Positions 1 through 64,000 of a stretch of 64,000 nt of DNA are shown here, piece after piece. The translations under genes were made by a program, and so were the position numbers. Source of the stretch: Geminocystis sp. NIES-3708 (lineage in GTDB: Bacteria; Cyanobacteriota; Cyanobacteriia; Cyanobacteriales; Cyanobacteriaceae). Numbering within the stretch: the first letter of the stretch is position 1; the number at the start of each line of letters is the position of its first letter. The stretch is from positions 1,425,656 to 1,489,655 of the forward strand of contig NZ_AP014815.1 of NCBI RefSeq assembly GCF_001548095.1, in the 5' to 3' direction. Under the pieces are notes generated by a model. That model saw nothing but the letters and a program-made list of their open reading frames with translations. It searched no databases and was not told the origin of the DNA.

Positions 1-30
1 ATCATCTGTGACGAGGATTTGCAGAGGCAT
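1..30 (-). CDS. Start of a gene cut by the window edge, possibly a response regulator
   Basis: An ATG on the minus strand at position 30 opens a frame that reads MPLQILVTDD up to the window edge. The short hydrophobic strand followed by two Asp residues is how a receiver (REC) domain usually begins, so a response regulator is a reasonable guess, but only ten codons are visible. It would be divergent from the pentapeptide gene, with about 220 bp of AT-rich DNA between them in which I see no clear signal. Confidence 0.35.
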   Translation of the reverse strand, partial: MPLQILVTDD

Positions 31-252
31 AATGTCAACTTAACAACAAATTATATGGTCATGCTAATCTTATTTTAGCTTAAATTTTGCTTGTATTCAA
101 ACATTAATTAATTTTAATAATTATCAATTTTTTATATAATTTTAATAATTAAAATTAACATAACTAGATTAAATTTAATAAATCCATTATAAAATAAAAA
201 AAAATTTTGTACAATAGATCAAATTAATTTGACATTTTACTGAAAAATCTTT

Positions 253-1032
253 ATGACTAAACTGAGTATTATATTTTCAACTTTCTTCACAGCTATTCTT
301 TTTCCCTTTTCCGTGAGTGCCGAAAATGTCACTCATTTAACTCAATTATTAAACACTAAACAGTGTGAAAATTGTGATTTAACCCAAGTAGGTTTAGTCA
401 TGACTAATTTAACAGGGGCAAACTTAAGAGGTGCAAACCTGATGGGGGCAAATTTAAGTCGTGCCAATTTGACAGGGGCAGATTTAAGTAATGCAAATTT
501 AAGTGGTGCATCTTTTCATGGGGCAAATCTTTCTGGGGCAAATCTTTCTGGGGCGGTGTTAAATAATAGTGATTTTAGAAATGCCTATGTTCAAGGTATT
601 ATTTTAAATGGCACAGATATATCAAGTGCTCACATACAAGGAGTTGTAGGGATTCCTGCTAATGCTGGTAACGCAGAGCAATTTTATTTATGGGGTGTTT
701 CGGAAGACAAAAAAGGAAATTATCCTATGGCGGTAAAATATTATTCCCAAGCCATCGAAATGAATCCAGATTTCGCTCAAGCCTATCTAGGTAGAGCAAT
801 TATTAAATCTCGTTATGGGCAAACTAACCCTGCCATCAAAGATGGAGAAAAAGCAGAAGAATTATTTAAAGCTCAAGATAACTCCGATGGTTATGTATTA
901 TCTAATCGTTTTATACAATTAGTCAAAGCCCGTACTGAATCTGAAGCCAATGATGGAAACGAAGGAAGTCCTGCATTTGTACAAATTGTCAACTCTGTCG
1001 CTCCTTTGTTGTTTAAATTATTGCTTCCTTAA
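253..1032 (+). CDS. Exported pentapeptide-repeat and TPR protein
   Basis: 259 aa. Residues 1-23 form a signal peptide (hydrophobic core, then SVSA before ENV). Residues about 50-115 are tandem pentapeptide repeats of the A(N/D)LxG type, which fold as a right-handed beta-helix. Residues about 142-205 look like tetratricopeptide helices (AEQFYLWGVSEDKKGNY, then a second helix pair ending at AYLGRAI). CEN-C spacing near residue 39 gives two close cysteines just before the repeats. The likely location is the periplasm or thylakoid lumen, where it would act as a protein-protein scaffold. No enzymatic motif is visible. Proteins combining both repeat types are common in cyanobacteria but mostly uncharacterised. 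Confidence 0.85.
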   Translation: MTKLSIIFSTFFTAILFPFSVSAENVTHLTQLLNTKQCENCDLTQVGLVMTNLTGANLRGANLMGANLSRANLTGADLSNANLSGASFHGANLSGANLSGAVLNNSDFRNAYVQGIILNGTDISSAHIQGVVGIPANAGNAEQFYLWGVSEDKKGNYPMAVKYYSQAIEMNPDFAQAYLGRAIIKSRYGQTNPAIKDGEKAEELFKAQDNSDGYVLSNRFIQLVKARTESEANDGNEGSPAFVQIVNSVAPLLFKLLLP

Positions 1033-1069
1033 ATTCAATCAATAATATTTTTCATGTTTATTATCAAAA

Positions 1070-1336
1070 ATGATTCGAGTCATGACATTACCAAATACCC
1101 TTGCACAAATAACTATTACTAATCAATGTTGGCAAAAAGGAAATATAGAAGGAAAAGTTAATGCGGGAAATTATCAATGGTTTTTTTTATGGCATTTTCG
1201 TCAGGGAAAATTATCTGTAAAACCTATTTTTGGACGTAGTTTGATTCAAGAACCCTTGTGTCGCTTTTTAGAAACACATGATTATCAATTAGAAGTAGGA
1301 GGAGATTATCAGTTTTGTTTAAGGGCAAAGCTATGA
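1070..1336 (+). CDS. Small conserved cyanobacterial protein (DUF3146-like)
   Basis: 88 aa, no signal peptide or membrane segment. Alternating hydrophobic strands with many aromatic residues (WFFLWHFRQG, DYQFCLRAKL) suggest a small beta-rich domain. Length and pattern resemble the cyanobacterial DUF3146 family, a match made from memory and not verified. A second ATG at 1082 (MTLPNT) is an equally good start. It lies 37 bp after the pentapeptide gene on the same strand and could be cotranscribed with it. Function unknown. Confidence 0.6.
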   Translation: MIRVMTLPNTLAQITITNQCWQKGNIEGKVNAGNYQWFFLWHFRQGKLSVKPIFGRSLIQEPLCRFLETHDYQLEVGGDYQFCLRAKL

Positions 1337-1424
1337 TTATTCATCATTTACACCTAATTGATAATTATTATTAGATTATTGAGATAAAATATTTGTTTAA
1401 TCATGTTATTTTACTTGGCATTCC

Positions 1425-2747
1425 ATGTTTAATCGTTTTCTCCGCTCTACTAAACGCTGGATTGGTAATAATTCTCAAAACGCTTTAGAAGAAGCATATC
1501 AAAGAGCATTAGCCATCAAGAAAATCGAATCAGAACATTTTGCCGGCCAAAAAATTGATCTCAATAATTGTAATTACGGGGATAAAGTTTTTGCTTATTT
1601 TGAAGGGGAATTACGTTCAAACTTACGCATCATTGACGTAAAAATTAATCAATTTAAAGCCAGTAAATCGGTTCATAATTTTTTTGAGAATAATCATAAA
1701 CAAGGATATGATCCCATCGATAATAGTTATACACAGGAGCTAATCTTAGAAAGATTAAATTTTATTGATCAAGTTATTAATAAATACAACAATTACAATA
1801 CATCACTCAAAACTGTAGAAATAACAAAAGAAAACATTGCTGATAATGGACAATCTTTGTCGAAGGAGAATAAATTATCGAAATCATCAATTATTAATAA
1901 TTCATCCACTAATATTCCATCTAGTAACGAGAAAATATCAGGGAAGACAAGTGTATTGCCTCGTTCTTTTTTAAGAACTTTAGATCGAATTAAACAAGAA
2001 ATTGATCCCAAAGCAGTAGAAACAGAACAAAATGTTATCAATAAATTTAGAAAATCAAGATATAAAACAGCTATCTCTGTTAAATTTTTATTATTATTAA
2101 TTATAGTACCTTTATTAGTACATAATTTAGCTAAAATTACCTTAGGAAAAGTATTTATAGATCCTTATTTTTCTCAGCATCAAGAAGTAGTATTTATTAA
2201 TCAAGATTTACAAGAAGAAGCATTAATGGAACTAAAAACCTATGAAGAAAGTCTCAATCTAAAACATATTATTGGTTTAATGCCTGATTTATCTGCCGAA
2301 GAAAAAGAAGAAAAAATTAAAGAAAAAGCTCAAGAATTAGTTCAAAATTTTCGTAATCAAAGTTCTAATGCTATTAAAAATATTTTTGCTGATATTTTCT
2401 CTTTCATCGCCTTTGGTTTAATACTTGTTTATAGTAAATCGGAATTATCTATTCTAAAATCTTTTATTGATGAAACAGTTTACGGCTTAAGTGATTCAGC
2501 AAAAGCTTTTTTAATTATTCTATTTACGGATATATTTGTGGGTTTTCACTCTCCCCATGGCTGGGAAATTATTTTAGAAAATATTGCCCGTCATTTTGGC
2601 TTACCAGAAAATCGAGATTTTAATTTTTTATTTATTGCCACTTTTCCTGTTATTTTAGATACCGTTTTAAAATATTGGATTTTCCGTTACCTTAATCGTA
2701 TTTCTCCTTCTGCGGTAGCTACTTATAAAAATATGAACGAGTCTTAA
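1425..2747 (+). CDS. pxcA: Proton extrusion protein PxcA (CemA homologue)
   Basis: 440 aa. The long charged N-terminal half (residues 1-215) is followed by a hydrophobic C-terminal half with about four membrane segments and the diagnostic HSPHGWE stretch near residue 374, ending in LNRISPSAVATYKNM. This is the PcxA/CemA family: an inner-membrane protein needed for light-induced, sodium-dependent proton release, helping pH control and inorganic carbon uptake. Plastid CemA is the homologue. Full length for cyanobacteria, monocistronic, flanked by intergenic DNA on both sides. Confidence 0.92.
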   Translation: MFNRFLRSTKRWIGNNSQNALEEAYQRALAIKKIESEHFAGQKIDLNNCNYGDKVFAYFEGELRSNLRIIDVKINQFKASKSVHNFFENNHKQGYDPIDNSYTQELILERLNFIDQVINKYNNYNTSLKTVEITKENIADNGQSLSKENKLSKSSIINNSSTNIPSSNEKISGKTSVLPRSFLRTLDRIKQEIDPKAVETEQNVINKFRKSRYKTAISVKFLLLLIIVPLLVHNLAKITLGKVFIDPYFSQHQEVVFINQDLQEEALMELKTYEESLNLKHIIGLMPDLSAEEKEEKIKEKAQELVQNFRNQSSNAIKNIFADIFSFIAFGLILVYSKSELSILKSFIDETVYGLSDSAKAFLIILFTDIFVGFHSPHGWEIILENIARHFGLPENRDFNFLFIATFPVILDTVLKYWIFRYLNRISPSAVATYKNMNES

Positions 2748-2969
2748 TGAATAATCATCCCCGCTACCTGAAGTTCGACAGAAGAAAACTGATGGAGGGA
2801 AGACAGGGAGGAGGGGGATGACTTGGAGATAGAGCAGATTGTTTTCAAAATAAGTCAACATCTGAATTAAATGTGATAAATAATTATCAAAAATCAATTT
2901 TAATAATGTTTAAGTCTATCCTCTTCTAGTTTTACTTTTACCGACAATTTTATATCTAACTCAGGTTAA

Positions 2970-4508
2970 TTATTTATAGCTTTGGGCTAATTTTTGTAAA
3001 ATACGAGGTTTTAAACGTTCAAATTCATCCCTTAAGCGTTTACGACTGATTTGAGCTTCTCCTTTATCGGTAAAAGAAGTACTATTTTTAATCCATTCTT
3101 GCATAATGGCACATTGATTAGATGCAATAGTAGAAATCATACTATGTTGACATTTTTCGGGTTCTTCTAACGCAAAAAATAAAATTTTATAACTACCTAA
3201 TTCCGAAAGAGAAACAACCACTTGTCTCGCACTTTCAGTTTTTAAGTCTAAATAACAAGGTAGCCATCTTGGACCATGAGTAGGATTATAAATTACTGTA
3301 ATCCATAAAATCATTGGATGAGGCGAATTAAGAAAAAGAAATTGATTGTAACGAATACTAACTATACGATTTAAAATATCTTGTTTATCTAACATTACCC
3401 ACAAACTAGGATAAGTTTCATTTTGGGTATTGACAATACGAGGGAAAACAATTTTTTGTAAAGGTTTATTTTTGGGCCAAGTTAATTGAGTATCTTTTGT
3501 AATATTTATTTTCGGTTTGGAAGTTTTTACCACACCATCAGAAATTTCTGTTCGATCATTATCCATAGTACTACTTGCCACTACAGTTTCTTGACCAGAA
3601 TAGCTTGTTTTATTACTAGAATTGCCACGGCTATTCTTTTTTTCTAATCCTTCAATCACTTTTAAGATTTCAGCAACAGTTTGAGGACGATTTTCACGGG
3701 ATTTCGCCATACACTTAAGAATAATATTTTTTAATTCTGAAGGTATTTGTAAATGAGATTCAAAGGGGCGTGGTTCAAAATCATGATGGGCTTTATACCA
3801 TGCACCAAAGGAAGATGTTTCAGGTAAAATCGGCATTTCCAGAGTCAACATTTCATACATCATCACCCCTAAACTATAAATATCCGAACGATTATCTAAC
3901 TCTTTACCCTCCATTTGTTCAGGGGAGCAATAAGCCAAAGTTCCCATAAATGAATGAGTTTGGGTTGCATTTGCTTGTACTAATTTAGCGATTCCAAAAT
4001 CTAATATTTTTACTAATTCTCCCAATGTTGGATCTTGCATTACAGATACATTGCTAGGTTTAATATCTCTATGTACTACTTGACAAAGCTCTCCATGCAA
4101 CATTATGCCACTATGGGCGGCATCCATTCCTACACAAATTTGACGGGTAATGTAGAGAAATCTTTTTAATGCCATCGGTTGAAATTTAATAATATCGCTT
4201 AAACTCTGCCCCTCCAAAAATTCCATTACATAGTAGGGCACTTCATTTTCATCAATACCATAATCTCTTACACGAATAATATGAATGCTTTTTTCCCCTA
4301 ATAAAGCACTAATAGTCGCTTCTCTTTCAAAACGATGACGCATTTTTTCATTTAGCAGAGTTTGGGAGAGGAATTTGACGGCTACCGTTACTCCACCTAA
4401 CACCTGATCTTCAGCTCGATACACTTGTCCCATCGCCCCTGAGCCGATTAATTCTACCAGTTGATAACGATCACCTAATATACGATTGTCTTTTTTCCCT
4501 AAACTCAT
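2970..4508 (-). CDS. Serine/threonine protein kinase (Pkn2/Hanks type)
   Basis: 512 aa. The N-terminal 280 residues are a complete Hanks-type kinase domain: glycine loop GSGAMG at 22-27, ATP-binding Lys45, catalytic HRDIKPSN at 146-153, DFG at 170-172 and the SPEQ activation-segment end. A low-complexity Ser/Thr-rich linker (about 295-345) leads to a C-terminal region of about 160 residues that is not a PASTA, TPR, WD40 or pentapeptide domain and has no membrane segment, so this is probably a soluble kinase. The C-terminal region resembles an uncharacterised cyanobacterial sensor or substrate domain. The gene 57 bp upstream on the same strand (4566-5009) may be cotranscribed with it. Confidence 0.9.
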   Translation of the reverse strand: MSLGKKDNRILGDRYQLVELIGSGAMGQVYRAEDQVLGGVTVAVKFLSQTLLNEKMRHRFEREATISALLGEKSIHIIRVRDYGIDENEVPYYVMEFLEGQSLSDIIKFQPMALKRFLYITRQICVGMDAAHSGIMLHGELCQVVHRDIKPSNVSVMQDPTLGELVKILDFGIAKLVQANATQTHSFMGTLAYCSPEQMEGKELDNRSDIYSLGVMMYEMLTLEMPILPETSSFGAWYKAHHDFEPRPFESHLQIPSELKNIILKCMAKSRENRPQTVAEILKVIEGLEKKNSRGNSSNKTSYSGQETVVASSTMDNDRTEISDGVVKTSKPKINITKDTQLTWPKNKPLQKIVFPRIVNTQNETYPSLWVMLDKQDILNRIVSIRYNQFLFLNSPHPMILWITVIYNPTHGPRWLPCYLDLKTESARQVVVSLSELGSYKILFFALEEPEKCQHSMISTIASNQCAIMQEWIKNSTSFTDKGEAQISRKRLRDEFERLKPRILQKLAQSYK

Positions 4509-4565
4509 GATTTAACTTCAATATCAAATCTTATCTATTCCTATTTTGACTCATGTTCTGACATT

Positions 4566-5009
4566 TTACCCGTGACGTTCTAAAATTCCCTCCCAAGTAT
4601 TAAGAATATTATTGCCTGTCATCATACCACTGGTGAGGTGATAAGTATTTTCATCAAGACAAAAGTAGGTTTCAAAACCATTAAGACGACGATTATCTCC
4701 TAATACCCAATATCTTTGAATAATGGAATCATTACTTAACCAGCCTTCTCCTTCTACTTTTTCAAAGTCATTCCTTTTCAATACATAAGCATATTGAGTT
4801 TTCCCATTAGGTAAAAATCCCTTATATTCAAATGTTATATCTGGGCGATCGCCACTAGGAAAAACAATTTTAGTTTTCATCAAAAACCAGTTAGTTTGAT
4901 CCCATGTGATAATAGTAGCTCCCTTAAAAGAAGAAGATTTTTGGTTTTTATCTAACCATGTACCTTTAATAATCCAACTACTAGGTTCTAAGAGAAAGCT
5001 ATGTGTCAT
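4566..5009 (-). CDS. Conserved protein of unknown function, beta-rich
   Basis: 147 aa, with no signal peptide, membrane segment or cysteine cluster. Many short aromatic strands separated by turns (SWIIKGTWLD, NWFLMKTKIVF, ITFEYKGFL) suggest a lipocalin-like or similar beta-barrel fold. I do not recognise the family. It sits directly upstream of the Ser/Thr kinase on the same strand, so a shared transcript is possible, but nothing in the sequence ties it functionally to the kinase. Confidence 0.65.
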   Translation of the reverse strand: MTHSFLLEPSSWIIKGTWLDKNQKSSSFKGATIITWDQTNWFLMKTKIVFPSGDRPDITFEYKGFLPNGKTQYAYVLKRNDFEKVEGEGWLSNDSIIQRYWVLGDNRRLNGFETYFCLDENTYHLTSGMMTGNNILNTWEGILERHG

Positions 5010-5206
5010 GGCAACTACGGGTAAAAATTAAAGTTAAAATTATGTTTCAGACTTTAACCTATCACAGATAATATACAGAAAAACTGTCATGGAGATAAAT
5101 AAAGTTAACGAAAAGATACTTAAAAATTCATAATAATTTTTCTTGAACTTGTTGATTTAGGTCAAAATTAACTATTAACTGTTCATTTTAAAATAAGAAG
5201 TCTTGT

Positions 5207-5677
5207 ATGTTTGTTCGTTCTACTTTTTTGACTACTTTAGCTTTAATAATCACTGTAAATTTACCAGCTCAAGCTGAAACTTGTATTCCTCTTTCATTAG
5301 TGGGTGGTGAAGGCAGTAAAGTCAGTAAAACTGTGTCACAACCAACTATTCCTGGTCCTTTTGGTATTACAATCACTCGCAATAATTGGAATACTGATTG
5401 GGCTGTGCCGGGAGGAATAAATTTTCATCGTTTTGTAACTACAATTACCGCACCTAATGGCGGTTCATTTAATCTTAGTATGTTTCTTAAATACAGTGAT
5501 CAAACTTCAGAAGAAATTTTTAATCAACAGAATGTGACAATTGATCCTCAAAAGCCTCTAATTATCGAGAAAAAATCATCCCCTAATGACTTTCCTTTTC
5601 AAGTTAATCTTTTTCTTGGCGGTTTAGAGCAAATCGGAAGAACTTACACCGCTTCAGTTATGGGTTGTCACCAATAA
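5207..5677 (+). CDS. Exported protein of unknown function
   Basis: 156 aa. A clear signal peptide occupies residues 1-23 (hydrophobic core, cleavage expected after AQA). The mature protein has only two cysteines, at 26 and 154, one near each end, which could form a closing disulfide in the periplasm. The rest is predicted beta-strand with many Asn, Thr and Gly residues. I do not recognise a family. It is monocistronic, with sufR downstream behind a weak hairpin and a 156-bp gap. Confidence 0.7.
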   Translation: MFVRSTFLTTLALIITVNLPAQAETCIPLSLVGGEGSKVSKTVSQPTIPGPFGITITRNNWNTDWAVPGGINFHRFVTTITAPNGGSFNLSMFLKYSDQTSEEIFNQQNVTIDPQKPLIIEKKSSPNDFPFQVNLFLGGLEQIGRTYTASVMGCHQ

Positions 5678-5766
5678 AATTAGACTATGACAATTAATAA
5701 TTAACCATGAGAAACCTTTGATGTTGAATATTTTTGAGAAAATAAACTGCTATACTGAAAACTTAA

Positions 5767-5785
5767 GCAACTAAAAAGTTGTTTT
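5767..5785 (+). terminator. Weak hairpin with a short T tract
   Basis: A six-pair stem (GCAACT / AGTTGT, one G-T pair) with an AAAA loop is followed by TTT. It lies between the exported-protein gene and sufR on the same strand and could separate them transcriptionally. The stem is short, so this is tentative. Confidence 0.3.
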
Positions 5786-5833
5786 ATTCTCGGATTTTGA
5801 TAATTATTAGTTTTATTGATACTTTAAAGGGAG

Positions 5834-6496
5834 ATGATGACGACTTCCCTACAACAATCTAGTAAAGATTCTATTTTGCAATATCTGCTTAAAGAAAATA
5901 AGGCTTCGGCTCAAACTATAGCTGAAGTTATGGATATTAGTGCTCAAGCAACTCGCCGACATTTAAAAGAGTTGGAAGATCAAGGATTAATAATAAAAGA
6001 TATTACCCAAATAAAGACAGGCAGACCACAACATCTTTATTCTCTTTCTCGGAAAGGACGTAATCGTTTTCCCCAAAATTACGGTGAGTTTGCAGTGTCG
6101 TTTTTAGATACCCTTACCGAAACGGTAGGTGAAAATCAGGTTAGTAAAGTATTAGAAAAGCAGTGGCAAAGAAAAGCGGAAAATTATAGACAATATATTA
6201 CTGGTAAAACTTTAAAACAAAGAGTTAGTCAGCTAGTAGAAATTAGAAAAGAAGAAGGTTATATGGCAGAGTTGTTTTGTGTCGAAGAATCTACAGATTT
6301 AGATCATCAACAACAATTTTTTTTAAGTGAACATAATTGTGCTATTTCTGACGTAGCTGAATCTTATCCTCAAGTTTGTGGTCATGAATTAGAAATGTTT
6401 GCTTCTTTATTTCCTGATTGTAAAGTAGAAAGAACTAATTGGATTAATGATGGTGAACATCGTTGCGGTTATTTGATTAAAAAAATTTTAAATTAA
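5834..6496 (+). CDS. sufR: SufR, iron-sulfur cluster sensing repressor
   Basis: 220 aa. An N-terminal DeoR/ArsR-like winged helix-turn-helix spans about residues 14-70 (AQTIAEVMDISAQATRRHL). The C-terminal half carries Cys169, Cys182, Cys196 and Cys211 with spacing C-X12-C-X13-C-X14-C, the cluster-ligand signature of cyanobacterial SufR. SufR binds a [4Fe-4S] cluster and represses the sufBCDS operon when clusters are plentiful. sufR is commonly divergent from sufBCDS; here no suf gene is adjacent, so it would have to act at a distance. Start ATGATG follows a good GGGAG ribosome site. Confidence 0.93.
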   Translation: MMTTSLQQSSKDSILQYLLKENKASAQTIAEVMDISAQATRRHLKELEDQGLIIKDITQIKTGRPQHLYSLSRKGRNRFPQNYGEFAVSFLDTLTETVGENQVSKVLEKQWQRKAENYRQYITGKTLKQRVSQLVEIRKEEGYMAELFCVEESTDLDHQQQFFLSEHNCAISDVAESYPQVCGHELEMFASLFPDCKVERTNWINDGEHRCGYLIKKILN

Positions 6497-6667
6497 GAAA
6501 ATAACTATTTTCAAAAGTTAACAAAAGATTGAAATTGATCAATATTCAAAATAAAAGATAATTCAATCTATATCTGCGTATTTTTATCTTGAACTCAGAT
6601 GATTTAGGATTGTTATAGTTATAGAATGCAGAATTTATCATGAACAACACTTAATCTTTATATAACC

Positions 6668-8338
6668 ATGAAAATAGCCATCGCTCAAATCAATCCAACC
6701 ATAGGAGATATAAAAAATAATGCAAAAAAAATTAAACAAAAAGCGGAATTAGCTGCTAAAGAAAAAGCAAAATTATTATTAACCCCTGAATTATCTCTGT
6801 GCGGTTATCCTCCTAAAGATTTACTATTAAATCAAGATTTTATTAGTGCTATGGCTGAAGAATTATCAGAATTAGCACGTAAGATTCCTTCGGAAATTTA
6901 TGTCTTGGTTGGCACAGTAACATTTAATCTTTTTGCCAATAAAGAAGGTAAAAAGCCCCTTTATAATAGTGTTGCCTTAATTAATAATGGTAAAATTCAT
7001 CAAATATTCCATAAAAGATTATTACCAACCTATGACGTATTTGAAGAAGATCGTTATTTTAGTGCTGGAAATGAAGTCAATTACTTTAATTTAGATAACG
7101 TCAAAATTGGTGTAACAATTTGTGAAGATTTATGGAATGATGAACAATTTTGGGGCAAAAAAACTTATGAAATAAATCCTCTTCAAGACTTAGTAAATTT
7201 AGATGTAGATTTAATTATTAATTTATCAGCTTCACCTTATATTGTGGGAAAACAAAAGGTAAGAGAAGCAATGTTAAATCATATTGTTAATAAATATAAA
7301 AAACCGATTATTTATGTTAATCAGGTAGGTGGAAATGATGATTTAATTTTTGATGGTTATAGTTGTGCATTGAATCAAGCAGGAGATATTGTAAATAGAT
7401 GTAATCCTTATCAAGAAGATTTAACTTATGTCGAATATCAAGAAAAAAATAATGATTTATTACCTAGTTTAATTAATAATTTAATTACCACAGAAGAAAA
7501 AGAAATTTATCAAGCTTTAGTCTTAGGAATAAGAGATTATGCTAAAAAGTGTGGTTTTACTAAAGTTATTTTGGGCTTAAGTGGAGGCATTGATTCAGCT
7601 TTAGTTGCTACTCTTGCTGTTGATGCCTTAGGAAAAGATAATGTTTTTGCAGTGTTAATGCCTTCTCCTTATAGTTCAAAACATTCTATTATTGATGCAG
7701 AAAAATTAATTAAAAATTTAGGAATTAAAAGTGAAATCTTGCCGATAAAAGAAGTCATGAAAAGTTATGATTTTTTATTAAATCCTTTATTTAAAAATAC
7801 AGAATTTGGAATAGCTGAAGAAAATTTGCAATCACGAATTAGAGGAACTTTATTAATGGCGATCGCAAATAAGTTTGGTTATTTATTATTATCAACAGGG
7901 AATAAATCAGAAATGGCAGTGGGATATTGTACTCTTTATGGTGATATGAATGGAGGTTTAGCCGTAATTGCTGATGTACCAAAAACAAAAGTGTTTCGTA
8001 TTTGTAAATGGATTAATAGAAATAAAGAAATAATTCCCAATAATATTTTAATAAAGCCTCCTAGTGCAGAGTTAAAACCTGATCAAAAAGACGAAGATTC
8101 TTTGCCACCTTACGAAATTTTAGATGATATTTTAGAACGTTATATTAATAAACATCAATCCATAGAAGAAATTAACCAAAGTGGTCATAATTTAGACATT
8201 ATTAAGAAAGTAATAAAATTAGTTATTCGTGCTGAATTTAAACGAAAACAAGCTCCTCCCGGATTAAAAATTACTGACCGCGCATTTGGAACAGGCTGGA
8301 AAATGCCTATTGCTAGTAAATTAACAGTGAATAATTAA
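6668..8338 (+). CDS. nadE: Glutamine-dependent NAD+ synthetase
   Basis: 556 aa two-domain enzyme. The N-terminal nitrilase-type glutaminase (1-260) shows the catalytic Glu41 (TPELSLCGY), Lys116 (FHKRLLP) and Cys152 (TICEDLW). The C-terminal ATP-pyrophosphatase synthetase (about 280-550) shows SGGIDS at 305-310. It converts nicotinic acid adenine dinucleotide to NAD+ using ATP, with ammonia channelled from glutamine, the last step of NAD synthesis in the cytoplasm. Length is normal for the bacterial two-domain form. Monocistronic. Confidence 0.95.
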   Translation: MKIAIAQINPTIGDIKNNAKKIKQKAELAAKEKAKLLLTPELSLCGYPPKDLLLNQDFISAMAEELSELARKIPSEIYVLVGTVTFNLFANKEGKKPLYNSVALINNGKIHQIFHKRLLPTYDVFEEDRYFSAGNEVNYFNLDNVKIGVTICEDLWNDEQFWGKKTYEINPLQDLVNLDVDLIINLSASPYIVGKQKVREAMLNHIVNKYKKPIIYVNQVGGNDDLIFDGYSCALNQAGDIVNRCNPYQEDLTYVEYQEKNNDLLPSLINNLITTEEKEIYQALVLGIRDYAKKCGFTKVILGLSGGIDSALVATLAVDALGKDNVFAVLMPSPYSSKHSIIDAEKLIKNLGIKSEILPIKEVMKSYDFLLNPLFKNTEFGIAEENLQSRIRGTLLMAIANKFGYLLLSTGNKSEMAVGYCTLYGDMNGGLAVIADVPKTKVFRICKWINRNKEIIPNNILIKPPSAELKPDQKDEDSLPPYEILDDILERYINKHQSIEEINQSGHNLDIIKKVIKLVIRAEFKRKQAPPGLKITDRAFGTGWKMPIASKLTVNN

Positions 8339-8482
8339 ATGTTTAGAAACAATCTTTTTTTGTATCCTTAGTCAAAATTGATAATCACTTTGAAGAGCTT
8401 TTAAGAAAGTATATTTGATGATCGAGTATGATAAAAATATTTAAAATAACAATATTAAATTGAACTATAAAATCTTTTATCT

Positions 8483-9901
8483 ATGATATCTAAATTTACT
8501 CATCAGATCCTAGGAATAGGGATTAATATTCCTATATTATTAATCTCTTCCGCTATTCATGCTCAATCTCCTACAGTTATAGAAAATCAAGGTTTATTAC
8601 CTTCTATACAATCTACTAATCGTCAGAATATTTTACCCGAAATAAAGCCTTATAGCCTAGGTCCTGGAGATATTATCCGAGTTAGTGTATATGATCTCCC
8701 TGATCAAGGTGGGGATTTTCAAATATTTACAGATGGCACAGTGTCAATTCCTCTTATTGGTACTTTTAATATTGCAGGAAAAACAGTTCAAGAAGTTTAT
8801 CAACTTTTTACAAAGGAATATGCAAGATTTCTTAAACGTCCTGCTATAACCGTTACACTTATGGCACAACGCCCTCTCAAATTGGCGATCGCAGGAGAAG
8901 TAAATATACCCGGTAAATATACCCTCAATCCAGACTTAGGAGATAGAAAACGACCAAAAGTAACAGATTTACTGGAAAAAGCAGGGGGTTTAACTATCTC
9001 AGCCAATGTGAGAGAAATTTTGTTAAAAAGACAAGAGGAGAAAGGGGAAAGAATATACACCATCGATTTTTGGCAACTATTACAACAAGGAGACTTAAAA
9101 CAAGACGTTGACTTACAAGACGGAGACGTGATTATCATACCCAAACAAGAAACCATTAATGTCAAAGAATACCGTCAATTAGTCGATGCCAATTTTGGCA
9201 TTAAATTTGCTCAACCGCCTAATATTACCATTGTTGGAGAAGTTAATCGCCCAGGTGCTTATACTGTACCTATTGAGACAGGACCACCTAGACTTACGAT
9301 CGCCTTACAACAAAGTGGAGGTATTCGAGAAATGGCAAATATTCGTCAAATTACGGTGAATAGAACAACAAGAGATGGACAAGAGCAAAACATTGAGATT
9401 AATCTATGGGAAATGTTAGAAACAGGAGATGTAAATAAAGATATTGTTTTACAAAATGGGGATACAATTATTGTACCCAGAGCGGAAGAACTTGATCCCA
9501 CTGAAGCTCAAACCATAGCATCAGCAAACTTTTCTCCTGCCGAAATTACCGTTAATGTAGTAGGATCAGTGAGGAAACCCGGAGCATTAAAAATAACCCC
9601 AAATAGTTCTTTGAATGCCGCAATATTAGCTTCTGGTGGTTTTGATGAACGTCGAGCAAATAATAGTGTAGTTCAACTGGTAAGAGTAAATCCCAATGGC
9701 ACAGTCACAAAAAGAGATGTTAACGTGAATTTATCAGCGGGAGTCAATGAACAAACAAATCCTATTCTTAAAAATAATGATGTCATTATCGTTAACAGAA
9801 ATGGTATAACCGCTTTTTCCGATAGTTTTGAGACGATTTTAGGACCTATTGGTAGAACTTTTTCTGTGTTAAATTTGTTTAATGTTTTTAGTAATAATTA
9901 G
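8483..9901 (+). CDS. Polysaccharide export outer-membrane protein (Wza type)
   Basis: 472 aa. A signal peptide lies at 1-28, then a Poly_export domain (YSLGPGDIIRVSVYD, about 57-130) and several SLBB beta-grasp repeats (AGEVNIPGKYTL, VGEVNRPGAYTV, VGSVRKPGALKI). This matches cyanobacterial Wza/KpsD-like export channels for exopolysaccharide, S-layer glycan or O-antigen. There is no lipobox cysteine at the cleavage site, so it is probably not a lipoprotein, unlike E. coli Wza. The tyrosine-kinase/copolymerase gene follows after 16 bp, clearly one operon. No glycosyltransferase gene is nearby. Confidence 0.9.
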   Translation: MISKFTHQILGIGINIPILLISSAIHAQSPTVIENQGLLPSIQSTNRQNILPEIKPYSLGPGDIIRVSVYDLPDQGGDFQIFTDGTVSIPLIGTFNIAGKTVQEVYQLFTKEYARFLKRPAITVTLMAQRPLKLAIAGEVNIPGKYTLNPDLGDRKRPKVTDLLEKAGGLTISANVREILLKRQEEKGERIYTIDFWQLLQQGDLKQDVDLQDGDVIIIPKQETINVKEYRQLVDANFGIKFAQPPNITIVGEVNRPGAYTVPIETGPPRLTIALQQSGGIREMANIRQITVNRTTRDGQEQNIEINLWEMLETGDVNKDIVLQNGDTIIVPRAEELDPTEAQTIASANFSPAEITVNVVGSVRKPGALKITPNSSLNAAILASGGFDERRANNSVVQLVRVNPNGTVTKRDVNVNLSAGVNEQTNPILKNNDVIIVNRNGITAFSDSFETILGPIGRTFSVLNLFNVFSNN

Positions 9902-9917
9902 TTATTAATTATAAAAA

Positions 9918-12275
9918 ATGTTTAAGAAAAAAAAATCTGATTTTGAATTGAATTCTATTAATAATAACCATCAGGAGATAGAAAACAAAGTCGTTTCTTC
10001 TTTACCTATAAAGTCAAAAATAACTGAAGAAAAAAAAGATAATCCTCATGGTTTTTATCAATTTTTTGCGTCCTTAAAAAGACGCTGGATTGTTTTGATA
10101 ACTGTAACAACAGGAATTACTGCCATCGTAGGTTTTTGGACTTATCAACAATCACCTATTTATCAAGGTAAATTCATGTTATTAGTGGAAAAATATGAAG
10201 AAAAAGGAAAAAATGATGTTAATAATAATATTAATATAAATGGAGGAATCTCTCCATCTCAGTTAGCAGAAATTGATTACAATACAGAAATACAAATTTT
10301 AAGTAGTTCCAGTGTTTTGTTGCCTATTTTAGAGGAAATTGCTATTAAATATCCAGATATTTATGAAGATATTAACCTCGAAAATTTAGATAATTTAACA
10401 ATCAAACCATTGGAAAATACAAAAATATTAGAAGTTACCTTTAAAAATAAAAATCCTGAAAAGATTAAATACGTTTTAGATAAAATTGCCGATAGTTATT
10501 TAGCTAATAATTTAGAAGAAAATAAAAATAATATTAATGAAGGTTTAAAATTTGTTCGCAATCAAGTACCACAATTAGAAAATCAAGTTAGCTCTTTACA
10601 AAACCAATTACAAAAATTAAGACAACAATATCAATTTATTGATCCTCAAATTAAAGCCACAGAATTAACTCAACAGTTGATTACTGTAGAAAAAGATTAT
10701 TTAGCAACACAAGTTCAGTTACAACAAGCTAATTCTGCTTATATTAATATACAACAACAATTAAATTTATCCCCTGAACAAGCTATTGCTGTCAGTAATT
10801 TAACTCAATCCCCTACTTATCAAAATTCATTAAAACAATTACAAGATTTAGAAGTAGAATTAGCAGTACAATCCGCAGTTTTTACTGATGAAAGTCCTCA
10901 AATTATTACCTTAAAAGAAAAAAGAGAAAATTTACTAAAATTATTAAGACAAGAAAGTAATAATACTTTAGCAAAAAACTTTGGTAATATTACAGACCAA
11001 CAATCAATTGCCTTATCTACTCCTAATCAAATTCGTACCAAATTAACCGAAGAATTGCTATCAAAAGCCAACGAAATTAAAATGTTGCAGACAAAAATTG
11101 ATAGTTTAAAAATAGTTTTAGCACAAATTAATCAGCATACCCAAAAAATGCCCGATCTCACCAGAAAATATACAGATTTACAAAGAGAACTGCAATCTAA
11201 TACTGATAGTTTAAAAAGATTTTTAGAAATCAAAGAAAAGTTAGAATTAGAACAAGTTCAAAAAACAGTAAATTGGCGGGTAATTAGTCCACCACAAAAG
11301 CCTAAAAAGCCCATTTATCCCATACCATTAAATAATATGATTATTGGTTTTTTAGGAGGATTAATTTTAGGTACAATAACTTCATTAATAGTTGATAAAT
11401 TAGACGACAAGATTTATTCTTTAAACCAACTAAAAAGTTATGCAAAACAACCAATATTAGGGGAAATTCCTGTTCAGAAAAACATTAATTCTATCGAAAA
11501 AATTATCCATAAAACTTTGCCTTCTTTTAACACACACACTGAATCTCCACCAAATTGGATGTCAAAAGCCACTGAAATAGAAGAGTATAAATCGTCTTAT
11601 TGGATTGAATCTTTTCGTAATCTTTACACTAATATCAGTTTGATTGGCTTAGATTCTCCCGTAATTTCATTAGTAATCAGTTCTGCAAATCCTGCAGAAG
11701 GTAAATCCACCATTACCTTAAATTTAGCAAAAGCGGCAGCCGCCATAGGACAAAAAGTATTACTAATTGATGCAGACTTACGATTACCTCAATTACACCA
11801 TCTTTTAGGAATAAATAACAATAATGGTTTAAGTGATATTTTAGGTAAAGAAAGTGATTTATCATCAGTTATCAAAAAAATACCTGAGTGGGAAAACCTA
11901 TCAGTGATTACGGCGGGACAGATAGTACTAGACCCTACTCAATTATTACATTCAAAAAAAATGCAGTACATAATCAAACAATTAAAAAAATCTCAACAAT
12001 TTGATTTAATTTTATTTGATAGCCCTTCCATTTTAGGTTTTTCCGATGCTAGAATTATCACTCCTCATACCAACGGTTTAGTTTTAGTAGTTAAATTGGG
12101 TAAAACAGAGAAAAATCCTTTACAACAGGTGATAGAACAGGTAAAAATATCTCATATTCCCCTATTAGGTATTGTTGCTAACGGAATCAAATATAATGAT
12201 CAAGGAGGATATTATCGCTCCAACTATCACAATTATTATCAATCATCAAAAACAATTAACAAAAGCAATTCCTAA
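9918..12275 (+). CDS. Wzc-type polysaccharide copolymerase and tyrosine autokinase
   Basis: 785 aa. Wzz domain with a first membrane segment near residues 53-70, a long periplasmic coiled coil (about 200-460), a second membrane segment after the PKKPIYPIP proline motif (about 465-490), then a cytoplasmic BY-kinase: Walker A PAEGKST near 590-600, Walker A' LLIDADLR near 615 and Walker B LILFDSP near 697. The C-terminus is a tyrosine cluster (YYRSNYHNYYQ), the autophosphorylation tail. It controls chain length and export of extracellular polysaccharide with the Wza-like protein encoded 16 bp upstream. Confidence 0.92.
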   Translation: MFKKKKSDFELNSINNNHQEIENKVVSSLPIKSKITEEKKDNPHGFYQFFASLKRRWIVLITVTTGITAIVGFWTYQQSPIYQGKFMLLVEKYEEKGKNDVNNNININGGISPSQLAEIDYNTEIQILSSSSVLLPILEEIAIKYPDIYEDINLENLDNLTIKPLENTKILEVTFKNKNPEKIKYVLDKIADSYLANNLEENKNNINEGLKFVRNQVPQLENQVSSLQNQLQKLRQQYQFIDPQIKATELTQQLITVEKDYLATQVQLQQANSAYINIQQQLNLSPEQAIAVSNLTQSPTYQNSLKQLQDLEVELAVQSAVFTDESPQIITLKEKRENLLKLLRQESNNTLAKNFGNITDQQSIALSTPNQIRTKLTEELLSKANEIKMLQTKIDSLKIVLAQINQHTQKMPDLTRKYTDLQRELQSNTDSLKRFLEIKEKLELEQVQKTVNWRVISPPQKPKKPIYPIPLNNMIIGFLGGLILGTITSLIVDKLDDKIYSLNQLKSYAKQPILGEIPVQKNINSIEKIIHKTLPSFNTHTESPPNWMSKATEIEEYKSSYWIESFRNLYTNISLIGLDSPVISLVISSANPAEGKSTITLNLAKAAAAIGQKVLLIDADLRLPQLHHLLGINNNNGLSDILGKESDLSSVIKKIPEWENLSVITAGQIVLDPTQLLHSKKMQYIIKQLKKSQQFDLILFDSPSILGFSDARIITPHTNGLVLVVKLGKTEKNPLQQVIEQVKISHIPLLGIVANGIKYNDQGGYYRSNYHNYYQSSKTINKSNS

Positions 12276-12296
12276 ATTACTCACCACTTATTATTT

Positions 12297-12821
12297 ATGA
12301 TTTCTATTTTATCTCTTACAATTTTATTAATGATCGGCCTATTTTTCTTCATCAGAGGAAGTATAAAAGATCGTACCGAAATTGTTACTATTGCCTGTCA
12401 AGATAATGAAGACAATATTTTAAGCTATTTAAGAGATTATTTTCAAACAAGATCTTATCGAGTCAAAGCTATAGACACAGAAACTAATAAAGTAACTTTA
12501 GAAGGTGAAGTTTTACCAAGTGTTTTTTTAGCTTTTTTTCTTACTGTTTTAGCTGGTTGTGGTTTATTTTGTTGTGCTTTAGTTTTATCAATGATATTTA
12601 CCACTGACAGTAATATATTTTTAGGACTATTAATATTAGCCCCTCTTGCTGGTTTTTTCTATTGGAAAGGTGCAAATAGAGTAGAAAAAGTTGCTTTTCG
12701 ACTAGATAAAAATACCCAAGAATCTTCAGATACAGTAATTACAATTCAAGCTCATCGAGATGAATTAATTCAGCTACAAAATACCTTTCCTTTTACTTAT
12801 TCTGTCAAAGAAACCGTTTAA
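12297..12821 (+). CDS. Probable cofactor assembly of complex C subunit B (CCB2/CCB4-like)
   Basis: 174 aa. It has an N-terminal membrane helix (1-20), a soluble stretch with NILSYLRDYFQTRSYRV, and a hydrophobic hairpin of two helices (about 77-125) ending in FYWKGANR. This order of segments resembles the CCB2/CCB4 family, which in chloroplasts helps attach heme ci to cytochrome b6. The assignment rests on remembered family pattern and is not certain. It lies 21 bp after the Wzc-type gene on the same strand, but functional linkage is unlikely. Confidence 0.6.
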   Translation: MISILSLTILLMIGLFFFIRGSIKDRTEIVTIACQDNEDNILSYLRDYFQTRSYRVKAIDTETNKVTLEGEVLPSVFLAFFLTVLAGCGLFCCALVLSMIFTTDSNIFLGLLILAPLAGFFYWKGANRVEKVAFRLDKNTQESSDTVITIQAHRDELIQLQNTFPFTYSVKETV

Positions 12822-12972
12822 TGTCGTCTTTTTTTCCCATACTGTTAACTTTACTAACATTAACAATAATAAAAAAAACGTAAAGAATAAAAAAGGTTTA
12901 CAATAGGTATATTAAATTATAAAAACTTAAACATAAAATTTAGGATTGATAATTCACCCTTTAACTTTTTAG

Positions 12973-14586
12973 ATGAATAGTTTTAATAACTCTATTTCAA
13001 AAACAACTTTTTCTTTAACAACCCCTTTATATTACGTTAACGGTTTACCACATATAGGTAGTGCTTATACTACTATGATTGCTGATGTCATCGCCCGTTG
13101 GCAAAGGCTTTGTGGTAATGAAGTTTTATTTGTAACAGGCACTGATGAACATGGGCAGAAAATCCAACGCACAGCAGAACAAGGTGGTATTGAGCCACAA
13201 ATACATTGCGATCGCATAGCAGCTAGTTTTCGTGACTTATGGGAAAAACTCAATATACAATATGACAGATTTAGTCGTACTACTGCAAAAAATCATGATG
13301 CTATAGTCAAAGAATTTTTTGAAATAGTTTGGACGCAAAATGACATATATCTTGATCAACAACAAGGATGGTATTGTGTTGCTTGTGAGGAATTTAAGGA
13401 GAAAAGAGAACTATTAGAAGATGGTTGTTGTCCCACTCATACTAACCTCAAAGCAGAATGGCGAGATGAACAAAACTACTTTTTTCGTCTTTCCCGTTAT
13501 CAACAAGCATTAGAAGAACTTTACCAATCAAACCCTGATTTTATTCAACCAGAAACCAGACGTAATGAAGTATTAAATTTTGTTAAGCAAGGTTTACAAG
13601 ATTTTTCCATTTCACGGGTAAATGTTTCTTGGGGGTTTCCCATTCCTAATGATCCAAATCATACTATTTATGTATGGTTTGATGCTCTTCTAGGTTATAT
13701 TACCGCTTTATTAGATGAAAATGAAGCACCAACTCTCGAAAATGCCCTAAAAAAGTGGTATCCATTTAATTTACACCTCATTGGTAAAGATATATTACGT
13801 TTTCATGCCGTTTATTGGCCCGCAATGTTAATGTCAGCGAATTTACCTCTACCACAACAAGTATTTGGTCATGGATTTTTAACCAAAGATGGACAAAAAA
13901 TGGGAAAAACTTTAGGTAACACTTTAGATCCTTTTAGTCTTCTTGATAAATATGGTTCTGATGCCGTACGTTACTATTTTCTCAAAGAAATCGAATTTGG
14001 TAAAGATGGTGACTTCAATGAAACTCGTTTTGTGAATATTCTCAATGCAGATTTAGCAAATGACTTAGGAAATCTATTAAATCGCAGTTTAGGAATGTTG
14101 AATAAGTACTGTGGAGGAGTTTTACCACCTATATTAGGTAAAAATATCCCTGATGAGAATAATGTTAAACAAATTGGTGAAACCTTAAAATATCGTTTTC
14201 CTGAGGCTTATAAAATTTATAAATTCCATTTAGTCTGTGAAGATGCGTTAATTTTAGTACGCAATTGTAATAAATTTATTGATGAAACTGCACCTTGGAG
14301 TTTATATAAAAAAGGAGAACAAAAAGAAGTTGAAAAAATTCTTTACACTGTCTTAGAATCTGTGAGATTTTCTGCTTTTATTTTAGCTCCAATTATCCCA
14401 AATGTAAGCAACAAAATTTATCATCAATTAGGCTATAATTTCGATTTTAATCAAAAAGATTTAGGCGTTAAAACATATATAGATAGAGGTCATTTTGAAT
14501 GGGGTATTCTACCTTTAAATCAAAATTTACCCAAGGCTAGTCCTGTATTTGTTAAATTAGAACCTCCTATAACAATTGATAGTTAA
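12973..14586 (+). CDS. metG: Methionyl-tRNA synthetase
   Basis: 537 aa class I synthetase. The HIGH motif reads PHIGSAY near residue 25, the zinc-knuckle region has CVACEEF and CCPTH, and the KMSKS loop reads KMGKTLGN near residue 312 (the bacterial short form often has KMGKS; here Thr replaces Ser). The anticodon-binding helical domain follows, and there is no C-terminal tRNA-binding EMAP-like domain. It charges initiator and elongator tRNA-Met. Monocistronic, with a strong terminator directly after the stop codon. Confidence 0.95.
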   Translation: MNSFNNSISKTTFSLTTPLYYVNGLPHIGSAYTTMIADVIARWQRLCGNEVLFVTGTDEHGQKIQRTAEQGGIEPQIHCDRIAASFRDLWEKLNIQYDRFSRTTAKNHDAIVKEFFEIVWTQNDIYLDQQQGWYCVACEEFKEKRELLEDGCCPTHTNLKAEWRDEQNYFFRLSRYQQALEELYQSNPDFIQPETRRNEVLNFVKQGLQDFSISRVNVSWGFPIPNDPNHTIYVWFDALLGYITALLDENEAPTLENALKKWYPFNLHLIGKDILRFHAVYWPAMLMSANLPLPQQVFGHGFLTKDGQKMGKTLGNTLDPFSLLDKYGSDAVRYYFLKEIEFGKDGDFNETRFVNILNADLANDLGNLLNRSLGMLNKYCGGVLPPILGKNIPDENNVKQIGETLKYRFPEAYKIYKFHLVCEDALILVRNCNKFIDETAPWSLYKKGEQKEVEKILYTVLESVRFSAFILAPIIPNVSNKIYHQLGYNFDFNQKDLGVKTYIDRGHFEWGILPLNQNLPKASPVFVKLEPPITIDS

Positions 14587-14619
14587 TAATTAATCATAAA
14601 TTGCTGATTAATTATTTTT
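14587..14619 (+). terminator. Intrinsic terminator after metG
   Basis: A perfect ten-pair stem (TAATTAATCA / TGATTAATTA) with an eight-base loop is followed by TTTTT. The stem is AT-only at its base and extends into the metG stop codon. Confidence 0.6.
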
Positions 14620-14866
14620 CCAGAGAAATAGTCATAAGTTAAATAAATAGATTATATTAATTTATTTTGGATATTTAAAACTCAAGTATTGTTAATATAT
14701 AATAGATATTTAACTAAAAATAACTAATTTTCATCATAATAAATTTTTCTTGCTAATTAACTTTAATAATTTAATGTCCACTTTTTAAAACTCTTTTTTA
14801 TATTAAAACAATTTTCTATTAAACCAATTTTTCAAATAAATTTTACTTCAAAATAAGGATAAAAAA

Positions 14867-15472
14867 ATGTGGGATAATTTTGATAGTGATCCCGTTTTTC
14901 CACCAGAACAAGTTTTAGAAAATAGAGGCAAAGTAGCCATTTTTATTGATGGTTCAAATCTGTTTTATGCCGCTTTACAATTGGGGGTGGAGATCGATTA
15001 CACTAAACTTTTATATCGTTTAACTGCCGGGGCAAAATTACTACGAGCTTTCTTCTATACTGGAGTTGATCGCAGTAATGAAAAACAACAAGGTTTCTTA
15101 CTCTGGATGCGTCGTAACGGTTATCGAGTAATTGCCAAAGATTTAGTACAATTACCTGATGGCTCAAAAAAAGCCAATTTAGATGTAGAAATTGCAGTGG
15201 ATTTAATGGCTTTGGTTGGCTCTTATGATACTGCTGTATTAGTAAGCGGTGATGGTGACTTAGCCTATGCGGTAGATGCAGTAAGTTATCGAGGGGCGCG
15301 TATTGAAGTTGTCAGTTTGCGATCAATGACTAGTGATACTTTAATTAATGTAGCAGATCGTTATATAGATTTAGAGCAAATTCGCGAAGATATACAAAAA
15401 ACTCGCAAATCAAACTTAACCTATGACAATTTTTCTCCTTATCATCTAATCGAAGATCGTGATCCTCTGTAA
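14867..15472 (+). CDS. NYN-domain (LabA/DUF88-like) putative ribonuclease
   Basis: 201 aa. A PIN-like NYN fold covers about residues 22-170: first acidic strand VAIFIDGSNLFYA, central Asp in the NLDVEIAVDLMAL helix, and VSGDGDLAYAV near 128-140, which supply the usual metal-binding acids. The family includes LabA, linked in Synechococcus to negative feedback of the circadian clock, and Limkain-type RNases. The exact role here cannot be told from sequence. The ADP-ribosylglycohydrolase gene follows about 80 bp downstream on the same strand. Confidence 0.85.
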   Translation: MWDNFDSDPVFPPEQVLENRGKVAIFIDGSNLFYAALQLGVEIDYTKLLYRLTAGAKLLRAFFYTGVDRSNEKQQGFLLWMRRNGYRVIAKDLVQLPDGSKKANLDVEIAVDLMALVGSYDTAVLVSGDGDLAYAVDAVSYRGARIEVVSLRSMTSDTLINVADRYIDLEQIREDIQKTRKSNLTYDNFSPYHLIEDRDPL

Positions 15473-15514
15473 AGGTTAATGGCATTAACTTTTATTTATC
15501 GGTGGAATAGCATT

Positions 15515-15533
15515 GGGTGAATACCATTCGCCC
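15515..15533. repeat. Short palindromic intergenic element
   Basis: GGGTGAAT and ATTCGCCC form an imperfect inverted repeat (one G-T pair) within a longer GGTGGAATAGCATT...CGCCCCTAC stretch. Such GGGCGAATGG palindromes are dispersed repeats in cyanobacterial intergenic DNA. A related half copy (GCCATTCATCCCTAC) occurs near 49179. The element covers the upstream GTG at 15517, which argues against that codon being the start of the next gene. Confidence 0.5.
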
Positions 15534-15552
15534 CTACATTGTAAATTTGAAA

Positions 15553-16620
15553 ATGAATCAACTTGAGCGCATCAGAGGATTGTTAATAGGTACAGCCGTT
15601 GGTGATTCCGTTGGTTTACCCGCCGAGGGCATATCCAGAAGACGCAATAAACAACTTTTTCGAGAAAAATGGCATCAAGGATTAATCTTTGGTTACGGCA
15701 TGATTAGCGATGATACAGAACATACTATCTTCATCTCTCAATGTCTTCTTGCCTGTGGTGATTCTGAAGAAGTTTTCCTTAAAAGATTTTCATGGTGTCT
15801 CAAACTATGGTTGTTATCGTTACCTGCTGGAGTGGGTTTAGGGACTCTAAAATCCATTATCAAATTATGGTTAGGGTTTTCCCCTTACAATAGCGGTGTT
15901 TATTCTGCAGGAAATGGTGCAGCAATGCGATCGAGTGTTTTAGGGGCTTATTTTGCCGATAATCTGCCGAAATTAGACATTTTTATTCGTTTATCTACTA
16001 GGATAACCCATAGTGATCCCCGTGCTTTAATTGGTGCAAAAGCGATCGCCTATATTATAGCTTGGATTGTGAGAGAAGATTTAAAACAATGCCCTGATAT
16101 TGACGAATTAGAATTAATTTTAAGATTAGTTGAAGATAAAGAAGCGGAATGGTTAAATTTAACGGATCAACTCATTTATAGCTTAAAACAATCATCATCC
16201 GTGGCAGAATTTGCGCAATTAATCGGACAAGAAAAAGGTATTTCAGGTTATGTATATAAAACAGTGCCTATAGCGATTTATGCTTGGTATTCTCATTTTG
16301 ATAATTTTCGAGATGCTTTAGAATCAGTATTTAACTGTGGTGGTGATACAGATACCACTGGGGCAATAACTGGGGCATTATGTGGCGTAACGATGGGAGA
16401 ATCAGCAATTCCAAAACAATGGCAGAAAAAAATTTTAGATTTTCCCAGAAATACTCGATTATTAATCAAAATTGCTGATAGATTAACCGAAAATATCAAT
16501 AATAACTATCAAAAAAATACCCCTGTTAGTTATGGTTGGTGGTGGATATTACCTAGAAATTTACTTTTTTTAATAATTGTTTTAATGCACGGTTTTCGCC
16601 GTTTATTGCCACCTTTTTAA
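15553..16620 (+). CDS. ADP-ribosylglycohydrolase family protein with a C-terminal membrane anchor
   Basis: About 355 aa from the ATG at 15553; an upstream GTG at 15517 is possible but lies inside a palindromic repeat. Family motifs are GTAVGDSVGLPAEG, the metal-binding SDDTEHT and the C-terminal GGDTDTTGAITGALCG, which supply the two Mg ions. These enzymes remove ADP-ribose from proteins (DraG) or nucleic acids. The last 30 residues (LPRNLLFLIIVLMHGF) form a membrane helix with an RR-flanked end, not typical of soluble DraG, so the enzyme may be membrane-tethered. The substrate is unknown. Confidence 0.85.
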   Translation: MNQLERIRGLLIGTAVGDSVGLPAEGISRRRNKQLFREKWHQGLIFGYGMISDDTEHTIFISQCLLACGDSEEVFLKRFSWCLKLWLLSLPAGVGLGTLKSIIKLWLGFSPYNSGVYSAGNGAAMRSSVLGAYFADNLPKLDIFIRLSTRITHSDPRALIGAKAIAYIIAWIVREDLKQCPDIDELELILRLVEDKEAEWLNLTDQLIYSLKQSSSVAEFAQLIGQEKGISGYVYKTVPIAIYAWYSHFDNFRDALESVFNCGGDTDTTGAITGALCGVTMGESAIPKQWQKKILDFPRNTRLLIKIADRLTENINNNYQKNTPVSYGWWWILPRNLLFLIIVLMHGFRRLLPPF

Positions 16621-16636
16621 TTTACTGTACTTTAGA

Positions 16637-18313
16637 CTAAAAGTTAACTAAACGAGAGCGTAAAGTTTCTAATCCTAAACGTTTTTCCGCAGAAATAAAT
16701 AATGCTTGAGGATAATTATTCTTAGCGGTTTCTAAATGTTCACTATCAGCTTTATCTATTTTATTAAATACGATTAATTCTATGTTTGGTGCTAAAGGCA
16801 TATCTGCTAAAATTGCTTTTACTGAATTAATTTGACTTTCCCATGTTGGGTGAGATAAATCTACCACGTGCAACATTGCATCGGCTTCTGTTACTTCTTC
16901 TAATGTTGCCCGAAAAGAATCCACTAACTGAGGGGGTAATTCATGAATAAAACCGACAGTATCTGTTAATAAAATAGTGCGAGATTCACTGGTATTTTTA
17001 TCAGTAATGGTTAGTCTTCTGGTGGTAGGATCTAAAGTGGCAAATAGCTTATCCGCAGCGTAAACTTCAGCATTCGTTAAAGCATTGATTAAAGTCGATT
17101 TCCCTGCATTAGTATAACCGACGATCGCCACTGAAGGTATTTCTTGTTGTTGTCGTTGTTGCCTTAACCTTGATCGATGATTCTGTAACTGATTAACTTC
17201 TTGTTGCAGTCTAGTGATTCTTTTTTTGATTGCTCTTCTTTCGGTTTCTAGTTTGGTTTCCCCTGGTCCTCTTGTACCAATACCACCTCCTAACCTTGAC
17301 ATAGCTTGACCTCTTCCTGTTAGACGGGGTAGCATATATTCTAATTGAGCTAATTCCACTTGTAATTTGCCTGCTCCTGATTGTGCCCTTTGAGCAAATA
17401 TATCTAAAATTACTTCTGTGCGATCAACTACTCTTACGCCGAATTGTAATTCTAAATTACGCACTTGAGCAGGAGATAATTCTCGATCAAATGCTACCAA
17501 ATTTGCACCTAAAGTTTGCACTTGTAAAGCAATTTCTTCAACTTTTCCTGCACCAACCAAAGTTTGAGGATGAGGATTTGAGCGTTTTTGTTCGATGGTA
17601 GCTAATATTTTACCTCCAGCACTATCTACCAATAAGGCTAACTCTTGTAAGCTATCTTGAAATTTTTGTTCTGTCATCTTTGCCGTCATCAAGCCCACTA
17701 ATAATACCTTGTCCTCTTGAGATGAGACATCCTGGGCGATAAATTCTCGACTAAATTCAGCCTCTAAACTATCCACTAAATCCAGAAAATCTTGCTCGGC
17801 GAGATCTTCTAAATCTTGTGGTGATGACACTTCCCAATATGTATCATTTTCAGAAATAGGCAATAAGTGTGCTAAATAAGTATCTTTAATAAAACCACTA
17901 GCTCCTCCTCCCTTACGCATAACGCCACCTCCTGTGAGAGAAAACATTACCAAGGCATCTAATCTTTGCCGTGCCATAGCTGTTAAACAAGCCTCACTAG
18001 GAGCATCAGATTTCAAAGACGTAGCTAAACAACGAATACCCGATAATCTTTCTGCACCATAACGAGGTAATTCTAAAGGGGGGATTTGAGTTTGACGGGG
18101 AGTACCAACCCCCACTCGAATAACTTGTCCACGGCGGTTTAAATAGACGCAAACAGGCTGTTTAAGATCAGTACTAATAGCAGCAATTCTTTCAGCCAAT
18201 TCTGTAGTGGTTAGGCGATCGCTACGGATACGTTGATGATAAAGTTTTTGTAATTGTTTAAGTTGGTTAGGCTTTAAACCTTGAAGATTACCGTAAATAT
18301 TTTCAGTGGTCAT
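16637..18313 (-). CDS. hflX: HflX, ribosome-associated GTPase
   Basis: 558 aa. The HflX N-terminal nucleotide-binding domain (GRGQAMSRLGGGIGTRGPGETKLE motif region), the coiled coil (ERRAIKKRITRLQQEV) and a Ras-like G domain: G1 GYTNAGKS near 404-411, G3 DTVGF, G4 NKID and G5 SAEK. HflX splits stalled or hibernating 70S ribosomes under stress. The cyanobacterial version is longer than the E. coli one because of an extra N-terminal domain of about 170 residues, seen here. It lies downstream of psaI on the same strand, separated by a repeat element. Confidence 0.94.
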   Translation of the reverse strand: MTTENIYGNLQGLKPNQLKQLQKLYHQRIRSDRLTTTELAERIAAISTDLKQPVCVYLNRRGQVIRVGVGTPRQTQIPPLELPRYGAERLSGIRCLATSLKSDAPSEACLTAMARQRLDALVMFSLTGGGVMRKGGGASGFIKDTYLAHLLPISENDTYWEVSSPQDLEDLAEQDFLDLVDSLEAEFSREFIAQDVSSQEDKVLLVGLMTAKMTEQKFQDSLQELALLVDSAGGKILATIEQKRSNPHPQTLVGAGKVEEIALQVQTLGANLVAFDRELSPAQVRNLELQFGVRVVDRTEVILDIFAQRAQSGAGKLQVELAQLEYMLPRLTGRGQAMSRLGGGIGTRGPGETKLETERRAIKKRITRLQQEVNQLQNHRSRLRQQRQQQEIPSVAIVGYTNAGKSTLINALTNAEVYAADKLFATLDPTTRRLTITDKNTSESRTILLTDTVGFIHELPPQLVDSFRATLEEVTEADAMLHVVDLSHPTWESQINSVKAILADMPLAPNIELIVFNKIDKADSEHLETAKNNYPQALFISAEKRLGLETLRSRLVNF

Positions 18314-18344
18314 TCATAATTGGTGAATAATGTAATAATTGAGG

Positions 18345-18418
18345 GTAGGTTAGATTAATGATAACGTAACCCCAAGAAAATGAAGGTTTTTTGCGTTTCG
18401 GGTTTCAACCCAACCTAC
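18345..18418. repeat. Small element with GTAGGTT/AACCTAC ends
   Basis: A 74-bp stretch between hflX and psaI starts with GTAGGTT and ends with its reverse complement AACCTAC, and contains an inner hairpin GGGTT-TC-AACCC at 18400-18411. This resembles the small dispersed GTAGGTTGGGTT repeats of cyanobacterial genomes. It has no coding capacity. Confidence 0.4.
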
Positions 18419-18464
18419 TATCAATTCTTAATTGTTCATTGTTAATTGTATATTGTTCATTGAT

Positions 18465-18581
18465 TTACGCTTCGCTTTCGATTTGTAAAAATAACAAGCC
18501 CATAACTACTGCGGGCATAACTAAGCCAACAGCAGGAACTAAAATACTAGGTAAAAAAGCCGCTGCAAAATCTCCAATCAT
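18465..18581 (-). CDS. psaI: Photosystem I subunit VIII, PsaI (38 aa)
   Basis: A 38-residue frame on the minus strand begins [16 protein letters not shown] and ends FLQIESEA, the highly conserved PsaI C-terminus. One membrane helix spans nearly the whole protein. PsaI sits beside PsaL and PsaM in photosystem I and stabilises PsaL binding and trimer formation. A ribosome site (AGGAA) lies 9 bases before the ATG. psaL is immediately divergent, 184 bp away, so the two share one intergenic control region. Confidence 0.93.
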
Positions 18582-18765
18582 GGTTGATATGTTCCTATAC
18601 TAAAAAATAAAATTAACTTAAATGGATAATACTGTGAAGTTAGACCAAAAAAGATCAAATATAAAGATTCTTAACAAAAAAATCCTTATCTGACTCCCTT
18701 CGAGTTAAAGTAACCTAAAAATAGTCAATTTTTGATAAAACTTTAAGGAGATTACATAAAAAGCA

Positions 18766-19257
18766 ATGAGTACTGATTTAATTAATTGCGGTAACGATCC
18801 TCAAGTAGGAAATCTCTCTACTCCCGTCAATGGATCTGCTTTTACTAAAGCCTTTATTAATGCACTTCCTGCTTACCGTCAAGGTTTGTCTGCTAATCGT
18901 CGTGGATTAGAAATTGGCATGGCTCACGGTTATCTATTATACGGACCTTTTGCAGTCTTAGGACCTCTTCGTTTAACTGATTATGGACCTACTGCTGGTT
19001 TATTGGCAACTATTGGTTTAGTTTCTATCCTCACCATTTGTTTATCTATTTATGGAGCTGTAGGAGTTGGTAAACCTACTGAAACCCTTACTACACCTAA
19101 TGTTCCTTTAGATTTAGCTTCAAAAGAAGGTTGGAGCGAATTTGCTGGTGGTTTCTTATTAGGTGCTTGTGGTGGTGCGTTTTTTGCATATTTTTTATGC
19201 CAAACTCCTCACTTAAAACCCTTAATTGAAGTTGCAAGTGGCGTTTGGTCATCATAA
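18766..19257 (+). CDS. psaL: Photosystem I reaction center subunit XI, PsaL
   Basis: 163 aa, full length. The conserved N-terminus carries DPQVGNLSTPVN, the region GLEIGMAHGYLLYGPF provides the chlorophyll/carotenoid contact helix, and the last helix (FAGGFLLGACGGAFFAYFL) is the trimer-contact helix. PsaL forms the monomer-monomer interface of cyanobacterial photosystem I. A ribosome site AAGGAG lies 15 bases before the ATG, somewhat far. It is divergent from psaI and ends in a strong terminator. It is not next to psaF/psaJ. Confidence 0.96.
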   Translation: MSTDLINCGNDPQVGNLSTPVNGSAFTKAFINALPAYRQGLSANRRGLEIGMAHGYLLYGPFAVLGPLRLTDYGPTAGLLATIGLVSILTICLSIYGAVGVGKPTETLTTPNVPLDLASKEGWSEFAGGFLLGACGGAFFAYFLCQTPHLKPLIEVASGVWSS

Positions 19258-19288
19258 TCAATAACAATTAATAATTAACAGTAATTAG

Positions 19289-19311
19289 GGTGGGCAATGC
19301 TCACCTTTTTT
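19289..19311 (+). terminator. Intrinsic terminator after psaL
   Basis: Seven-pair GC-rich stem GGTGGGC / GCTCACC (one G-T pair), loop AAT, then six T. It lies 32 bp after the psaL stop, on the right strand for a strong factor-independent terminator. Confidence 0.8.
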
Positions 19312-19363
19312 ATGTTTAAATTAAACAAGATCAAATAAAAATTTTGGCTTTCTTGTCTTAATT

Positions 19364-21016
19364 CTATTTATTATTATCAAAGTTAATCGCAATTTGATCG
19401 CTTTTTATTTCTGTTTGTTTTTCAGCACTTTTTAACACTTCTAATACTAATCTTATATCAAGTCTTTTTTGTTCTTCAATTATCTCTCTTACGGTTATTA
19501 TAGAAATTTTATCTACAGGATTATTCATAAATTTACTTTGATAAATTCCTGCTTCTTTGGCAGTCTTAATCATATCTTTTGTCGGTTCATTAAGAGTAAG
19601 AAATATTCCTAAAGTTGCCTCATTTATAGCAATTGTGCCTAATAAATCTCGAATATCACCTGATTTTACCTTACCAGACTTGACTTGAATAATAATTTTT
19701 TCTGGTTTATCTTTTCCACTATCAAAATAAGCGATACCATCAATGCCTTTATCAGCACCTTTTTTATCGTTAATTATTGCACGGTTATTGGTATAGGTTA
19801 AAACTGCCCATTTTTCAAATTCTTTACGTGTGCGATCGTCTTTTTTTAATGCCAATGCTTGGGCAGATTCCATATCTTTAGGAATACCATTAAGAGTAAT
19901 ATTTTCTAAAACTCCTTTGCCGAAACTATCTTCTAAACGCTTTAATATTAAACTAATACTTTGATAAGTTATATCAATGCCAATCCAATTACGATTTAAA
20001 TCTTGAGCAACTTCAACAGTTGTACCGCAACCGCAAAAGGCATCTAATATCACATCGCCTTCATTGCTACTGGCTTTGATGATTCTCTCTAATAATGCTT
20101 TAGGTTTTTGCGTAGGATAACCTAATCTTTCTTTTGCTTGAGAAGAAATAGGAGGAATATCATCAAAAATTTGTTGTATTAATTGTCCTTTATTTTCATC
20201 TAAATAACGCTTAATTCTAATACCTCCTTTTGATGTAAAATATAAGCGATTTTCTGCGTCTAATTTCTTCATAGTTTCTAATGGGCAACGCCAATAACTT
20301 TTTACTCCTTTATATTCATATTCATAACCACCACCACTTAAACCTTTTGCCGTTAAATTATCACTAGCCCATAATCTTCCATCAATATCTTGATAGCTAT
20401 AATCTTTTAATCTTTTTTCTGATAAATTACCGTATTGAGGATTCCAATTATATTTTTTAGCATCTTTAACATAGAATAAAATAATATCATTATTGCGTCC
20501 AAATCTTTTAGTTGCATCACTATGAGATGTTGTTCTTTTCCAGATAATTTCGTTTAAAAAATCACCACCTTGGGAACAAAAAATGGCATCTAATATTATT
20601 TTTAAATAATGAGATGCCGAGGGATCACAATGAAGATAAAAGCTACCTGTTGGCTTTAAAACTCGGTGTATTTCCATTATTCTTAAAGTCATATTTACTA
20701 GATATGCAAATAAACTTCCCTTACCTAAAACTTTCTGTAAACCACAAATTAAATCTATACTTTGTTGAGTAAATTTACCGTGATAATTTTCTTTAATTTC
20801 AACTAAACCAAGATTTGCTAAATCATCTCATGTCCAAGTATCAATAAAAGCCTGTGCTTGAGCTCGATCTTCTTTACCGATATTATTATAAATTTAGTTA
20901 TAATTACGCTTAGAATTAAAAGGTGGATCAATATAACATAAATCCACAGATTCATCTTTAATATGTCGTCTTAAAACTTCTAAATTATCACCATAAAATA
21001 GTTGATTATTATTCAT
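19364..21016 (-). pseudogene. Fused DNA methyltransferase/restriction nuclease, broken by two stop codons
   Basis: Read from ATG at 21016, the frame starts MNNNQLFYGDNLEVL, contains the catalytic CYIDPPFNSKRNYN (motif IV, DPPF) and would run 550 codons, but is cut by TAA at 20894-20896 (a Gln position is likely) and TGA at 20828-20830 (in DTWT-stop-DD, where Trp is likely). The remaining open part from ATG 20692 (442 aa) keeps the TRD, SAM motif DAFCGCGTT near residue 218 and a C-terminal Mrr-like nuclease with GIDG and QVKSG (the D-QxK pattern), but lacks DPPF and so should not methylate. The order of motif IV before motif I is beta-class. It is a fused, type IIG-like restriction-modification protein. 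The stops look like simple C-to-T and G-to-A changes. Confidence 0.85.
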
Positions 21017-21153
21017 AAACTGAGAAAAAAAGATTAAAATATTTATATATATACATCATAAACTATTATGTTTTTATAGTGGAAAATATTATAGATTCTT
21101 AATCAAATTTAATGATATATTATCCATTATCTGTTATTAATTATTAATTATTT

Positions 21154-21699
21154 ATGAATATTGCTCTCAAAATAGCTCACTTAATTGATTTAATTACCGA
21201 ATGGTACGGTAAGGTTGTTTACTGGTTAGTTTTGATGATGATTGGTATTGGTGTATGGAATGTGATTGGGAGATATATTGGTAAGATAATTGGGGAAAAT
21301 TTAAGCTCTAATAGTTTAATTGAATTGCAGTGGTATTTGTTTGATTTAATTATCTTTTTGGGTGCAGCTTATACTCTTAAAAAAGATAGTCATGTCAGGG
21401 TTGATATTTTCTATAAAAATTGGTCTTCAAAAACTAAAGCCTTAGCTAATATTGCAGGAATAATTTTATTTTTAATTCCTTTTTGTGGAGTTCTTATTTA
21501 TTTTTCTTGGCAATATGTCATTAATTCATGGCAAATAATGGAAATATCTCCTGATAATGGTGGATTACCTCGTTATCCCATTAAAACCCTCATGATTATT
21601 AGCCCTATTTTATTAATTATTCAAAGTATTTCTGAGTTGATTAAAAATTTAGATATTTTCTTAAATCATTCTGCTTCAACTATTAATAACAATTCTTAA
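21154..21699 (+). CDS. TRAP transporter small permease (DctQ), apparently orphan
   Basis: 181 aa with four membrane segments (about 20-40, 62-80, 96-118, 145-165) and the conserved DctQ region ELQWYLFDLIIFLGAAYTLKKDSHVRVD. In a TRAP system DctQ pairs with the large permease DctM and a periplasmic binding protein to import organic acids with sodium. Neither partner is next to it here: the next gene is on the other strand and encodes an arsenite exporter. Partners must lie elsewhere if the system works. Confidence 0.88.
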   Translation: MNIALKIAHLIDLITEWYGKVVYWLVLMMIGIGVWNVIGRYIGKIIGENLSSNSLIELQWYLFDLIIFLGAAYTLKKDSHVRVDIFYKNWSSKTKALANIAGIILFLIPFCGVLIYFSWQYVINSWQIMEISPDNGGLPRYPIKTLMIISPILLIIQSISELIKNLDIFLNHSASTINNNS

Positions 21700-21716
21700 C
21701 TCTGAATTTTTTATTC

Positions 21717-22856
21717 CTAATGTCTAATTAATCGAGGATCTAATAAAGTAGCTTTTTCAGGTTCTCTTCTAAACCAAAATGCAGTTTTTTTACATATTTC
21801 TACTAACATTAACATAACGGGAACTTCAATTAAAACTCCGACAACTGTCGCTAATGCAGCACCTGAATTTAAACCGAATAACATCACCGCAGTGGCGATA
21901 GCAACTTCAAAATGGTTACTTGCTCCAACTAAAGCGGCTGGTGCGGCATCTTCATAAGTTAAATCTAGTTTTAAAGCGATAACATAGGTTATTAAAAAGA
22001 TAAAATTAGTTTGAATAAATAAAGGAATTGCGATTAATAAAATATGCAAAGGATTATTAACAATTAACTCACCTTTAAACGCAAATAATAAAATTAATGT
22101 TAATAATAAAGCAGAAATAGCAATAGGAGAAAGATATTGTAAAAACTGATTTTCAAACCATTTTCTGCCTTTATATTTAAAAATAAAATAACGACTAAAA
22201 ACAGCACAAATTAAAGGTAAACCGACATAAATTACAACAGATAAAACGATGGTTTCCCAAGGCACAATTAAATTATTTGCTGATAATAACCATTTACCTA
22301 AAGGTGCATATAAAAATAACATCGCTAGAGAATTTACTGCTACCATTACTAAAGTATGTCCTTGATTACTATAAGATAAATATCCCCACATCAAAACCAT
22401 CGCAGTACAAGGAGCAATACCTAATAAAATTGTACCGGCAATATAAGAATTTGCTAGAGTAACTTGCGCACCCCTAATGATTTCTGTTTGAGTTAATAAA
22501 GGAGAGAATAACCAACCAAGAAAAAATTTAGCGAATATTACCATGGAAAAAGGTTTAATTAACCAATTCACCACTAAAGTTAAGATTACAGGTTTAGGAG
22601 TTTTTGCCGCTTTTACTGCTTGAGAAAAATCTATTTTCACCATGATGGGATACATCATAAAAAATAGACAAATAGCAATGGGAATAGAAACGTTATAAAT
22701 ACTCATGTTATCCAGAGTTTTTGCTAGATCTGGAAATACTCTCCCGAAGCCAATGCCTAAAATAATACACAGAATAATCCAAACTGTTAAATATTTCTCA
22801 AAAAAACTTAGATTACTACCAGCTTTTACCGCCGAGGGATTAGTTTGATTATCCAT
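21717..22856 (-). CDS. acr3: Arsenite efflux transporter, ACR3 family
   Basis: 379 aa, about ten membrane helices. Characteristic motifs are the substrate-cysteine helix GIAPCTAMVLMWGYLS (the conserved Cys of ACR3) and the ASNHFEVAIATAV helix. ACR3 exports arsenite across the plasma membrane using the proton gradient. It is the last gene of an HTH-arsR-acr3 group on the minus strand, with a 108-bp gap after arsR that contains dyads fitting an ArsR operator. No arsenate reductase gene is visible nearby. Confidence 0.93.
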   Translation of the reverse strand: MDNQTNPSAVKAGSNLSFFEKYLTVWIILCIILGIGFGRVFPDLAKTLDNMSIYNVSIPIAICLFFMMYPIMVKIDFSQAVKAAKTPKPVILTLVVNWLIKPFSMVIFAKFFLGWLFSPLLTQTEIIRGAQVTLANSYIAGTILLGIAPCTAMVLMWGYLSYSNQGHTLVMVAVNSLAMLFLYAPLGKWLLSANNLIVPWETIVLSVVIYVGLPLICAVFSRYFIFKYKGRKWFENQFLQYLSPIAISALLLTLILLFAFKGELIVNNPLHILLIAIPLFIQTNFIFLITYVIALKLDLTYEDAAPAALVGASNHFEVAIATAVMLFGLNSGAALATVVGVLIEVPVMLMLVEICKKTAFWFRREPEKATLLDPRLIRH

Positions 22857-22866
22857 AAATCATAAA

Positions 22867-22880
22867 TCAAGAAAACTTGA
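22867..22880. promoter_or_regulatory. Candidate ArsR operator before acr3
   Basis: TCAAG-AAAA-CTTGA is a perfect five-pair dyad just upstream of acr3. A second, wider dyad ATCAAA-N9-TTTGAT lies at 22929-22949. Both sit in the arsR-acr3 gap and suggest ArsR controls acr3 from its own site. Sequence pattern only. Confidence 0.4.
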
Positions 22881-22964
22881 ACTCAAAATAAAAACTAATT
22901 ATGTTTATTATAATCTTAGTTATTATTTATCAAAACAAGAAAATTTGATTTAATCTTGAGATTT

Positions 22965-23288
22965 TTAATTTTCACAAAGCCGAGTGGGAAGCAATACGAT
23001 TGAGCGTCTAAATTCAGATAAATATTGTTCTAAAGCTACTAATTGAGATAAATTGATACTGTAATAAGTCCATTTTCCCTGTTGACGAGTATTAACTAAA
23101 CTAGCTTCTCGTAGAGTCTTCAAATGAAAAGATAACTTTGATTGTGGAATATCAAGAATTTCTTTAATTTCACAAACACATAATTCTCTTGTGCGTAATA
23201 AATCTAAAACTTGGATTCTAATGTTATCAGATAAGGCATGAAAGCCTATGAGCATAATTTCTTGATGATTAATTGTCGTTAATGACAT
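22965..23288 (-). CDS. arsR: ArsR-family arsenite-responsive repressor
   Basis: 107 aa winged helix-turn-helix. The metal site is ELCVCEI (Cys-Val-Cys in the DNA-recognition helix region), followed by the recognition helix SKLSFHLKTLREASLV and the wing QQGKWTYYSIN. Binding of As(III)/Sb(III) to the cysteines releases DNA. It lies directly upstream of acr3 on the same strand, the usual pairing. 36 bp separate it from the preceding HTH gene. Confidence 0.92.
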   Translation of the reverse strand: MSLTTINHQEIMLIGFHALSDNIRIQVLDLLRTRELCVCEIKEILDIPQSKLSFHLKTLREASLVNTRQQGKWTYYSINLSQLVALEQYLSEFRRSIVLLPTRLCEN

Positions 23289-23324
23289 TCTAATTAATTT
23301 ATACGTTGGAATATTTATTGATAA

Positions 23325-23924
23325 TTAATTGTTTATGCTTACTTTGGCACGATATAGCAGTTTATCTTTTTGACGATAACCAACATAACGAATTTCTACT
23401 AAATTAATTTCCCCGACATTGAAATCATTATTTTCGATCAACTCATGTTCTTGGGGATTATAACTAACCATATCACCAACTTTACCAATAGGTTCAATTC
23501 CCCATGTTGACAATAGTTGATTTAATGGCTGAAGTAACGGTACAATTCGAGAAGCGGGTAATTCAGGATTATTATTAACAGCATGAATAACCGTGGGTAA
23601 CTGTAATAATAAAGACTCTAAAATAGAAATAGTTTCTAGTTGATATTCAGAAATTAAATCAGAGGCAAATTCTGAATTTTGACTAAGGGAATTTTCTGTA
23701 AATAAATCTGAGCTATTGTTTAAATGATCAATTAAAGTTGTCACCGAAATATTTAAAGTCTTAGCTATTTTTTTTAAAACTCCTAAAGGAATGTTATCTA
23801 ATAAATTATTTTCAAGGCGATAAAATTGTAATTCTGAGACTCGACTTTTGCGACTAAATTCAAGATAATCTTTAATTTGTGCTTGAGTCATCAAATGTTG
23901 TAAAATTTTCCTCATCTGAGTCAT
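23325..23924 (-). CDS. HTH protein with a possible GrpE-like C-terminus
   Basis: 199 aa. The N-terminal part (about 8-65) looks like a Cro/CI-type helix-turn-helix (SRKSRVSELQFYRLENN, then LKKIAKTLNISVTTLIDHL). Residues 95-150 are helical, and the end carries GKVGDMVSYNPQEHEL, similar to the GrpE C-terminal beta-domain signature. HTH-plus-GrpE-like proteins occur in cyanobacteria, but their role is not established. It lies 36 bp upstream of arsR on the same strand and could be cotranscribed with the arsenic genes. Confidence 0.6.
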   Translation of the reverse strand: MTQMRKILQHLMTQAQIKDYLEFSRKSRVSELQFYRLENNLLDNIPLGVLKKIAKTLNISVTTLIDHLNNSSDLFTENSLSQNSEFASDLISEYQLETISILESLLLQLPTVIHAVNNNPELPASRIVPLLQPLNQLLSTWGIEPIGKVGDMVSYNPQEHELIENNDFNVGEINLVEIRYVGYRQKDKLLYRAKVSINN

Positions 23925-24061
23925 GATAGTTTCTGAAAATAGTTATGAAATCGTGGTTAAATAAAGATAAACTAAAAATGTTTAAAATAAAGTTTATTCC
24001 ATCATAACGGTTAATCTAAAATCGATTTAAGTAACCTAATCATTAAATCTAAATTGTAGTA

Positions 24062-24847
24062 ATGACAGAATCTAGTAAATCTCCTCAAATTCCTATCAGA
24101 GAATTTATTGGTACAAGACAATCTAATTTATTTCAAACCCTCAAACAACCACAGTTTACAGGAGAATTGATACTGGGTTCTGCAAAAGGTGAACAATGGA
24201 TTTTTTATCTTTATCTTGGTAGAATAATCTATGCCACTGGGGGAGTACATCCTGTGAGAAGGTGGATGAGAAACGTCACTCGATTTGCACCGGCATTGAT
24301 TACGTATTTACCATCTGTTGATCCTACCATATTCAATAAAGATGCTTTTCAGATATGTTGGGAATATGAATTGTTAAACTATTGGTTACAAAATCAAGAA
24401 GTTACTAGACAGCAAATAAATCAAATAATTCGTAGTATGATTGTTGAAATTTTGTTTGATGTAACTCAATCAATGGAAATAGTGTTTCAGCTTAATGTCT
24501 CTCAACCCTTATCAGCCCAAATATTATTTATTGATGCAGATCAAGTTATCGTAGAAGCATGGGAAGCATGGCAACAATGGCAAGGAGGAAAATTAGCTGA
24601 TCGTTTTCCTAATGATTGTCCGATAATTCGTCAACCAGATCAACTAAAACAAAAGACTTCTGAAAAAACTTCTCAGATTATGATTAAGTTGTTTAATGGA
24701 AAAAATACCTTGCGAGATTTGAGTTTACAATTAAATCAAGATATTATGCAAATGACCAGACTAATGTTACCTTATATTCAATTAGGTTTAATAGATTTAG
24801 TTTCTGTCCCAGATTTACCAATACCAATTAAATTACCAAGAAAGTGA
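24062..24847 (+). CDS. PATAN-domain protein without a receiver domain
   Basis: 261 aa. The N-terminal half matches the PATAN (PatA N-terminal) domain: FTGELILGSAKGEQWIFYLYLGRIIYATGG with the usual RWMRNV region, followed by the helical bundle to about residue 250. In PatA and PixG-type regulators this domain is followed by a REC domain; here the protein stops, so the output half stands alone. PATAN proteins influence phototaxis, pili and heterocyst patterning through protein contacts. The input partner is unknown. Confidence 0.78.
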   Translation: MTESSKSPQIPIREFIGTRQSNLFQTLKQPQFTGELILGSAKGEQWIFYLYLGRIIYATGGVHPVRRWMRNVTRFAPALITYLPSVDPTIFNKDAFQICWEYELLNYWLQNQEVTRQQINQIIRSMIVEILFDVTQSMEIVFQLNVSQPLSAQILFIDADQVIVEAWEAWQQWQGGKLADRFPNDCPIIRQPDQLKQKTSEKTSQIMIKLFNGKNTLRDLSLQLNQDIMQMTRLMLPYIQLGLIDLVSVPDLPIPIKLPRK

Positions 24848-24978
24848 TAATAATTATCAAATATTTATGATGAAAAATGGATGAAAAATAAATTATATAG
24901 CAAGATTATCCGTAACAATAAAGTTTAAAATAATCTCCAGAAAAAATTATCTTACGTAGAAATAAAATTTTAAAAATT

Positions 24979-25212
24979 ATGATAAATAAAAATATGTTAA
25001 CCGCAGAATTTGAAGGTTTTTGGGAAAATGTCTTCCGTTATCCTCGTTATATGGTTAGTTTAATCTTTGGTATCTTTTTCTTTTTGTGGGAACAAATTAA
25101 ACCATTATTTCAAAATCCAGTCACCGCAACTGCTATATTTGGCTTAATTATTGCTACTTTTTCTTTCCTTTATTTTACTCTCAAAGCAATGTTAGGAGTC
25201 AATCCAGTTTAA
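24979..25212 (+). CDS. DUF751 (Ycf33-like) small membrane protein
   Basis: 77 aa with two membrane helices. The start FEGFWENVFRYPRYMVSLIFGIFFFLWEQIKPLF and the end FLYFTLKAMLGV match the DUF751/Ycf33 family of cyanobacteria and red-algal plastids. Function unknown. It precedes rbfA by 67 bp on the same strand, a pairing that is common in cyanobacteria. Confidence 0.8.
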   Translation: MINKNMLTAEFEGFWENVFRYPRYMVSLIFGIFFFLWEQIKPLFQNPVTATAIFGLIIATFSFLYFTLKAMLGVNPV

Positions 25213-25279
25213 TTTATTTACCAAGAAGAGTTAATTCATTAATTACCAAATATTTTAATATTTATAATCACTAAAAATT

Positions 25280-25657
25280 ATGGCAAATAGTCGTCGAGTA
25301 GAAAAAGTTTCATCTTTAATTAAAAGAGAAATTAGTCAAATGCTTATCAGTGAAATTAAAGATGATAGAGTCGGTGCAGGGATGGTTAGCATTACTGAAG
25401 TAGAAATGTCAGGAGATTTACAACACGCAAAAGTTTTCGTGAGCATTTATGGTACAGATAGTGCTAAAAATGAAACAATGGAAGGTTTAAAAGCCTGTAC
25501 AGCTTTTGTAAGAAAAAGTTTAGGTAAACGTATCAGTCTTCGCCATACCCCAGAAATTCGCTTTGTTGAAGACTCTTCTTTAGAAAAAGGAGATAATCTG
25601 ATTAATTTAATTAACCGTATTACTCCTAAAGATAATCCTTTAACAGAAGAAGAATAG
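25280..25657 (+). CDS. rbfA: Ribosome-binding factor A
   Basis: 125 aa. A KH-like fold with the RbfA patterns [32 protein letters not shown] and [14 protein letters not shown]. It helps process and mature the 30S subunit, especially in the cold. Normal length. Probably cotranscribed with the DUF751 gene. Confidence 0.95.
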
Positions 25658-25680
25658 AAATAATTAATAGTTAATAATTA

Positions 25681-26916
25681 CTAATTGTTAATCGTTAAAA
25701 CTGCTTTTGCCGCTTCAGAAATGGCGATCGCCGTATGAGTCCAATGAGTGCCACCCTGACAAAAAACAATATAAGGATCTCTTAATGGACCATCAGCAGA
25801 AAATTCAGACGTACTACCATCAATAAAAGTACCTCCAGCCATAACTAAATTACTTTCATAACCAGGCATTGGTGCAGGAATGGGATCTAAATAAGAACCT
25901 ACAGGGGAGTTACGTTGAATAGCACGACAAAAAGCGACTAATTTATCAGGATTACCTAATTTTACTCCTTGAATAATATCTCTTCGAGGAATAAAAGGTA
26001 AAGGATTGACTTCGTAGCCCAACTCAGAAAAAACATAGGCGATGAGATGACTACCTTTCATAGCTTCGGCTACCATTTGTGGTGCTAAAAATAACCCTTG
26101 AAATAAAAGACGATTTTGCTCAAAAGTTGCACCTCCACTACTACCTATCCCCGGTGCGGTGAGACGACAACAAGCTTTTTCGACTAAATCTTCTTTCCCT
26201 GCCACATAACCACCAGCAGTGACAATTGTACCCCCAGGGTTTTTTATCAATGATCCTGCCATTAAATCGACTCCTACTGCCGTTGGTTCAATATTTTCGA
26301 TAAATTCTCCATAACAGTTATCCACAAAACAGACAGTCTCAGGATTTTGTCTCTTTACTTCTTTGACAATTCGTTCAATATCTGCTATTCTCAGGCTCTG
26401 TCGCCACGAATAACCGCAGGAACGCTGAATTAAGACTAATTTTGTTTCCGGTTTAATAGCTGTAGTTAAACCATGCCAATCGATTCCACCATCGGCAGTC
26501 AAATCTAGCTCTCGATAATTAATTCCAAATTCTTGTAGTGAACCTTGTCCCTCGCTTCGTACTCCAATTACTTCTTCTAAAGTATCATAGGGATGCCCCG
26601 CAATAGCTAACATTTCATCCCTAGGACGTAATACCCCATAAAGACAAGATGCGATCGCATGAGTGCCAGAAACAAATTGTACTCTAACAGCAGCACTTTC
26701 AGCATGAAAAATTTGAGCGTAAACTTTATCTAATACTTCTCTACCTAGGTCATCATGACCATAACCACTTACACTAGAAAAATGATGAACTCCTACTCGA
26801 TGATCTTGAAACGCAGTAAGAATCTTTTGTAAATGTTGTTTGACTTTTTGATCAATTTCAGCAAAAGTTGGTAATAGTTTTTTCTCGGCTTCTTCTATTA
26901 ATAAATCGATATTCAT
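25681..26916 (-). CDS. Methionine gamma-lyase family protein (aluminium resistance type)
   Basis: About 411 aa from the ATG at 26916 (MNIDLLIEEAEKKLLP); the open frame runs further upstream to 26988, but those codons are AT-rich and unlikely to be translated. PLP-dependent fold type I: SGTHAI phosphate-binding region, FVDNCYGEF with the cofactor-ring Asp, and the Schiff-base Lys in SLIKNPGG. The family is annotated as methionine gamma-lyase or aluminium resistance protein and is widespread in cyanobacteria. The true substrate is uncertain. Confidence 0.85.
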   Translation of the reverse strand: MNIDLLIEEAEKKLLPTFAEIDQKVKQHLQKILTAFQDHRVGVHHFSSVSGYGHDDLGREVLDKVYAQIFHAESAAVRVQFVSGTHAIASCLYGVLRPRDEMLAIAGHPYDTLEEVIGVRSEGQGSLQEFGINYRELDLTADGGIDWHGLTTAIKPETKLVLIQRSCGYSWRQSLRIADIERIVKEVKRQNPETVCFVDNCYGEFIENIEPTAVGVDLMAGSLIKNPGGTIVTAGGYVAGKEDLVEKACCRLTAPGIGSSGGATFEQNRLLFQGLFLAPQMVAEAMKGSHLIAYVFSELGYEVNPLPFIPRRDIIQGVKLGNPDKLVAFCRAIQRNSPVGSYLDPIPAPMPGYESNLVMAGGTFIDGSTSEFSADGPLRDPYIVFCQGGTHWTHTAIAISEAAKAVLTINN

Positions 26917-27038
26917 ATAAATATTTATAATTTTTTTCATAATTTTAATAATTATTGTTATTTTAATATATTGAGTAGTTTTAAACAATTATTATTAAAA
27001 TTATTCCCAAGAAACAAAAGAGCAAACTTTGATGAAAA

Positions 27039-27764
27039 TTATTGATCATGATTTAAGATTAAATAATGTAAAAAAACTTCTTGATTTATTACTTTTACTT
27101 CTAATAATTTTAAATTAATAGGTAAATTTATATTTGCTAATATATCAGAATCTAAAAAACTTGAGGCTAATTTATTCCGAATAATTAAAGGACAAATTGT
27201 TATCCATAATTCGTTAATCAAATTTTCTGCTAATAAAAAAGAGATTAATTTACTACCACCTAAAATACCTATTTTATTATAATTTAATCCTGATAATTTA
27301 GTTAAAATTTCCCTCCAGTTAAAAGGATTATCAGCAACAAAAAAATCTTGAAAATAGTTATCTTGTTTTAGGTTATTTTTTTTATTAAAATCTTTAACTT
27401 TTTCTTGCCAATGAAGTAAACCTTGAGAAGAAGTTAATAAACCACGAGGTAAAGGTTGAGAAAAAAAACGTAAGTCTGGATTAATATTACCACTAGCAGA
27501 ACATACAATATTTAAAGGTTGTAAACTTTGCTTCTTATCTTGTCTTTGTTTTAATAATTGAGGATTTTTTATAACTAAACTTGTGCCATAGGCACGTAAA
27601 GTATTTCCGCCGAAAATGATAGCATCTAAAAGAGAAATTTGTGTTTCTAAATGAGCTAAATCTTCTTTACTGCTAAATCTTGCAGGAATGTCAGTAGCTT
27701 CACTAATTTTACCATCAATACTCATGGCTATTATTGTCGTTAGATAGGGTAATTTATTTGGCAT
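27039..27764 (-). CDS. RibD C-terminal (dihydrofolate-reductase-like) domain protein
   Basis: 241 aa. It begins YLTTIIAMSIDGKI and continues with LDAIIFGGNTLRAYGTSL and ILGGSKLISFLLAENLINELWI, the NADPH-binding pattern of the RibD reductase domain. No N-terminal deaminase domain is present, so it is a stand-alone reductase. It may reduce the pyrimidine intermediate in riboflavin synthesis or act on a different pteridine-like compound. Confidence 0.82.
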   Translation of the reverse strand: MPNKLPYLTTIIAMSIDGKISEATDIPARFSSKEDLAHLETQISLLDAIIFGGNTLRAYGTSLVIKNPQLLKQRQDKKQSLQPLNIVCSASGNINPDLRFFSQPLPRGLLTSSQGLLHWQEKVKDFNKKNNLKQDNYFQDFFVADNPFNWREILTKLSGLNYNKIGILGGSKLISFLLAENLINELWITICPLIIRNKLASSFLDSDILANINLPINLKLLEVKVINQEVFLHYLILNHDQ

Positions 27765-27844
27765 TAAAATCTATTTTCTCGTAATTATAAAATTAATAAA
27801 AAATCAACAAAGTTTATTATTAATTATTCGTTATTAACTATTAA

Positions 27845-30349
27845 TTAAGATTGCCAATTTAAAGCTAAAGTAATTACTTCATCAGGTTGCAATTTTATGA
27901 GTGCTTTTTCTGAATTTTGTCCTTGATTCGATGATAATTTATGGACATCAATAACATAACGTTGATCAAGATTTGTTTTAATAACTATATTCTCACAATT
28001 ATCACCTAATAACATTGACTGTAAATGATCTTCTTTTTGTTTAAATCGAAAACCTTGAGTACCAATTTCACCAATACTTATTTTACGAATGAAATTAATA
28101 GAGATAATTTTGCCATAACCTAATTTAGAAATCAACACCAAATTACTATCATTTTTTACTCCTAAACAACCGACAATTGTTTCACCGAATCTTAATTTGA
28201 TGCCAACATTTCCTTGGGCAGATTTTCCCATAATCGGTATATTCTGATCTGTTATATTATAGTGTAAAATGCGTCCTCCAGTAGTTGCGATCGCCAATTC
28301 TTCTCCTTCATTAACAGGGAAAATATATTTTAATTTGTCTTTTGGTTTTAATTTGATAAGTTGAAAACCTCTGTTACCAATACCATCTAATTCTTTTAGG
28401 CTAACTCGTTTCACAAAACCTCCTTCTGTCAATAACAATAAAGTAGATTTTTCATTGTCAGGGTGAAGACATAAATAGTTAATGGGTTGATAATCATTTT
28501 GCATGGCACTATTAGACACCAAACGCTCAATAGTTTGTTTAGTAGGAAAAGAAGGAATTTGGACGGTAGAAATAGGATAGGCTTTTCCACTGTCGAAAAA
28601 TACCATAATTTGCTCTTGTTTATTAATTAATGACTGATAAACGATTAAATCAGTGGTTTTTTTGATTAAAGGGATTTTTTCAATAGCCGTTTGCGGTTGC
28701 CAATAAATTTTACCTTTAGCAGTAATTTGTACCACTGCATCTGTTGGCAATTCCTGCGTTATGATTAATGGTAAAGATTCCCTCTCATTTTCATCAGATT
28801 TAACGGTAGTTTTTTTCTCCTTTACCTTTTCTACGGGAATAGTAATATTATTAATTATTTTTGTACGGCGATCATCTCCAAATTTGCGTTTAAAACTGCG
28901 TAATTCTTTTTTAAAGGCTTTTAATAATTCTTGTCTGTCAGCTAATAAGCCTTCTAATTGTAAAATTCTTCCTTGTAATTGAGTAAATTCTTCCTCTAAT
29001 TTTTGCTTTTCTAAACCTGTTATCCTTCTTAAAGGCATGGATAAAATAGAATTAGCTTGAGATTCACTAATTTTTAATTTCTCTTGTAAGCTAATTTTTG
29101 CCGTTGTGCCATCTGCTGAATTAGCTAAAATTTCTATAACTTTTTTAACTTGTTTTAAGGCAATTAATAAACCTTCTAATAAATGGACTCTCTCTCGTTT
29201 TTCTGTTAATTCATACTGAAATTGTCTTGTTAAAGTAATTTCTCTAAATCGTAAAAATTCCTCTAACATTTCTTTTAAAGATAATTGGCAAGGTTTTTTA
29301 TCAACTAAACCCAACATAATTACCCCGAAATTACTTTGTAAAGCCGTTTGTTTATACAGTTGATTAAGAACATTTTGCGGTTGGGCATCTTTTTTCAATT
29401 CTATTACAACTCTAATACCTTGGCGATCGCTTTCATCCCGAATATCAGAAATATCCCCAATCTTACCTAAATTAACTAATTCAGCCACTTTTTCAATCCA
29501 TGCCGCTTTATTAACTTGGAAGGGTAACTCTCTGACAATAATCGCAGTTTTTTCTCGACTGCGTTTTTTCTGAGACTTCAAAATTTCAATAGAAGCAACA
29601 CCACGCATAGGAATAATACCTTTTCCCGTCAAATAAGCCTCTTTAATGCCAGTGGTATCAATTATCTCGCCTCCTGTCGGAAAATCAGGACCTGGAATCA
29701 ACTTTAATAGTTTATCATCAGTTAAATCAGGTTGATCGATTAAGGCAATTAAACCATTAACAATTTCGTTTAAATTATGGGGAGGAATATTTGTCGCCAT
29801 ACCAACCGCTATACCTGAACACCCATTTAAGAGCAAAATTGGTAGCTTGGCAGGTAAAACCACAGGCTCTTGTTGTGAATTGTCAAAATTGCCAGTAAAG
29901 TCAACGGTGGACTCGTTAACCTCCTCTAGCATGGTTTCATAGGAAATTCCTGCTAATCTTGTTTCAGTGTAACGCATCGCCGCCGCAGGATCGTTATCGA
30001 CACTACCAAAATTACCATGCCCTGATAATAAAGGATAACGGCTAGAAAAATCCTGTACTAACCTCACCATAGCATCATATACCGATTGATCGCCATGGGG
30101 GTGATATTTTCCCAATACATCCCCTACTACCCTAGCACATTTACGAAAAGGACGATCTGGACTTAATCCTAATTCATACATGGCATATAAAATACGCCGA
30201 TGAACAGGTTTTAAACCATCTCTGACATCAGGCAAAGCACGTCCTACAATAACGCTCATGGCATATTCCAAATACGAACGCTCCATTTCAGCATGTAACG
30301 CAGTTGGAATAATTTGACCTTGACCTAATAAATTTAATTGTTGTACCAT
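27845..30349 (-). CDS. gyrA: Type IIA DNA topoisomerase subunit A (GyrA/ParC type)
   Basis: 834 aa. The N-terminal breakage-reunion domain has catalytic Tyr127 in [10 protein letters not shown]; the C-terminal part is a six-bladed beta-pinwheel (from about 520). The quinolone-pocket position equivalent to E. coli Ser83 is Gln88 (HGDQSVYD). The canonical QRRGGKG GyrA box is not obvious; the blade motifs read GNRGFQLIK and GTQGFRFKQ. Close in pattern to the protein annotated gyrA in Synechocystis, so I use that symbol with the caveat that ParC-like activity cannot be excluded. It works with a GyrB subunit encoded elsewhere. Confidence 0.88.
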
Positions 30350-30504
30350 GAGTATTATTACTTAATCTTTATAAACTGACGTAATAGGCTATGTTTTAGA
30401 GATTAGCAAAACAATTCACAATTAACAATCAGTAATGGGTAATTAGTAATTAGGAATTGGGGAAATAAGATAACTCTTCTCGTCTTCTCTTACTGATTAA
30501 CAAT

Positions 30505-31320
30505 CTAAAGGCGTTTTTGCTGAATCAGGGCATTAACTAAACCTTCTAAGGTATATTCTTTGGCTTCTATATCTACTCTTTGGAATAATTCTTGACAAGT
30601 GAGGGAAGTTTGTGGTCCAATGGAAGCAATTGTAATATTTTTTAACAAAGAATGAAGACTAAGATTCGGATGGTTAATTAGGGCTTGATTGACTAAACGA
30701 TAAAAATTTCTAACGGTTTTTGAACTAGCAAAGGTAACAACACTAATAACCTCATTTCTGATAGCATCCCATGCAGTTTCATCGATAAAATCTGGACATC
30801 CTGACTGATAAGCGGGTATTTCTGTTATTTTTGCCCCTTTTTGACTTAATTCTTGTACTAAAATTTCTCTACCGCCGCTTTCGACTCTGGGAAATAAGAT
30901 TTTTTGCCCTTGTAATGTTTCGGGAAAATTTTCCACTAAAGAATCAGCAATAAAATCAGGAGGAATAAAATCTGCTTTTAAATTATATTTTTGTAAATAT
31001 TGCTCCGTTTTAGTGCCAACTACGGCAATTTTAATAATTTTTAAGTCATTTTTATCCTTACCGAGATGATGTAATCTTTCAAAAAAATATTCGACTCCGT
31101 TAGCTGATGTTAAGATTAACCAATCATATTCTTCTATATTGGCGATCGCATGATCTAATTGTTGCCAACTAGAAGGGGGTTTAATAACCAAAGCGGGAAA
31201 CTCTAAGACAATTCCTCCTTTTGCTTCTAACATTTCCCTAAATTGACTGTTAGCCGAAACCGCACGAGTCACTAAAATAGTTTCACCAGCTAGAGGATAA
31301 GATTCTTTATAGTTAATCAT
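30505..31320 (-). CDS. hemD: Uroporphyrinogen-III synthase
   Basis: 271 aa, two-lobed HemD fold. Recognisable parts: TILVTRAVSANSQFREMLEAKG, WLILTSANGVEYFF and the second-lobe FASSKTVRNFY with a late IASIGPQTS. It closes hydroxymethylbilane to uroporphyrinogen III for heme, chlorophyll, bilins and cobalamin. The gene lies 24 bp after cobA on the same strand, forming a short tetrapyrrole operon. Confidence 0.92.
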   Translation of the reverse strand: MINYKESYPLAGETILVTRAVSANSQFREMLEAKGGIVLEFPALVIKPPSSWQQLDHAIANIEEYDWLILTSANGVEYFFERLHHLGKDKNDLKIIKIAVVGTKTEQYLQKYNLKADFIPPDFIADSLVENFPETLQGQKILFPRVESGGREILVQELSQKGAKITEIPAYQSGCPDFIDETAWDAIRNEVISVVTFASSKTVRNFYRLVNQALINHPNLSLHSLLKNITIASIGPQTSLTCQELFQRVDIEAKEYTLEGLVNALIQQKRL

Positions 31321-31344
31321 TTTTTATTGATTATTGTTCACTAT

Positions 31345-32043
31345 TCATTGTTCATTCTCAACGACTTTACCAATAACGATGATACAAGGGGATAAAGAAA
31401 TATTAAGGGTTTTTTCAACAATATTATCTAACCTTCCTTTCCAAATTTGTTGCTGACTACTCCCACCATTTTTGATAATCGCTATGGGAAAATTTGGTGA
31501 TCGACCATATAATTGTAATTTTTCAACAATTATTGACAAATTTTTACCCGCCATTAAAATAACTAAAGTATCAACTTGACTAAGAATTGACCAATTTAAG
31601 CTATCACAATCATGCCCCGTGACAATAGTGACACATTGACTATCATTTTTTTCTGTTAACATAATGTTAGCCAATAAAGGAGCGGCAAGAGCAGAAGAAA
31701 CACCGGGTATAAATTCAATTTCAGTATTAATAGCTTGTAAAACCTTTAATTCTTCATTAATACGCCCGAAAATTCCACAATCACCACTTTTAAGACGAAT
31801 AACTTGATGATATTTTTGAGCATAAGTAACTAATAAATCATTAATACTTTCTTGGGATGTGCTAATTTTTCCTCCTCTTTTACCGACACAAATCTTAATG
31901 CAATGAGCACTGGCAAGATCTAAAATTTGAGTATCCACTAAAGCATCATAAATAATCACCTCAGCCTGAGAAATAATCCTTGCACCTTTAACGGTAAGAT
32001 AATCAACACCACCAATCCCAGCACCTACAAAAAAAACTGTCAT
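31345..32043 (-). CDS. cobA: Uroporphyrinogen-III C-methyltransferase
   Basis: 232 aa. The SAM-dependent tetrapyrrole methylase shows FFVGAGIGGVDYLTVKG, VIYDALVD, RLKSGDCGIFGR and FIPGVSSALAAP. It makes precorrin-2 from uroporphyrinogen III for siroheme and cobalamin. Single-domain form without the CysG oxidase/chelatase part. First gene of the cobA-hemD pair, so substrate synthesis and methylation are encoded together. Confidence 0.93.
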   Translation of the reverse strand: MTVFFVGAGIGGVDYLTVKGARIISQAEVIIYDALVDTQILDLASAHCIKICVGKRGGKISTSQESINDLLVTYAQKYHQVIRLKSGDCGIFGRINEELKVLQAINTEIEFIPGVSSALAAPLLANIMLTEKNDSQCVTIVTGHDCDSLNWSILSQVDTLVILMAGKNLSIIVEKLQLYGRSPNFPIAIIKNGGSSQQQIWKGRLDNIVEKTLNISLSPCIIVIGKVVENEQ

Positions 32044-32161
32044 AATTTATTAAAATAAAATCTATTTAAGATTACTGGATGCGGTAGGCAATTAACAATG
32101 AATAAGGTTACTACCTAAAAAATAATAATCAAGAAGTCTTCTAGTCTTTTCATTCTAAATT

Positions 32162-32848
32162 ATGTTTACAGGATTGATACAAGGAATTGGTAATATAAAG
32201 TCTTTAGATAATGACTTATTCGCCATTGAAATTCATCAAAATTATTTGGGAATTATTTGTCAAGATTTAGCTATTGGTGATAGTGTTGCCGTAGATGGAA
32301 TTTGTTTAACAGTAGAAAAAGTTTTAGACAATGGTTTTTTTGCTACCGCATCCCCTGAAACTTTACAACGCACAACTTTAGCTGAAAATATCAAAAAGCA
32401 AAAAAAAGTTAACCTTGAAACTTCTTTACGAGTTGGCAGTAAAATTGGAGGACATTTCGTTAGTGGTCACGTAGATGGTATAGGATGTTTAGTAGAATTG
32501 GTAAACTGTCAACAATCATGGGAAATGACTTTTACTGCACCTTCAGAGTTAAAAAATCAGTGGCAAATTTATATTTCCCCTTATATAGTCTCGAAAGCCA
32601 GTATTGCTATCAATGGTATTAGCTTAACTATTGCTGATTGTGATATTCATGGTAATTGGTTTAAAGTTGCCGTAATTCCTCATACCTATAAGGAAACGAA
32701 TTTATCTCAATTAAAAGCTGGTGACTGGATAAATTTAGAAAGTGATATTTTAGGCAAGTATGTAGATAAATTAATTAGTCATCGTCTGGGGAAAAAATCT
32801 ATTCAAGAAGATATTACCTTAGATTTTTTAACACAAAATGGTTATTAA
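32162..32848 (+). CDS. ribE: Riboflavin synthase alpha chain
   Basis: 228 aa, two lumazine-binding repeats. The start MFTGLIQGIGNI, the first-repeat VDGICLTV, the HFVSGHVDGIG centre and second-repeat AINGISLTIAD are typical. It dismutates two 6,7-dimethyl-8-ribityllumazine molecules to riboflavin. Divergent from cobA. No FMN riboswitch is recognisable in the 118-bp upstream gap. Confidence 0.94.
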   Translation: MFTGLIQGIGNIKSLDNDLFAIEIHQNYLGIICQDLAIGDSVAVDGICLTVEKVLDNGFFATASPETLQRTTLAENIKKQKKVNLETSLRVGSKIGGHFVSGHVDGIGCLVELVNCQQSWEMTFTAPSELKNQWQIYISPYIVSKASIAINGISLTIADCDIHGNWFKVAVIPHTYKETNLSQLKAGDWINLESDILGKYVDKLISHRLGKKSIQEDITLDFLTQNGY

Positions 32849-32872
32849 TCAAACTCATAAAAACTAAATTAA

Positions 32873-33412
32873 TTAATCTATTAAATTAGGTTTGGATGTA
32901 TTTAATAATTCTAAGGGATTCATTTCTAAATTATAAGCAATCCAAATAAAACTACCACTAAAAAATATAATAGTAGCCGCTAGACTTCCTCCTAAGATTT
33001 TAACCTTTTTGTTCAAAGATTTTATCTCTAATTTACTTTTATTTAAAATAGGTAGTAATTCATCAGCAATAATATTTGTCTCTAAACTCAATATTTCTTT
33101 TTCCGAAAATTCTACAAGGGTATAAAGCCAATCGGTAATTAGTTGGGGACATTTTGGCTGTAAATATAATTTTACTCCCAAAGATTGAGCAATAGGGCGA
33201 GGGAAACGGCTTAAATACTTAAGAGTGGCATTAATTCCCCATAATGGAAAATATTTATTTATGAGATTAATAGTCGCTATATCGTATAAACAGCCAACAA
33301 TAGCTTTAGCCGTCACTTCTTCTCTTTTAAATAATTGATCTAAAAGTATTAAAATTTCTCTTAATTTTATCTGTTCTAAAGTCTTTTCTTCTTCTGTTTT
33401 TAGTTTAGTCAT
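32873..33412 (-). CDS. Conserved protein with a C-terminal membrane helix, function unknown
   Basis: 179 aa. Mostly helical soluble part (1-135) with LYDIATINLINKYFP and the FPRPIAQSLGVKLYLQPKCP stretch, then one membrane helix at about 143-163 (LGGSLAATIIFFSGSFIWIAY). It looks tail-anchored, with the soluble part facing the cytoplasm. It resembles unannotated cyanobacterial proteins; no catalytic motif is visible. Convergent with ribE. Confidence 0.65.
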   Translation of the reverse strand: MTKLKTEEEKTLEQIKLREILILLDQLFKREEVTAKAIVGCLYDIATINLINKYFPLWGINATLKYLSRFPRPIAQSLGVKLYLQPKCPQLITDWLYTLVEFSEKEILSLETNIIADELLPILNKSKLEIKSLNKKVKILGGSLAATIIFFSGSFIWIAYNLEMNPLELLNTSKPNLID

Positions 33413-33749
33413 TATTCTTAAGTTTGAATTTTATTATCAATTAATTTCAAGTATTAAAAGAAGGTTAAATCTTAAATTTAAGTTAGCTCATCTCATTATA
33501 CAGTTTAGTTAAATATAATTTTTATTATTGTCAAATACATAATAATTTTGAATATCTTAAAGTAATCATATCACAGCAATAAAATTATATTCTATCTCTG
33601 ACAATTATCCTCATTTAATGCTATAATTTGGGTGAAAATAAAATTTTATAGGGTTTTATTATCCGTAAAGCTGATTAAAATTTGACGATTACCCATGGTT
33701 ATTAAAAATCAATTAGCCGTTACTAATTATCCATTATTCATTACAAAAA
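33413..33749. other. Non-coding gap upstream of prfC
   Basis: 337 bp between the divergent membrane-anchored gene and prfC. It is very AT-rich, with no frame over about 30 codons that looks coding and no tRNA-like structure. It contains the candidate prfC promoter listed separately, which would give a leader of roughly 115 bases. Confidence 0.6.
33598..33627 (+). promoter_or_regulatory. Candidate sigma-70 type promoter for prfC
   Basis: CTGACA at 33598-33603, 18-base spacer, TATAAT at 33622-33627. The -10 box is a perfect consensus and the -35 box has one mismatch. Sequence match only. Confidence 0.5.
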
Positions 33750-35348
33750 ATGTCCTCAAGCATCGAACAAGAATTATTAAAAGCAGTTAGTAAAAGACGC
33801 AATTTTGCTATTATTTCTCACCCTGACGCTGGAAAAACAACCCTAACAGAAAAACTTTTATTATACGGAGGTGCAATACACCAAGCGGGGGCAGTAAAAG
33901 CTAGAGGTGAACAACGACGAGTTACATCTGACTGGATGGAGTTGGAAAAACAACGGGGTATCTCCATTACTTCCACAGTTTTGCAATTTGAATATAACGG
34001 TTATCATATCAATCTTTTGGACACTCCCGGACACCAAGATTTTAGTGAAGATACCTATCGCACTTTAGCCGCCGCCGATAATGCCGTGATGTTGATTGAT
34101 GCGGCAAAGGGCTTAGAGCCACAAACTCGTAAACTCTTTGAAGTATGTAAATTGCGAGGACTTCCCATTTTTACTTTTATCAATAAAATGGATCGTCCGG
34201 GTAGAGATGCCTTTGATTTATTGGACGAAATTGAGAAAGAATTGGGCTTAAAAACTTATCCTGTTAACTATCCTGTGGGTATTGGTGACTATTTTAAAGG
34301 AGTTTTTGATCGTCGTCAACAAGACTATCACCTTTTTGAAAGAGTTGCTCATGGTAGTAAAGAAGTGCCTGAAATTATTATCCCTAGTGGTGATGAAAGT
34401 CTGAAAAAGTATTTAGACTCACAACTATACGAGCAAACCTTGGAAGAATTAGAAATGGTGCAAGAAGTTGGTGCAGAATTTGACTTACAAGCCATTCATG
34501 AAGGTAAAATGACTCCTGTCTTTTTTGGAAGTGCTATGACAAATTTTGGTGTGAGTTTATTTTTACAATCTTTTTTAGATTATGCTTTACCACCAACACC
34601 AAGAAAATCTAACTTAGGCTCATTAGACCCTACCTATCCTGATTTTACGGGTTTTGTGTTCAAATTACAAGCGAATATGGATCCTAAGCATCGAGATAGA
34701 GTCGCTTTTGTCAGAGTTTGCACAGGAAAATTTGAGAAAGATATGACAGTAAATCATTCTCGTAGCGGTAAAGTAATTCGATTGTCTCATCCTCAAAAGT
34801 TGTTTGCCCAAGGCAGGGAATCGATAGAAGAAGCATATCCGGGAGATGTTATTGGTTTAAATAATCCAGGAGTTTTTGCCATTGGGGATACTATTTATCT
34901 CGGTAAAAAATTGCAATATGAGGGTATTCCCAGCTTTTCCCCTGAGTTATTCGCCTACCTCAAAAATCCTAATCCTTCTCAATTTAAACAGTTTCAAAAA
35001 GGTATTCAACAACTACAAGAAGAAGGTGCAGTACAGATAATGTATTCTAATGATGAGTTTATTCGAGATCCCATTTTAGCAGCGGTTGGTCAATTACAAT
35101 TTGAAGTAGTACAATACCGAATGTTAAGTGAGTATAACGTAGAAACAAGATTAGAAGCTATTCCTTTTGCTGTGGCACGTTGGGTTGTGGATGGTTGGGA
35201 AGCTCTAGAAAAAGTTGGGCGTATATTTAATACTATGACGGTAAAAGATGCTCTTGATCGCCCAGTATTACTATTTCGTAATGAATGGAATGTTAATCAA
35301 TTACTAGGTGATCATCCTGATTTAAAGTTAAGTACGATTGCCTTTTAA
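33750..35348 (+). CDS. prfC: Peptide chain release factor 3
   Basis: 532 aa translational GTPase. G1 SHPDAGKTT, the ERxRGI-equivalent [10 protein letters not shown]3 [13 protein letters not shown] (the RF3-specific form), G4 NKMDR and the RF3 C-terminal domain with [13 protein letters not shown]. It removes RF1/RF2 from the ribosome after termination. Normal length. Confidence 0.96.
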
Positions 35349-35745
35349 ATATAATAGGAGTTGTGCAAACCAATGATTCTGAGAAAATTTAAACACTAAT
35401 GATGGTAGTTAGTGGGCAATATCCACCCGAGGTTTAGAGTAAATACTTAAGTTCTATATAATTAATTAGGGATTGTTGAATAAGTAGAAAGTTTTTCAAA
35501 TCAAGGGTTGAAAAATACTACATTCACAAAAAAGTATAAGGTTGTGGTGACTTTTATTCAAAAATGCAACCTACTTTTTTATAGCACTTAACCAAATATC
35601 TTTGTTTATAACTATTTCTCCTAGTCTCAACAAAAAACTTTTTCATCGCACCCTAATTAAGATCATAGTGTCAATTTCTTATATCCAATCCCTATATAAT
35701 AATAATTTGCCCAAGTTATTAGAATAAAGATTTATATATAATTTT
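35349..35745. other. Non-coding gap between prfC and valS
   Basis: 397 bp, AT-rich. A hairpin GTGG-GCAATAT-CCAC lies near 35412-35426, and an AGGTTG...CAACCT hairpin (35539-35572) runs into TTTTTT at 35575-35580, which could end the prfC transcript. I see no T-box-like leader, tRNA or small gene. Confidence 0.5.
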
Positions 35746-38700
35746 ATGACTGACTCTCAATTTATATTATCACCACAATATGAGCCCCAAGCTACCGAAG
35801 CTAAATGGCAAGAATTTTGGAGACAAAACGAAACCTTCAACGCCAATCCTGAGAAAGAAGGCGAGGCATATGCGATCGTAATTCCTCCTCCTAACGTTAC
35901 AGGTAGATTGCACATGGGACACGCTTTTAATACATCTCTGATTGATACCCTTATTCGTTACCATCGCATGACGGGGAAAAATACCCTCTGTTTACCCGGT
36001 ACAGATCATGCTAGTATTGCGGTACAGACGATTATTGAAAAACAACTCAAAGAAGAAGGTAAGACTCGTTACGATTTAGGCAGAGAGAAATTTTTAGAAA
36101 AGGCTTGGCAATGGCGCACTGAATCAGGAGGGGCGATTGTTAACCAACTGCAAAGATTAGGCTTATCTGCAGATTGGAGTCGAGAAAGATTCACCCTCGA
36201 TGAGAATTTATGCACCGCCGTTAAAACTGCTTTCATTAAACTATATGAAGAAGGGTTAATCTATAGAGGTAACTATATGGTTAACTGGTGTCCTGAATCT
36301 CAATCCGCCGTATCTGACTTGGAAGTAGAAAATAAAGAAGTTGACGGTAATTTATGGCACTTACGTTATCCTTTGACAGAGGGAGATGAGTATATCGAAA
36401 TCGCCACAACACGCCCAGAAACAATGTTAGGAGATACTGCCGTTGCTGTTAATCCTAATGACGAGCGTTATCAACATCTTATTGGTAAGACTTTGATTTT
36501 ACCTATCACTTTCCGAGAAATTCCTATTATCGCCGATGAATTTGTAGATCCTACTTTTGGTACAGGATGTGTTAAAGTTACACCAGCACATGATCCTAAC
36601 GATTTTCAAATGGGTAAGCGACATAATCTACCCTTCATCAATATTTTAAATAAAGACGGCACGATTAACGAAAATGGTGGCGAATTTCAAGGGCAAGATA
36701 GATTTGAAGCACGGAAAAATATAGTTAACCGTCTCAATGATGAACAATTTTTAGTCAAAGTTGAAGCCTATCGTCATAGTGTACCCTATAGTGATCGAGG
36801 AAAAGTCCCCGTTGAGCCTCTCATTTCTACTCAATGGTATGTGAAAATTGAACCTTTAGCCCAAAATGCTTTAAACGAATTAGATAATAACCATTCTCCT
36901 CATTTTGTACCGGAAAGATGGCAAAAAGTCTATCGAGATTGGCTAGTTAAAATTCAAGATTGGTGTATTTCTCGTCAACTGTGGTGGGGACATCAAATTC
37001 CTGCTTGGTATATTATTAGTAAAACTGGGGGGGAAATTACCGATGAGACTCCTTTTATTGTAGCATTTGATGAAATTTCAGCGAGGGACAAAGCCGTTGA
37101 AGAATACGGAGAAGATATAATCATAGCTCAAGATCCAGATGTACTTGATACATGGTTTTCCTCGGGATTATGGCCCTTTTCTACAATGGGTTGGCCTTCC
37201 AATACTTATGATTTAGCTAAATATTATCCTAACACTACCATGGTGACAGGATTCGATATTATTTTCTTTTGGGTAGCAAGAATGACCATGATGGCTGGTC
37301 ATTTTACTGATAAAATGCCTTTTAAGGATGTCTATATTCATGGCTTGGTAAGGGATGAAAACGGCAAAAAAATGTCAAAATCTGCCAATAATGGTATCGA
37401 TCCCTTATTATTGAGCAATAAATACGGTACAGATGCCTTAAGATATACCCTAATTCGAGAAGTAGCTGGGGCAGGACAAGATATTAGTTTACAGTATAAT
37501 CGTGAAACCGATGAGTCAGAATCTGTGGAAGCCAGTCGTAATTTTGCCAATAAGTTATGGAATGCCGCCCGTTTTGTGTTGATGAATTTAGAAGGCAAAA
37601 CACCGCAACAGTTAGGTTATCCTCATTTACAGCTATTAGAATTATCAGACAGATGGATACTTTCAAAATTCAACCAAGTTGTTAAAGAAACGAGGGAAAA
37701 TATCGAGAGTTACGGTTTAGGAGAAGCGGCTAAAGGATTATATGAATTTATCTGGGGTGATTTTTGCGATTGGTATATTGAGTTAGTTAAGACTCGTTTA
37801 TGGATAAAAGGGGAATCTTCCTCCCGTGTGGTGGCACAACAAACTCTAGCTTATGTATTAGAAGGCATTTTAAAACTTTTACATCCTTTTATGCCTCACA
37901 TCACCGAAGAAATTTGGCACACTTTAACCCAAAATGAAAATGATAGTTTAGCCTTACAATCTTTTCCTGAAGTTGACGAATTAATCACCTTATCTCCTCA
38001 AGAGTTAGTTGCTACCACGCCAATAATGACCGTAAATCAAACGGAAGACGGTACAATTATCAAGCTAGGAAATCAAGTCGTAAGTTTATTAGATCAATTA
38101 CCTGATCAGGTTAGTGGATTTATTCGCAAATATCAACAACCTTTTACTCTATTATCAATAATTTTTATTACTTTCATCGCTTTACAATTAATTACTTCTG
38201 TTATTAGTGCTATTCATGATTTTCCTCTCTTAGCACCTTTTTTACAATTAGTTGGTTTACTCTACAGTTTATGGTTTACTTATCAAAACTTCGTGTTTGC
38301 AGAAGCGAGAAAGGAAACTTTCGAGAGATTCAATCGTTTAAAACAAGAAATTTTCGGACATTCTTCTTCCGATACTGCCATAGCTTTAGAATTTACAACT
38401 GCAACTCCTCAAGTCATCACTCCTCCTTTAACTACTCTTATTGATAATGATTTAGAAACCAGTTTTAGCCTTTTATTCGAGACAATTCGGGCGATTCGTA
38501 ACCTTCGGGCGGAAGCTGAAATTAAACCCGGTGTGAAGGTTAATGCTATTTTACAGTCAAATAGTGACCTTGAAAGGGCAATTTTAAGTCAAACCCAAAT
38601 TTATATTAAAGAGTTAGCAAAGGTTGATAGTCTCACTATTACTAATAGTTTAGCTGAAGAAATCTCACAAGCGATTGCCTCGGTTGTCGGCACAATTCAA

Positions 38701-38928
38701 ATATTGATACCCTTAGGCGGTATTGTTGAGATTGATAAACTAACAACAAAATTAGCTAAAAAACTGGCTAAAATTGAGGGAGAAATTAAATCTTTAGAAG
38801 GAAGGTTAAATAATCCCAATTTTGTCAATAAAGCACCTAAAGATATTATTGAAACGGCACAAAATGCTTTAAAAGAAAGTAAAATTCAAGGAGAGATTCT
38901 ACAAAAACGCATCGACTTACTAAGATAA
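35746..38928 (+). CDS. valS: Valyl-tRNA synthetase with an inserted CAAD membrane domain
   Basis: 1060 aa class I synthetase. HIGH motif [12 protein letters not shown] near 48-59, editing domain with [12 protein letters not shown] near 225, KMSKS at about 541-545 and C-terminal coiled coil (about 990-1055). Between the anticodon-binding domain and the coiled coil, residues about 780-875 form an extra domain with two membrane helices ([20 protein letters not shown] and [15 protein letters not shown]). This is the CAAD domain known from cyanobacterial aminoacyl-tRNA synthetases, which anchors the enzyme to thylakoid membranes. The catalytic parts are complete, so it should charge tRNA-Val normally. 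Confidence 0.96.
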
Positions 38929-38953
38929 TTGACAATTAACAATTAACAATTAC

Positions 38954-38997
38954 TCTTCTAGTCTTCTAGTCTTCTATTCTCCTATTCTCCTAGTCTT
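38954..38997. repeat. Short CTTCTAGT-type tandem repeat
   Basis: Just after valS, TCTTCTAG, TCTTCTAG, TCTTCTATTCTC, CTATTCTC, CTAGTCTT follow each other as imperfect tandem units. Similar runs occur near 32133 and 35625. These are short low-complexity intergenic repeats of the kind scattered through cyanobacterial genomes; no function is evident. Confidence 0.5.
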
Positions 38998-39018
38998 TCC
39001 CTAAACTGTTAATAGACA

Positions 39019-39456
39019 ATGTTGTACTTAGCCCAAGTTACAAAAAACACAATATCAGAGAAATTAGAATTAAATTTACTGGCGGTAGAAGAATCTAAAT
39101 TACAATGGACTTTTTGTCATGAGAAATTTTTATCTTTAAACGGTGAAGAAAGTTTTCCTTTAGGATTATTTTTATTAGTAGAATTAGATCATCATGATCA
39201 AATCATTCGTTGTCGAGATGCCAAAGATTGGATATTAAATTTAATCAGAGAATACTTAGTAGAAGGACATTCCAATCATAATATCAATATTCCAGAAGAA
39301 CAAGCCCGAATTGAAAAATGGCGGCAAGAATTAACTTCACAAAGTCAAGATTTAACTCGTCTTCGTCTGGAGATTGAAACTCGTAGAGAAGAATTACAAG
39401 AATTAGAGCAAAATTTACACATTGAAAGAGAAAAATTGAAATCAATTAATAATTAG
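39019..39456 (+). CDS. Conserved protein with a C-terminal coiled coil, function unknown
   Basis: 145 aa. Residues 1-90 look like a small alpha/beta domain (LYLAQVTKNTISEKLELNLLAVEES, FLLVELDHHDQIIRCRDAKDWI). Residues about 97-143 are a charged coiled coil (IEKWRQELTSQSQDLTRLRLEIETRREELQELEQN region). Soluble, no cysteine cluster. It looks like a conserved cyanobacterial protein; I cannot assign a role. It starts 90 bp after valS. Confidence 0.68.
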   Translation: MLYLAQVTKNTISEKLELNLLAVEESKLQWTFCHEKFLSLNGEESFPLGLFLLVELDHHDQIIRCRDAKDWILNLIREYLVEGHSNHNINIPEEQARIEKWRQELTSQSQDLTRLRLEIETRREELQELEQNLHIEREKLKSINN

Positions 39457-39722
39457 GTTGTGATGAAACAGTTTTTTGGTGGAGGTGGGAGACTAGGAGA
39501 AATACTTATAAATAAAGATTTTTGTCTCAGTATTATAATTAAATATGTTGAATTTTTGAATAAAATTTACTAAAATCCTACAATTTTTTCTTAATGTAGT
39601 ATTCCTAAATTCTTAATTTTAAAGAACTGTATATTTTTGAGTAAATACGATATAGATAATTAGGTTGAAATATTTCATTTTTGAATAAAAATTGTCAAAA
39701 AATAGTATAGAAGATTATACTT

Positions 39723-41897
39723 TTAAGGGATAGTTGTTAGAGAATAAGTTTTCCAAAAATTTATTAAATTTTCAGAGGAAAGAGAAGGCGAAAATAATAA
39801 TCCTTGCATATTTTCACAACCTAAATCATGAAAAGTATTTTTTAATTCTTCTGTTTTTATTCCTTCACAAATTAAATTTAAGTCTAATAATTTAGCACTA
39901 TTAATTATAGTAGAAATTAAAGATAACTGATGAGAATTATTCGCTGATTTTTCAATTATAATTTCTGAGATTTTTAAATTAGTAATTTTGATTGTATTTT
40001 CTATTGCTGCTAAATAACTAAATTCAAAATTAAATAAAGTTAAGTTGATAGGTAAAGTGATTAAGGTAGCTAAATTATTGATAATTATACTTAAATCGGG
40101 ACTAGAATTATTAAAGATAATTTCTAAATCTAAATTAACAAGATTATGATGATTAATATGGTAAATTAATGAATTAATAACGTCACTATCTGTCAAATAA
40201 GAAGCAAGTATTTTAAAACTAACTCTATTTATATTAATTTCATTCTTTCTCCATAAATTTATATCTTGAGATATTTGTTGTAGTAGAAAATCGACTAATT
40301 TTCTACTATAACCTATATCTGATGCAATATTTAAAATATCTAACTCATCAATATTTAAATCTTGAGCATTTTCATAAAACAATTGACTATTTAATCCAAA
40401 TATTTCTTTTTCTTTGATATTAATTATAGGATTATATTTGATAATTAATTTTTTATCATTAATTGCAGTAAAAATTAAATTATAAAAATTATTATTTCTT
40501 TTACTAAATTTACTAATAATTTTATCACTATAATATTGATAACTATTAAAGGATTTATTGTAACTATCTTCTAAAGCGATAGTCGCATTACTCAATAAAG
40601 TTGTTATTTGATTATTATCTTCAGAATAAACACTAATACCAAAATTAACGGTAATGATAAAAGAATTTTCATTAATAGTTAAAGGTTGACTTAAAGTTGA
40701 TAATATATTTTCAATGATAATATTAATTCTATTATTATTTTTAACTTCTTCTATTATAATTACATATTCATTATCTGATAATTTAGTAAGAATATCTCCA
40801 GCTGAAAGATTATTTTTAATTAATTTAACCAAATTATTGATTAATTTATTTTCATCATCTAAATTTAATTTATCAATGATATTTTGCCAATGATTAAATC
40901 TTAATTTTATAATTCCTAAATGTTCTTCTTTTATTTGATGATGACTTAGTGATAAAAATAATTGTTCTATAAATAATTTTTTATTAGGTAAATTGGTAAT
41001 AGTATCATGAGTAGATTGATAACGTATAATTTCTTCTATTTTTTTCAATTCATTGAGATTTTGTACTGATACTAATAAACATTTTTTATTCTGAAAATTA
41101 ACGGGAATATAAGTAGTCAAAATATTAATTAATTTTTTATCTTTGCTTTGATGAATTGACTCTTTCTCACTGGACATATTATAATTTTTAAAAATTTCCA
41201 TGTCATAATTAGTAATATCTTTTTCTAAAATACATAAATCATGAAGAGTTAGATTGTTAATTTCTGAAGAAGAATAGTTAACTAAATTGCAATAAAATGA
41301 ATTAGCCGCTAAAATTTTTTGACTATCTATATCCATAACAAAAATACCTTGAGAAATTAATTCAAAGTTTTGTAAATCATGATTATTAATAGTTGGTAAA
41401 ACAAAATTGGTATTATTATTATTTTTATCGTCATAATTTACTAAAGAAACTTTATTTGGAGAAGAGATACTAAAAAAAGTTTTAGATTTTAAATCAATAA
41501 TATCGTATTTAGCTTTAACTTCTACTCCACCTAAAAAAATAATATCTCCTGCTTGTAATTGATGGCAAAAATATTGTTTTCCATTAACATAAATTCCATT
41601 CGTACTTTTATTTCCTTTTAAATCACCATCCACAATCCAAAAAATACTATGATTGTCATTTTTATCTTCCATATTGTGATAATTTATTCTAATTAAACTA
41701 GCATGATTTCTGGAAATTACTCGATGATGAATAACTAAAGAATTAGTAGAATTTCTACCAATAGAATAAGTGTTTTTATCAAGAAAAAAAGTTTTTTTCC
41801 ATGAACCAGATTCTAATGCTAATATATGTCTAATTGAATTATTATTACTATTCATTGAGTCTTTTAACCTTTCTTCTAAATTTAAACATAGCATCAA
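39723..41897 (-). CDS. FHA-PAS-GGDEF-EAL protein, both catalytic sites degenerate
   Basis: 724 aa. An FHA domain (about 35-130: YSIGRNSTNSLVIHH, VISRNHASL) binds phosphothreonine. A PAS-like segment (about 175-285) follows, then a GGDEF fold (290-450) whose signature is SDNEY instead of GGDEF, then an EAL fold (470-720) that lacks EAL and most metal ligands (LNSQLF at the expected position). The protein is therefore probably not a cyclase or phosphodiesterase but could bind c-di-GMP or GTP. The FHA domain suggests input from a Ser/Thr kinase. Very AT-rich and Asn/Ile-rich. A second start at codon 15 (MNSNNNS) is possible. Confidence 0.82.
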   Translation of the reverse strand: MMLCLNLEERLKDSMNSNNNSIRHILALESGSWKKTFFLDKNTYSIGRNSTNSLVIHHRVISRNHASLIRINYHNMEDKNDNHSIFWIVDGDLKGNKSTNGIYVNGKQYFCHQLQAGDIIFLGGVEVKAKYDIIDLKSKTFFSISSPNKVSLVNYDDKNNNNTNFVLPTINNHDLQNFELISQGIFVMDIDSQKILAANSFYCNLVNYSSSEINNLTLHDLCILEKDITNYDMEIFKNYNMSSEKESIHQSKDKKLINILTTYIPVNFQNKKCLLVSVQNLNELKKIEEIIRYQSTHDTITNLPNKKLFIEQLFLSLSHHQIKEEHLGIIKLRFNHWQNIIDKLNLDDENKLINNLVKLIKNNLSAGDILTKLSDNEYVIIIEEVKNNNRINIIIENILSTLSQPLTINENSFIITVNFGISVYSEDNNQITTLLSNATIALEDSYNKSFNSYQYYSDKIISKFSKRNNNFYNLIFTAINDKKLIIKYNPIINIKEKEIFGLNSQLFYENAQDLNIDELDILNIASDIGYSRKLVDFLLQQISQDINLWRKNEININRVSFKILASYLTDSDVINSLIYHINHHNLVNLDLEIIFNNSSPDLSIIINNLATLITLPINLTLFNFEFSYLAAIENTIKITNLKISEIIIEKSANNSHQLSLISTIINSAKLLDLNLICEGIKTEELKNTFHDLGCENMQGLLFSPSLSSENLINFWKTYSLTTIP

Positions 41898-42057
41898 TTA
41901 TAATTAGCAACTGGATAAATAGAGTAAAAAAACTTTCAGTTTTAATCTTTTTTCTTATGTTAAATTTTGATAACCCTTTCAGTGTAGTTATATAGTTATA
42001 ACTGATAAAATTAAGTTAACACAGCAGAAAATTAAATTATATTGAAAGTGAAATATC

Positions 42058-42792
42058 ATGGTTGCCAGTAAAGTCAGTGAGGTTTATCGTGTGTTAGAAT
42101 GTCGTCCTGACAGCTATCAAGGATGGTATTATCAAGGAAATCAACTTCGCAATCGTCATTTATGGGAGGATGCTTTATATAGTTATGATAAAGCTATCGA
42201 ATATCATCCTAATGATTATTTTGCATGGTATTATCGAGGAAAAGTATTAGAAGAATTAGGGAAATATTCTGAGGCTATCTTTAGTTATAAAACAGCTTGT
42301 GAAATTGAATCAAGTAACTATTGGTCATGGTATGATGAAGGTTATCTTTGGCAAGAAAAATTAAATAATCATCGTGAAGCAATTCATTGTTTTACTATTG
42401 TCTTAAAAAACAAATCTAAAGATTATTGGGCAACTTATCGCCTCGGAAAGTCTTATTATTATCAACAAAAATATCTTAAGGCATTAGATTTGTTTCAACA
42501 AGCTTTAAAAATTCGTAATGATGACTACTGGAGTTATTATTGGCAAGGAGAATGTCAACAAAAAATTAAACAGTGGGAAAATGCTAAAAAAAGTTATCAA
42601 CAAGCCTTAATTATTAAAAATGAAGATTACTGGGCACTATTACAAATGGCGATGATTTGTCAAAAACAATGCCTATATTTAGAGGCGATTAAATATTATA
42701 AAATACTAAAAAATTTATATGAATTAGACGAGAAAATTATTAATAATCTACTCACTTGTAAAAAAATTATCGGTAAAAATATTGTTAGTTAG
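42058..42792 (+). CDS. TPR-repeat protein
   Basis: 244 aa made almost only of tetratricopeptide repeats (six units; e.g. WEDALYSYDKAIEYHPNDYFAWY, YSEAIFSYKTACEIESSNYWSW). The Trp/Tyr-rich positions give a regular 34-residue spacing. No signal peptide or membrane helix. A general protein-protein adaptor; the partner is not evident. It is divergent from the FHA-GGDEF-EAL gene, sharing a 160-bp gap, which hints at joint control. Confidence 0.85.
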   Translation: MVASKVSEVYRVLECRPDSYQGWYYQGNQLRNRHLWEDALYSYDKAIEYHPNDYFAWYYRGKVLEELGKYSEAIFSYKTACEIESSNYWSWYDEGYLWQEKLNNHREAIHCFTIVLKNKSKDYWATYRLGKSYYYQQKYLKALDLFQQALKIRNDDYWSYYWQGECQQKIKQWENAKKSYQQALIIKNEDYWALLQMAMICQKQCLYLEAIKYYKILKNLYELDEKIINNLLTCKKIIGKNIVS

Positions 42793-42882
42793 ACTTACCA
42801 AAAAAATTATCTCATCATGGTAAGAGTTTTAGCCGTAATTTTTGCAATAATTGTTAATTGTTAATTATCAATTGTTAATTGC

Positions 42883-43572
42883 TTAAGCTGTAACTAATTC
42901 AGGGCGTTTACTATTACGAATCGCATTAATGGCTTCAGCATAGTCTGGTGCATTAAAGACAGCAGATCCTGCTACAATAGCATTAGCACCAGCTTCTAAA
43001 ACTTGCCACGTATTATTAGGTTTCAAGCCACCGTCAACTTCAATCCAAGGATCTACACCACGTTCGTCACACATCTGACGTAAAGCCTTGATTTTAGGCA
43101 CAACAGAAGGAATGAAACTTTGCCCTCCAAATCCGGGGTTAACACTCATGATTAAAACTAAGTCACAAACATCAATCACATACTCGATTAATTCTAAAGG
43201 AGTTGAGGGATTGAGTACTACTCCTGATTGTTTACCCAACTCACGAATTTGACACAATGTACGATGTAAGTGTGGTGAAGCATTATGTTCAGCATGAACA
43301 GAAATAATATCTGCACCTGCGTTGGCAAAATCAGCAACGTATTTTTCAGGTTCAACTATCATTAAATGAACGTCTAAAGGTTTTTTGGTATAAGGACGAA
43401 TTGCTTGTACAATTAAAGGACCAATGGTAATATTAGGGACAAAACGACCATCCATAACATCAACATGAATCCAATCTGCACCAGCGGCATCCACTGCCTT
43501 AATATCTTCACCGAGACGACTAAAATCAGCAGAGAGAATTGAAGGGGAAATAACGATGGGTTTATTGCTCAT
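42883..43572 (-). CDS. rpe: Ribulose-phosphate 3-epimerase
   Basis: About 229 aa from the ATG at 43572 ([17 protein letters not shown]). The frame stays open to 43656, but that would overlap the hydrolase gene and adds an unconserved leader. TIM barrel with the metal/catalytic His and Asp residues in [31 protein letters not shown] and EVDGGL. It interconverts ribulose-5-P and xylulose-5-P in the Calvin-Benson and pentose phosphate cycles. Confidence 0.95.
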
Positions 43573-43642
43573 AGTTGCGATTAAATATAGATAATTTAGT
43601 TTGAGTTGATTGTAACAAAATATTGAATTTTTCTTTAGTCTA

Positions 43643-44530
43643 TCAGTTGTTGGCAAAATCGAGAATATGATTAGCTGTAATCTTAGATTGTTCTAAATGT
43701 GGAACATGACCACAATTTTTTACCCAAATTAATTTACTATGGAGTATCATGTCTTGAAATTTATTAGCAGATTTAATGCCTAAAATTTTGTCGTTTTCAC
43801 CCCAAATAATTAGAGTTGGTTTTTCGATGTTATTTAACTGTTGAGAAAATGAGCCATAACCGCCACTTTTAGTAAAAGAAATTAAGGCGTTATTCCAGTG
43901 ATCAGATTGTAGATGTAAGGCGGCACATAGCAACGCATCTTCACTGGCAAAATTAGGATTAAAATAAGCAGTTTTACTAATACTTTGCCTAACTTTTAAA
44001 TTCCGCAAAAATTCTGTGGCAAAATAATCGAATGGGGGGAAAAGAAATTTGCCCAAAATCGGTGGTTGTATTAAACCCCCACTATCTAATAAAATTAATT
44101 TTTCTACAGCTTCAGGATAATTTAAGGTAAAGTCAATAGCTGTTGCACCTCCCATAGATGCACCAATTAAAATGACTGGTTTTTGGATCATTTTTGCCCA
44201 AAATTGTTGTAAATGAATTTTAATATTTTCAGTGCAATAATTAATCGATAATTTACGTTCTGTGAAACCAAAACCCAGTAAATCTAAAGCCCAAACTTGA
44301 TGATTTTTTTTAAGTAATGGTAATAAACGGCGAAATTCAAGTAAAGAACTATCGAAACCATGTAATAATAAAATGGGAGAGTTTTTTTCTCCATCTAAGA
44401 CATAGCTAGTTAAAATATTATCTTCTATAATAGTTGTTTTTAAAGAAGTGAATTTTATTTTTTTTAAAAGATTAATCGATGTAGATTCTGTTAATTTTTT
44501 TGCTTGAATAGTTATGTTTTCTGGCAACAT
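43643..44530 (-). CDS. Alpha/beta hydrolase
   Basis: 295 aa alpha/beta fold. Oxyanion region [13 protein letters not shown], nucleophile elbow GASMGG (Ser), acid in [10 protein letters not shown] and catalytic His in [10 protein letters not shown]. The catalytic triad is complete. The substrate is not predictable. It lies 70 bp upstream of rpe on the same strand and may be cotranscribed with it, with no obvious metabolic link. Confidence 0.85.
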
Positions 44531-44773
44531 TTTTAAGTAATTGATAATTAATATTTTGTCAAAAATTTATTATATAGTTAATCTATCTTCTGTATTCTAA
44601 GCTGGTAAGATATAACAAAAAATTTAGAATTAGGATAATACTATTATCACTATTAGCTGACTTCTATAACTGATGATGATTGGGAGATTTAATTAAGATT
44701 AATCCTCTTTGTTTACTTTCCCATTAATGGAAATTAGTAGTATTAAAACTTAACCAATTTCCATCAAATTTAT

Positions 44774-46336
44774 TTATAAAATAGTTCTGACTTCACTGGC
44801 AGAAATATTATTAGCACCTGCTTCCAAAGAGGGTTTTAATACTAAACTACTGGTGACTGATTTATTGGCAATTGTCACCACGGGATTCGATAAAATACCA
44901 AGTAAGGAAGTGGCGATAAGCAAAAACACTAACCCCACTTGAATAGGACGCATTCCGGGCATATTCCAACGAATGGAAGGATATTTTTTCACTACTTCTG
45001 ACATCTCATGAGGTTCTTTAACTACCATCATTTTAACGACTCTAATGTAATAGTAAATTGAGATAACGCTGGTAACTAAAGCGACTAAAACTAAGCCATA
45101 AAGCCCCGCTTGCCACCCAGCCCAGAAAATGTAAATTTTGCCAAAAAATCCTGCTAAAGGGGGGATTCCGCCCAAAGAAAGCAAACAAAGGCTTAATCCG
45201 AGGGTTAATAGGGGATCTTTTTGATATAGTCCAGCATAGTCGCTAATTTTATCTGTACCAGTTCTTAATGCAAACAGAATTACACAAGCAAATGCACCTA
45301 AATTCATAAATAGGTAGAGAAATAAGTAAAATATCATACTTGAGTAACCTGCTTGAGTACCCGCTACTAAGCCAATCATCACAAAACCTGCTTGACCAAT
45401 AGATGAATAAGCTAACATTCGTTTCATGCTAGTCTGAGCTAGGGCTACGACATTACCCAATACCATACTCAAAATGGCTAAGGCTGTAAAAATAAAATGC
45501 CATTCTTGAGTTACTGGGGCAAATGCTGTTACTAATAATCTGATAGCGATGGCAAAACCAGCTGCTTTTGAGCCTACCGATAAAAATGCGACTACAGGAG
45601 TAGGTGAACCTTCATACACATCAGGTGTCCACTGATGAAAGGGCACGGCGGAGATTTTAAAGGCAATACCAGCTACCATAAATACTAAAGCAATTGCTAA
45701 ACCAAGAGATTCTAAACCTTGTCCTGTTGGTAAAGTTGCGGTGATAGTATTTATATTAGTCATGCCTCCTGATAATCCATATAATAAAGATGAACCATAG
45801 AGAAAAATTGCTGAACTAGCTGCACCAATTAATAAATATTTCAAAGCCGCTTCATTAGAGCGAGGATCTCGTTTCATGTAGCCAGTCAGTAAATAAGAAG
45901 AAATACTGAGCATTTCTAAGGAGACGAAAATCATCACTAATTCTGATGCACCACAAAGAAACATCCCCCCAAGGGTTGCTGTTAACAGAATACCGATAAA
46001 TTCTGCTAAAGAAGTACCCGTATTTTCAATATAGGCGATGGATAATAGAATGGTGATAGCGGTGGATAAAGCGACGATGGCACGAAAAACGATACTAAGA
46101 TTATCAGAAGTAAAAGAGCCTAAAAATGAGGTAGGATCAGGGTTATCCCAACCATAAAATAAAGCTGTTACTGACGCAAGTAAACCAGCAATGGCGAAAT
46201 AAGGCAACCATGCCACGGATTTACGCCCAAAAATTAAATCCAGTGTTAGTACTAATAATAAAGTGACGATGACAATTGCTTCGGGAATAACACCACCAGC
46301 ATTCAATTGACTAGCAATTTGACTAGAAAAATCCAT
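44774..46336 (-). CDS. ndhB: NAD(P)H-quinone oxidoreductase (NDH-1) subunit 2
   Basis: 520 aa, about fourteen membrane helices. Conserved core includes [58 protein letters not shown] with its key Lys and His residues, and [20 protein letters not shown]. It is the antiporter-like proton-pumping subunit of cyanobacterial NDH-1, used in respiration and cyclic electron flow and CO2 uptake. Usual stand-alone position. Normal length. Confidence 0.97.
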
Positions 46337-46449
46337 AATTAATCAATTTGATAACTCTTAATAGTCAATATTACCCGAAAATAGGGGAATCAATGAATAA
46401 TTACTAATTGAGATCAAAAATTTATTATTTATAAATATCTATAAAACAA

Positions 46450-47421
46450 ATGAAGAACAATGAAAAAAGTCTATACTTTACTAGTGAAGATATTAAACAA
46501 CAAGCCTTAGACATCGGATTTCATCGAATTGGGATCACAAACGTTACCATAAACTCATATAAACAAGCAGAAAATAAACAGCGTCTTCAACAATGGTTAG
46601 ATAAAGATTATCAAGCACAAATGGCGTGGATGAGTAATCCTCGAAGACAAGATATTAAAGAAACTTGGGAGGAAACAAAATCTATTATTTCCCTTGCTTT
46701 AAATTACTATACTCCTCATCAACATTCCGATAATCCTGACACTGCTAAAATTTCTCGCTATGGTTGGGGAAGAGATTATCATCGAGTTATGGCAAAAAAA
46801 CTGAAAACTTTATGTCAATGGTTAACAGCAAAAGATGAAAATATTAAAGTAAGATATTATGTAGATACTGGACCAATTCAAGATAAATTTTGGGCACAAC
46901 AAGCTGGAGTCGGTTGGGTAGCTAAAAACAGTAATCTCATCACAAAAGATTATGGTAGTTGGGTATTTTTAGGAGAAATTTTAATCAATGTTCATCTTAG
47001 CCCAGATCAACCCCATACTAATCATTGTGGCACTTGTACAAGATGTTTGGATGCTTGTCCCACTCAAGCGATTACCGAACCTTTTGTTGTGAATGCTAAT
47101 CTTTGTATTGCGTATCATACCATCGAAAACCGTCAAGAAACTTTACCTCCAGAAATTGCTTCTAAGTTAAACGGCTGGGTAGCGGGGTGTGATATTTGTC
47201 AAGATGTTTGCCCTTGGAATCAAAGATTTGCTAAAGTCACAGATGTGCCAGATTTTTCTCCTTATTCTGCTAATATTAATCCTAAGTTAACAGAATTAGC
47301 ACAAATAACGAAAACAGAATGGGATAAACGCTTTCAAGGTTCAGCTTTACGGCGTATTAAACCAGAAATGTGGCGGCGCAATGCTCAATGTCAGATCGAA
47401 AAAAGTCCGATTAAAGATTAA
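46450..47421 (+). CDS. queG: Epoxyqueuosine reductase
   Basis: 323 aa. A cobalamin-binding N-terminal domain (YVDTGPIQDKFWAQQAGVGWVAKNS) is followed by two [4Fe-4S] motifs: CGTCTRCLDACPTQAI and CDICQDVCPWN with the partner Cys in LCIAYHTIE. It reduces epoxyqueuosine to queuosine in the wobble base of tRNAs with GUN anticodons. Length is normal for forms without the C-terminal HEAT repeats. Divergent from ndhB. Confidence 0.95.
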   Translation: MKNNEKSLYFTSEDIKQQALDIGFHRIGITNVTINSYKQAENKQRLQQWLDKDYQAQMAWMSNPRRQDIKETWEETKSIISLALNYYTPHQHSDNPDTAKISRYGWGRDYHRVMAKKLKTLCQWLTAKDENIKVRYYVDTGPIQDKFWAQQAGVGWVAKNSNLITKDYGSWVFLGEILINVHLSPDQPHTNHCGTCTRCLDACPTQAITEPFVVNANLCIAYHTIENRQETLPPEIASKLNGWVAGCDICQDVCPWNQRFAKVTDVPDFSPYSANINPKLTELAQITKTEWDKRFQGSALRRIKPEMWRRNAQCQIEKSPIKD

Positions 47422-47512
47422 GATACATAAATAGTAAAACTTAGAATTTAGAAATAACAATCAGATTTCCCAAAATTTTTAGCTACAAATTCCCACTAGA
47501 AATAAGATTTTC

Positions 47513-48142
47513 ATGGCAGAAAAAATGTTTATATTTGATTTTGATGGCACTATTGCTGATAGTCGCACAACATTGGTTAAAATTGCGAATGAATTAGCTG
47601 AGGAATTTGGTTATGATCCTGTTACGGAAAATGATGTTATTCGTTTAAGTAATTTAAGTTCTAGAGATATTATTTTACAATCTCCTATTCCAGCCTATAA
47701 AATACCATTTTTATTAAGGCGAGTCAAAAAAGAATTAAATCAACATATCGCAAACCTTAAACCATTTGTGGGGATAAAAGAGGCTTTAAGTAAACTGAAA
47801 CAACAAGGTTTTAATTTAGGTATTGTTACCTCTAATATGGAAGATAATGTTTTAGAATTTCTTGAAAATAATGAATTAGAATACTATTTTGATTTTGTTT
47901 ATTCTGCTAATACACTATTTGGAAAAAATAAAACTATTAACAAATTAATTAAAAAACATAAATTAGTAATTGATGAAATAGTCTATGTTGGCGATGAAAC
48001 TCGTGATATAGAAGCAGCAAAAAAAAGTAAAATAAAAGTTATTGCCGTAGCATGGGGTTTTAATTCTGCCGATATTTTAGCTCAACATCAACCAGATTTT
48101 TTAATTGATAAACCTCACCAATTAACCGAAATTTTTTTATAA
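47513..48142 (+). CDS. HAD-superfamily hydrolase
   Basis: 209 aa. Motif I FDFDGTIADS (nucleophile and acid Asp), motif II VTSN, motif III Lys region and motif IV VGDETRDIEAAKK, with an alpha-helical cap between (about 20-85). It resembles phosphoglycolate phosphatase and related small phosphatases. The true substrate is uncertain. Confidence 0.85.
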   Translation: MAEKMFIFDFDGTIADSRTTLVKIANELAEEFGYDPVTENDVIRLSNLSSRDIILQSPIPAYKIPFLLRRVKKELNQHIANLKPFVGIKEALSKLKQQGFNLGIVTSNMEDNVLEFLENNELEYYFDFVYSANTLFGKNKTINKLIKKHKLVIDEIVYVGDETRDIEAAKKSKIKVIAVAWGFNSADILAQHQPDFLIDKPHQLTEIFL

Positions 48143-48176
48143 GTGAGGTTTGTTAAATAAATATTTTCATTATCTT

Positions 48177-49019
48177 TTACTTTCTCAATAACGACCTGAT
48201 ATTATACTGATAGGCTTGTTTATCTAAACCATATCCTTGATAAGCAATTTGACGAGGAATTTTTTGATCAAGTGCGATCGCACGATCTACACCATTGGGA
48301 TGAGTGCTAAGTAAAGTAGGGGTTTTACCACCAGTTTTAGCTAATTTTTGCATAAAATCTACCATAGCACGGGGTGCATAACCAGCATCATATAAAATTT
48401 GTAAACCAATAGCATCGGCTTCAAACTCATCTTGACGACTATAGGGTAAATTAACGGCTAATTGTACTCCTAATTTTACTACGTTTGCTTTATCCAAGCC
48501 TGTGGCACTTAACAATCCTTGAGTAATAGCTTGTTGACGCATTTGTTTTTGAGAATGACGGGCAACAACATGGGCGATTTCATGGGCAATAACACTTGCC
48601 AATTCTGCTTCATTGGCAGCGGTGGTAATTAACCCCGTATGAAGATAAATATATCCTCCCATGGTGGCAAAAGCATTGACTTGAGGATTATCTACAATCT
48701 CGAAACGGTAAGGTAAATTTGATCGATTACTAACGGAGACTAACTTATTACCAATTTGATTAACATAACGGTATAATTCATCATTATGATATAATTTAAT
48801 TTTCCCTTGAGATAATAATTGTTGTCTTATTTGATTTCCAAATTGTACCTCTTGTTGATCACTAAGATTACTTATTTGAATTGCTTGTACTCCTCTAATC
48901 AATAATTCACCCCAAGGAATAGCTTGAGTCATCCTCACATCTGTAAAAATTAAACCGAGTGCAACACTGAAAGAGATAGTTAAATATAATAATTTACGTT
49001 TAAAATAAAGCACAATCAT
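48177..49019 (-). CDS. M48-family metalloprotease
   Basis: 280 aa. An N-terminal hydrophobic signal or anchor (about 10-28), then the zinc site HEIAH at 146-150 and third ligand Glu198 in EFEAD. The domain ends in the STHPNGVDRA conserved region. It is likely an exported or membrane-bound quality-control protease like BepA/YfgC, but without a TPR tail. Confidence 0.9.
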   Translation of the reverse strand: MIVLYFKRKLLYLTISFSVALGLIFTDVRMTQAIPWGELLIRGVQAIQISNLSDQQEVQFGNQIRQQLLSQGKIKLYHNDELYRYVNQIGNKLVSVSNRSNLPYRFEIVDNPQVNAFATMGGYIYLHTGLITTAANEAELASVIAHEIAHVVARHSQKQMRQQAITQGLLSATGLDKANVVKLGVQLAVNLPYSRQDEFEADAIGLQILYDAGYAPRAMVDFMQKLAKTGGKTPTLLSTHPNGVDRAIALDQKIPRQIAYQGYGLDKQAYQYNIRSLLRK

Positions 49020-49234
49020 TAACCAAGATTTAATATTTAGTCAACATAAAGACTATTACTCATATTATGGACTGAAAAAAAAGACAAATGTTCCCTTCTC
49101 TTAGTTAAAACTTAGATCTTGGATATTGGATAAAATATACTGGTAAAAGTAGAGTCTGAGATTTAAAATTCGAGCTAATGCCATTCATCCCTACAATTAA
49201 CCCATTACCTATTACGTCTCTCAAAAATTAATTC

Positions 49235-51223
49235 ATGTTTACCTTACAAGCACCTTTTAAACCCACTGGAGATCAACCAAAAGCGATCGCTAATCTGGTA
49301 AAATCATTACAATCAGGAAATACTTTTCAAACTTTACTTGGTGCAACAGGTACAGGAAAAACATATACTATTGCTTGTACTATTGCGAACCATCAAAAAC
49401 CAACTTTAGTCTTAGCCCATAATAAAACCCTTGCAGCTCAACTTTGTAACGAATTAAGACAATTTTTCCCTTATAATGCTGTGGAATATTTTGTCAGCTA
49501 TTACGACTACTACCAACCAGAAGCATATATTGCCGTTACTGATACTTACATCGAGAAAAGTTCATCTATCAATGATGAGATTGATATGTTAAGACATTCA
49601 GCAACTAGATCTCTTTTTGAAAGAAAAGATGTTATTGTCGTGGCTTCTATAAGTTGTATTTACGGTTTGGGAATGCCCGTTGAATACCTTAAAGCCTCTA
49701 TTCCTCTACAGATTAACCAAGAATATGATCCTCGTCAACTCATTCGAGATTTAGTCAATGTGCAATATACTCGCAATGATATTGATATGCGTCGTGCTAC
49801 TTTTAGGATAAAAGGTGATGTCTTAGAAGTTGTCCCAGCCTACGAAGATCGAGTTATCAGAATCGAATTTTTTGGAGAAGAAATCGAAGCAATTTCCCTT
49901 TTAGATCCTGTTACAGGTCAATTATTAGACCAATTAGAGCGAATTAATATTTACCCTGCTAAGCATTTTGTAACACCACAGGAAAGGGTAGAACAGGCGA
50001 TCGCTGAGATTAAAGAAGAATTAGAGAAAAGATTAATAGAGTTTGAAAAAGAAGGAAAATTAGTAGAAGCACAAAGGTTAAAACAAAAAACTAACTATGA
50101 TTTAGAAATGTTAAAAGAGGTGGGATATTGTAATGGTGTCGAAAATTATTCCCGACATTTAGCAGGAAGAAAAGCGGGAGAATCTCCCGATTGTTTAGTC
50201 GATTATTTTCCTGAAGATTGGCTTTTAGTAGTAGACGAATCCCATGTCACTGTACCACAAATAAGGGGAATGTATAACGGAGATCAAGCAAGGAAAAAAG
50301 TGTTAATTGATCACGGTTTTCGTTTACCTAGTGCGGCAGATAATCGCCCTTTAAAAGCCGATGAATTTTGGCAAAAAGTTAAACAGTGTATTTTCGTTTC
50401 AGCTACTCCTAGTAATTGGGAAATTGAGCAATCAAATAATCAAATTTTTGAGCAAATTATTCGCCCTACTGGTATTTTAGATCCGCAAATTTTTGTAAGA
50501 CCTAGCGAGGGACAAATAGATGACTTATTTTCAGAAATTAAGGAAAGAATTAGTAAAAAAGAACGAGTTTTAATTACTACTTTAACTAAAAGAATGTCAG
50601 AAGATTTGACAGAATATTTACAAGAAAAAGATATAAATGTACAATACTTACATTCTGAGATTCAATCCATTGAAAGAATTGAGATTTTACAAAGTTTAAG
50701 AGCAGGAGATTTTGATGTCTTAATTGGAGTAAATTTATTAAGGGAAGGTTTAGACTTACCTGAAGTATCTTTAGTGATTATTTTAGATGCTGATAAAGAG
50801 GGTTTTTTAAGATCAGAAAAATCATTAATTCAAACGATGGGAAGAGCGGCTCGTCATGTAAATGGACAGGCAATTTTATACGCTGATAATTTTACTCAAA
50901 GTATGGAAAAAGCCATCAATGAAACTAATCGCCGTCGAGAAATTCAGCAAAAATATAACCAAGAAAATAATATTATTCCTCAATCTATTATCAAAAAATC
51001 TAGCAACTCAATTTTAGAATATTTAGATATATCAAGAAAATTAAATAAACAAGAATTAGAAGAAGTTTATACTCATTTAGAAGAAATAACTTTAGATAAA
51101 ATCCCTAATTTAATTAAACAATTTGAAGAAGAAATGCAAAAAGCTGCCCAAAATTTAGAGTTTGAAAAAGCGGCTGAATATCGAGATAAGATTAAGCATT
51201 TACGCTCAAAATTATTGAGTTGA
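49235..51223 (+). CDS. uvrB: UvrABC system protein B
   Basis: 662 aa. Walker [11 protein letters not shown] near 38-47, the damage-probing beta-hairpin region [18 protein letters not shown]-like DESH box, helicase motifs VI (QTMGRAARH), and the C-terminal UVR domain (about 622-660) for UvrC contact. Nucleotide excision repair damage verification. Full length. Confidence 0.97.
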
Positions 51224-51346
51224 TAATTATCAAAAATAAAAGCATCATAGTTTTTTTGCTAATAGCATAAGAAAACCGACAAGTTAAATTCACCAAAAAA
51301 CTTTTTTATCACATCCTATCCTACTTATTTATTTAGGCAAAATCTC

Positions 51347-52276
51347 TTAACCCTTACATTCTTCGTTATCACAAAGATTAACTTCAATTAAAATATGGGA
51401 TAAATTAGATATGTTTTTCAATAAATTTTTATAATATTCAGGGGGTTGAGGATGATGGGTAACGATAGAAATAGTAGCAGAAAAATAATGTTCACTGATA
51501 TTCCAAAAATGTAAATCGACAATGCGATTATCTGCATCTGATTCAATAATATCGATAATTTTTAATTTCGTTTTTTGATTAACACTACCATCAAGTAAAA
51601 TAGTTGCAGTATCAGCAATTAAACCCCATGCCCATTTACCTATAACTAGGGTTGCCACTAAACCCATAACTGCATCCATCCAAATCCAACCCCATTGTCT
51701 AGCAGTTAATAAGGCAATAATAGCCAATACAGAGGTTAACGCATCGGCTAAAACGTGAAAATATGCCGCTCGAAGATTATGATCATGATGGTGATGAGAA
51801 TGTTCATGATTATGGTGGTCATGTTCTTGTAATAAAAATGCACTAACAATATTAACGATTAAGCCTAAAATAGCAACATAAATAGCTTGATTAAATTGAA
51901 TTTCTTGGGGATCGAACAAACGAACTATTGACTCAACACCTGTAATTAACGCAATAACTGATAATGCGATCGCACTAGCAAAACCTCCTAAAACAGTAAC
52001 TTTTCCAGTTCCAAAAGTATATTTAGGATTATGGGCGTTAATCCGAGCGTAATGATAGGTTAATAGAGTAATACAAAAAGCACCTACATGAGTAGCCATG
52101 TGCCAACCATCAGCTAATAGTGCCATCGAACCAAAAGTAGTTCCAGCAATAATTTCGGCTATCATAGTCATAAAAGTAAAGCCTAAAACTATCCAAGTTC
52201 TTTTTTCTCCCGAATTTGTATCTCCTGTTAAAAAATCATGGGAATGTTGCCATTTTTCTAAAGTTTGATAGTGCAT
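51347..52276 (-). CDS. Cation diffusion facilitator (DmeF-type metal exporter)
   Basis: 309 aa, six membrane helices. HxxxD pairs on helices II and V (ADGWHMATH and HVLADALTS), and a His-rich cytoplasmic loop HDHHNHEHSHHHHDHN between helices IV and V. A CDF proton-antiport exporter; the pattern is closest to DmeF (cobalt/nickel), but zinc cannot be excluded. Ends in NLCDNEECKG with two Cys residues that may assist metal sensing. Confidence 0.87.
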   Translation of the reverse strand: MHYQTLEKWQHSHDFLTGDTNSGEKRTWIVLGFTFMTMIAEIIAGTTFGSMALLADGWHMATHVGAFCITLLTYHYARINAHNPKYTFGTGKVTVLGGFASAIALSVIALITGVESIVRLFDPQEIQFNQAIYVAILGLIVNIVSAFLLQEHDHHNHEHSHHHHDHNLRAAYFHVLADALTSVLAIIALLTARQWGWIWMDAVMGLVATLVIGKWAWGLIADTATILLDGSVNQKTKLKIIDIIESDADNRIVDLHFWNISEHYFSATISIVTHHPQPPEYYKNLLKNISNLSHILIEVNLCDNEECKG

Positions 52277-52428
52277 TTTTTAAAAATTAATCAATAGTTA
52301 ATTGGGATACCATTGTAAAATATAATTAGCGACTAATAAAATTTCTGTCGTTCTAATATTTAAAAATTATTGTCATTTGATGTTTTTATATTTAGCTAGA
52401 ATAGAGTAAATTTTAATAGTGTTTTTAT

Positions 52429-53181
52429 ATGCAGTTAACTTGGTTAGATAGCAATTCATGGTTAATCGAAATTGCTGGATTAAGAATTTTACTTGATCCT
52501 TGGTTAGTAGGAACTCTTGTCTTTGGAAATGCGACATGGCTATTAGAAGGAAAAAAATGCACTTTACGGGAAATTCCTGAAAATATTGATCTAATTTTAT
52601 TATCTCAAGGTTTAGAAGATCACGCCCATCCTCCAACATTAAAAATCTTAGATCATCATTTACCTGTCATAGGCTCAGAAAATGCAGGAAAAGTTTGTCA
52701 AGATTTAGGTTTCAAGAATATTAAAACCTTAAAACACGATGAAACTTATATTTTTGATGATAAAATCACAATACAAGCAGTAACAGGTTCTCCAGTAGGT
52801 CCAAATTTAGTGGAAAATGGTTATATTATTCGGGATTTAACTAATGAAGAATCTTTATATTATGAACCTCATGGTTTCCATTCACCTAATTTAAAACAAA
52901 AAGAAACAGTAAAAGTAATTATCACACCATTAACTAATATAAAAATACCGTTTATTGGTTCAGTAATAAAAGGGCAAGAAAAGGCAATAGAAGCATGTCA
53001 ATGGTTAAAACCAGAATTCATTTTATCCACTGCGGCGGGAGGAGACTTAGAATTTCAGGGCTTATTAACGAAGATATTAAAAGAAGAAGGTTCAATAGAT
53101 AATTTTCGTCATCTACTATCCAAAGAAAATCTTAGCACTAGAGTGATTGAACTAGAGCCTTGGGCAACCGTTACAATTTGA
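52429..53181 (+). CDS. Metallo-beta-lactamase fold hydrolase (UlaG-like)
   Basis: 250 aa. N-terminal LTWLDSNSWLIEIAGLRILLDPW strand pattern and the SQGLEDHAHPPTL region, a modified HxHxDH site in which the first His pair is replaced, so metal binding may be partial. Later Gly/Asp patterns follow the fold. Widespread in cyanobacteria and plants; substrate unknown. It marks the last core gene before the mobile region. Confidence 0.8.
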   Translation: MQLTWLDSNSWLIEIAGLRILLDPWLVGTLVFGNATWLLEGKKCTLREIPENIDLILLSQGLEDHAHPPTLKILDHHLPVIGSENAGKVCQDLGFKNIKTLKHDETYIFDDKITIQAVTGSPVGPNLVENGYIIRDLTNEESLYYEPHGFHSPNLKQKETVKVIITPLTNIKIPFIGSVIKGQEKAIEACQWLKPEFILSTAAGGDLEFQGLLTKILKEEGSIDNFRHLLSKENLSTRVIELEPWATVTI

Positions 53182-53414
53182 TGATTTGAGACGATTAAAC
53201 TTAAGGACTATTTAATCTACGATGTGAAACCATGAAAACATTGCTATCTTGAATTAGAGGTTGCAATGAAGATGTCTTTTAGCTTAATCAAGTTTTGCGT
53301 ATGAAAAAATTAAGTCTTTTATCATCTAGTATTTAGATTTATCATATTAACAAAAAAGTGGGCGTTGGTGAATGAGGGTATGATAGAAAGAGGAAAAAAG
53401 TGAAGTAAAAAAAC

Positions 53415-53777
53415 ATGAAATGTCCAGAATGTGGCTCCAAGAATATCAATAAAAATGGCATAAAAAAAGGAAAACAAAATCATATTTGTGTTCATTGTCG
53501 CGGACAATTTATAGCTCCAGAACAACTCAGTGGTAAAGGTTATAGTGATGATCTCAGAAAAGAATGCTTAAAAATGTACGTCAATGGTATGGGTTTTCGA
53601 GCTATTGGGAGGATTAAACAGGTGCATCATACAACGATCATCTCTTGGGTTAAAGCAGTGGGTCAAATTTTGCGACAGAGCTATCATCCAGAAACGCGAC
53701 CAGAAGTTGGAGAATTAGATGAATTGCAAACCTTTGTCGGCTCAAAAAAAAACCAATCTGGCGATGGACAGCGGTAG
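53415..53777 (+). CDS. IS1 transposase, first frame (InsA-like), copy A
   Basis: 120 aa with an N-terminal zinc finger (CPECGSKNINKNG...CVHCRGQF) and an HTH (FRAIGRIKQVHHTTIISWV). The first acidic residues of the DDE site appear at VGELDE. It ends a little after an A9 run at 53744-53752, where a -1 shift joins it to the second frame. Confidence 0.85.
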   Translation: MKCPECGSKNINKNGIKKGKQNHICVHCRGQFIAPEQLSGKGYSDDLRKECLKMYVNGMGFRAIGRIKQVHHTTIISWVKAVGQILRQSYHPETRPEVGELDELQTFVGSKKNQSGDGQR

Positions 53778-53797
53778 ATCATTTTCACGAGGGTATA

Positions 53798-54148
53798 TTG
53801 GAATGGGTCATAGGGGATAGAAGTGCAAAAACATTTAGACCGTTGTGGGAGCAAGTAAAAAAATGGCATTGTTATTTTTATGTAACAGAAGGGTGGAAAG
53901 TCTATGGAAACTTTATTCCTGAGGGCGACCAAATCATCTGTAAAACATACATGACCAGAGTGGAGGGAGAAAATACGAGATTAAGATATTATCTTGCTAG
54001 ACTACATCGAAAAACTTTATGTTATTCAAAATCCATGGAGATTTTAAAGTATTCTGTTTCACTATTGATTCACTATCTCAAATTTAAAGATATACCAATT
54101 CCTTTTCGTCCTTTAGGGAGACCTACTTTTAGTCTTCTTCATACCTAA
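53798..54148 (+). CDS. IS1 transposase, second frame (InsB-like), copy A
   Basis: 116 aa open frame carrying the rest of the catalytic domain (DRSAKTFRPLWEQ, ENTRLRYYLARLHRKT). It is expressed as a fusion to the upstream frame by -1 slippage on the A9 run; the joined reading is SKKKPIWRWTAVDHFHEGILEW. Compared with copy B it has Glu for Asp in FYVTEGWK. Confidence 0.8.
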   Translation: MEWVIGDRSAKTFRPLWEQVKKWHCYFYVTEGWKVYGNFIPEGDQIICKTYMTRVEGENTRLRYYLARLHRKTLCYSKSMEILKYSVSLLIHYLKFKDIPIPFRPLGRPTFSLLHT

Positions 54149-54161
54149 AATCACCAATGCC

Positions 54162-54242
54162 AAAAAAGTAAAACTATTAGAGGAGTTAAAACAGTCGGTA
54201 TTAGAGAGAGCATTTAGAGGAGAATTAACCAACTCAATATAA
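54162..54242 (+). pseudogene. hsdS: C-terminal tail of a split type I hsdS
   Basis: Directly after IS copy A the frame reads KKVKLLEELKQSVLERAF then RGELTNSI and stops at 54242. This is the typical end of a type I specificity subunit. Its first eight bases AAAAAAGT are repeated exactly before IS copy B at the end of the hsdS front part on the other strand, and the two halves join in frame (QKK-VKLLEEL). Confidence 0.85.
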
Positions 54243-54293
54243 CCTGTCACAATGAGTTATACTAAATTAGGTATAATAAGTAATTAACAAGCA

Positions 54294-54635
54294 ATGGCAG
54301 ATAAACCAATCTACTGGATTGGCACATCAAAGGAGGATATTAGTAGTTTTCCTGCGGAGGCAAAGCGAAAGGCTGGTTTACAGCTCAGGGCGGTTCAACA
54401 GGGATTACAACCCACTGACTTTAAGCTAATGGCTGTCATTGGTAAAGGAGTCGCTGAAATTAGAGTATGGACTGGAGATACTTACCGTGTATTTTATGTG
54501 GCAAAGTTCCCCGAAGCCGTTTATGTCCTTCATGCCTTTGGTAAAAAAACCCAGAAGACATCTAAACAGGATATTGAAGTAGGGAAACAACGTTATCAAC
54601 AAATGCTCGAATATAGACAATCTTTAGGGGAGTAA
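54294..54635 (+). CDS. RelE/HigB-type toxin (phage Gp49-like)
   Basis: 113 aa. The Gp49/HigB fold appears in KAGLQLRAVQQGLQPTDFK, VAEIRVWTGDTYRVFYVAKF and YVLHAFGKKTQKTSKQDI, with the basic and Tyr residues of the mRNA-interferase site. The antitoxin gene follows after 4 bp, toxin first as in higBA. It sits inside what was a type I restriction operon between hsdS and hsdR. Base composition is noticeably less AT-rich than the core genes. Confidence 0.85.
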   Translation: MADKPIYWIGTSKEDISSFPAEAKRKAGLQLRAVQQGLQPTDFKLMAVIGKGVAEIRVWTGDTYRVFYVAKFPEAVYVLHAFGKKTQKTSKQDIEVGKQRYQQMLEYRQSLGE

Positions 54636-54639
54636 AACC

Positions 54640-54936
54640 ATGACTATTGCTCAATCAGTACAAATTACCAAAGGTAGTGATAATGTCTTTGAAGACTTGG
54701 GCTTTGAAGCCGAAGAAGCCATGAATCTCAAGATTAGAGCGGACTTAATGTTACAGTTACGCTTTTACATCGAAGCACAGGGATGGACACAACAACAAGC
54801 TGCCGCCTTTTTTAAGGAAACTCAGCCCCGAATTAGTAACCTTCTCAATGGTGACATTACTCGTTTTAGTATCGATAAACTCATTAATATGTTAGCCAAA
54901 ACGGGCATGAAGATTAAAGTTGAGCTTTATGCGTGA
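54640..54936 (+). CDS. HTH antitoxin paired with the RelE/HigB toxin
   Basis: 98 aa with an XRE-type helix-turn-helix (LRFYIEAQGWTQQQAAAFF, then QPRISNLLNGDI). It is expected to bind the toxin and its own promoter. Four bases separate it from the toxin gene, implying translational coupling. Confidence 0.85.
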   Translation: MTIAQSVQITKGSDNVFEDLGFEAEEAMNLKIRADLMLQLRFYIEAQGWTQQQAAAFFKETQPRISNLLNGDITRFSIDKLINMLAKTGMKIKVELYA

Positions 54937-54973
54937 AACTTAAAAGCAAACCAATTAATCCATACTAAGCAAG

Positions 54974-55201
54974 ATGACACTCTTAACACAGCAAATGATT
55001 AACAACCTTTACCCCACTATCCAACAACTCAGTAAAAGCGATAAGATTCGTCTATTACAATTTCTAGCCACAGAGATAGCCAAAGATGAAGAATTAGATA
55101 GCCAAACCGAAGAACAACAATTCTGGGTGAATGTCAGTCAGCCTTCCTTACAACAAATATGGGGACATCCCGATGAAGAGGTTTATAATGAGTTACTCTA
55201 A
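54974..55201 (+). CDS. Probable antitoxin paired with a MazF/PemK toxin
   Basis: 75 aa, helical, with LLTQQMINNLYPTIQQLSK and LRLLQFLATEIAKDEEL-like acidic helices; no clear DNA-binding motif. Its stop overlaps the start of the next gene by 14 bases, the usual antitoxin-toxin overlap. Assigned mainly by position. Confidence 0.65.
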   Translation: MTLLTQQMINNLYPTIQQLSKSDKIRLLQFLATEIAKDEELDSQTEEQQFWVNVSQPSLQQIWGHPDEEVYNELL

Positions 55202-55520
55202 ATATGACATCATCTTAGTTCGGTATCCCTTTTCTGACTTATCTAGTAGTAAAGTACGCCCTGCTATCGTTATCAATGCCTCTCATTCTTCTATGGATTA
55301 CTTTATTGTGCCTTTGAGCAGTCGCACTCAAAACCTCTTGGCTGGAGAGTTTATTCTTAAAGATTGGCAAAGTGGGGGATTAAATGTCGAAAGTTCAGTT
55401 AAACGGGGTATATTTACCATTGAAAGTACCTTAATCATCAAGAAGATAGGTGTATTAACATCAGAGGATATTAACACCCTTGAACAAAGTCTCAAACAAT
55501 GGTTAGGATGGCAGGAGTGA
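55188..55520 (+). CDS. MazF/PemK-family endoribonuclease toxin
   Basis: About 110 aa from ATG 55188 (MSYSKYDIILVRYPFSDLSSSKVRPAIVI). The PemK/MazF pattern continues with PLSSRTQNL and the ESSVKRGIFTIE strand. The longer frame from 55131 overlaps the antitoxin gene deeply and is unlikely. It cleaves mRNA when free of antitoxin. Confidence 0.85.
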   Translation: MSYSKYDIILVRYPFSDLSSSKVRPAIVINASHSSMDYFIVPLSSRTQNLLAGEFILKDWQSGGLNVESSVKRGIFTIESTLIIKKIGVLTSEDINTLEQSLKQWLGWQE

Positions 55521-55530
55521 GATAATTAGT

Positions 55531-55894
55531 ATGAATGAAGCCGAAACCAGAGCCGAATTAATTGACCCTAAATTAAAAGAAGCGGGTTGGGGAGTTGTTG
55601 CCCATAGTGCCATTAAAAGGGAAGTTATTGCCCTCGGACGACTCTTAGGCGGTGGAAAGAGAGCTAAATCTTTAATTGCTGATTATGTCTTGGTTTACCG
55701 TAACCAGAAATTAGCCGTCATCGAAGCTAAAAGAAGAGATTTACCCGATACCGAAGGACTCCAACAAGCCAAGGAATATGCTCAACGACTTCAAACACCC
55801 TTCACTTACTCTACCAATGGTATTGGTATTTATCAAGTTGACATGAGAACCGCCCAAGAAGGTTATGTCGATCGTTTCCCCACTCCCGAAGATT
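55531..55894 (+). pseudogene. hsdR: Truncated HsdR, N-terminal nuclease domain only
   Basis: The frame starts MNEAETRAELIDPKLKEAGWG and contains the PD-(D/E)xK residues in IADYVLVYRNQKLAVIEAKRR. After FPTPED it runs into IS copy B at 55895 and stops within it at 55905. A complete HsdR needs some 900 residues more, including two RecA-like helicase lobes; these are absent from the window. The remnant cannot translocate DNA. Confidence 0.85.
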
Positions 55895-55907
55895 GGCATT
55901 GGTGATT

Positions 55908-56258
55908 TTAGGTATGAAGAAGACTAAAAGTAGGTCTCCCTAAAGGACGAAAAGGAATTGGTATATCTTTAAATTTGAGATAGTGAATCAATAGTGAAAC
56001 AGAATACTTTAAAATCTCCATGGATTTTGAATAACATAAAGTTTTTCGATGTAGTCTAGCAAGATAATATCTTAATCTCGTATTTTCTCCCTCCACTCTG
56101 GTCATGTATGTTTTACAGATGATTTGGTCGCCCTCAGGAATAAAGTTTCCATAGACTTTCCACCCGTCTGTTACATAAAAATAACAATGCCATTTTTTTA
56201 CTTGCTCCCACAACGGTCTAAATGTTTTTGCACTTCTATCCCCTATGACCCATTCCAA
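55908..56258 (-). CDS. IS1 transposase, second frame (InsB-like), copy B
   Basis: 116 aa, identical in pattern to the copy A frame except for Asp in FYVTDGWK. Joined to the first frame by -1 slippage at the T9/A9 run near 56306-56314. Confidence 0.8.
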   Translation of the reverse strand: MEWVIGDRSAKTFRPLWEQVKKWHCYFYVTDGWKVYGNFIPEGDQIICKTYMTRVEGENTRLRYYLARLHRKTLCYSKSMEILKYSVSLLIHYLKFKDIPIPFRPLGRPTFSLLHT

Positions 56259-56278
56259 TATACCCTCGTGAAAATGAT

Positions 56279-56641
56279 CTACCGCTGTCCATCGCCAGAT
56301 TGGTTTTTTTTTGAGCCGACAAAGGTTTGCAATTCATCTAATTCTCCAACTTCTGGTCGCGTTTCTGGATGATAGCTCTGTGGCAAAATTTGACCCACTG
56401 CTTTAACCCAAGAGATGATCGTTGTATGATGCACCTGTTTAATCCTCCCAATAGCTCGAAAACCCATACCATTGACGTACATTTTTAAGCATTCTTTTCT
56501 GAGATCATCACTATAACCTTTACCACTGAGTTGTTCTGGAGCTATAAATTGTCCGCGACAATGAACACAAATATGATTTTGTTTTCCTTTTTTTATGCCA
56601 TTTTTATTGATATTCTTGGAGCCACATTCTGGACATTTCAT
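56279..56641 (-). CDS. IS1 transposase, first frame (InsA-like), copy B
   Basis: 120 aa with the same zinc finger and HTH as copy A; one visible difference is Pro for Arg in GQILPQSYH. Both copies look intact and could still be active. Confidence 0.85.
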   Translation of the reverse strand: MKCPECGSKNINKNGIKKGKQNHICVHCRGQFIAPEQLSGKGYSDDLRKECLKMYVNGMGFRAIGRIKQVHHTTIISWVKAVGQILPQSYHPETRPEVGELDELQTFVGSKKNQSGDGQR

Positions 56642-56695
56642 GTTTTTTTACTTCACTTTTTTCCTCTTTCTATCATACCCTCATTCACCAACGCC

Positions 56696-57715
56696 ACTTT
56701 TTTTTGATATATCTCCTCTAATCTTTTTACTTCTGTTGATAGTTTATCTAGTTTATTTACTATATTTTGACAATATTTTTCAGAAGGAAAGGGTACAATA
56801 ATTGAATTAAGAGTAGTTTGATTTAATTTAGGTTGAGCCATTCCTGTTACATATGGTTTCAGTGAAATAGAGTTAAAATAATATTCTATAAATTTCTGTA
56901 AATTGATACTCTTAAATTTTAGAACATGAGCATGATTATTAACCCATGTCTTACCGCTAATTGAAAAAGCTATTGGATAAGTTCTAGCTAAAAGATTTGC
57001 ACCATCTTCTGATATTAATAATAAATTTTCATCTGATATTAATAATAAATTTTCATCAAATATATAGCCTTCTACATAATCAACTATTCCTGATGCACCA
57101 TAATAAGGAATATTACCTTTTTTTCTTTGAGATTTAGTAATAGGTATTCTTTTACTATCTAAATTTTGACAAATATCCCCTAACTTTTTCTCAACCCAAT
57201 CATCACCCTTATTAGTAAAGATGTTATTAAGGTAGGAGTCGAATAGTTCATGGGCATTGAGGAGGTTTTGTTTAGAGAGTGCGATCGCCCTGTCTATCCC
57301 CTCAAACGCCTCGTCTAATATCTCTACTATCCTTTTCTGTACCTCAAGGGGAGGGATAACGATTTCTACTTTTTGAATAGGAGTTGTATTGAGATTTCTT
57401 ACTGTTGAACCTGCCGCTAAATTATCAAATTGCTTATATGTTGTATTTGAACCTAAGAAATAGTAAAGATAATCTTGATCAAATAATCCTGACTTGTCTT
57501 TTAAAACTAACCAACCATAATGAATGCAACCAGATGTTTTCATTATATAAGGACGACCAAAACTCATCGAATTTGATAAGATGAAATCACCCTCATTTAC
57601 TAATCTTGAATTTCTAATTCCTTCGGGTTTTATTTTCTCTTTTGTTTGATAAATATATTTAGAACTAGCAGAAGCATCTGATATTTTTATCCAATTTATA
57701 CCGTTTGGATTATTA
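56696..57715 (-). pseudogene. hsdS: Front part of the split type I hsdS
   Basis: On the minus strand the frame runs from about YFTNNPNGINWIKISDA near 57715, through NSMSFGRPYIM (57567 is only an internal Met) and two target-recognition halves separated by a conserved helix (PPLEVQKRIVEILDEAFEGI), to LEEIYQKK where IS copy B begins. The extreme N-terminus is missing: at about 57712-57716 the sequence passes into an hsdM fragment of opposite orientation. A tandem 24-bp duplication (57008-57055) doubles DENLLLIS. The C-terminal tail lies at 54162-54242. Confidence 0.85.
57008..57055. repeat. Perfect 24-bp tandem duplication inside hsdS
   Basis: The unit TCTGATATTAATAATAAATT plus TTCA occurs twice in a row (57008-57031 and 57032-57055). 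It adds eight residues in frame, giving DENLLLIS twice, just before the conserved SEDGANLL region of the second recognition domain. Probably recent slippage. Confidence 0.9.
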
Positions 57716-58710
57716 GTAAAGTATTTAACAATGAAGACTTCGGTTTTTATAAAGTAACCGTAGAGGCCTTTTAAGATTAATGGCTCAATTTACCCCAGAC
57801 AGGATAGCTAGTTTACGCTTTGTAAGTGATATTGCTGAGGCTATGGAATGGATTTATAACCATTTAGGGGAAAAAGTTTATCAGGATTTAAAAGCCCACG
57901 AAAAAGACATTAAAGCCCATTTGGAGAAAGAAGAAATTTCCATTACTCCTGCTAATTTAAAAACCTTATTATCTCAGAAAAAATGGCTTGAGCAAAAAGA
58001 ATTAATGGTAAAAGCTGAAAAAATTGCTACTGGTTTAGAGACAATTACTGGTACTAATAATAACGATAAAATTTGGACTGATTTTAACTTATTTACTCAA
58101 GAAGTAGATAAGGTAATTAACCAATTAAAAATTAAACTTTCAGCTTTCGAGAAAAAACAAATTTTAGGGGCGGTTAGTTGGGTAGATGAATCCGCAGAAA
58201 AAGTTATTAAGAAAGTCCATAAACTTAAAAAAGACAAGTTAGAAGAGTTATTAAACCAATTAGGCACAACTAAAGAAAATTTAGCTAATTTTGGTGATTT
58301 TTGTACGGATAAGCCTGATGTTTATGTGGAATATGAAAGCGATACTAATTTACGGGATACTGAAAATATACCTCTTAATTATTATCTATCTTCCTCCACT
58401 ATTGCTAATAAAGATGTAAGTTGTTTAACCTCTGTTTTTGAATGTTAACGAGAGTTTGAAACCCTCAACCTTTGGCCATAGGGTAGCCACCATAATTGAA
58501 GATTACTTTTTACAGGAGGTGTGCCCCATGTAAAGGATGCGTGGTTGGATATGAATAAAACTGTTATTGGTATATTAGATTAGTTTTAATAAGTATTTTT
58601 ATCAGTATCAACCTTTGAGAAGTTTGCAGGAGGTAAGCAAGTAAGTCTTAGAGTTAGAAGCACAAAAGGAGGGTTTATTAAAGAATTTGCTTAGTTTTGC
58701 ACAAATTTAG
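57712..58710 (+). pseudogene. hsdM: Shattered C-terminal part of a type I methyltransferase (HsdM)
   Basis: Starts with ISKVFNNEDFGFYKVTVE, shifts frame near 57766, then runs open from 57780 to 58448 (including SDTNLRDTENIP, a conserved HsdM tail motif). It is then interrupted by about 80 bases of unrelated sequence, resumes as IEDYFLQEV, shifts again to PHVKDAWLDMNKTVIG, and ends with ISFNKYFYQYQPLRSLQEVSK, a stop, VLELEAQKEGLLKNLLSFAQI and TAG at 58710. The catalytic NPPF half is absent. Orientation is opposite to the adjacent hsdS front part. Multiple shifts and stops make it a clear pseudogene. Confidence 0.82.
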
Positions 58711-58742
58711 TTCTAGCCAGATTTCGATCAAGATAGGGTACA

Positions 58743-59255
58743 ATGGATTTAATAGTTAAGGTATTAAACATGAATTTATCAATGCTCGAAAAACTAATTG
58801 TGTTTTTTGTGTGTAAAATCAAGGGTAATATCACTAAAACCCAGTTGCTTAAATTCTTGTACCTTGCAGATTTAGGTGCGGTTAAATGGCAAGATAAGCA
58901 ACTTACTGATGTAGATTGGCGTTATTATCTTAATGGTCCTTAGAGCGAAAATATCGATTTAGCTTTAGAAAAACTCTATAAGGCTAGAATTTTGCAGGAA
59001 GTTACTAAAGGTTCAGCAAAATTGATTCAACCTGCTGAAAACTGTCTTAACCCCAAAACTTTTGGCTTTTCTAAGGGGCTTGAGTTGAGATTAAATAATA
59101 TTGTCTATGAATGGGTAAGGGCGAATAAACTCGATGAATTACTAGAATATGTTTATCAAACTGAACCCATGATTGATGCTCAACAACACCATAACAAAGA
59201 GGAAAAAGCCCTTTTAAATCTTCGTTTGGAAAGTGAAAAGTTGGTTGAACTGTAG
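58743..59255 (+). pseudogene. Panacea-domain (DUF4065-like) antitoxin gene with one in-frame stop
   Basis: The frame MLEKLIVFFVCKIKGNITKT...LLKFLYLADL...WRYYLNGP is stopped by TAG at 58941-58943 and continues in the same frame as SENIDLALEKLYKARILQEV to 59255. A Tyr is expected at the stop (GPYSE in this family). Without the stop the product would be about 170 residues. Panacea domains act as antitoxins that neutralise many kinds of toxin; no obvious partner toxin gene lies directly beside it, and the following gene is convergent. Confidence 0.75.
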
Positions 59256-59257
59256 CA

Positions 59258-59713
59258 TTAATTATCATATCCTGAATTATTAACCAAGTCTAAAAAACTG
59301 CTCATATCTTCGGGAAAATTACCATTAATAACCATCTTAGAAAATACATTATAGCAGTCTTTTTTATCTCCTTCTTTACGGGGAAAACCTAGCCACAAAA
59401 TAATAATTGTATTTGCTTCTTTAAATACTCGAAAAAATAGCCGATACCTCGATGGTAAACCCATTTTTTTGAGACGGCTATATTTTTGCAAAGGTTTTTT
59501 GAGAACAAAATAAGAGGCAAAAGGATCGTTTGATATTTTATCTTTTATGCCTTGATCTAATGCTTTTAATAGTTTAACTTCTGGATGAGTTACAAAGTTT
59601 TCTGGCTCTAATTTTTCCTTAAGATATTTAACTCTATTTACTAACTCTAACCATTGTTGATAAAAAAGGGGGTGAAAGTAAATTAAATATCCATTTATTT
59701 GGATGGGCTTCAT
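59258..59713 (-). CDS. yhaV: YhaV-type toxin
   Basis: 151 aa. YhaV family signs are HPLFYQQWLELVNRVKYLKEK, SRYRLFFRVFKEANTIIILWLGFPRKEG and the end CYNVFSKMVINGNFPEDM. It is a ribosome-dependent RNase toxin. Its start overlaps the antitoxin stop by one base (ATGA type), and it ends 2 bp from the Panacea gene. Confidence 0.88.
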   Translation of the reverse strand: MKPIQINGYLIYFHPLFYQQWLELVNRVKYLKEKLEPENFVTHPEVKLLKALDQGIKDKISNDPFASYFVLKKPLQKYSRLKKMGLPSRYRLFFRVFKEANTIIILWLGFPRKEGDKKDCYNVFSKMVINGNFPEDMSSFLDLVNNSGYDN

Positions 59714-60036
59714 TATTCTTCTATGTCAACACCCGTTAATAAATTATCTATTTCATCACTCATTTCCTGAGTATAAGGCTTGAGTTGTTCAGGATTTTTT
59801 AGGGCATCTTTAGTTAAAAAGTCAAGAAAAATACTCATCATTAATGTTTCTTCTTCTTCCTCATCAATATCATTTTTAGGGTTAATCCGTAATAATAATG
59901 TATCGTCGTTTAATACTTCAATTTCTCCTGTAGCTTCGGCAAATTGGGGATTTTCTTTATAAAAGGCACTAGGAAGGCGAAAACCTTGTTGATTACCTAT
60001 TTTAGCAGGGTTTATGCTGTATGTTTTTTGTTTCAT
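59713..60036 (-). CDS. prlF: PrlF-type antitoxin
   Basis: 107 aa, AbrB-like swapped-hairpin N-terminus (IGNQQGFRLPSAFY, TLLLRI) with an acidic C-terminal tail ending LLTGVDIEE. It pairs with YhaV by position and family. Intact. Confidence 0.85.
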   Translation of the reverse strand: MKQKTYSINPAKIGNQQGFRLPSAFYKENPQFAEATGEIEVLNDDTLLLRINPKNDIDEEEEETLMMSIFLDFLTKDALKNPEQLKPYTQEMSDEIDNLLTGVDIEE

Positions 60037-60134
60037 TATTTTGATAGATAATGTTATTATTTTTTGTTATAACATAGTTAGGGGAAAAGATATAGCTATT
60101 GAGGTTAATATCTTTATTAGGAGGTAAATGAGTT

Positions 60135-60353
60135 ATGCAACAAATAACGATCGAGGTTGACGATAATGTAAAAAAGGCTTTTCAGTTGGCTTCACCCCAA
60201 CAGAAGCAAGAATTAAGTTATCTGATTGGTGCTTATTTGGGTTCGTCTTGGGAAGAAAAAAACCTTATTGAAGTAATGGAGATTATTTCTGATAATGCTG
60301 AAAAACGGGGCTTAACTCCTGAAATATTAGCGGAACTTTTAGCGGATGAGTAA
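60135..60353 (+). CDS. Antitoxin of a PIN-domain toxin pair
   Basis: 72 aa. IEVDDNVKKAFQLASPQQKQEL is a short ribbon-helix-like start, and the tail is acidic (EILAELLADE). Its stop overlaps the PIN gene start by eight bases, a normal coupling. Confidence 0.75.
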   Translation: MQQITIEVDDNVKKAFQLASPQQKQELSYLIGAYLGSSWEEKNLIEVMEIISDNAEKRGLTPEILAELLADE

Positions 60354-60765
60354 GTTACGTTTAGTTTTAGATACCAATATTTTCATAAGTGCTTTATTAT
60401 CAAAAAAATCTATTCCTTTTAAGGTAGTTAATTTTGCATTTAATCATCATATTTTACTTACTTCTGATGAAACTTTGACGGAGGTAAAAAGAGTTTTAAA
60501 TAGGCAAAAATTTGATAAATATTTATCTAAGGAAGAGCGTTATATTTTCTTGACAAAGTTTATGAAAACGGCGGAAAAAGTCGTTATTACAAAACGCTTT
60601 AATGCCTGTCTTGATTCTAAAGATAATTGTTTTTTGGATTTGGCAGTATCGGGTAAAGCTAATTTTCTGATTTCAGGGGATGATGATTTATTGGTGTTAA
60701 ATCCTTTTGAAAATATACCAATCATTACCGCTAATGTTTTTGCTAGTGATTTTATTGAGGTTTAA
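60346..60765 (+). CDS. PIN-domain toxin (putative VapC-like ribonuclease)
   Basis: 139 aa. The conserved acids are Asp in LVLDTNIFISALL, Glu in TEVKRVLN, Asp in DSKDNCFLDLAV and Asp in LISGDDDLL. This is the long-form COG1569 PIN family. Intact and coupled to its antitoxin. hsdS2 begins 3 bp later, so the pair may be cotranscribed with it. Confidence 0.87.
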   Translation: MSKLRLVLDTNIFISALLSKKSIPFKVVNFAFNHHILLTSDETLTEVKRVLNRQKFDKYLSKEERYIFLTKFMKTAEKVVITKRFNACLDSKDNCFLDLAVSGKANFLISGDDDLLVLNPFENIPIITANVFASDFIEV

Positions 60766-60768
60766 TTT

Positions 60769-62031
60769 ATGATGCTTAGTTTACCTAAATACGATTGTTA
60801 TAAAGATTCTGGGGTTGATTGGTTGGGGGAAATTCCTCAAACATGGGAGCTTACTTCTGGGAGAACTTGTTTTGGTCAACAAGAAATCAAAAATAAAGGT
60901 AATCAAGAAACAACAGTTCTTTCATTAAGTTATGGCAATATTGTTATTAAACCAGAAGCAAAATTACATGGTTTAGTCCCTGAGTCATTTGAAACTTATC
61001 AAATTGTTGATGTAGGAAATATCATTATTAGGTCAACTGATTTACAAAATGATAAAACAAGTTTAAGGGTAGGTTTAGTTAAAAACAAAGGTATTATTAC
61101 TTCTGCTTATTTATGTTTTGTTACAAACGAAAAAATTAAACCAGAATTTGCTTATTATTTACTTCATGCCTATGATTTGCTGAAAGTATATTATGGAATG
61201 GGATCTGGATTAAGACAAAATTTAAGTTTTACTGACTTTAAATATCTTAAGTTACCTCTACCACCATTAGAAGAACAAGAAAGGATCGTAAAATTTTTAG
61301 ATAGGAAGTGTGAGGAGGTGGAGAAATCGATCGAACTCAAACAAAGATTAATCGCACTGTTAGACGAGCAAAAGTCGATCGTTATTAACCAAGCCGTCAC
61401 CAAAGGCTTAAACCCTAACGCACCCATGAAAGATAGCGGTATTGATTGGCTTGGCGATATTCCAGCTCATTGAAAAGTTAAAAAGTTAAAGTATATAACT
61501 AATAATCTTTCTGATAAAGTTACAGTAAAAAATACAAATAAAAAATATTTAGGACTTGAAAACATAGAATCATGGAGTGGTAAAGTAATTGAAACAGAAC
61601 TTATAACAGAAGGGATAGCAAATAGTTTTGAAAAAAATGATATTTTGTTTGGAAAATTAAGACCTTATTTAGCAAAAGTTCATTTAGCCGAAAATAGTGG
61701 TTGTTGCACTACTGAGGCTTTAGTTTTAAGATTTAAGATAGATTGTAAGCAAAAATATTATTTTTACTTTTTAATATCAAGAAGATTTATAAACTTAGTA
61801 AATTCTTCTGTATATGGTTCAAAAATGCCCAGAGCGAGTTGGGATTTTATTGGTTTGCAAATAATTCCAATTCCCCCTATTGAAGAACAAGAAAAAATAG
61901 TGGAATACTTAGAGCAAAAAACAGCAGAAATAGAAGCATTAAAAGAGAAAACATTACAACAGATAGAGAAACTAAAAGAGTTCAAACAAATCTTAATCGC
62001 CGAAGCAGTGACAGGCAAAATTAAAGTATAA
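60769..62031 (+). pseudogene. hsdS: Second type I specificity gene, hsdS2, with one Trp-to-TGA stop
   Basis: A 420-residue frame with two target recognition domains. It starts MMLSLPKYDCYKDSGVDWLGEIP, has the central helix LPPLEEQERIVKFLDRKCEEVE and repeats the motif as MKDSGIDWLGDIPAH. The next codon is TGA (61471-61473) where this family has Trp; the frame then continues KVKKLKYITNN and on through IPIPPIEEQEKIVEYLEQKT to 62031. One G-to-A change restores the frame. The two halves are also open separately (60769-61473 and from ATG 61645). The upstream hsdM remnant may be its partner. Confidence 0.87.
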
Positions 62032-62073
62032 AATTCAAACTATACATAGTAATAAAGCACAAATAATCAAGCC

Positions 62074-62265
62074 ATGAATATTGACACTTTAAAAGATAAA
62101 ATAAGATATTTAACCAATGAAGAAGAAAAAAAAACCGATGTTTTAATACCCCTAGCTATGGGGGAAAATATTTTACAAAACCTTCCCTTAGAAATAGAGG
62201 AAGAAAATGATCATAAAACTCAATTAATAGCCGATTTTAAACAAAGCCTCCTCGATGCGGCGTAG
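62074..62265 (+). CDS. Small acidic protein, possibly a truncated antitoxin
   Basis: 63 aa, acidic and helical: MNIDTLKDKIRYLTNEEEKK, a VLIPLAM stretch and the end IADFKQSLLDAA. The last part looks like the start of a longer antitoxin-type C-terminus that is cut short by TAG. It resembles orphan antitoxin-like genes common in cyanobacteria. Not recognised with certainty. Confidence 0.4.
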   Translation: MNIDTLKDKIRYLTNEEEKKTDVLIPLAMGENILQNLPLEIEEENDHKTQLIADFKQSLLDAA

Positions 62266-62453
62266 AGCCGAGATACGTGCGAAATCGGACACCAATATCA
62301 AGAAACCATGACATTTATAGTTGAAACGCTTATTCCCGTTAGGTTTCCAAAAATCTATTTTAACAAAACTAAATACTACATAACTGATTTAATCAACAGA
62401 ATACTTCAATAAGAACGTTTAGATAACTAAATAAACTATAGACGGAAAAAACA

Positions 62454-62480
62454 TTGCCGAGTTAATCATATTTTCGGCAA
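62454..62480. promoter_or_regulatory. Dyad TTGCCGA-N13-TCGGCAA near the integrase gene
   Basis: A perfect seven-base inverted repeat with a 13-base spacer, just upstream of the tyrosine recombinase gene. A 14-base sequence TTTTCGGCAAAGTA that includes its right arm (62471-62484) recurs at 62549-62562 inside the integrase gene start. It could be a recombinase or repressor site. Confidence 0.4.
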
Positions 62481-62521
62481 AGTACAATAGAAAGTAGTAT
62501 AATTTTTAAAGGGTTAGAGAG

Positions 62522-63139
62522 ATGTTAAATTTAACCACTCCACTTCTGTTTTCGGCAAAGTATCATTTTTCACCACCTCCAGTGAAGAAAAAATCAGACG
62601 GTGAAAGGGAATATTTACGTCTTGATGAAATTAACGCCATGATCAAAGTAGCACGAAAAGTAGGAAGGCATGGAGTCAGAGATTCAACGATTATTCTTGA
62701 GATGTTTCGTCATGGACTAAGGACAGCCGAATTGGTAGCATTAAGATGGGATTATATAGATTCAAAAGGAGGGCATATTGACATACATCGAGTAAAACAT
62801 GGACATGATACGATACATCCATTACGTTCTCCAGAACTAAGAGCTTTACATGAACTTAAACGCAAGTATCCAGAAAGCAGTTATGTCTTTGTTTCTGAGC
62901 GTCACGCACCCTTAACTACCCGTACTATTCGTCATATTATTGCGAGGGCTGGGAAATTAGCATCTATCCCCTTTCCAGTACATCCACACCAATTACGTCA
63001 TGCTTGTGGTTATTATTTGGCATCTCAAGGACATGATACCAGAGCAATTCAGGCTTATCTAGGGCATAAAAATATTCATTACACCGTTCGTTATACAGAT
63101 ATATCTCCCCAGAGATTTGAATCTTTTTGGCAAGATTAG
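62522..63139 (+). CDS. Small tyrosine recombinase (FimB/XerD type)
   Basis: 205 aa, catalytic domain only. The full active set is visible: Arg67 (HGLRTAEL), Lys92, His156 and Arg159 (HPHQLRHA), His182 (LGHKN) and nucleophile Tyr191 (VRYTDIS). No N-terminal core-binding domain, as in FimB/FimE-type invertases. Its site is unknown. It sits beside degraded hsdS genes and a dyad. Confidence 0.85.
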   Translation: MLNLTTPLLFSAKYHFSPPPVKKKSDGEREYLRLDEINAMIKVARKVGRHGVRDSTIILEMFRHGLRTAELVALRWDYIDSKGGHIDIHRVKHGHDTIHPLRSPELRALHELKRKYPESSYVFVSERHAPLTTRTIRHIIARAGKLASIPFPVHPHQLRHACGYYLASQGHDTRAIQAYLGHKNIHYTVRYTDISPQRFESFWQD

Positions 63140-63195
63140 TGACAAGTCATGTTTATAATATTGGAGTTTTGCAATTAATAATTAAACAAAAAAAA

Positions 63196-64000
63196 GTGAC
63201 CTCAATTGAAAGAACTGCTTATCCTCGCTTCAAACGTTATTATACTCCAAATGAGCTAAAAAATATTTATACGCCAACCACAGAAGATAAACTTTTCGCT
63301 ACTGAATATACAAGAAATGATAATAATTATTTGAATTTATTAGTTGCACTAAAAAGTTTTCAAAGATTAGGATATTTCCCCAAACTTGAACAGATTCCCT
63401 TATCAATAATAAATCATATAAAAAAAATATTGTGTTTATCTGAAGAACTAACAATTGGTTATATAAATCCGAGAACTTATCATCGCCATCAACATTTAAT
63501 TAGAGAGAAAATAAAAGTCAAAAAATTTGACAACAAAGCCCAAGAATATTTAGAAATAAAGGTAAAAGAAAAGGCTTATTTAATGGGAAATCCTGCGGAC
63601 TTAATTAATGTAGCCATTGAAGAATTAGTCAAAGAAAGATATGAATTACCCTCTTTTTCCTTCTTAGAGCGACAAATAGCCCGAATCCGAACATTAGTTC
63701 ATGCTCTAATTTATGAACAAGTGAATAATCAATTATCTCCTGAATATAGAGAAACCTTAAACAGTTTACTACTAATTCACCCAGTCGAACAAAGAAGTCC
63801 TTATAATCAGCTAAAAAAAGTCACCAAAAAAGCCACAAGAAATCATCTAAATGATTTATTATTACATCAAAAATGGTTAAATACTTTTGGTAATGTAGAA
63901 CAGTTTTTATCAGAAATAAACAAATCATTAATTAGTTATTTTGCCAGTGTAGCAAATTCTTTAGATGCTTCAGAATTAAAAGATATTAATGAACTAAAAA
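63196..64000 (+). CDS. Tn3-family transposase, N-terminal part, cut by the window edge
   Basis: An open frame from GTG 63196 reads VTSIERTAYPRFKRYYTPNEL and stays open to the edge (268 codons). The start, FATEYTRNDNNYLNLLVALKSFQRLGYFP and the later LERQIARIRTLVH match the DUF4158 N-terminal region of Tn3-family transposases. The DDE part should lie beyond the window. No Tn3 terminal repeat was identified in the window. Confidence 0.85.
   Translation, partial: MTSIERTAYPRFKRYYTPNELKNIYTPTTEDKLFATEYTRNDNNYLNLLVALKSFQRLGYFPKLEQIPLSIINHIKKILCLSEELTIGYINPRTYHRHQHLIREKIKVKKFDNKAQEYLEIKVKEKAYLMGNPADLINVAIEELVKERYELPSFSFLERQIARIRTLVHALIYEQVNNQLSPEYRETLNSLLLIHPVEQRSPYNQLKKVTKKATRNHLNDLLLHQKWLNTFGNVEQFLSEINKSLISYFASVANSLDASELKDINELK

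Follow-up and report, generated by a model that had tools for sequence, protein, structure and literature searches.

The window, by which we mean the whole 64,000-nucleotide stretch of DNA that was analysed, comes from the freshwater cyanobacterium Geminocystis sp. NIES-3708 and contains a silenced single-chain methyltransferase-nuclease gene of 550 codons on the (-) strand (19364..21016). Very probably, this gene belongs to a family of single-chain restriction-modification enzymes and was inactivated very recently.

The silenced gene

Read from 21016 to 19364 on the (-) strand, the gene translates as a single frame that is interrupted twice, and only twice, before its terminal stop: by a TAA at codon 41 (20894..20896) and by a TGA at codon 63 (20828..20830). 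Catalytic motif IV, DPPF, occupies codons 30-33 (20918..20929) by sequence and numbering, 5' of both stops. The list of open reading frames gives a residual frame of 442 aa from an internal ATG at 20692 (19364..20692), and this frame retains the variable target-recognition region that is exchanged among family members (codons 163-290; 20147..20530), the SAM-binding motif I, FCGCGTT (codons 327-333; 20018..20038), and a C-terminal nuclease domain with D426...Q444-V-K446, supported by a Pfam match to Mrr_cat and a structure model (codons 381-550; 19367..19876). All of these features lie on the (-) strand. Pfam matches of the 442-aa frame are to N6_N4_Mtase (1e-40), Mrr_cat (4.4e-9) and NA-iREase1, an 'inactive' nuclease family (1.6e-7). 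These observations bear out the original prediction, which described a methyltransferase-nuclease fusion silenced by two stops, with the catalytic DPPF in the lost part and the SAM motif and a D-QxK nuclease in the part that is kept; intact relatives of the fusion exist.

In an intact member, a beta-class amino-methyltransferase with its recognition region between motifs IV and I would be joined to a C-terminal Mrr-type PD-QxK nuclease and, judging from this architecture, the one recognition region would direct both the methylation of host sites and the cutting of unmethylated foreign DNA. As the first stop in the window copy lies eight codons past DPPF, the native start would yield a 40-residue peptide only, and methylation and nuclease activity would presumably have been lost together at that step. 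Because both activities reside on one chain, such a loss need not leave a nuclease without its methyltransferase. The second stop would then be a later or near-simultaneous neutral hit.

Relatives and surroundings of the gene

The original prediction proposed a search for an intact homologue, and one is present in a congener (genome G004, L081:4524-6167): a 547-aa gene that is 91% identical to the window frame over residues 3-548. Since the silenced frame aligns over this length with an intact gene of the same genus, it is not a product of chance. The copy in a second congener (G001) is 92% identical, has no stops and is cut by the end of its contig, so that the relatives without stops comprise two congeners (91-92% identical) and many more beyond the genus. 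The G003 copy is 78% identical to the window copy, and the near relatives include loci of Geminocystis sp. GBBB08. In G001, solitary end fragments (contigs 17, 64 and 122) were considered as gene remnants and rejected; each is at a contig end or no more than about 100 bases from one, so that they look like assembly breaks.

The window and G004 have the gene in common and not its surroundings. Their DNA similarity ends approximately at the ends of the gene (query 116-1762 against a gene at 107-1759), and the 60 bases upstream of it are 35% identical in an ungapped comparison. In the window, the silenced gene lies near a GTPase gene (16637-18313), presumably HflX-like, a gene that we take from its sequence to be psaL-like (18766-19257), a DctQ transporter subunit gene identified by Pfam (21154-21699) and a gene for a sodium-symporter-family protein (21717-22856). 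The intact G004 copy is at another locus, and the psaL-like gene is 1.3 Mb from it. No exact empty insertion site was found in congeners, where the flanks of the window gene match separate places.

A second family copy in NIES-3708 (G000:C1:3215720-3217379; L084:5727-7380) is also broken, and its three pieces are 66-77% identical to the intact copy of G008. Because it is spread over three frames, it is probably an older wreck than the window copy. A third match in this genome (G000:C1:1601131) was rejected as a family member, as it adjoins an ApaLI-like nuclease. This nuclease is part of a different broken system (L004:1693-2823; G000:C1 about 1601000), in which the nuclease is split into two frames and the neighboring methyltransferase contains a stop. 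NIES-3708 is not free of methyltransferases, with 8 places that match the C5 methyltransferase family and 14 matches to N6_Mtase, some of the latter being pieces of one gene.

Timing of the inactivation and alternative explanations

Conservation was measured in two sets of relatives. The bacterial set derives from 63 loci in which ORFs were required to contain DPPF and TQKP, giving 57 ORFs and 52 after the removal of identical ones; these two motifs are conserved by construction, and frames without them, including broken copies, are absent from the conservation counts. The viral set consists of 80 ORFs from 78 of the best 80 of 533 viral loci. Each stop had been predicted to be one substitution away from a likely residue (Gln and Trp codons), which agrees with the bacterial members: the residue concerned is the modal one, found at codon 41 in 47 of the 52 bacterial members and at codon 63 in all 52. 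Among the ORFs from the best 80 of 533 viral loci, the codon 63 residue is kept in 80 of 80 and the codon 41 residue in only 9 of 80. The window copy differs from the 52 other members at just one of the 102 columns that are conserved in at least 95% of them, and that column is the second stop.

Codons changed in one of three copies (window, G004 and G001) were then counted by branch, codons absent from any of the three being excluded. We counted 4 missense, 38 silent and 2 nonsense changes on the window branch, as compared to 21 missense and 42 silent changes for G004 (Fisher p 0.005) and 20 and 35, respectively, for G001 (Fisher p 0.004). Neutral drift would be expected to produce about 2.8-3.7 missense changes per silent change. 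The ratio of 4 missense to 38 silent changes is far below this expectation, which argues that selection acted on the window copy along almost the whole of its branch and that the stops are recent. Judged in this way, the window copy appears to be an ordinary, very recent pseudogene of its family.

The same counts keep alive, as an unlikely rival, the explanation that the stops are base-call or assembly errors and that the gene is intact. Apart from the stops, the window copy is strongly constrained, beyond its sisters, as a live gene would be. The two stops are 22 codons apart and accompanied by hardly any further damage, which is mildly improbable under neutral decay: the second stop would be preceded by 4 missense changes or fewer with a probability of 0.06-0.07, and by none with a probability of approximately 0.005. 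This pairing lends sequencing error some weight. However, the usual errors of GS FLX+ and MiSeq reads are indels and low-coverage miscalls, not two clean substitutions, and similar stretches elsewhere in the genome (76% over 167 bases, 66% over 512, 73% over 170 and 78% over 63) are too diverged for misassembly. The NIES-3708 genome is, moreover, a finished one that was sequenced with both GS FLX+ and MiSeq reads (PMC4424290).

It is likewise improbable that the 442-aa frame is translated from its internal ATG into a functional truncated protein, such as a nuclease or a DNA-binding protein without methylation. Although the recognition region, motif I for SAM binding and the residues of the nuclease are all retained in the frame with few missense changes, stops as recent as these make that constraint uninformative. 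The truncated protein would start inside the methyltransferase fold, some 75 residues past the catalytic motif, and the fold would miss its first strands and motif IV. No ribosome-binding-like stretch was found before the ATG at 20692; this argues little against its use, since none was found before the native start at 21016 either. The family ORF list, for which DPPF was needed, neither shows nor excludes relatives truncated in the same manner. In principle, the product of the 442-aa frame could be a nuclease that has a recognition region but no accompanying methylation. The viability of the strain suggests a silent frame or an inactive product, in line with the original prediction.

Readthrough of the stops by recoding or a suppressor, with the full-length enzyme still being made, is very improbable: the high constraint of the frame and nothing else favors it, whereas readthrough would be needed at two different stop codons, the long frames of the window (44 mechanical frames of at least 150 aa) end in TAA, TAG and TGA in 29, 8 and 7 cases, respectively, and the psaL-like gene ends at a TAA, its 163 aa matching over the full length in all five genomes of the genus, its own included. 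Very recent inactivation of the gene is the explanation that we prefer.

Architecture of the family

The order of elements in the family is DPPF (30), the variable recognition region, FCGCGTT (327) and the nuclease D...QxK (381-550). When the mean share of the commonest residue is calculated in ten-residue blocks for the 52 bacterial members, it is 0.29-0.56 at positions 161-290 and 0.56-0.96 elsewhere, except in the last 20 residues. N6_N4_Mtase and Mrr_cat were both detected by Pfam on one chain in all five intact members scanned.

In beta-class amino-methyltransferases, motif IV is followed by the recognition region and then by motif I. The methyltransferase part of a structure model of a full-length relative (L037; pLDDT 79, pTM 0.67) has EcoP15I Mod, MboIIA and RsrI among its top structure matches, and MboIIA is also the best match of the 442-aa frame by sequence. 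The title of the RsrI PDB entry reads beta class. On account of the IV-recognition-I order and these nearest structures, the family methyltransferase is predicted to be a beta-class amino-methyltransferase.

A model of the window nuclease domain (pLDDT 83) matches MspJI (Z 9.8, 122 residues, rmsd 3.4) and other PD-(D/E)xK nucleases as well. Foldseek alone gave no nuclease match at E <= 0.001, the best being EcoO109I at 1.7e-3. D426 and K446 are kept in 50 of the 52 bacterial members, the other two being gapped, and in 80 of 80 ORFs from the best 80 of 533 viral loci. Position 444 is less uniform: it is Q in 44 bacterial members, S in 6 and a gap in 2, and it is Q in 50, S in 29 and E in 1 of those same 80 viral ORFs. 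The resulting D...SxK motif, with D and K retained, occurs in viral loci L118, L132 and L185 and in bacterial loci L019, L070 and L077. The conservation of D426 and K446 across bacterial and viral members argues that the nuclease is used. We infer from these sequences that intact members methylate and cut DNA and that one recognition region would serve both activities; for restriction, this is to be read with the fact that the nuclease domain also matches the Pfam 'inactive' family.

No recurrent partner gene was seen beyond clade synteny and short ORFs when 47 loci were judged by eye. Twenty-five ORF clusters recur in at least three of these loci, and no Res, the helicase-nuclease encoded next to Mod in Type III systems, was seen among them by eye from the first 60 residues. 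Res is likewise not among the four neighbors of the G004 copy that were scanned with Pfam, namely a hydrolase, a histidine kinase, a DUF922 protein and one without a match.

Variation of the recognition region

The 53 sequences, counting the window copy, form 1,378 pairs; in 134 of them both ends reach at least 80% identity, and 104 of these have a middle that is less than 35% identical. Identity of the middle is two-humped in the 134 pairs, with 116 below 50%, 18 at 60% or above and none in between. At 60% identity, the middle of the window copy clusters with those of seven other members. At the DNA level, the Microcystis genes at L044 and L053 are 94.7% identical over bases 1-524 and 96.1% identical over bases 895-1656, with no match in between, and the genes 2-3 kb downstream are common to both loci.

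Nine cyanobacterial loci have the family gene within about 2 kb of mnmG, a gene that, like psbB below, we name from its sequence. In six of them (L040, L041, L046, L048, L049 and L060) the family gene lies between mnmG (about 2 kb) and psbB (about 3 kb). The other three (L036, L047 and L055) have the mnmG side only, psbB being absent from the 5 kb examined of L055. At the six mnmG-psbB loci the ends of the gene are 85-98% identical, yet 13 of the 15 pairs have middles with an identity of 11-24%. One chromosomal site thus holds unrelated recognition regions, a pattern that we read as allelic cassette exchange.

Tandem copies show similar variation. Thiospirillum jenense has four (L056:3195-10196) with ends that are 93-99% identical and middles that are 10-32% identical; the first three are 8-18 bases apart by their ORF ends, and the recognition region differs in all four. 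Two copies about 800 bases apart are found at each of two further loci (L204:1840-5621 and L205:1588-5472). The alignments indicate that the recognition region is swapped as a cassette, both at fixed loci and among tandem copies, while the ends stay up to 99% identical.

Short copies of the 5' end without the remainder of the gene were also observed (L083:5799-5882, L056:7813-7893, L198:2149-2215 and L199:1958-2001), two of the four just downstream of intact copies. They are perhaps recombination footprints.

Phage members

Of 50,697 phage records, 377 match the family, 28 of them over at least 80%. The member in Streptomyces phage OzzyJ (L207:2971-4605) is one small gene away from a serine integrase, and that in Marinitoga phage MPV1 (L208:2716-4272) directly adjoins a CI-like repressor; because of these neighbors, both phages would be temperate. 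The two members are annotated only as methylase or methyltransferase, yet Pfam detects Mrr_cat in each of them (6e-7 and 5e-10, respectively). Phage copies that are annotated as methylases and nevertheless possess a nuclease half may be exclusion systems.

Relation to known restriction-modification systems

According to passages of a 2014 review of Type II systems (PMC4081073), in most combined enzymes the nuclease is N-terminal, the methyltransferase belongs to the gamma class (NPPY/F/W) and the recognition module is C-terminal or forms a separate subunit; domain exchange and divergence of specificity are described there for Type IIC/IIG enzymes (MmeI, BcgI and Eco57I), and BtgZI is described as having an alpha-class methyltransferase first and a C-terminal nuclease with Q for E. 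As in those Type IIC/IIG enzymes, a methyltransferase and a PD-(D/E)xK nuclease share a recognition module in the present family, so that both activities would change together. Both domains are found in one protein, as in Type IIC, in the intact members; the window copy carries stops. In Type IIC enzymes, SAM often stimulates cleavage. Unlike in most Type IIC/IIG enzymes so described, the family has the IV-recognition-I order of the beta class and a C-terminal nuclease: with DPPF at 30, FCGCGTT at 327 and the nuclease at 381-550, the majority Type IIG form of an N-terminal nuclease and NPPY/F/W is not what we observe. BtgZI resembles the family in having its methyltransferase first and a C-terminal PD-QxK nuclease, but its alpha-class methyltransferase, as the review describes it, differs from the beta-class order and structures seen here. 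As far as these passages describe the known forms, the predicted layout of the family matches neither the majority of combined enzymes nor BtgZI.

The methyltransferase fold and motif order are those of Type III Mod (EcoP15I), MboIIA, RsrI and CcrM; unlike Type III Mod and the stand-alone beta-class enzymes, the family has a fused C-terminal nuclease. With Mrr and MspJI it has in common an Mrr_cat domain with D...QxK and, in the model, a similar fold. Those nucleases cleave DNA that is modified and have winged-helix or SRA-like domains, as stated in part of a 2025 review (PMC12707154), whereas the partner of the nuclease in this family is a methyltransferase. The same part of that review makes no mention of a beta-class methyltransferase with a C-terminal nuclease. 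COG4636, as presented in part of PMC551604, was rejected as the nuclease family here, being another cyanobacterial nuclease family. Our literature search found no paper describing this architecture and none pairing Mrr_cat with N6_N4_Mtase; REBASE, which lay outside the search, may well list members. A search on restriction-modification gene loss and cyanobacterial methylomes found nothing on Geminocystis. The family is little described, and we regard it as a variant of the combined restriction-modification enzymes.

Implications

Of more interest than the broken copy is the family to which it belongs. We give an even chance to the proposal that the intact relatives form a distinct single-gene class of restriction-modification system, in which a beta-class methyltransferase with a central exchangeable cassette is joined to a C-terminal PD-QxK or D-SxK nuclease, and which resides at fixed loci, in tandem arrays and in phages. 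In such a class, replacement of the cassette would switch the specificity of a host or phage in one step, and one nonsense mutation would remove both activities. The broken copy is nonetheless well timed, as its relatives show it to be a restriction-modification gene caught just after its loss. Swapping of the recognition region, both among tandem copies and at fixed loci such as the mnmG-psbB site, provides natural sets of enzymes that are almost identical except in their recognition parts. Such sets are suited to decoding specificity and to testing how systems of this kind can be lost without self-killing.
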